From a virus: a stretch of 22,739 nt of DNA. Positions 1-22,739 of the stretch are shown in pieces. The DNA lies in IMG/VR virus record IMGVR_UViG_3300049717_000028, positions 1 to 22,739 of that record. One strand, 5' to 3'. A model generated the notes under the pieces. It saw nothing but the letters and a program-made list of their open reading frames with translations. It was not told the origin of the DNA and did not search any database. Both the position numbers and the translations under genes were made by a program. The stretch's first letter is position 1. Each line of letters opens with the position of its first letter.

Positions 1-2440
1 TTACCTCAGCCGATTCTAAATATTTTAAACCATCAAGAAAGTATTGCGTATTCAACTCCGCTGCCCTTGCTTTTCTTTTCAGAAACAAAGACCTGTAAGG
101 CACTGTCATTAATCCACCGAATGGATCGAAAACAGTATCCCCCTTGTTGCTATACCTTATGATAATTCTATCCACAATATCAAACTGTAAAGGGCAAATA
201 TGATTGTTTAAACCTGCTCTTGTTTGCTCATTATTAAGCGTAATCATACGGCACACATCATGCCAGACGTCCTCATTGTGCGAACCTGGGGCAAGAGTCA
301 TAAAGCTACTTGGCAAATTGCCCTTTAGATCAAGTTTTTCGCCTATTGCAATATGATGTTCGTAGTTATATATGTTCTTCAATGTCATTTCAGTAAACAT
401 TCTTGATAAAACGTCGGGCGCGTATCCTGAAAGCTCTTCCGGTGTTAAAAGCCTGTTCCCGGAAGATCTCCAAAAAGAATGTGCATCTACTTGCCACCTT
501 GCGCGTGTATAATCTTCCTTGCTCTTTTCTACTGGAATATCCGCATAAGCTCTCGACGTGTCACTTGGTAACTTCCTGAAAAGTAAAATGTATTCTGGGC
601 AACCTACACCCATCTTTGAGCCGTCCTTGCTGTTTTCAGTCCAGCCCAAACGGTAAGTCTGGTTGTTTTCTCTTACAACATCCGTGACAACAGTAATCAT
701 GCCAAAATAAATAAAACCATGCTTAACAAAGTTCTGTATTGTGGCACAATGAAACGGTTCCATGCTTGGCATGCCGTACCCGGTTGTATTGCCAAAAAGA
801 ACGCGGTCTTTTACGTGTATTGCCGCAACTCTACCAGGTTGCAATATCCGCAATAATTGAGGTGTTAAAAAGTCCATCTGTTCGAAAAACTTTTGCGTAT
901 CTTTGTTATGTCCAAAATCGTTGTATGTGGATGTGTATTCGTAATGGTTTCCGAACGGTATTGATGTATGGATAAGCCCGATACTATTATCTGGTATCAA
1001 TTTAACCTCATCCACGCAATCATTATTAGCCACTATATAATCTTTCCCGCTTGACTCTATTCTAGTAACTCCAATTGTGCGCTTTAACTCTCCTGCCATT
1101 TCATCATGAGAAAGCCCGTATTTTCTTATTATTTCACTCATTTTCTCTACCATCCTTTTGTGATTTTCCCATTTGTGCATAAGGGTTTTAAAAACTTCAA
1201 TTTCATTATCTGTATAGATAAGATGGATATGGCATTCTTTACTTTGCAAGAACCTGTATATCCGGTGAACTGCTTGAATAAAATCATTGAACTTGAAGCC
1301 TATACCTATAAAAATAGCGTTGTTGCAATGTCTTTGAAAATTACACCCAGACCCTGAAAGTATAGGTTTTGTGGCAAGGTATTTAAACTCGCCATTTCCA
1401 AAATCAACAACTCTTTGTTCTCTTATCTCCATGTCTTGTGATCCGTATACTTCCAAACATTCGGGCAAATTTTTCTTTAAAATATGGCGTTCTTCTTCTC
1501 GGTCGTGCCACAAAATAAAGTGATCTTCTGGACTACCTGATATTATTTCTACTGCCTTTTTAACTCTCAATTCTATACTATCTTTTTTCTCTTTTGATGC
1601 ATCATGTAAATTCATTTTCACATCAGGCAGAAGTTTCATTTGACCGTCTTTTTCTTCATATTCTTTGAAGTCGGTTTTTACCACATGCTCATGTATTGTC
1701 AATGGCGGCAAAGAATATCTGTCATCACTATACCCAAGGTCGGACGGTTTTTGTAAAAATATTGCCCATGAACTCATCCATAGCCAGAACTCTTTTTCCA
1801 TGCACGGCATGAGAGTTAAGTTGTTAGCCTGTGTTGAATCCCTTTTAAAAAAGCGGGTTAAAGCCTGGCCAGTATCCATAATTCCAAGAAATCCAGCATA
1901 GTGAATAAGCTCTTTATACTTATTTGGTGAAGGTGTGGCAGTTGCAACAAAGCGGTATTTTACCGATTGAAACATTTGCAAAAACGATTGATATGTTTTA
2001 GAACCATAAGAGCGCAAGACGCTTGCTTCATCCAAGGAAACCGCGTTGAATAAATTCACGTCAAGTTTTCCATCACGTACTGATTCATAATTTGTTAAGT
2101 ATAATCCTGTTTCATTCACCTCTTCACTTTTACGAACAAAATGAACCGGCACACCTAATTTTCCAGCATCAATTTTAAATTCGTGACGTACTCCCAATGG
2201 CGTAATTATAAGTTGTCTACCTTTTTCGTTTTGAGCTATTAATCGCATGCATTCTATTTGTATAAACGATTTACCCAAACCGAACGCTGCAAAAATTGCA
2301 CGCTTCCCGCCCTCGATTGCCCACCGAACAATGTCGTTTTGATGGGGGTATAATAAGCTATTCACATCTTCACGCTTTACCACAAACCCTGTTTTTTCTG
2401 ATAGGCAAATTTTAGATGCCAAGAAATCTATGTACTCCAT
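1..2440 (-). CDS. Helicase-DNA methyltransferase fusion protein (3' end off window)
   Basis: This ORF is open for 813 codons from ATG 2440 to the left edge, with no in-frame stop on codon-by-codon translation. GAGAGG lies 5 nt before the ATG. The N-terminal half is an SF2/SNF2-like helicase: Walker A FGLGKS (about 53-58), DEAS box (137-140), TATP (167-170), a motif-V-like LSGSG (361-365) and motif VI QAVHRIYRFLQ (389-399). The C-terminal half resembles a beta-class N6/N4 methyltransferase: a motif-IV-like TSIPF (492-496), then the SAM-binding VFDPFGG (770-776), in the order IV before I that defines the beta class. Canonical motif IV is (D/S/T)PPY or TSPPY, so the first proline is Ile here. 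Family knowledge suggests DNA methylation coupled to an ATP-driven translocase. The target and role (self-protection, counter-defence, replication) are not visible. The HNH gene lies 47 nt upstream in the same operon. Helicase assignment is firm, methyltransferase fairly firm, activity unproven. Confidence 0.88.
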   Translation of the reverse strand, partial: MEYIDFLASKICLSEKTGFVVKREDVNSLLYPHQNDIVRWAIEGGKRAIFAAFGLGKSFIQIECMRLIAQNEKGRQLIITPLGVRHEFKIDAGKLGVPVHFVRKSEEVNETGLYLTNYESVRDGKLDVNLFNAVSLDEASVLRSYGSKTYQSFLQMFQSVKYRFVATATPSPNKYKELIHYAGFLGIMDTGQALTRFFKRDSTQANNLTLMPCMEKEFWLWMSSWAIFLQKPSDLGYSDDRYSLPPLTIHEHVVKTDFKEYEEKDGQMKLLPDVKMNLHDASKEKKDSIELRVKKAVEIISGSPEDHFILWHDREEERHILKKNLPECLEVYGSQDMEIREQRVVDFGNGEFKYLATKPILSGSGCNFQRHCNNAIFIGIGFKFNDFIQAVHRIYRFLQSKECHIHLIYTDNEIEVFKTLMHKWENHKRMVEKMSEIIRKYGLSHDEMAGELKRTIGVTRIESSGKDYIVANNDCVDEVKLIPDNSIGLIHTSIPFGNHYEYTSTYNDFGHNKDTQKFFEQMDFLTPQLLRILQPGRVAAIHVKDRVLFGNTTGYGMPSMEPFHCATIQNFVKHGFIYFGMITVVTDVVRENNQTYRLGWTENSKDGSKMGVGCPEYILLFRKLPSDTSRAYADIPVEKSKEDYTRARWQVDAHSFWRSSGNRLLTPEELSGYAPDVLSRMFTEMTLKNIYNYEHHIAIGEKLDLKGNLPSSFMTLAPGSHNEDVWHDVCRMITLNNEQTRAGLNNHICPLQFDIVDRIIIRYSNKGDTVFDPFGGLMTVPYRSLFLKRKARAAELNTQYFLDGLKYLESAEV

Positions 2441-2487
2441 TAGAACCTCTCTGTTATTAATTATTACCGGATACCGTCCGGGCGGGG

Positions 2488-2994
2488 CTATTGCGTTAAT
2501 TTTCTTCCATGGAATAACTCATGACAAGTAGTGCAAAGAGTTATCATAGAACGCATGGAACATTCCCAAATATATTTTCCATCATACGTGTTATGATGAA
2601 CATGCAAGCTTTCTTTTTTGTTGCCGCATATCATGCATTTAAAACCGTCACGGGTCATAATTTCCAAACGTCTTCTTTGCCAGTTAGGATGTAGGTACTG
2701 TTCTTTCCATGGGATATTACCTTCAACCTTAACCATTTTTTCAAGTGGAACAAGCTTTTCTTTTTTAGATGCCATTTGGTCTTGAGCTAGGTCAATGTTT
2801 TTTGCTCTTTTATTTAAGTGCGCATTTTTTAGACTCAAAAATATTTCAGCGTCACTATCTGGAATTTCTTTTCCAATTGCACCTTCCAACCAACCCCGAA
2901 CCGGATACTGATAACCCAAAAGTAAAATCTGTTTATTATTCCAAGATCCTTTTTCACTTATACCTTGTAAAATAAACTCTCTTGTAATTATCAT
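2488..2994 (-). CDS. HNH endonuclease with small N-terminal domain
   Basis: A 168-residue protein. The C-terminal third is an HNH nuclease: CxxC (C120, C123), the HVHH core (131-134) and a second CxxCH (C154, C157, H158) with H162, giving the beta-beta-alpha-metal site plus a structural zinc. Residues 1-55 form a separate small domain (SWNNKQILLLG at 17-27, then a PVRGWLEGAIGKEI-type segment). I associate such a domain with short phage proteins that occur alone or joined to HNH modules; its function is unknown to me. ATG 2994 is preceded by AAGGAAATTAAGT, a good ribosome site. The gene sits just upstream of the helicase-methyltransferase. It could be a free-standing homing-type nuclease, a packaging or nicking nuclease, or the nuclease partner of the methyltransferase. 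The sequence does not decide between these. Confidence 0.85.
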   Translation of the reverse strand: MIITREFILQGISEKGSWNNKQILLLGYQYPVRGWLEGAIGKEIPDSDAEIFLSLKNAHLNKRAKNIDLAQDQMASKKEKLVPLEKMVKVEGNIPWKEQYLHPNWQRRRLEIMTRDGFKCMICGNKKESLHVHHNTYDGKYIWECSMRSMITLCTTCHELFHGRKLTQ

Positions 2995-3205
2995 ACTTAA
3001 TTTCCTTACTAATCTTAATTGTATTTACTAACATGCGTTCTTTAGAGCCCTGTAGAGCCGTAGGGGTAAGAGCTTGAACTTCCACCCATCTTTTTAAACG
3101 TTGAGATCCAAACAACGCTACCGATATGCTGGCAGAAAATGAAAAAGGGTCGATTACTGCATAGGTTCTTCCTCGCTTGCCGTGAACAAGGAGGAATAAA
3201 TACAA
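2954..3205 (-). CDS. Doubtful small ORF, 83 aa, unknown
   Basis: This is the only frame open across the 290-nt space between the 122-aa gene and the HNH gene. The start would be TTG at 3205, with AAAGGG 7 nt upstream. The product looks like real protein in its middle (FGSQRLKRWVEVQALTP, about residues 32-48) but matches no family I know. Its last 41 nt overlap the HNH start in another frame, which is longer than the 1-4 nt overlaps elsewhere in this operon, so the 3' end or the whole ORF may be spurious. An interrupted inverted repeat (3180-3239) surrounds the proposed start. Confidence 0.35.
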   Translation of the reverse strand: MYLFLLVHGKRGRTYAVIDPFSFSASISVALFGSQRLKRWVEVQALTPTALQGSKERMLVNTIKISKEIKYDNYKRVYFTRYK

Positions 3206-3239
3206 TAATCAACCCTTTATCCTTGATCTGAATTCACGG
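3180..3239 (-). repeat. Interrupted inverted repeat around a TTG start
   Basis: CCGTGAA (3233-3239 read on the minus strand) is complementary to TTCACGG (3180-3186). Immediately inside on one arm, CAAGGA can pair with TCCTTG, after a 7-nt bulge on the other arm. In RNA this would form an extended stem enclosing the AAAGGG ribosome site and the TTG of the 83-aa ORF. Pairing was judged by eye, and no folding energy was computed. Confidence 0.35.
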
Positions 3240-3291
3240 TTCAAATCTTACAAACAATATACATCATGAATTTAAAAGAGCAAGAAATATT

Positions 3292-3660
3292 TTAAACTTT
3301 CCCAGCCTTGCCCTTACTCGCGCAAATTTTATGCCCTTGCGTGGTTCCGCACAGCTCCGGAATGATTGCAGAGCCTTGGCCTATACCTTTTTCATCCACG
3401 CCTAGAGCTGCGTTCTCATCCGACATCCTTATAACCATAGATTTTTTACTGGTATCGGTAGTGTGTATGTCCACGCCAAGACGCGCTGCCATGTAATCGA
3501 TTATCCACCGCTTTTTCTCAAGGCCTGTATTGCCAGGTATCTTTTCCCATAGTTTTTTGGGAAAAAAGAATTGCTGTAATTCAGATGGACAATTGTAAAG
3601 CCATGCCCTGCCGAGTTTTTTCTTTTCTGTTGGTTCTGTTGCTTCTGTTGTTTCGTTCAT
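3292..3660 (-). CDS. Hypothetical protein, 122 aa
   Basis: I do not recognise a family. The N-terminus is polar and low in complexity (Glu/Thr-rich, residues 1-15). It is followed by an aromatic and basic segment (RAWLYNCPSELQQFF, 18-32) and a WIIDYMAARLGVDI helix-like stretch. The C-terminal 50 residues are Gly/Lys-rich and have no recognised motif. There is no signal peptide or membrane segment. ATG 3660 overlaps the TGA of the upstream gene (ATGA), and AGGAAAGG lies just before it, so the two are probably translationally coupled. The position within the early operon suggests an accessory or DNA-metabolism role, but that is only context. Confidence 0.75.
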   Translation of the reverse strand: MNETTEATEPTEKKKLGRAWLYNCPSELQQFFFPKKLWEKIPGNTGLEKKRWIIDYMAARLGVDIHTTDTSKKSMVIRMSDENAALGVDEKGIGQGSAIIPELCGTTQGHKICASKGKAGKV

Positions 3661-3980
3661 TTTTTTGCCTTTCCTGTTATGTGTAGTTTATCGAAATGTT
3701 CGTTTTTGCAATCTGGGCAAATGCTATCGCTATGATTTTTATCCGCTATTATACGCCAATCCCAGTTACCACGGCTATCTATAACCATCGCGGCTGCATC
3801 AATTGCACACCAAGCGCACCGCGTATATATACCCTCTGGTGAGCGCATGATAGGGTTAAGCCAGTCTCCCCGCATTGATACCACGTGACCACGGATTGTA
3901 TGGCTAACACCGCGCAACGCCCAAATTCGAGAGTTTTGAGCGGTTAGGCGGGTTTTGTCTGTGTAGATGGGTGCGGTCAT
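3657..3980 (-). CDS. Small protein with two CxxC pairs, 107 aa
   Basis: This 107-residue soluble protein has two cysteine pairs, C55-x2-C58 and C88-x2-C91. That spacing could bind one zinc ion as a split zinc ribbon. The N-terminal half (residues 1-50) is rich in Arg and aromatics and contains RGVSHTIRGHVVSMRGDW; it may be a nucleic-acid-binding surface, though this is inference only. ATG 3980 overlaps the TGA of the Imm5-like gene, and its own TGA overlaps the next ATG, giving an ATGA-coupled chain of three genes. No named family is recognised. Confidence 0.8.
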   Translation of the reverse strand: MTAPIYTDKTRLTAQNSRIWALRGVSHTIRGHVVSMRGDWLNPIMRSPEGIYTRCAWCAIDAAAMVIDSRGNWDWRIIADKNHSDSICPDCKNEHFDKLHITGKAKK

Positions 3981-4522
3981 GATGGATTATCCAAAATTGA
4001 TATCCCATAAATTAGCATTTTTATTTTCATTTCGTCTGCGGCGTATGCGGCGTATGCGGCGTATGTGGCGTTTGCGGCGTATGCGTCGTTTGCGTCGTTT
4101 GCGGCGTTTGCGGCGTATGCGGCGTATGCGGCGTATGCGGCGTATGTGGCGTATGTGGCGTATGTGGCGTTTGCGGCGTTTGCGGCGGCGTATGCGGCGT
4201 TTGCGGTATCACTACAAGGATTTTTTACATACTCTTTTGCTGCTTCAATTGCACTCCGTGGCCTTTTATCTTCAGGATATTTTTTTTCATAAATATCAAT
4301 TACTTGCTCTGCTGCAAATATTGCATATTTAATGTTTTGCGTTTTTGTAAAAAGATGATTTAATAACCAGTTTCCCCAATTAAGTGCGTTCTGGTTTTCG
4401 TTTTTTGTTTCTATTAATTTTGCAATGCAACTTTCGGCTGTGGCAAATTGATTTTTGGAGTACCACAACAGCCCTTCATTGCATGGCCTAAGACTTTTTA
4501 CTTTGCAAAGATTCAATTCCAT
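3977..4522 (-). CDS. Imm5-like alpha-helical protein with Ala-Ala-Tyr repeats
   Basis: A 181-residue protein. Residues 1-105 are helical and resemble the family annotated as putative immunity protein Imm5. The cues are WGNWLLNHLF (49-58), a YAIFAAEQVIDIYEKKYPED stretch (66-85) and RPRSAIEAAKEY (88-99). Residues 106-163 are an almost pure Ala/Tyr/Asn/Thr tract built on a 3-residue unit (Ala-Ala-Tyr), and a short non-repeat tail follows (DEMKIKMLIYG...). The start is well supported by AGGAGGAAAAAAT before ATG 4522. Imm5 was defined computationally in bacterial toxin-immunity loci. I cannot see a cognate toxin here, so immunity function is not established. The repeat tract comes from a 9-bp DNA repeat, so its length can change without loss of frame. 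Confidence 0.75.
   Translation of the reverse strand: MELNLCKVKSLRPCNEGLLWYSKNQFATAESCIAKLIETKNENQNALNWGNWLLNHLFTKTQNIKYAIFAAEQVIDIYEKKYPEDKRPRSAIEAAKEYVKNPCSDTANAAYAAANAANATYATYATYAAYAAYAAYAANAANDANDAYAANATYAAYAAYAADEMKIKMLIYGISILDNPS
4034..4207. repeat. 9-bp tandem repeat (minisatellite) inside the Imm5-like gene
   Basis: About 19 imperfect copies of a 9-bp unit (GCGGCGTAT on the plus strand; variants GCGGCGTTT, GTGGCGTAT and GCGTCGTTT). One junction carries an extra GCG. Each copy encodes three residues (Tyr-Ala-Ala and variants). The periodicity keeps several frames on both strands open, which creates artefactual ORFs on the plus strand and in another minus frame. Confidence 0.95.
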
Positions 4523-4536
4523 ATTTTTTCCTCCTG

Positions 4537-4629
4537 TTATTTTAAAAACACATTACAAACAATTGTCATACTAGACAACCACACTACTACTATGATTGCC
4601 CAGATTATTGATGCATCGGGACGGGTCAT
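4537..4629 (-). CDS. 30-aa single-span membrane peptide
   Basis: A 31-codon ORF starts at ATG 4629, overlapping the TGA of the upstream 75-aa gene (ATGA), and ends at TAA 4537. A strong ribosome site for the next gene follows immediately. The product is a short polar head (MTRPDAS), one hydrophobic helix (about residues 8-28, IIWAIIVVVWLSSMTIVCNVF) and a C-terminal Lys. Translation would depend on coupling, since the nearest purine-rich site (GAGG) is 12 nt upstream. It fills the otherwise empty gap between two genes. Small membrane peptides in phage early operons can be superinfection-exclusion or host-takeover factors, but here that is inference. Confidence 0.55.
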   Translation of the reverse strand: MTRPDASIIWAIIVVVWLSSMTIVCNVFLK

Positions 4630-4853
4630 GATACTGTATAACCTCTATCGCAATCACGCACCACATCATAATCAATATCAACACGGTTGCCATCGCCATC
4701 TCTAACCGCCGCGGCATTATACCAATAAGCGGCCCTACGCATAGCCTTTTTGAGTCCAGCTTTTGAGTTATTATATACATCAATTATCTCGCCGATACCG
4801 TAAGGGGCTTGTGATCCTATGCCAACCACTGTGATATACTTTTTTGTTTTCAC
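4626..4853 (-). CDS. Hypothetical protein, 75 aa
   Basis: GTG start at 4853 with a near-ideal AAAGGAG 6 nt upstream. The product starts MKTKKYITVVGIG and continues with a Lys/Ala/Tyr-rich helix-like segment (KAGLKKAMRRAAYWYN, about 32-47). It ends in an acidic stretch (GDGNRVDIDYDVVRD). There are no cysteine pairs, membrane spans or family motifs I recognise. The TGA overlaps the ATG of the 30-aa membrane peptide. Second gene of the left operon. Confidence 0.7.
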   Translation of the reverse strand: MKTKKYITVVGIGSQAPYGIGEIIDVYNNSKAGLKKAMRRAAYWYNAAAVRDGDGNRVDIDYDVVRDCDRGYTVS

Positions 4854-4882
4854 GTTTCGCTCCTTTATTTTAATTTATAAAA

Positions 4883-5023
4883 TCAATTCCAGACCATTAG
4901 TTTTGCCTTTCTTTCAATATTCCAGTAAGGAGAATGGCACTTCGGACAAACCTTTGGAATACCATCTTTTCTTGGAAACCACTCTCTTTTACATCTCAAG
5001 CACTTAAACTTTTTAATAGACAT
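4883..5023 (-). CDS. 46-aa zinc-ribbon protein
   Basis: ATG 5023 is preceded by GGAGG at 5-nt spacing, about 30 nt downstream of the expected transcription start. It is thus the first gene of the left operon. The 46-residue product has C8-x2-C11 and C26-x2-C29 around a basic core (KREWFPRKDG), followed by SPYWN and a basic tail. This is a rubredoxin-like zinc ribbon of the short type common in phages and archaea (CPKC...SPYWN). The likely role is nucleic-acid or protein binding, possibly as a small regulator, but the partner cannot be read from the sequence. Confidence 0.85.
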   Translation of the reverse strand: MSIKKFKCLRCKREWFPRKDGIPKVCPKCHSPYWNIERKAKLMVWN

Positions 5024-5060
5024 ACTATCCTCCATTAAGTATTAAATTAATTATGACAAT

Positions 5061-5089
5061 AATATACTATAGTAATATACTATAGTCAA
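5061..5089 (-). promoter_or_regulatory. Sigma70-type promoter of the left operon
   Basis: Read on the minus strand: TTGACT (5084-5089), a 17-bp spacer, then TATATT (5061-5066). This is the optimal spacing, with five of six -35 bases matching TTGACA. The start point is expected near 5053-5055, which gives a leader of about 30 nt ahead of the zinc-ribbon ATG. The surrounding DNA is very AT-rich. Confidence 0.85.
5066..5086. promoter_or_regulatory. Two ACTATAGT palindromes overlapping the promoter
   Basis: ACTATAGT is a perfect 8-bp palindrome present at 5066-5073 and 5079-5086. With the 5-bp linker it forms a 13-bp direct repeat (ACTATAGTATATT read on the minus strand). One copy touches the -35 hexamer and the other touches the -10. 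Such placement is typical of a repressor operator, but no regulator gene is present in the window. Confidence 0.6.
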
Positions 5090-5198
5090 TAATTAAAATA
5101 AATATTTTAGTTAGTAGAATTATTTACAAATAATTGTTTTAGAATGTGGAGTAAATTTACAAAAGCATTATGTTGGGTTCAACAATATGATAGACAAC

Positions 5199-5234
5199 AA
5201 AAAAGCCCCTGCACGGTTTTGCCCGCGCAAGGGC
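5199..5234 (-). terminator. Rho-independent terminator of the late operon
   Basis: Read on the minus strand: a 12-bp stem (GCCCTTGCGCGG with CCGTGCAGGGGC, two G-U pairs) with loop GCAAAA, followed directly by six T residues. There is no T-run on the opposite side, so it acts leftward only. It lies about 110 nt downstream of the o-spanin stop. Confidence 0.92.
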
Positions 5235-5276
5235 ACAACAGAAAGAATGGAAGTGGTACTAATATACATATTGCAG

Positions 5277-5290
5277 TTTGAGGCCTCAAA
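5277..5290. repeat. Perfect 14-bp palindrome
   Basis: TTTGAGGCCTCAAA is its own reverse complement. It lies between the last lysis gene and the terminator. It shares the left half AGTTTGA with the dyad at 5316-5333, and the two centres are 41 bp apart, about four helical turns. Confidence 0.7.
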
Positions 5291-5315
5291 GTTAAATATG
5301 ATTATCGCATAATTA

Positions 5316-5333
5316 AGTTTGAACGTCTAAACT
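5316..5333. repeat. Imperfect 18-bp dyad
   Basis: AGTTTGAACGTCTAAACT matches its reverse complement at 14 of 18 positions (AGTTT arms and an ACGT centre). It has the same left half as the palindrome at 5277-5290 and lies 12 bp beyond the o-spanin stop. Confidence 0.5.
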
Positions 5334-5344
5334 ACAGTATGATT

Positions 5345-5584
5345 TCAATTCACGCAACCGCAAGCTTTCATTTTTTCCTTGTACACATTTAAAGAATGGT
5401 ACATTGATTGAAAAAGCGCCTTACTTGCATAACAATTGTCCGTCGAATCGCAATGAATCCTCATGTCACTTGGCACTATCTGGATTTGTGGCTTCGGCGG
5501 AGTCGCGCACAAGCACATCATTAAACATGGTATCCAACTTAGTGTCATCATTTTCAATAAGAGCTTTTTCCAGTTCATTGTCAT
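5345..5584 (-). CDS. Outer-membrane spanin-like lipoprotein (Rz1-like)
   Basis: A 79-residue product from ATG 5584, preceded by AAAGG at 9-nt spacing. A further TTG lies upstream, but this ATG is better placed. It has a basic N-terminus (NWKK), a hydrophobic signal (about 8-26) with Cys 24 and Cys 26, and then the Pro-rich TPPKPQIQ typical of Rz1-type spanins. The C-terminal domain has four Cys and a YKEKMKAC helix. The gene overlaps the inner-membrane spanin by 119 nt in another frame, as Rz/Rz1 pairs do. The lipobox is not canonical: the residue before Cys 26 is Leu, and before Cys 24 it is Met. Expected role: with the i-spanin, it fuses inner and outer membranes at the last step of lysis. 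Confidence 0.7.
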   Translation of the reverse strand: MTMNWKKLLLKMMTLSWIPCLMMCLCATPPKPQIQIVPSDMRIHCDSTDNCYASKALFQSMYHSLNVYKEKMKACGCVN

Positions 5585-5696
5585 TTTTATCAACCTTTGA
5601 TTGTGGCGTGTTTTGCGCTTCCTGCTTTTTCAAGTAAGACAAATACCCTGATATGATTAACGTAATCAGGGCAATTATTGCCGATACCGTACCCAT
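5466..5696 (-). CDS. Inner-membrane spanin-like protein (Rz-like)
   Basis: A 76-residue protein with an N-terminal membrane anchor (about 3-22, VSAIIALITLIISGYLSYL), then a charged periplasmic segment (KKQEAQ; ELEKALIENDDTKLD) able to form a coiled coil. This is the plan of an i-spanin. It starts at ATG 5696, sharing one base with the holin TAA (TAATG), so translation is coupled. The o-spanin begins inside it in another frame. It is shorter than lambda Rz (about 150 aa), which is common in phages with short spanins. The assignment rests on architecture and position, not on a sequence signature. Confidence 0.68.
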   Translation of the reverse strand: MGTVSAIIALITLIISGYLSYLKKQEAQNTPQSKVDKNDNELEKALIENDDTKLDTMFNDVLVRDSAEATNPDSAK

Positions 5697-5938
5697 TAGG
5701 TAAGCGATTCTGGTTTTTCGGGGCCGATATTCCCGCTTGAATTGGTGAAGAAGTTTTTGCCAAGATACGCAATGCCCGCCGCAAGAGCTGCCGCGCCTGC
5801 AAACTTGAGTTCTGCCATTCCCGGCAATTTGCCAGCGTTTAAACTTGCCGCAAGTACCGCCATTGCAGCGGTTCCGGCTGCAACAATAAGCCCCTTGAGA
5901 AAATCGCTTTTCCCAAGACTAAGAAAAAAACTATTCAT
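5696..5938 (-). CDS. Holin-like small membrane protein
   Basis: The start chosen is ATG 5938, with AAAGGAGT at 5-nt spacing, giving 80 residues. The longer ORF to 5968 would overlap the endolysin gene and lacks this site. There are two hydrophobic helices (about 14-33 and 44-61) with a short KLPGMAELK linker, and a polar C-terminus (NFFTNSSG...). Phage genomes carry similar two-span proteins ending in a KNFFTNS-type tail beside the endolysin; they are usually called holins, sometimes without experimental proof. It would permeabilise the inner membrane to release or activate the endolysin. It lies 24 nt after the endolysin stop and is coupled to the spanins. Confidence 0.7.
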   Translation of the reverse strand: MNSFFLSLGKSDFLKGLIVAAGTAAMAVLAASLNAGKLPGMAELKFAGAAALAAGIAYLGKNFFTNSSGNIGPEKPESLT

Positions 5939-5961
5939 ACCAACTCCTTTAAAAAAGTTTA

Positions 5962-6447
5962 TTAACAAGAAAACTCAAGATGAAAACACGGATCAACAGG
6001 TGGCTTTATAAACTTGGTCACCGCCTTATATTTTGGAACGATAAAAACAAACATATCTCTTTTGTCTTCTGCGATACTACTTGGCGCAATATCTACAATA
6101 GATAATTTAGGGTCATTGGAACAATGATGCGAAACATTTGCCGGACCAATAACAATAATCTTTGTTTCCATTGCCTCAACAATATCAATACCCTTAAACC
6201 CCATCGCCTTGCTATGCACATATACATCAATAACCTGATCTCCGTATTTGCCGTATAGTTTATACTGAGATTCAGTTCCGTACTTATCGCAATTATCATA
6301 CATGATTTTTGCTTGCTCATGCGGCGTGCTAACTGTCCTGGTAACAGTCAACGTGTCAATGCCACATTTCCCGCAAATACTATTGAGAGTGTCAAAAGCA
6401 AATTGTGGCAACGGCTTAACGTTTGGATTGTAGTTTATTTTAAGCAT
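5962..6447 (-). CDS. Endolysin, M15-family peptidase
   Basis: A 161-residue single-domain enzyme. The zinc-peptidase signature of the M15 (VanY/L-Ala-D-Glu endopeptidase) family is visible. S106-x-H108 followed by D119 in VDIAPS fits SxHxxGxAxD, although the His-Asp spacing is longer (11) than in the classical motif. FHLEF supplies H156 and the catalytic E158. The N-terminal part contains the TRTVSTPHEQAKIMY segment typical of substrate-side helices in this family. No signal peptide is present, so export depends on the holin. The start is poorly defended: the only purine run before ATG 6447 is GGGA. It would cut peptide cross-links in peptidoglycan. Confidence 0.8.
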   Translation of the reverse strand: MLKINYNPNVKPLPQFAFDTLNSICGKCGIDTLTVTRTVSTPHEQAKIMYDNCDKYGTESQYKLYGKYGDQVIDVYVHSKAMGFKGIDIVEAMETKIIVIGPANVSHHCSNDPKLSIVDIAPSSIAEDKRDMFVFIVPKYKAVTKFIKPPVDPCFHLEFSC

Positions 6448-6503
6448 TTAAAATCCCAAAACAAGAGACAAGCTTAGTTTGTTCTGCCTATTTCCGCCTA
6501 TTG

Positions 6504-6932
6504 TTACAACCAATTAAACTGTTTTGCCAATACCTGAACCAGTATGCTAAAAACACAAATAGCCGCTCCCACTATTGCGGTAATACGTGTCTGCCTGTTT
6601 TCTTTTTTTTGCGCCACCCTGTTTTCTTTTTCTTCCCTTTTGCGGGCTATTTCATCATTCATCCAAGATTCTATATTCCTCAGTTTTCCGTTGTGGTTAT
6701 CAATCATTTTTTTTGATTCAATACCATACTTAATCCACTCTTCTACCCGCCACAACCGCTCGTCTGTTGTCGTGATAAAGCCTTTTCTGTCTAACATCCC
6801 GTTTAAAAAAGTATGTATGTCCATGGCTGTTTTATACACATTGTCAAGAGTCTGTTTCATTGTAGGTAAGGTGTTTACTGCTACCTCAACATGCTCGTGT
6901 AAACTACAGACACCCATGTTGCTATCGTTCAT
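6504..6932 (-). CDS. Coiled-coil protein with C-terminal membrane anchor
   Basis: A 142-residue protein. Residues 1-110 are highly charged and helical, with DERLWRVEEWIKYGIESKK (57-75) and a basic IARKREEKENRVAQKKENRQ stretch (about 94-113). A single membrane span (about 117-137) and a QFNWL tail follow. The plan matches XhlA/hemolysin-type lysis accessory proteins, which also have a coiled coil followed by a C-terminal anchor. It lies one gene before the endolysin, which fits a lysis accessory or membrane-tethered role. ATG 6932 has AGGAGA at 7-nt spacing. Named function is inference only. Confidence 0.72.
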   Translation of the reverse strand: MNDSNMGVCSLHEHVEVAVNTLPTMKQTLDNVYKTAMDIHTFLNGMLDRKGFITTTDERLWRVEEWIKYGIESKKMIDNHNGKLRNIESWMNDEIARKREEKENRVAQKKENRQTRITAIVGAAICVFSILVQVLAKQFNWL

Positions 6933-6949
6933 GATGCTTTCTCCTGTTG

Positions 6950-7174
6950 TTACTCTACGGGGTTAATGGCTAATTCTGATATTTTTTGCTCGTAGAATTT
7001 TTGAACTTTAAGATTGTTTTCTATGTCTTTTAATACAGATTCTGCCCTTGTTGTGTTTTTTATCAAGTCAAGCGCTTCGTGTGATATTTGCAGATTGTAC
7101 AATTCTTGAGCCGCGCCCCTAAGCGATTGTTTAAGTAGTGCTTTTTTTTCTTCTACTGTAATTTCTAAAGCCAT
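6950..7174 (-). CDS. Hypothetical helical protein, 74 aa
   Basis: A charged all-helical protein without membrane span or cysteine. It begins MALEITVEEKKALLKQSL and has a second amphipathic segment (RAESVLKDIENNLKVQKFYEQKI, about 44-66). AAGGGG precedes ATG 7174 at a suitable distance. It lies between the glycosyltransferase-like gene and the membrane-anchored coiled-coil gene, at the boundary of the tail and lysis modules. Small coiled proteins at this place are common, but I know of no established function. Confidence 0.68.
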   Translation of the reverse strand: MALEITVEEKKALLKQSLRGAAQELYNLQISHEALDLIKNTTRAESVLKDIENNLKVQKFYEQKISELAINPVE

Positions 7175-7191
7175 AAATACCCCTTGCGTTT

Positions 7192-7725
7192 TTAAAGTTT
7201 TGTTATTAGTATATCATCTGAAATATAATCAATTTTATATCCATTTCCTACAATATCTTGTTGCAATTCAACGCATAAACACTTCCCATATTTATTTCTA
7301 AACCTTACCCCATTTTCACCCTCCAAAACCTCACGCCGAATACATACCGTGCCAATGTCAAAATGCTGCTTCGTTGTTTGTAAACATTTTAGGTAGCAAG
7401 CTCCACAATCTAAGTTATTATCCATATAAGCTATCATTTTTTCAAAATTATCAGGATATAATTGTTTTACATCTCGACATTGCATCAAAAAATATTTATC
7501 TTCTGTCTCTAAAAATTTATCTATGCCAAGATTCCGGCTATTCACTTCCCCTATTATTCGCTCAGGTGTAAATTTGCCTTGGCTATCAATGTCCCCATCA
7601 GTTATGCATGGCACTATCTCCATGGGTATAGTTTGAGATAAAATCGACTGCCTGGCAAGTGAAAATACACTTTGCTCTTTTTTGGTTATTGAGTCTCTTG
7701 CCAATGGAATGTATATTTTGTTCAT
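7192..7725 (-). CDS. Glycosyltransferase-like (GT-A) protein
   Basis: A 177-residue protein. The layout follows a small GT-A (family-2-like) fold: an N-terminal beta strand (IYIPLARDS), a helix with QSILSQTIP, EVNSRNLGID where GT2 enzymes have ARNxGI, then YFLMQCRDVKQLYPDNF. The last segment sits where the metal-binding DxD and the following helix would be. There is no true DxD, only Arg-Asp-Val, so catalysis by the usual mechanism is uncertain. The C-terminus (GTVCIRREVLEG; GYKIDYIS) resembles acceptor-side strands. AAGGA lies 4 nt before ATG 7725. It directly follows the tail-fibre gene and could modify a tail protein or the host surface. That is inference; the family call itself is moderate. 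Confidence 0.5.
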   Translation of the reverse strand: MNKIYIPLARDSITKKEQSVFSLARQSILSQTIPMEIVPCITDGDIDSQGKFTPERIIGEVNSRNLGIDKFLETEDKYFLMQCRDVKQLYPDNFEKMIAYMDNNLDCGACYLKCLQTTKQHFDIGTVCIRREVLEGENGVRFRNKYGKCLCVELQQDIVGNGYKIDYISDDILITKL

Positions 7726-7760
7726 ATTATCCTTGAAACAAGTATAGAAGTTTTTAAATG

Positions 7761-9335
7761 CTATTGAACTACCTGTAAGGCATTCGTTCCGGTTAAAATA
7801 TAAAGCGCTCCCGCTGTTAAGCCACCTGCAATTGCCAGTGCGTTGGTCGCGTATGTAGGCAACCCTACAACCTGAAGTTTACTTGTCGGTGCCGTCGTTC
7901 CGATACCAACTCTTTCATTTGTTAAATCTAGCATTAGAATCGGATTTGTTGGATTTGTTGCTAAACTGCTAGTCCTTCCATACCCTGTACCAACACCTGC
8001 TCCGGATCCGCTTCCAACAGCATAAAAAACGCCGTAGTATGCACTATGCGTTGGTGCCACGTCAAGAAACGGTGTCGTTGTGTTAGCTAATCGCAAACAT
8101 TTTGGAAGTACTATTTGACCGCTTTGCAAAACTGATACCGCATTAATTGGTGTACCGGAGTTATATGTATCAATGTTGAACGATTCGTTTACCGCTGTCC
8201 TAATTCCCCAATATCCACCAGTTCCAACATAATTATATTTTGTACTGTAACCCGTTCCTACATCAATTACGTTGGTATGAGTCGTTTGAGATATAATTCC
8301 GCCTGCAACTTCCAGTTTGTAATTTACCGTTGTTGTGCCAATCCCGACATTACTCCCACTATCATAAATCAAACTATTCCCAAGCGTTGTCACTCCCGCC
8401 GTATTTGTTATTTTCGGAATATACCCTGTAGTACCAAAATTCCCTGCAAGGTAATCAGTACCGGAAACCGCGCTTGCAAATCCGGCAGCCGTAAATTTCG
8501 CCATGGCTCCGGCAGTACCTATTGCTCCCAAATCTGCGTTTACAACCGCGCTATTAGTTATTTGTCCTTGGGTTGCGCTAATATGTAATATCCCTGCGCT
8601 TGCTTTAGCTAACAGCGGCATCCATATACACGTGTTTTGCGCTCCGCCGTCCCAGTCTCCTATTTTTAACGCTACCCCAGCAGAGCCGCATGTTTCTGCT
8701 CCTACGCTAAAATTGTGATACTTTTCTGCATAGTGATCGTATACGCCTGTTGCGCTACTGTAAGAATACGTGTACCCATCACGGAATTTTAATTTATTAT
8801 CACTTGCAAATAAAACATCTTGAGTCCCGCCTAAAATTCTAAACGATTCAGTGTTGTCGGTTTTAAATACCAAGTCACCTTCATCGTGTGCCCAATCATA
8901 TTGCAAAATACCGTCAAGCCCGTTTTGAAACAAGCTAATTTCAGAATAATCGGCAAAATTAATTTTGAATTGTTTTTGACTGTGTAGGGTTGTTGCGTCT
9001 TCATATACGCTGCTGTCTATAACGTTGTCGCCAGCAGGATTAAACATTGCATGGTACAATGTGGTTCCGTCAATAGGCGTTGCACCATCTGCTATGATAG
9101 CGTCAAGAGCGCCGGCAACCTCTGTGACTAATGGATACTCACTATTTGTATAAGCAGAATCTGATGCAAGCAAAGAGTCTTGCGGGAGAAAATACACTGG
9201 CCCATTAGTAGGACTATTAAACATCATTCGCAATCTCAAATCACTTTCAAAGCCAGATTGCGATACGAGCAACTGCGATGGTAATGTCGCCGTTGCTCGC
9301 TCTTTCATCAAATTTGCACCAATTAATAATGTCAT
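7761..9335 (-). CDS. Tail fibre / receptor-binding protein
   Basis: A 524-residue Gly/Ser/Thr/Asn-rich protein. It carries two copies of the trimeric-fibre motif VGIGTT...KL(E/Q)V (from residues 330 and 476), which precede shaft or head segments in many phage fibres. The last 35 residues (VGLPTYATNALA...GLTAGALYILTG...VVQ) are a C-terminal module I recognise from many fibre proteins, where a GLpxGxlYxtg strand set ends in a Val-Val pair. The N-terminal part probably attaches to the tail tip. ATG 9335 has GGAG at 9-nt spacing. It lies downstream of the tail hub and the 112-aa protein, as receptor-binding proteins usually do. Receptor specificity cannot be read. Confidence 0.82.
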   Translation of the reverse strand: MTLLIGANLMKERATATLPSQLLVSQSGFESDLRLRMMFNSPTNGPVYFLPQDSLLASDSAYTNSEYPLVTEVAGALDAIIADGATPIDGTTLYHAMFNPAGDNVIDSSVYEDATTLHSQKQFKINFADYSEISLFQNGLDGILQYDWAHDEGDLVFKTDNTESFRILGGTQDVLFASDNKLKFRDGYTYSYSSATGVYDHYAEKYHNFSVGAETCGSAGVALKIGDWDGGAQNTCIWMPLLAKASAGILHISATQGQITNSAVVNADLGAIGTAGAMAKFTAAGFASAVSGTDYLAGNFGTTGYIPKITNTAGVTTLGNSLIYDSGSNVGIGTTTVNYKLEVAGGIISQTTHTNVIDVGTGYSTKYNYVGTGGYWGIRTAVNESFNIDTYNSGTPINAVSVLQSGQIVLPKCLRLANTTTPFLDVAPTHSAYYGVFYAVGSGSGAGVGTGYGRTSSLATNPTNPILMLDLTNERVGIGTTAPTSKLQVVGLPTYATNALAIAGGLTAGALYILTGTNALQVVQ

Positions 9336-9375
9336 AGTATTTTACTCCACATTAAATATACTTATTGGCTTTGGC

Positions 9376-9714
9376 CTATTCCTGAAAAATAACTATATCG
9401 GACATTGTAACGGTTGATCCAGCAAAAATAACTTTGTCGAACCTGCAAGTATTACGCCCTACCCCGCCAAGACCAAGGGGCATAAGATAATCATGCGATC
9501 TGTCATCAGGATTGCCAATTGGATGCACATTGAGATATGCACCATCTGTTCCACTTGGCTTCTGTTCAGCACAATTGCAAATCCCGCCATTAGGAACAGT
9601 ATAAACGCCTGTTGTAAATCCAGCCAAAGAAATAACCTTGGAAGGGACGCGTATCATTTCCAAAAGGCTTTCAATCGTTTCATCACTTTTTACAGGGCTG
9701 TTATCATCACGCAT
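9376..9714 (-). CDS. Small tail-tip-associated protein, 112 aa
   Basis: A 112-residue protein between the hub and the fibre gene. The N-terminal 25 residues are charged and helical (DETIESLLEMIRVP). The rest is beta-rich with many Gly residues (FTTGVYTVPNGGICNC; YLMPLGLGGVGRNTCRF; AGSTVTMSDIVIFQ). It has three Cys. There is no signal or membrane segment and no recognised family. The position suggests a tail-tip adaptor linking hub and fibre. The ribosome site is weak (AAGAG before ATG 9714), so it may rely on coupling to the hub gene, whose stop lies 24 nt upstream in transcription terms. Confidence 0.7.
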   Translation of the reverse strand: MRDDNSPVKSDETIESLLEMIRVPSKVISLAGFTTGVYTVPNGGICNCAEQKPSGTDGAYLNVHPIGNPDDRSHDYLMPLGLGGVGRNTCRFDKVIFAGSTVTMSDIVIFQE

Positions 9715-9738
9715 AATTACTCTTTTTTAAATTTTATA

Positions 9739-12700
9739 TTATTCTAATAAAGAATCTACATAAGTATCAATATCACCCGTTTCATCAAGAGAATCAACGT
9801 AATCTACAGCATCAGGCGTTTCGTTAAGCCCTGTTGGATCTGGGTAAGGCGTATATTCTGTTGGCATCAATAACACTTTTAACCGCAATTGATCTTTGCC
9901 GGTTACCGGAGAAATTGAAACAATATACCCATGTCTTATTTCATCGTTTGTATAAACAATATCTTTTACTCCTACGACCTTCATCAATTCAAGCTCAATT
10001 GTCGTTGAATTAATCGGCACTGAATACGGTATCAATCCTTTTTGCAAAGTTACCCACTGAGCAAGTATTTTAAGGAAATAATAAGCGGATGAAGAATCGC
10101 CTGTTCCCCATGTTGTATTCTCGTCAAATAAAGCCCTATCTATAAACCAGTTCAATTGTGAAATGTCGTTTTGAGATTGTCTTACTACTCTGTTTACATT
10201 GTAAGAGTTCTTGCATTGATCCCAAATATATTTAGATTCAACATATCCGTCTGTCGGGAAATTGGGACTGCCAAGAAGTCCGCCGAAACATAAGTACCAA
10301 AGCGGTTCGGAAAATAAACCTACAGTCCATGTACTAAAACTGCCAGTCCCCTTTGTCGCTTGTACCGCTACAACCATAATACCGGTACTTGAATCATAAG
10401 AAACAATAGTTCCATACATAAAACGCGCGGTATCGTGTTGAATCAAAACTATCTGGCTAGGAGAGAAAGCAAAGCCTGTTCCGCATGTTACTGTTTTGTT
10501 TACATTGTTCGCAATAGTCAAAGTGGTTGTTGATGTAGTTTGCAAAGTAGCATCAACAACAGATTGATAAGGATCTGGAAACGTTGCAAACATGTCAATA
10601 TTTGCGACAACAAAAGACCGGATAAAAGCCTGTAAGCCAGGATCGAAATTGTATTGCAGTAAAAAATTATTGAATAGTTGCATTACGTCCGTTAGCTCAA
10701 AATCTTCTATTGAATCGCGCCCGATAATATTTAAGTCATGCGTAACTTCTGGAACAAGTGCAATATCTGGGTTAATAGAGCGCAATCCGCGCATCCCGGT
10801 ACGAGTTGGAAACATTGCAACAAAAGAATGTGCGCAAAGTTCGTTTAAATAATTTACGCTGTTTTTTCTATCGGTAAGCGTCCGGCCTACATGCCAATCG
10901 GATCTATCAGTGGCTAGAGTGCCATAGTCAATAAGTGCTGGTGGTATTCCATCGTAATCTTCCAATATGTGCATAAAAGCATGGTAAACATCGTTTGTTG
11001 CGTGGCTTGCATCTGTCGCGGTTGATCCGGTAAGTTCCCCAGTCGCCTTTGTATATAAGTCTCCCTTAATCGTGTCAATTTGCTTTTCAATTACTACCGA
11101 TATCTCTTTTACATTAACCTTGAGAGTGGTTCCTGGCAAAAGGTTTCTTTTTATTACAAGGCGAAATCTTATATTGACAATATTTGGATTAGAAAATATA
11201 CTTGTATCTGTTATTTTAAATATGTTTTTAAACGTGTTTCCTGTTGTACTTGCTCTAATTCCAAGAAGGTTTGATTTGTCTGTTGCATTAAAATTAGTTA
11301 TAAGATCGTTTGGCACAGCATTTACTTGGCTATAGTTTGGATTGTTTGGGCCAGTAAAAATAAGGTCTGAAGTCACTCCAGAAGATCCAGAATGTTCGTT
11401 TCCGTAAATATCCATAGCTATCCATTGTATGTACCAAAGATAAATACCCGCACCTGAAGATCTGTTTACTATCGTAAAATCAACACAAAAATAAACATTG
11501 TCACTTGTGTCGATAATTGTTTGAGACGGTTTATAGTCCGCAAATATTGCGCCGTACCTATTCGTGGCATCAAATATTTGCGACATTGCTTTAGCTGTGC
11601 TTCTGTCTCTATCTGTAACTAAAACAATATCGTCTCCATCATATTTTTCAACAACACCCCAAACCCCAGGATCATTAAAGCGCTCTGTTCCGTATGCAAC
11701 CATTTGCATATTAAAATATTGATACACAGAAGATTTTCCTTCAGGAGTTGACTGGTTCGCTACAAGCTTTACAGAATTTCCACTGGAATTTATTTTTGCT
11801 ATTGGAGAAATATCAATATACTCTTTTAGGTCAGAAGAGAAATCATATATTTGTATTCCGTTAGAACCTTCTACCGCAACAGCAGAATCAAAATATGAAA
11901 GCTGCGCTGTTGTCTCATATTTTGATATTTGAAACCAGTAAATAAAACCATGTGTAGTATTTGGCTTATAATGATCAGATGGCTCAAAATAAATACCAGG
12001 GGGAACTTCTCCGTGCTTGCAGTCCCATGCTGCATGTAAAGTTCCATCATCTTTAAGTAATGGAGCTGCCAAATACAACGATATTTCTATATAAGGATAT
12101 ATCGATGGAGCGCTTCCTGTTGAACTGTTTGAAAGTATTTTGTACATTTGTTTTGTGCTTATATTGCTATCACCAACAGCAACAGACAAATAATAATCTT
12201 TCAATTGATCGTCTGCAATATAAATATTTTTTGTAACTATCAGTTTTAAAATCCAGGGGCCGGTTATTGGATCGGCCGCAGGGGCGTCATAAGAGCTGGA
12301 AGCCGCAAGCGTGTATTTTAATCCAGTAGAGTTTAACCCTGTTGATGTATTAAATTTATTCAACTCTACAAAAGTATTACTGCTTTCTAATTTCAACAGC
12401 TTTGTTTTCGGCACGTCCCCAAATATTACCGGTATCGCTTGCCCGGACGAGCTGTCGATAACGTTTGGATTATTTGTTGGGTTTGTCGTGAGAGGTGGGA
12501 GCATCTTGTGAATCAAGTTTGCATCGTCTTGCACATCAAAATTATAATCAGTTTCAGTATATGGATTATTTACAACCCGACCGCGTGCAACTTGATAAAA
12601 AACATCATCTATCACAACCCACATTATCACACGTCTACCAGTAAAAGAAATATTATTTGTCTTGCAATAATTCCAAAACTTAGCATCATTTCTTACTTTA

Positions 12701-13029
12701 AAACCAAAAGCAGAATCGGTTTTATAAGACCCGCAAGAAATAATATCAACTGACCTTTCAGGGTCAGAAGTGAAAGCATCTTGGAGTAAAAATCCTTCTT
12801 TATATGGGCCGTCAACTGGGGCTCCAGACATGTTGGATCCGTCAACATTTATTTCGTGTGGGCCGTAAGTGGGAATATTTATTGTTCCATCGTAGCCGGG
12901 ATTATCTGTTATTAATTGGAAAATCCCATCAACAAGACCAACGTCACTATCAGTAAGTGTATTCCAATCCGTGTCAGTATCTTCTGAAAATATTTGCAAT
13001 GCGTAATGTATGCCTTTTTTTACCGTCAT
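9739..13029 (-). CDS. Tail hub / central tip protein, 1096 aa
   Basis: The largest complete ORF in the window. The N-terminal ~200 residues look like a baseplate-hub domain: DPERSVDIISCGS, then RVIMWVVIDDVFYQVARGRVVNNPYTETDYNF, then GQAIPVIFGDVPK, which resembles the KPIPIVYG-type turn of gpJ/hub-like proteins. The centre (about 250-680) is beta-rich and divergent and may form carbohydrate-binding or Ig-like modules. The C-terminus (DEIRHGYIVSISPVTGKDQLRLKVLL) is again hub-like. It follows the distal tail gene by 1 nt, with GAGG 9 nt before ATG 13029. Expected role: closing the tail tube at the tip and holding fibres. No lysozyme or peptidase motif was seen. Confidence 0.75.
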   Translation of the reverse strand: MTVKKGIHYALQIFSEDTDTDWNTLTDSDVGLVDGIFQLITDNPGYDGTINIPTYGPHEINVDGSNMSGAPVDGPYKEGFLLQDAFTSDPERSVDIISCGSYKTDSAFGFKVRNDAKFWNYCKTNNISFTGRRVIMWVVIDDVFYQVARGRVVNNPYTETDYNFDVQDDANLIHKMLPPLTTNPTNNPNVIDSSSGQAIPVIFGDVPKTKLLKLESSNTFVELNKFNTSTGLNSTGLKYTLAASSSYDAPAADPITGPWILKLIVTKNIYIADDQLKDYYLSVAVGDSNISTKQMYKILSNSSTGSAPSIYPYIEISLYLAAPLLKDDGTLHAAWDCKHGEVPPGIYFEPSDHYKPNTTHGFIYWFQISKYETTAQLSYFDSAVAVEGSNGIQIYDFSSDLKEYIDISPIAKINSSGNSVKLVANQSTPEGKSSVYQYFNMQMVAYGTERFNDPGVWGVVEKYDGDDIVLVTDRDRSTAKAMSQIFDATNRYGAIFADYKPSQTIIDTSDNVYFCVDFTIVNRSSGAGIYLWYIQWIAMDIYGNEHSGSSGVTSDLIFTGPNNPNYSQVNAVPNDLITNFNATDKSNLLGIRASTTGNTFKNIFKITDTSIFSNPNIVNIRFRLVIKRNLLPGTTLKVNVKEISVVIEKQIDTIKGDLYTKATGELTGSTATDASHATNDVYHAFMHILEDYDGIPPALIDYGTLATDRSDWHVGRTLTDRKNSVNYLNELCAHSFVAMFPTRTGMRGLRSINPDIALVPEVTHDLNIIGRDSIEDFELTDVMQLFNNFLLQYNFDPGLQAFIRSFVVANIDMFATFPDPYQSVVDATLQTTSTTTLTIANNVNKTVTCGTGFAFSPSQIVLIQHDTARFMYGTIVSYDSSTGIMVVAVQATKGTGSFSTWTVGLFSEPLWYLCFGGLLGSPNFPTDGYVESKYIWDQCKNSYNVNRVVRQSQNDISQLNWFIDRALFDENTTWGTGDSSSAYYFLKILAQWVTLQKGLIPYSVPINSTTIELELMKVVGVKDIVYTNDEIRHGYIVSISPVTGKDQLRLKVLLMPTEYTPYPDPTGLNETPDAVDYVDSLDETGDIDTYVDSLLE

Positions 13030-13030
13030 A

Positions 13031-13804
13031 TTATAACGCCTCGCATAAAGTAAACTTGCACTGCCATTGCGGTAACCCGTTCACAAAGCCGCCGGTCATG
13101 CCTTGGTCTTCAAAATCTTTTAAGCGGACATATTTAGAATACGCACGCCTGCCAAATGGTTTTGATATTCCGACTAATTGAGGGGCCAGGAATTTTGCCG
13201 TCCTATTTGTTCGAATAAACGATCTCAAATTTATCATTTCAGTTTCTTTTAAAATATACGTTGCGGTGAATGATCCGGTATCGGTAGAATGTTCTTGATA
13301 CGAGAAAGTTCTGTTGTATGATTCAAGTTTATTTATAGAGTAATCAGAATCAGCGTCTACGTTTGGAGTGATATTTTTTAGGACAGGAAACCCGCTACCT
13401 GTTACAAATGTCGGTGAAATCGCTTTCAATGTTATCGGTAAGCCCCACCCTTTTAGCGTGTGCTGTTCGCGTCTACCCATAAAAGCAGTTGCAGCAATAT
13501 TGCCAGAATAAACAACGTCACAACCAAATATTTTTTCCTGTGAATTAAATGACCCTAAAGACAGTTTACATTGATGCGTATTATCGTTTCTATTTGCTTC
13601 TACGAAATCAATAAACGTATTTATATCTGTTTCTTTTCCGTATAATTTAACATCACAATCATATTGATCTGAAGCCGCGCCTCGATCAGTAGCGCATTTA
13701 TCGCCATTTCCAACAGTAAACCAATTAAGTGCATGTGTTGTCAATGGCTGAAAATCAGGCTTTATTTTCACAGTTATAGAATTGGAGCCGTAAGAAATAA
13801 CCAT
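13031..13804 (-). CDS. Distal tail protein-like, 257 aa
   Basis: A 257-residue beta-rich protein between the tape measure and hub genes, the normal position of a distal tail (Dit) or equivalent tip protein. Segments such as SITVKIKPDFQPL (about 9-21) at the N-terminus and FVNGLPQWQCKFTLCEAL at the C-terminus are consistent with a tube-like beta barrel plus a second domain. I see no exact family signature. GGAG lies 6 nt before ATG 13804, and the tape-measure stop is 2 nt upstream. Assignment is mainly by position and size. Confidence 0.65.
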   Translation of the reverse strand: MVISYGSNSITVKIKPDFQPLTTHALNWFTVGNGDKCATDRGAASDQYDCDVKLYGKETDINTFIDFVEANRNDNTHQCKLSLGSFNSQEKIFGCDVVYSGNIAATAFMGRREQHTLKGWGLPITLKAISPTFVTGSGFPVLKNITPNVDADSDYSINKLESYNRTFSYQEHSTDTGSFTATYILKETEMINLRSFIRTNRTAKFLAPQLVGISKPFGRRAYSKYVRLKDFEDQGMTGGFVNGLPQWQCKFTLCEAL

Positions 13805-13806
13805 TA

Positions 13807-15804
13807 TTATCTCCGTATTACCAATCCACTTGCATTCAATTTACCCATTATTTGCGCTTTTTGCAAAGCCTTAGTCACGCCCTTGTCGATATGGTCTTGT
13901 ATCAATTTAAGATCATACCGGCTTGGTGAGCCTTGCACTACAACAGCGCCGGACATATGTATGTTTACATTGCCGTTGTTGTTTGTCGTGGAGCTTCCAC
14001 CAATAATAGAGGCAAGAGCTGGATTGGGGTGAGCAGGATTATACACAATCTCGCCAGGCATGAGCATTGCAGGCACGCTATCCTGTCCAGCAGTTCCACC
14101 GGTAACCACACCACCGTACGCCATTTTCTGTTGTTCAATAATCGCAATCTGTGCCGCTGTCTCCGCTCCAATAAGCACGGTAGATGCTATTCCGGCCGCA
14201 AGCATAACAGGGTATGGTTGCAATTGAGATGCGGCAGACCACCCGCCCATAACCGCCCTTGCCCCATCAACTAAGGCTGCCCCTTGTTGTATTCTTTTCC
14301 TAACAGTGGCGTTTGCATGCGTTGCTTCGGCTATAGTTTCAAGGGATTTTATTGTCATATCGGCATAATATGCACCAGTATTTACTTTTTGCTGCGCTTC
14401 TGCAATGGCAAAACGTAAGCGTTCTTCTGCTTGTTCTTTTTCTATTGCTGTTAAATCCCCGCCATGTTTTTTTACATCTTGCAATTCTGCTTTTTGCTGC
14501 ATATCTAAAAGCTTCCGTCTGCCCGCTTCAGTTTTCTTCATTGCTGCAAGCTTATAATCATTCTGAAAATTTATATCAGCATTCATTCTATCTATTGTTA
14601 GTTTTTTATCAATAGCCGCGTCTTCTTTTGCAAGTTGTGCTAATTCATCAAGCTCTTCTTGCTTTGCTTTGACTCTTACATCTTTAATTTTGAATCCTAA
14701 TTCAGCATTGGATTTTACCATTTTTGCAAATTCAACAGCATCCAGTTGCCTGGCTTTTTTTGCTGCTTCCATAGCTGCACTATTATCAGTTAAATCACCA
14801 ACTCCGCCACCACTCTTTTTTACATCTTTGGGGCCATTAATAATATCAGCTTGCTTTTTGATTAAATCCTTTAATTTCTCATTTAATATAGTAACTTGAG
14901 GGTTTACAAGTTTTAATCCTTGGTATCCAAAATTAAAATCTTTTTTGCTTAATTCATCTATTTGCTCTTTTGTTAATTTTATAGAAAGCCCTATCATTTC
15001 AATCTCTGCGGCTTTTTCTTTTGCCGCATGCTCTCCGCCAAAAATAAACTTTGCACCCTCTGCCATTTGAAGCATGAACCCAGCAGCCTTTTCAATAGCA
15101 GGGGCAAATGTAGAAACGATTTCAGCATTAGTTACCTTGAAATACATGCTTATTCGTTCGATTGATTTGTTAGCATCATCTAACGAATTAAGCTGTGATT
15201 GTGATAGGGTAAATTTTTTAGATTCATTTGCTAAATCACTAAATTTTTCAGCTCCCAAAGCTGCAAGATTCATAGCGTCACCAGCGGCCTTGCCTAGCAG
15301 TTTTGTCGCTACAGCAAGTCGCTCCGTAGGGTTTTTTATTTGAGACAATCTTTTGATAACATCTGCCATCATATCGCTTGACTGTCTTAATTCCCCGTTA
15401 TGTTCCTTTGTTGAGATTGTGAGTTTTTGAAATATAGGGTCGTTCGCTTGTGCTTTTGCAGCAAGCTCTTTAAATCCCTTTGAAAGCGATCCTATATCAG
15501 CGTCACCCTCTTTTGCTATATATGCCCATTTCTGAAAAGTAGCAGCCGACATTCCCAGTTTAGTTGAAGTCTTGTCTATAGTGGCTCCCATTTCGAGAGA
15601 CTGTTTTGTAATATCAACAAGCTTCATTGCAGCAAATGCACCGGCCGCTATTCCAGCCGCGTTTTTTGCCATATCTCCAAAACTCACAGCATGGTCCGAC
15701 ATCTTCCCCATGCTCGCTTTGACTTTTTCTTCCTCTACTTTTATACTGGCTGCAAGCGTGCTTTGTAATTTCAGCATCACTTGTATGTCGTGTTCATTAG
15801 CCAT
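13807..15804 (-). CDS. Tape measure protein
   Basis: ATG 15804 is preferred over GTG 15813 because AAAGGTG sits 8 nt upstream of it, giving 665 residues. The N-terminal ~200 residues contain the TMP-like region (SLEMGATIDKTSTKLGMSA, about 70-88; then AFQ/GFKELA and KLLGKAAGDA segments). The centre is a long Lys/Glu/Ala coiled coil. A hydrophobic stretch (PVMLAAGIASTVLIGAETAAQIAII) precedes the typical C-terminal GG-V-TGGTAGQDSVPAMLMPGEIV turn (about 563-587). The start overlaps the chaperone G-T stop by 8 nt. It sets tail length and is ejected with DNA. The size predicts a tail near 100 nm by the usual ratio, which is an estimate. Confidence 0.93.
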   Translation of the reverse strand: MANEHDIQVMLKLQSTLAASIKVEEEKVKASMGKMSDHAVSFGDMAKNAAGIAAGAFAAMKLVDITKQSLEMGATIDKTSTKLGMSAATFQKWAYIAKEGDADIGSLSKGFKELAAKAQANDPIFQKLTISTKEHNGELRQSSDMMADVIKRLSQIKNPTERLAVATKLLGKAAGDAMNLAALGAEKFSDLANESKKFTLSQSQLNSLDDANKSIERISMYFKVTNAEIVSTFAPAIEKAAGFMLQMAEGAKFIFGGEHAAKEKAAEIEMIGLSIKLTKEQIDELSKKDFNFGYQGLKLVNPQVTILNEKLKDLIKKQADIINGPKDVKKSGGGVGDLTDNSAAMEAAKKARQLDAVEFAKMVKSNAELGFKIKDVRVKAKQEELDELAQLAKEDAAIDKKLTIDRMNADINFQNDYKLAAMKKTEAGRRKLLDMQQKAELQDVKKHGGDLTAIEKEQAEERLRFAIAEAQQKVNTGAYYADMTIKSLETIAEATHANATVRKRIQQGAALVDGARAVMGGWSAASQLQPYPVMLAAGIASTVLIGAETAAQIAIIEQQKMAYGGVVTGGTAGQDSVPAMLMPGEIVYNPAHPNPALASIIGGSSTTNNNGNVNIHMSGAVVVQGSPSRYDLKLIQDHIDKGVTKALQKAQIMGKLNASGLVIRR

Positions 15805-16647
15805 GTTTAGCACCTTTATTTTTAATAGTCAAAGCTTTGGACATTTCGGACTCAAATATTTTAACGTATTGCAAGTACCTATTTGGGTATTCATCAAAAA
15901 CAAGCGGTCTTGCCAGTCCGCTTTTTATTGCATCGTATCTATCTAAAAAGTCATCAATGCATCCTGCTAAAAATCTAGCAGGGCAATTATGAAACGAGTC
16001 GTAGTCGTCTTCCAATATAGCAACTTCTACAGACTCGTTACAGCCCCAATCTTTCCTTGCATCCTCATCGCATCCGTTGCAATCGTAAGTAAATATACCG
16101 GCGCGGACGCACGCCGCTACTTTAAAGAAATACGTTCCCCAGCGGTAACACCAGATAGCCGATACACAAACGCCCGGAGATCTGAATAAACCCAGTCAGG
16201 CATACGGCTTGAATCCCAAAGCGATTTATCAACGCCACTTACAGAATCGGCTTTGAAATCAACTTCTTCAAGAGTGCCAAGATCAACAAAATTTTTCCAT
16301 CCAAGAATCACTTTCCGCACAAGCTCTTTTGTTTTTGCCATTGTATCAAGCAGTTTAGAATTATCCTTATCAAGCACCTCTTCATGCATGAGCTTTCCAG
16401 CTTCATCATATTCTGATTTTGTGAACGGCCTCACAGTAAAAACAGGTTGGAAACTTACAGGAATAAGGAAGTCAAGTAAAGCGCCTTTTTCATCCTTATT
16501 TACAAATTTTTCTTCTTTTGCATCCCATCGTTCGTTCCTTCTCAAGAAAAAAGATGGAATATACTCAATACTTGCACTTGGAGAAAATGGCAAGTACCCT
16601 GCTAACTGCTTTCTCATTTCATCTGTCAAAACTCTCTTCTCTCCCAT
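15797..16647 (-). CDS. Tail assembly chaperone G-T (-1 frameshift product)
   Basis: This is the frameshifted form of the preceding chaperone: read 16647 to 16120, slip back one base (16120 read twice), then continue to TAA 15797, for 283 residues. The downstream frame is open from 16195 and has no good start of its own; the TTG at 16015 begins inside a conserved-looking domain. The extension (177-283) carries C190-x2-C193-x9-C203 and C222 in an FHNCPARF context, a likely zinc site. It ends with a charged helix. In lambda and many siphophages, G and G-T bind the tape measure and tail-tube subunits; the T part recruits the tube protein. Located between tube and tape-measure genes exactly as expected. 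Confidence 0.88.
16099..16126 (-). promoter_or_regulatory. Programmed -1 frameshift signal: T TTA AAG slippery site plus hairpin
   Basis: On the minus strand the heptamer T TTA AAG (16120-16126) lies in the zero frame of the chaperone gene as TCT TTA AAG, directly before its TAG (16117-16119). It fits X XXY YYZ. Slipping -1 leads into the open downstream frame (next codon GTA). A GC-rich hairpin, CGGCG with CGCCG around an 8-nt loop (16099-16116), follows after only the 3-nt stop codon. That spacer is shorter than the usual 5-9 nt. Confidence 0.9.
16117..16647 (-). CDS. Tail assembly chaperone G (zero-frame product)
   Basis: A 176-residue protein between the major tail protein and tape measure genes. 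It is mixed alpha/beta: an N-terminal polar segment (VLTDEMRKQLAGYLPF), a beta-containing middle (ALLDFLIPVSFQPVFTVRPFTKSEYDEA, about 56-83) and a helical region (NSKLLDTMAKTKELVRKVILGWKNF). The VSFQPVFTVRPFTKSEYD part resembles the RPFTxxEYxE segments of phage tail chaperones. AGAGGAC precedes ATG 16647. It ends ERISLK just after the slippery heptamer. It would be made in large excess over the G-T form and is normally absent from the mature virion. Confidence 0.85.
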   Translation of the reverse strand: MGEKRVLTDEMRKQLAGYLPFSPSASIEYIPSFFLRRNERWDAKEEKFVNKDEKGALLDFLIPVSFQPVFTVRPFTKSEYDEAGKLMHEEVLDKDNSKLLDTMAKTKELVRKVILGWKNFVDLGTLEEVDFKADSVSGVDKSLWDSSRMPDWVYSDLRAFVYRLSGVTAGERISLK

Positions 16648-16672
16648 AACGTCCTCTTCTTTTTTTAAGTGA

Positions 16673-16699
16673 ATAGGCAGGCTATTGCAACCTGCCTAT
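16673..16699 (-). other. Intercistronic hairpin after the major tail gene
   Basis: Perfect 9-bp stem ATAGGCAGG / CCTGCCTAT with a 9-nt loop, 7 nt after the tail-tube stop and upstream of the chaperone ribosome site. No U-run follows in the direction of transcription (TCACTT), so it is probably not a full terminator. It may protect the 3' end or lower downstream expression. Confidence 0.7.
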
Positions 16700-16705
16700 A
16701 TTTTA

Positions 16706-18451
16706 TTATGCTCTTGTGCCTATAACTATTTCAGCCGTAGAAGCCGCAAGCATTGCAGCTTGAGCCGACCCGCCGCCTAGATCGTTTCCAAGCCCGCGAT
16801 ATGTTCGGGATGTATCAACCATGCCGTCTTTGTTGCCGATTGATGGATACATAAGCTGTGACCGTGGCATTTCCACAAACATATTCGGGCTTGTGATTGC
16901 CGATTTAATAAGGATGCCAACAGCCTGCTCATCCTTGACGTTGCTGAAAATATCCTCTTCAGAAACCGGCTTTAAAAGCGGGTCAATTGTGATCTTTAGG
17001 TCCCGCTCTGTTATCATGTAATAATCAATACCTGTTGCGTCTTCCTGGTTTGGAACCATGCTTACTTTGTTGCCAAAAGTTATCGAAAACTTTGTAACTC
17101 GCAAAGGTACCGCGCTTGTACTTCCAACCGGTGTCACATTAACCAGATTTGAAAGCATTTTTTCAGGCAATGCAGTTTCTGGAAGCGTCAACTGCAATAT
17201 GTTTGCATTCGATATATCAGAAACGCCAACAAATTTACCTGTGAAGCTTCCCTTGAGCGTCCATGGCTTGCCAAGACCGTCTGCGGACAAGTCCCCGTCC
17301 CCTTTGCATCCAGCAAAAAGATATTGCTGCCCTGAAGGATTCCCGCCGCCTTGCACGTAACACATGGCAAGGGTCATGGTAATGTCGTCGGCATCATTCA
17401 TGCCAATAATCAAACCGTACCCTGTAGTAGTGTATTTTTTTGGCAAGCAGCCAAGGCCAACAGCAAATTTTCCCCATGTTGGAAGCTGAGGTATAACTGT
17501 TGTGGCTACTCCGGTAGCTGTTGTGTATGTTGATCCAGCATCAACTATTGACTGTATGGCTGTTACGGCTCCGGTATTTGTATTGACTGTTTTAATCTGT
17601 AGTATCCCGTCTGTTCCACCGGCAAGCTCTACCAAGTCTCCAACATTGTATCCTGTTCCACCTGCATTGATTGCGGCAACGGTTATTGCTCCAGCTACAG
17701 CAGTTGTGTTAATAGTCAATCCTGCTCCTGCAAAATGATTGACTGCCACTTTATCAGAAAAACCAACAGTGCCAGACCGAACACCCATAATGGAAAAGTC
17801 TTTTCTGTGATCTCCTGTTGCAAACTTTTCAGCTTCTCCATCAGGTGCAATTGTGGGAGCCATTGTCAGCGCTCTCAATCTCACGTTAAAGTCATTGCTC
17901 GTGAGTGATTGAACAGCACCTGGAGTTAGGATTGAGCAAAAAGGGGCAGCATAGGAATGAGCAAGATTCGCAAGCGTTGTGATTGTATAAACACCAGTCG
18001 CAACAGCAATGCTCACAATCTGGACTCTCTCCCGGTAATCAGCATCATAAATTACAAATTCCTGTGGTAATTTCGTTGCCCAAGACGGCATTGCTGCCGT
18101 CACAATTTCTGTCCCTGTGGTATATCCTGATCCACCATTTTTTACTGTCAATGTAGCAACAACTCCTGCGGCAACGGTCGCTACTGTGAGCATACCATTA
18201 ATTCCGCCCTCAACAAGTACAACGTCACCTACAGCGTAACCAGTTCCACCGTCACCGGTATTTATAACAGCCGCTGTTATTGCCCCTGCCACAGCGGTCG
18301 TATCAACTTTTAATCCAGTTCCGCTTGACAGTTTGCTTGAAATTGATCCTGATAGTATAATGCTTTTTTGAGCACTTGCACAAGGTGAAATTTTCTGTTC
18401 CTCTATTTTGCCAACAAGGAACTTTTTGACCTCAAGAAAAGGTGAACTCAT
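16706..18451 (-). CDS. Major tail (tube) protein with two inserted GTGY-type modules
   Basis: A 581-residue protein immediately upstream of the tail chaperones, the position of the tail-tube subunit. Typical tube proteins have 150-400 residues. The extra length comes partly from two copies of an ~80-residue Gly/Thr/Val-rich module at 45-125 and 242-325. The copies share TTAVAGAIT, GGTGY-x-VGD-x-V, a GG-x-x-G turn and a (G/A)-(G/S)-(S/T)-x-YTT end. Such modules look like small beta-structures displayed on phage structural proteins. The core is in segments 1-44, 126-241 and 326-581 (GLIIGMNDADDITMTLAM; VTKFSITFGNKVSMVPNQED). AGGAG lies 8 nt before ATG 18451. Identification is by position, composition and size. 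Confidence 0.8.
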   Translation of the reverse strand: MSSPFLEVKKFLVGKIEEQKISPCASAQKSIILSGSISSKLSSGTGLKVDTTAVAGAITAAVINTGDGGTGYAVGDVVLVEGGINGMLTVATVAAGVVATLTVKNGGSGYTTGTEIVTAAMPSWATKLPQEFVIYDADYRERVQIVSIAVATGVYTITTLANLAHSYAAPFCSILTPGAVQSLTSNDFNVRLRALTMAPTIAPDGEAEKFATGDHRKDFSIMGVRSGTVGFSDKVAVNHFAGAGLTINTTAVAGAITVAAINAGGTGYNVGDLVELAGGTDGILQIKTVNTNTGAVTAIQSIVDAGSTYTTATGVATTVIPQLPTWGKFAVGLGCLPKKYTTTGYGLIIGMNDADDITMTLAMCYVQGGGNPSGQQYLFAGCKGDGDLSADGLGKPWTLKGSFTGKFVGVSDISNANILQLTLPETALPEKMLSNLVNVTPVGSTSAVPLRVTKFSITFGNKVSMVPNQEDATGIDYYMITERDLKITIDPLLKPVSEEDIFSNVKDEQAVGILIKSAITSPNMFVEMPRSQLMYPSIGNKDGMVDTSRTYRGLGNDLGGGSAQAAMLAASTAEIVIGTRA

Positions 18452-18488
18452 ATTTTTAACTCCTGAAAAGGTTTATTTATTTTCTTTG

Positions 18489-19229
18489 TTACGAACTTGA
18501 AACAGTCAACGGGTCGAGACGGTCTTGAGTGTACCTTACCAACCAACTAGTATTTAAATGAGACGGGCGTTGTATATCGTTTTGATTTATGTTTATCACT
18601 TGAGAGCTTTTATACATAGCAACTTCGCAAGTTCCATTTATAGACGTATTGTTTCCAAACAGTCTTTTTAAGTCATCAAGGGCAAGCCGCAATGAGCTTC
18701 TAATCATAAAGTTTGCATTGTCATTCCAGTCCTGTTGACCTTTAATCTGTATTCCAAAAAGAACATCGTTTGCATATGATTGAGCATCTTGCCCTGTAAG
18801 TAAATCAATGCAGTTTTCTCCAGGCGAAACAATAACAGCACGCGGGAAACCGCCAAGGGCTTCATCCGGTTGATTTACTGTTCGCCAATCAAAATTATAC
18901 CCGCCTGATTTTGTCATTCCAAGAATCATTATTTTGATGTTTAGCTCTATGTAGTCAAGTATAGAAGACGCTACCGCCGCATAAGCTGTCTTGATTGTAC
19001 TGGTATCAACGTCGCTAGAAATAACACAACTATAAACATCAGAATCAGATTGCTCTACACCTGAAATATTTATTACATAAGCATTCTCGTTTTGTATCAC
19101 TTTGTCATTTTTATACCATTGATAATACAAATTAGCAAGCGGATCGCTATGAGAAGCAGTGACGGTAAGCGATGCATTCCCGCCAAGTCTTACAATTTGC
19201 GATTGAGGTTGTGTTGATATTGTTATCAT
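18489..19229 (-). CDS. Ig-like domain fused to tail terminator-like protein
   Basis: A 246-residue two-part protein. Residues 1-87 form an I-set-like Ig domain: QPQSQIVRLGGNASLTV, core Trp38 in YYQWYKN, and the DSDVYSC hallmark (62-68). The usual B-strand Cys is replaced (Val23), so no canonical disulphide can form. Residues 88-246 resemble the phage tail terminator/completion family: SSILDYIELNI, then YNFDWRTVNQPDEALGGFPRAVI (111-133), a KGQQDW turn, LRLALDDLKRLFGNN (180-194) and the RYTQDRLDP end (232-240). The gene lies directly before the tail-tube gene and 1 nt after the 198-aa neck gene. It would cap the tail tube at the head side. An N-terminal Ig module on a terminator is unusual. Confidence 0.75.
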   Translation of the reverse strand: MITISTQPQSQIVRLGGNASLTVTASHSDPLANLYYQWYKNDKVIQNENAYVINISGVEQSDSDVYSCVISSDVDTSTIKTAYAAVASSILDYIELNIKIMILGMTKSGGYNFDWRTVNQPDEALGGFPRAVIVSPGENCIDLLTGQDAQSYANDVLFGIQIKGQQDWNDNANFMIRSSLRLALDDLKRLFGNNTSINGTCEVAMYKSSQVININQNDIQRPSHLNTSWLVRYTQDRLDPLTVSSS

Positions 19230-19230
19230 T

Positions 19231-19827
19231 TTAATACATCACGTCAAAGGTTCTGGCCGCTGCCCTGGTGAACGATTGCTGCATGGAAGCAGTGTTAAAT
19301 GTCTCATATGTTATTTTGCCAGCAAATTCCACACGTTGATCGTGATATTCTTTTGCTTTGCCTTTGTACTTATCAAGCATTGGGTCGACAGTATCGTTAA
19401 GCCCTATGTTGTCACGGCAAACTTGCTCTTGGAAATACATTATTTGCCACTGAGTAAGCATATAATGAGGCGGGCTTACTGCATTTATTTGCGCTTCGTC
19501 AACTGCCTTTGTATTTGCTAAGTCAATAATCGCTTTTGCTGTTTTGTAATAGTAGTTTTTAAGACTTGCGTTTATTGGAGCCGCTGTATTATTCATTATT
19601 CGCAAATATCCAGCAGCTGTATTGGGATCGTTTGGCGAAACAGTCATTATTGATGGATCGCGAACCAAAACACTTGCACCTTGAGCGATAACGTTTAATT
19701 GCTCATCTGGCATTGCTATCAAATGCGTATCTGAAAACTTCTTTATGACTGAATCACACAAGTCTGAAAAGGTTATTAGCCAAGGCCAGCGAGGGAATAA
19801 TCCCATTGATGGATATGTATATGGCAT
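19231..19827 (-). CDS. Unidentified neck/connector protein, 198 aa
   Basis: A 198-residue, mainly helical protein with Trp/Tyr-rich ends (YTYPSMGLFPRWPWLITF; RAAARTFDVMY). Middle segments such as SLKNYYYKTAKAIIDLANTKAVDEAQIN look like long helices. No membrane span or known motif is seen. It stands between the HK97-gp10-like gene and the terminator-like gene, so head-tail joining (adaptor, stopper or completion) is the most likely role, by context only. AGGGGAAT precedes ATG 19827. Confidence 0.7.
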   Translation of the reverse strand: MPYTYPSMGLFPRWPWLITFSDLCDSVIKKFSDTHLIAMPDEQLNVIAQGASVLVRDPSIMTVSPNDPNTAAGYLRIMNNTAAPINASLKNYYYKTAKAIIDLANTKAVDEAQINAVSPPHYMLTQWQIMYFQEQVCRDNIGLNDTVDPMLDKYKGKAKEYHDQRVEFAGKITYETFNTASMQQSFTRAAARTFDVMY

Positions 19828-19828
19828 T

Positions 19829-20239
19829 TTATATTCCCCTTATTGCTTCATCAAGTGCATAGTTTAAGTCGGATACTATATTGTCTTTTTGGGTCTCGAA
19901 AGCATCGTATACAAATTGGTCTGGCTCCCAGGTTCGTTGCCCATCATGAACAAACTTGCCGTATGGAGCAATACCTTCTTCCAGATAAACTCGTCCGCCG
20001 TCTGATTCCATTTTCACTCTTATAGAATCTTCAAGCGCCCCGGTATTTCTGTAATATCTCCCGGTCGGCCTTCTGCCAGGCGTCGATTGGAATCTGTGCG
20101 TCATCCTTGCAATCGAACGTACATTGTCAAGATTTAAAGCTATTATTTGAAGGAGTGCGTTATATGTTTCTTTCGGAAACATGCCGCACCAATTCTCGAA
20201 CGGCTTTAAATCAAAAGTCAATACGTTTTCTTCTGACAC
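19829..20239 (-). CDS. HK97 gp10-like neck protein
   Basis: A 136-residue protein with the C-terminal pattern of the HK97-gp10-like family: YGKFVHDGQRTWEPDQFVYDAF (about 92-113), equivalent to the YAxxVExGT...PDPFVxxA motif, then a helix (NIVSDLNYALDEAIRGI). The N-terminal half has a helix and a basic, Gly-rich segment (STPGRRPTGRYYRNTGALEDSI, 52-73) where homologues have a similar TGxLxxSI turn. It is thought to join head and tail at the neck. GTG start at 20239 after a G-rich run (AGGGGGG, 4 nt away), preceded by a strong hairpin. Confidence 0.8.
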   Translation of the reverse strand: MSEENVLTFDLKPFENWCGMFPKETYNALLQIIALNLDNVRSIARMTHRFQSTPGRRPTGRYYRNTGALEDSIRVKMESDGGRVYLEEGIAPYGKFVHDGQRTWEPDQFVYDAFETQKDNIVSDLNYALDEAIRGI

Positions 20240-20257
20240 ACGGCCCCCCTTTTAAGC

Positions 20258-20293
20258 GTAGGGATCGCTCCGCGTATTTGGAGCGATTCCTAC
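20258..20293 (-). other. Strong intercistronic hairpin after the beta-helix gene
   Basis: Minus strand: GTAGGAATCGCTCC pairs with GGAGCGATCCCTAC (14 bp, one G-U) with loop AAATACGC. It lies 7 nt after the beta-helix stop and about 14 nt before the next GTG. GCTTAAAAGG follows, so there is no terminator U-run. Confidence 0.8.
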
Positions 20294-20300
20294 TTGCTTA

Positions 20301-21050
20301 TTATGCTCCAGGACTCAATGTTATCTGTGGTGTCTGTGTTTGCACATCGCCTGCAACAGCGCCAAGATAAACATTTGGATCTGCGTCTGTTTCGCTAACG
20401 CTACTGCAAAAAATAACTTTCTGGCTGGAATGTCCGCCAGTTATGCCATTGAGCAAGAAGGTGCTCCATGCAATAAGGATTTCAGCTGCATAAGCCCCAG
20501 CATCAGAAACAAGCCCACCGCGAAGATTTCCACGGGAAAAGCGGAATCTATCTCCAGCATTACCGATAGCAAGGTTGACCGGCCCTTCAGTCGTGCAACC
20601 TTCAAGATAAATTCTTATTGCTGCTGTAGTGTCGGCGTGAACTGTCTCAATCGAATTACCACCATCTGAACCAAAGTCGATATTGTCCAGATAGATATTG
20701 ATTTTCTTTGTAGCGCCTGTATTGTCAATAACAATACCTTTTTGTGTTGAGTCGTCGCCATGGTCAAGCGAGAAACCTTCCATTTTGACTTCAGAAGTTG
20801 CAGTAAGTACGCCAAGCAGTACCTTAAAGCAATAGTCTGCACCAGCTGCCCCAGTAATTGACACAAGCCCGTCGGCAACTATTGCAATAGGCTTAGTGAT
20901 GTTTACCGCTGCTGTAAGTGTATAGTCTCCTGTCTCAAGAATAACGGTATCCCCAGCTACAGCAGCAGCTACAGCCGCGTCTACTGACTGATAAAACACT
21001 TTTCCTGGACGATTTGGCAAATTGTTTTTAATATAAATATCACCACGCAC
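20301..21050 (-). CDS. Parallel beta-helix protein, possible head decoration or fibre
   Basis: A 249-residue protein with the rhythm of a right-handed parallel beta-helix (pectate-lyase-like): SVDAAVAAAVAGDTVILETGDYTLTAAVNITKPIAIVADG near the N-terminus (about 22-61), the standard first coils of such proteins, then repeated I/V-x-I/L strands (GIVIDNTG; INIYLDNIDF; IRIYLEGCTTEG). It is too short to carry a separate catalytic domain, and no catalytic residues of polysaccharide lyases are recognised. It lies between the capsid and neck genes, where decoration proteins or head fibres are usual. GTG start at 21050 with AGGAAAC upstream. Structural class fairly sure; virion role inferred. Confidence 0.68.
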   Translation of the reverse strand: MRGDIYIKNNLPNRPGKVFYQSVDAAVAAAVAGDTVILETGDYTLTAAVNITKPIAIVADGLVSITGAAGADYCFKVLLGVLTATSEVKMEGFSLDHGDDSTQKGIVIDNTGATKKINIYLDNIDFGSDGGNSIETVHADTTAAIRIYLEGCTTEGPVNLAIGNAGDRFRFSRGNLRGGLVSDAGAYAAEILIAWSTFLLNGITGGHSSQKVIFCSSVSETDADPNVYLGAVAGDVQTQTPQITLSPGA

Positions 21051-21089
21051 GTTGTTTCCTTTTGTTAAAATAGATCTTCTTTATAAATA

Positions 21090-21119
21090 GGATGCCGAAG
21101 GAAGAGGACTCCGGCATCC
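21090..21119 (-). other. Hairpin after the major capsid gene
   Basis: Minus strand: GGATGCCGGAG pairs with CTTCGGCATCC (11 bp, one G-U) with loop TCCTCTTC. TATTTATA follows, only a poor U-tract. It sits 24 nt after the capsid stop. It may be a leaky terminator or a stability element that raises capsid mRNA relative to downstream genes. Confidence 0.7.
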
Positions 21120-21143
21120 ATTCTCGATGTGCTAAGGATCAGC

Positions 21144-22373
21144 CTAGCCCACCAGCAAGAAAAGGTTCTGCGGATTCGGAACGCCGACACCGAAAGCAAG
21201 GGCAAATTCAATTGTAATCTGCCTGTGTTCCATCCACGCGCAAACCTGATACACAAGTTTACTGCGAGGATCAGGAAGAAGTTTGCAATCAATGAGAGTG
21301 CCAACAGCACCGGTCACGCCTGTTGCGGTTCCACCAAGACCAACAGGAAGCATGGGCTGTCTTGCTACAAGGTGAATTGCATCTCTGGAAAAGAAAGGAG
21401 ACGCAAGGAATGTTTGAGCGCCTGTTCCAATAACAGTGATTGCGTCACCAGTTGCTCCTGCTATATAAAGGCCAGGAGCTGCAATGGTAATGCTTGTAGG
21501 GGAAGCTCCCCCGGTTGTGGAAAGCACAACATACTGGTGAGTCGTGTCGCTTGCAAACTTGACAATGTCGCCAATACCAATTGCACCTGTGCCGTTATGG
21601 ATTGCAATAACCTGAGGCGTGGTAGAAGGGCCAGCGGCTGCGGCACCATCCAGTACGTTACCTGTAGAAGCGCCTGGAGTGTGACGAGTCTTGATCTGGG
21701 GGGAAACGCCAACATTAAACCCTTCGATCTGTCCGATTGTACCGGTACGCAACATACGATCCATCCCGGCTTCGTTCGCTTTGAACAAGTTGGGAATCTT
21801 GCGAACAGCGGCGGCTGGAGTCGTGCCAAGGATCATGTGGATATCGGCATCAGGCGTACCATTGTCTTCCATTTCCTTGAGAGAATCAGCAAAGTTTTCC
21901 ATGCCTGAAACGGTCGATCCGTTGAAAGCAAATGGGGCGGTTCCAGGAGTGCCAACAGCACGACAAGCGCTGATTGCGGCTTTGGTAATGATTGCAGATT
22001 CAACATAATTGCGAATTGCGCGGATACACTGCGCTGTCTGATCTGCATAGTACTGAGAAATTCCACCAAGGGCAAGTTGTCTCTGCTCTTCACCATTCCA
22101 CTTGAAAGCAGCGGCCTTGGAGTCTGTAATTGACATTGTGCCAGTGCCAGCAGTATCACCATTGATGTCAACTGGATTTGCCTGTGCAGTAACATCGTAA
22201 AGAGTTTTTGCAGGGGCAATTGGATACGTAATTGTCTGTCCGACAACAGCCTGCGCAAGATCTGAATTGAGAGTAACCGCGTCAATAGCGTCCGTCTTTT
22301 CGTTGTTGACCATATTCAACGCACGAAAAAAGGTGGGCATGAGTCCGGTTAGAATGTTCGATGATGTAGGCAT
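21144..22373 (-). CDS. Major capsid protein, P22-coat family
   Basis: A 409-residue protein, close to P22 coat (430). Features fit the P22 coat (gp5) line of the HK97 fold. The N-terminal arm and E-loop region include TITYPIAPAKTLYD. AAFKWNGEEQRQL (about 88-100) is followed by a long spine helix (QTAQCIRAIRNYVESAIITKA). There is an insertion-domain-like beta segment (GTGAIGIGDIVKFAS... about 260-330). The C-terminal pair is FSRDAIHLVARQPMLP and ITIEFALAFGVGVPNPQ, which corresponds to the ADDAIRIVSQPI / ...GVNATRPEAIGVGLP ends of P22 coat. AAAGG lies upstream of ATG 22373. It forms the icosahedral shell and probably needs a scaffold, likely the gene just upstream. Confidence 0.85.
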   Translation of the reverse strand: MPTSSNILTGLMPTFFRALNMVNNEKTDAIDAVTLNSDLAQAVVGQTITYPIAPAKTLYDVTAQANPVDINGDTAGTGTMSITDSKAAAFKWNGEEQRQLALGGISQYYADQTAQCIRAIRNYVESAIITKAAISACRAVGTPGTAPFAFNGSTVSGMENFADSLKEMEDNGTPDADIHMILGTTPAAAVRKIPNLFKANEAGMDRMLRTGTIGQIEGFNVGVSPQIKTRHTPGASTGNVLDGAAAAGPSTTPQVIAIHNGTGAIGIGDIVKFASDTTHQYVVLSTTGGASPTSITIAAPGLYIAGATGDAITVIGTGAQTFLASPFFSRDAIHLVARQPMLPVGLGGTATGVTGAVGTLIDCKLLPDPRSKLVYQVCAWMEHRQITIEFALAFGVGVPNPQNLFLLVG

Positions 22374-22432
22374 AATCTTTTCCTTTTCGATTTTGGTTTG
22401 TGGTTATATACTTTTTTTTATCAACACGACTG

Positions 22433-22445
22433 TGGCCACTGGCCA
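22433..22445. repeat. Two TGGCCA palindromes upstream of the capsid gene
   Basis: TGGCCA occurs twice, separated by one base, in the 132-bp gap between the scaffold-like and capsid genes. Each copy is a perfect hexamer palindrome, and together they could form a GGCC-AGT-GGCC mini-hairpin in RNA. The gap otherwise shows an A-run and AT-rich DNA without a convincing promoter. Confidence 0.4.
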
Positions 22446-22505
22446 AAACTTACTATATATCGAACAACAACTTTGTATAACGACTACTCTTCAAATCAAT
22501 AATAT

Positions 22506-22739
22506 TTAATCTTTTAAAATTCCACCGTCTGCAAAGAATTTTGTCAAATCGGCGCCTTTGGCAATTTGTGTGTCATACTCCTCTGAGGACATTGTTTTTG
22601 CCGCACCTTGCGCGCCTTTTGCCCCTCTTGCCCCGGTATCTCCGGCCCCGCCTTTTTGTTTTGTCACTGCCTGCTTGGGGTACATTTGACGAAGCGCATT
22701 AAAAGCCTGTTCTCCGAAAAGTATTTCCTCCCCTTGTTT
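22506..22739 (-). CDS. C-terminus of scaffold-like protein with Gly-X-Y run (5' end off window)
   Basis: A 77-residue C-terminal fragment open to the right edge, ending at TAA 22506. It has a polar N-terminal part (GEEILFGEQAFNALRQMYPKQ), then six consecutive Gly-X-Y triplets (fragment residues 30-47, GGAGDTGARGAKGAQGAA). A short acidic/helical end follows (MSSEEYDTQIAKGADLTKFF). Gene position directly before the capsid gene and the hydrophilic composition suggest a scaffolding protein, or the scaffold part of a protease-scaffold fusion. The visible fragment cannot prove this. Confidence 0.6.
   Translation of the reverse strand, partial: KQGEEILFGEQAFNALRQMYPKQAVTKQKGGAGDTGARGAKGAQGAAKTMSSEEYDTQIAKGADLTKFFADGGILKD

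Follow-up and report, generated by a model that had tools for sequence, protein, structure and literature searches.

Phage SNF2 motors have been described as widely coupled to adenine methylases in a 2017 paper on polyvalent proteins (PMC5512222). Phage P1 DNA is protected in cis against type I restriction by DarB, a virion protein that combines a methylase with a SNF2 motor (PMC5512222). A large family of phage proteins, PHROG 16 ('DNA helicase'), likewise joins a motor to a methylase, and many of its GenBank members are already labelled 'DNA helicase/methylase'. Beta-class amino-methyltransferases without a motor, including TTHA0409, M.BceJIV, CcrM, M.MboIIA and M.PvuII, share the fold and motif order of the methylase in the fusion protein analyzed here.

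The window, by which we mean the whole stretch of DNA that was analyzed, is a virus record of 22,739 bases with a minus-strand gene run at whose 3' end lies a helicase-methyltransferase fusion ORF. The PHROG 16 profile matches residues 24-812 of this protein (E 2.3e-118), making it a full-length member of the family. Relatives were found in 350 GenBank phage records, in 295 of which the match spans 80% or more of the query, with hosts that include Mycobacterium, Arthrobacter, Flavobacterium, Pseudomonas and Pseudanabaena among others. A single query retrieved 518 candidate stretches from IMG/VR, and bacterial-genome loci are present in Pseudomonadota, Actinomycetota, Bacteroidota, Clostridia and other groups. 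Plasmids rarely carry the family; among 72,556 records, 14 gave a match of any kind. The family is thus very widespread, occurring in hundreds of phages and in prophages of many bacterial groups. Mycobacteriophage GUmbie gp64, Arthrobacter phage Persistence gp69 and Flavobacterium phage FCL-2 gp51 are 48-58% identical to the window protein over the full length, with the same domain order, S[I/V]PF and DPFGG motifs and no substantial difference. Within this large phage helicase-methylase family, which already carries annotation, the window protein is an ordinary member, and the suggestion in the initial annotation that such fusions exist in other phages was correct.

DarB, described as a polyvalent 'DNA methylase-helicase dyad', resembles the fusion protein in joining a phage SNF2-type motor to an amino-methylase (PMC5512222), but its methylase is gamma-class, carries NPP(Y/F) and lies N-terminal to the motor together with LPD36, whereas the methylase of the fusion protein is beta-class, C-terminal and carries S[I/V]PF. 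Assignment to the DarB-type dyads was rejected because the window methylase is C-terminal, beta-class and carries TSIPF; DarB is an analogue of the fusion protein and not a member of the same group. Among known systems DarB is the closest parallel that has experimental support, and its proposed role is anti-restriction.

Domain architecture of the fusion protein

The fusion ORF and its motifs are arranged as follows.

2..2440, minus strand: helicase-methyltransferase fusion ORF, ATG at 2440, 813 codons, PHROG 16
1166..2353, minus strand: SNF2-type SF2 motor, residues ~30-425, by Pfam and predicted fold
2267..2284, minus strand: Walker A / motif I FGLGKS (53-58), conserved in relatives
2021..2032, minus strand: Walker B / motif II DEAS (137-140), D137 and E138 invariant
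1931..1942, minus strand: helicase motif III TATP (167-170), invariant
1244..1276, minus strand: helicase motif VI QAVHRIYRFLQ (389-399), Q389, R393, R396 and Q399 invariant
2..1045, minus strand: beta-class N6A/N4C methyltransferase domain, residues ~466-813, by PF01555 and predicted fold
953..967, minus strand: motif IV TSIPF (492-496), catalytic loop, Ile for the first proline
167..202, minus strand: motif X region HICPLQFDIVDR (747-758), H747 and P750 invariant, Q752 98%
113..127, minus strand: motif I DPFGG (772-776), SAM binding, D772 in 157/158
56..58, minus strand: motif II acidic residue E795, 157/158

The reading frame is uninterrupted and runs off the record before its C-terminus is complete; homologous open frames in relatives are mostly just slightly longer than 813 codons. 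The initial annotation had described one uninterrupted frame of at least 813 codons, which is borne out and to which the strand, minus, can be added. It had also proposed an SF2/SNF2-like helicase on the strength of FGLGKS, DEAS, TATP and QAVHRIYRFLQ, all of which are present, with R393 and R396 as the motif VI arginines. Pfam SNF2-rel_dom matches residues 54-191 (E 9e-5) at 22.2 bits, below its curated cut-off of 24.9, and Helicase_C matches the protein at E 0.055. An AlphaFold model (pLDDT 80, pTM 0.74), for which only sequences from the window and related loci served as input, was compared with known structures using Foldseek and matched Isw1 (E 3e-16), INO80, CSB and other SNF2 motors at E ~1e-15. 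The SF2 motifs and the SNF2 fold place the motor in the SNF2 family despite the sub-cut-off Pfam score. Type III and type ISP restriction enzymes carry a nuclease domain within or alongside the motor. Pfam, PHROGs and PADLOC matches included no such domain, and this, together with the lack of a constant nuclease neighbour, led us to reject an assignment to these enzymes.

Pfam N6_N4_Mtase (PF01555) matches residues 489-800 (E 3e-11; 44 bits, cut-off 26.7), and the motifs follow the beta-class order, IV (492), X (747) and I (772). When the methylase domain was modelled alone (pLDDT 79, pTM 0.78), it superimposed on TTHA0409 with Z 23.9 and 2.2 Å over 225 residues, followed by M.BceJIV (Z 23.6), MboIIA (23.2), CcrM (N6A; 22.7) and M.PvuII (N4C; 22.4). 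KsgA/Erm folds are absent among the matches listed in this comparison, which carries no weight either way. Instead of the canonical (D/N/S)PP(Y/F/W) of the PF01555 class, motif IV reads S-I-P-F, a feature that is clade-wide; the beta-class structures 2zie and 8s9n, checked by sequence, have (D/S)PP(Y/F) where SIPF stands here. A canonical motif IV overlooked elsewhere was ruled out by a motif scan: the protein contains no second PP(Y/F/W), its only other 'PP' being LPPL at 245, and the methyltransferase part of 158 full-length relatives contains no second (D/N/S/T/A)PP(Y/F/W). The earlier proposal of a methyltransferase region (TSIPF, then VFDPFGG) with isoleucine for the first proline of motif IV therefore agrees with both the profile homology beyond residue ~450 and the scan. 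The PP consensus is a usual and not a defining trait, and beta-class homology stands by profile and predicted fold.

Two clades that depart from the canonical motifs at different residues

Methylase domains from 409 ORFs were clustered at 90% identity into 232 clusters, which fall into two groups, A and B. Group A comprises 160 clusters, of which 159 encode motor and methylase in one frame, and its motif IV is S[I/V/W]PF throughout (TSIPF in 146 clusters, TSVPF in 8, SSIPF in 5 and TSWPF in 1). Motif I retains its Asp in 158 of these clusters, the other two being unaligned there. The window protein, with S[I/V/W]PF and DPFxG in one fused gene, belongs to this fused clade. Across the 158 aligned members S493, P495 and F496 are invariant, as are H542 and D545, and position 494 is Ile in 149, Val in 8 and Trp in one. 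The catalytic Ser, second Pro, Phe, SAM-site DPFxG, motif II Glu and motif X are 98-100% conserved. In the same alignment the methylase core and the motor are equally conserved (0.68-0.78 and 0.67-0.71, respectively), and the region between the core motifs, residues 623-735, scores 0.64.

Group B (L331-L410, L087, L088 and L090) comprises 72 clusters, 25 fused to the motor and 47 encoded as a separate gene. Its motif IV is SPPF except in one truncated member, and motif I has S/T-PF (S/T-PFxG) in place of D-PF in 69 clusters and Asp in two. The split form, in which a helicase gene is paired with a site-specific DNA-methyltransferase gene, is represented by Mycobacterium phage Fancypants gp69/gp70 and Gordonia phage GMA1 (PHROG 62 and PHROG 67); it likewise keeps a homologous motor and methylase together but shares only 24-33% identity with the fusion protein and has SPPF as motif IV and S/T-PF as motif I. 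Among the 68 group B clusters with a testable neighbourhood, the motor is fused in 25, directly upstream in 37 and within 2.5 kb in 5, so that 67 keep it near; the sole exception is a truncated methylase. Two split loci carry a gene between the helicase and methylase genes, an HNH gene in Flavobacterium phage hattifnatt9-1 (L090:5530-6021) and a C5-methylase gene in a Rhodoplanes plasmid (L441:4383-5279).

A FastTree phylogeny of groups A and B with 12 chromosomal PF01555 outgroups, taken from genomes carrying the family, was read by bipartitions, one outgroup (L434) aligning badly. It separates all 160 group A clusters (support 0.97) and all 72 group B clusters (0.97), and both together from 11 of the 12 outgroups (0.98). 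Motif IV is (D/S)PP(Y/F) in 10 of the 12 outgroups; the remaining two, among them the misplaced one, do not align at this motif. The canonical chromosomal relatives have both the PP and the motif-I Asp. The sister groups thus leave the canon at different residues: in group A the first motif IV proline is replaced, and in group B the motif-I Asp. D474, S493, P495, F496, H542, H747, P750, F774, G776 and E795 are invariant in a sampled alignment of both groups, and S-x-P-F is complete in both clades. Since these core residues are invariant across A and B, the pattern fits an enzyme that has been maintained with an altered loop and not a decayed one. As judged from these alignments, TSIPF is a fixed hallmark of one family branch, neither a private change nor decay. 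This outcome favors the first of two options raised in the initial annotation, namely that the catalytic loop has changed in a whole subfamily. Separately, a PF01555-like protein in the genome of Actinopolymorpha alba (L423; same genome as L126) has SDGAYG at the motif IV position and EPFGG as motif I.

Candidate activities of the methylase

The fusion protein is probably an active orphan phage DNA amino-methyltransferase that acts on adenine N6 or cytosine N4 and is joined to a double-strand DNA translocase of the SNF2 type. From the domains, conservation and association observed above, namely the two domains, the conserved motifs of the ATPase, a predicted intact SAM pocket, an invariant S-x-P-F and strict association with the motor, we infer catalysis, the target base and the biological role. 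In active amino-methylases the target amino group is contacted by the main-chain carbonyl of the first motif IV proline. Because this catalytic contact comes from the main chain, Ile can serve in place of the proline and methyl transfer should survive; Ile-494 would then reshape the pocket. Active KsgA/Erm enzymes also have a residue other than Pro at this position. Motor and methylase stay together and DarB provides an analogue, which suggests ATP-driven, motor-coupled methylation of newly made or entering phage DNA. The SNF2 motor may carry the methylase along phage DNA or clear proteins off it, and methylation could protect phage DNA from host restriction or mark it as self.

Several observations count against this assignment. 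We found no report in the searchable literature of methylation by, or a biochemical product of, any family member, nor any description of the motif swap in this helicase-methylase family. Position 494 is never Pro in the fused clade, and the active site may therefore differ from that of a plain mono-methylating enzyme. Residues 623-735, where specificity would lie, are fairly conserved, unlike the variable recognition domains that anti-restriction methylases would be expected to have. The HNH gene adjoining the fusion ORF in the window was also counted against it.

The departure of motif IV from the PP consensus could alternatively mark a methylase fold that has lost catalysis and serves the motor as a module for sensing DNA or SAM, similar to the second option of the initial annotation, a domain that lost methylation and kept DNA binding. 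Such a module is unlikely given that S493, P495, F496, H542 and D545 are invariant, D772, E795 and motif X are 98-100% conserved in the 158 members and S-x-P-F is complete in both clades, and a decayed or pseudo-methylase was rejected on the same conservation. Loss of methylation is further weakened as an explanation by active enzymes of other families that carry Ile, Leu or Val at this position (PMC6787224, PMC3814359).

An active methylase with this loop might also transfer two methyl groups. The motif (A/S/N)(L/I/V)P(Y/F) is motif IV of the dimethylating N6-adenine enzymes KsgA and ErmC' (PMC3814359, PMC6787224), ErmC' having NIPY and ErmE AIPY (PMC3814359, PMC6787224). Rebinding of the mono-methylated base in KsgA/ErmC' has been attributed to the small hydrophobic residue (PMC3814359, which cites Schluckebier 1999 and O'Farrell 2012; PMC6787224). 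If the S[I/V]PF loop acted likewise, phage DNA would acquire N6,N6-dimethyladenine or N4,N4-dimethylcytosine, an outcome we consider improbable. The published motif fits 159 of 160 group A clusters, as a motif match only, and PP is present in group B and in those canonical relatives that were tested. However, the motif comes from an unrelated family of rRNA adenine dimethylases with a different motif order and an RNA substrate, so that the likeness is confined to one motif class; the fusion protein has no Pfam match to KsgA/Erm (PF00398) up to E 1, and the two families are without sequence homology. In addition, PikR1 has NVPF, yet is reported to mono-methylate (PMC6787224). It is accordingly doubtful that the fused clade represents a motor-coupled phage DNA dimethylase with a convergent dimethylase-type loop. 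The clade-wide proline swap, set against the loss of Asp in the sister clade, poses a direct question, namely which base is modified and whether it receives one methyl group or two. If it receives two, the product would be a kind of DNA modification that is not known to have been described in phages.

Gene neighbourhood of the fused clade

The minus-strand gene run of the window leads from the major head protein through tail genes and an HNH nuclease to the fusion ORF.

21144-22373, minus strand: major head protein, PHROG 283, E 1e-51
13807-15813, minus strand: tape measure gene
7761-9335, minus strand: tail fibre gene
2488-2994, minus strand: HNH endonuclease gene, PHROG 119 HNH, E 1.7e-12, just upstream of the fusion ORF

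The HNH gene occupies the same place, directly upstream, in mycobacteriophages GUmbie and Fancypants and is not found there in most relatives. These three cases would fit a restriction-modification unit of the phage, with the HNH nuclease cutting DNA left unmodified by the fusion protein. We regard this arrangement as very unlikely: the genes upstream vary widely across 228 relatives and include few Pfam nucleases among the 96 sampled, leaving no constant nuclease partner. The HNH gene was likewise rejected as a conserved partner, HNH and other nucleases being merely occasional at that place. Since the upstream neighbours of group A are so varied (C5 methylase, DnaB, SSB, RecT, YqaJ, DUF669 and HNH), no nuclease is an obligate partner.

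The replication and recombination genes among these neighbours (DnaB, SSB, RecT, YqaJ and DUF669) are in line with an active methylase working on phage DNA. The location of several relatives among such genes would also suit a protein that is mainly a replication or recombination motor (Rad54/RapA-like), with methylation secondary, for example in timing replication or packaging. That the methylase is at least as conserved as the motor argues against such a division of roles, to which we give little credence; the active motor-coupled methylase remains our preferred reading.

The commonest single upstream neighbour in group A is a C5-cytosine methylase, a cluster of 26 of the 228 (e.g. L007:4524-5885). 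Within the window, a 1096-aa ORF amid the tail genes (9739-13029, minus strand) has no PHROG match at E 0.01. A 181-aa ORF (3977-4522, minus strand) contains a long Ala/Tyr/Asn/Thr repeat, AAYAAYAANAAN..., because of which other frames are also open across this region, and matches a family of unknown function, PHROG 38757 (E 4e-28).
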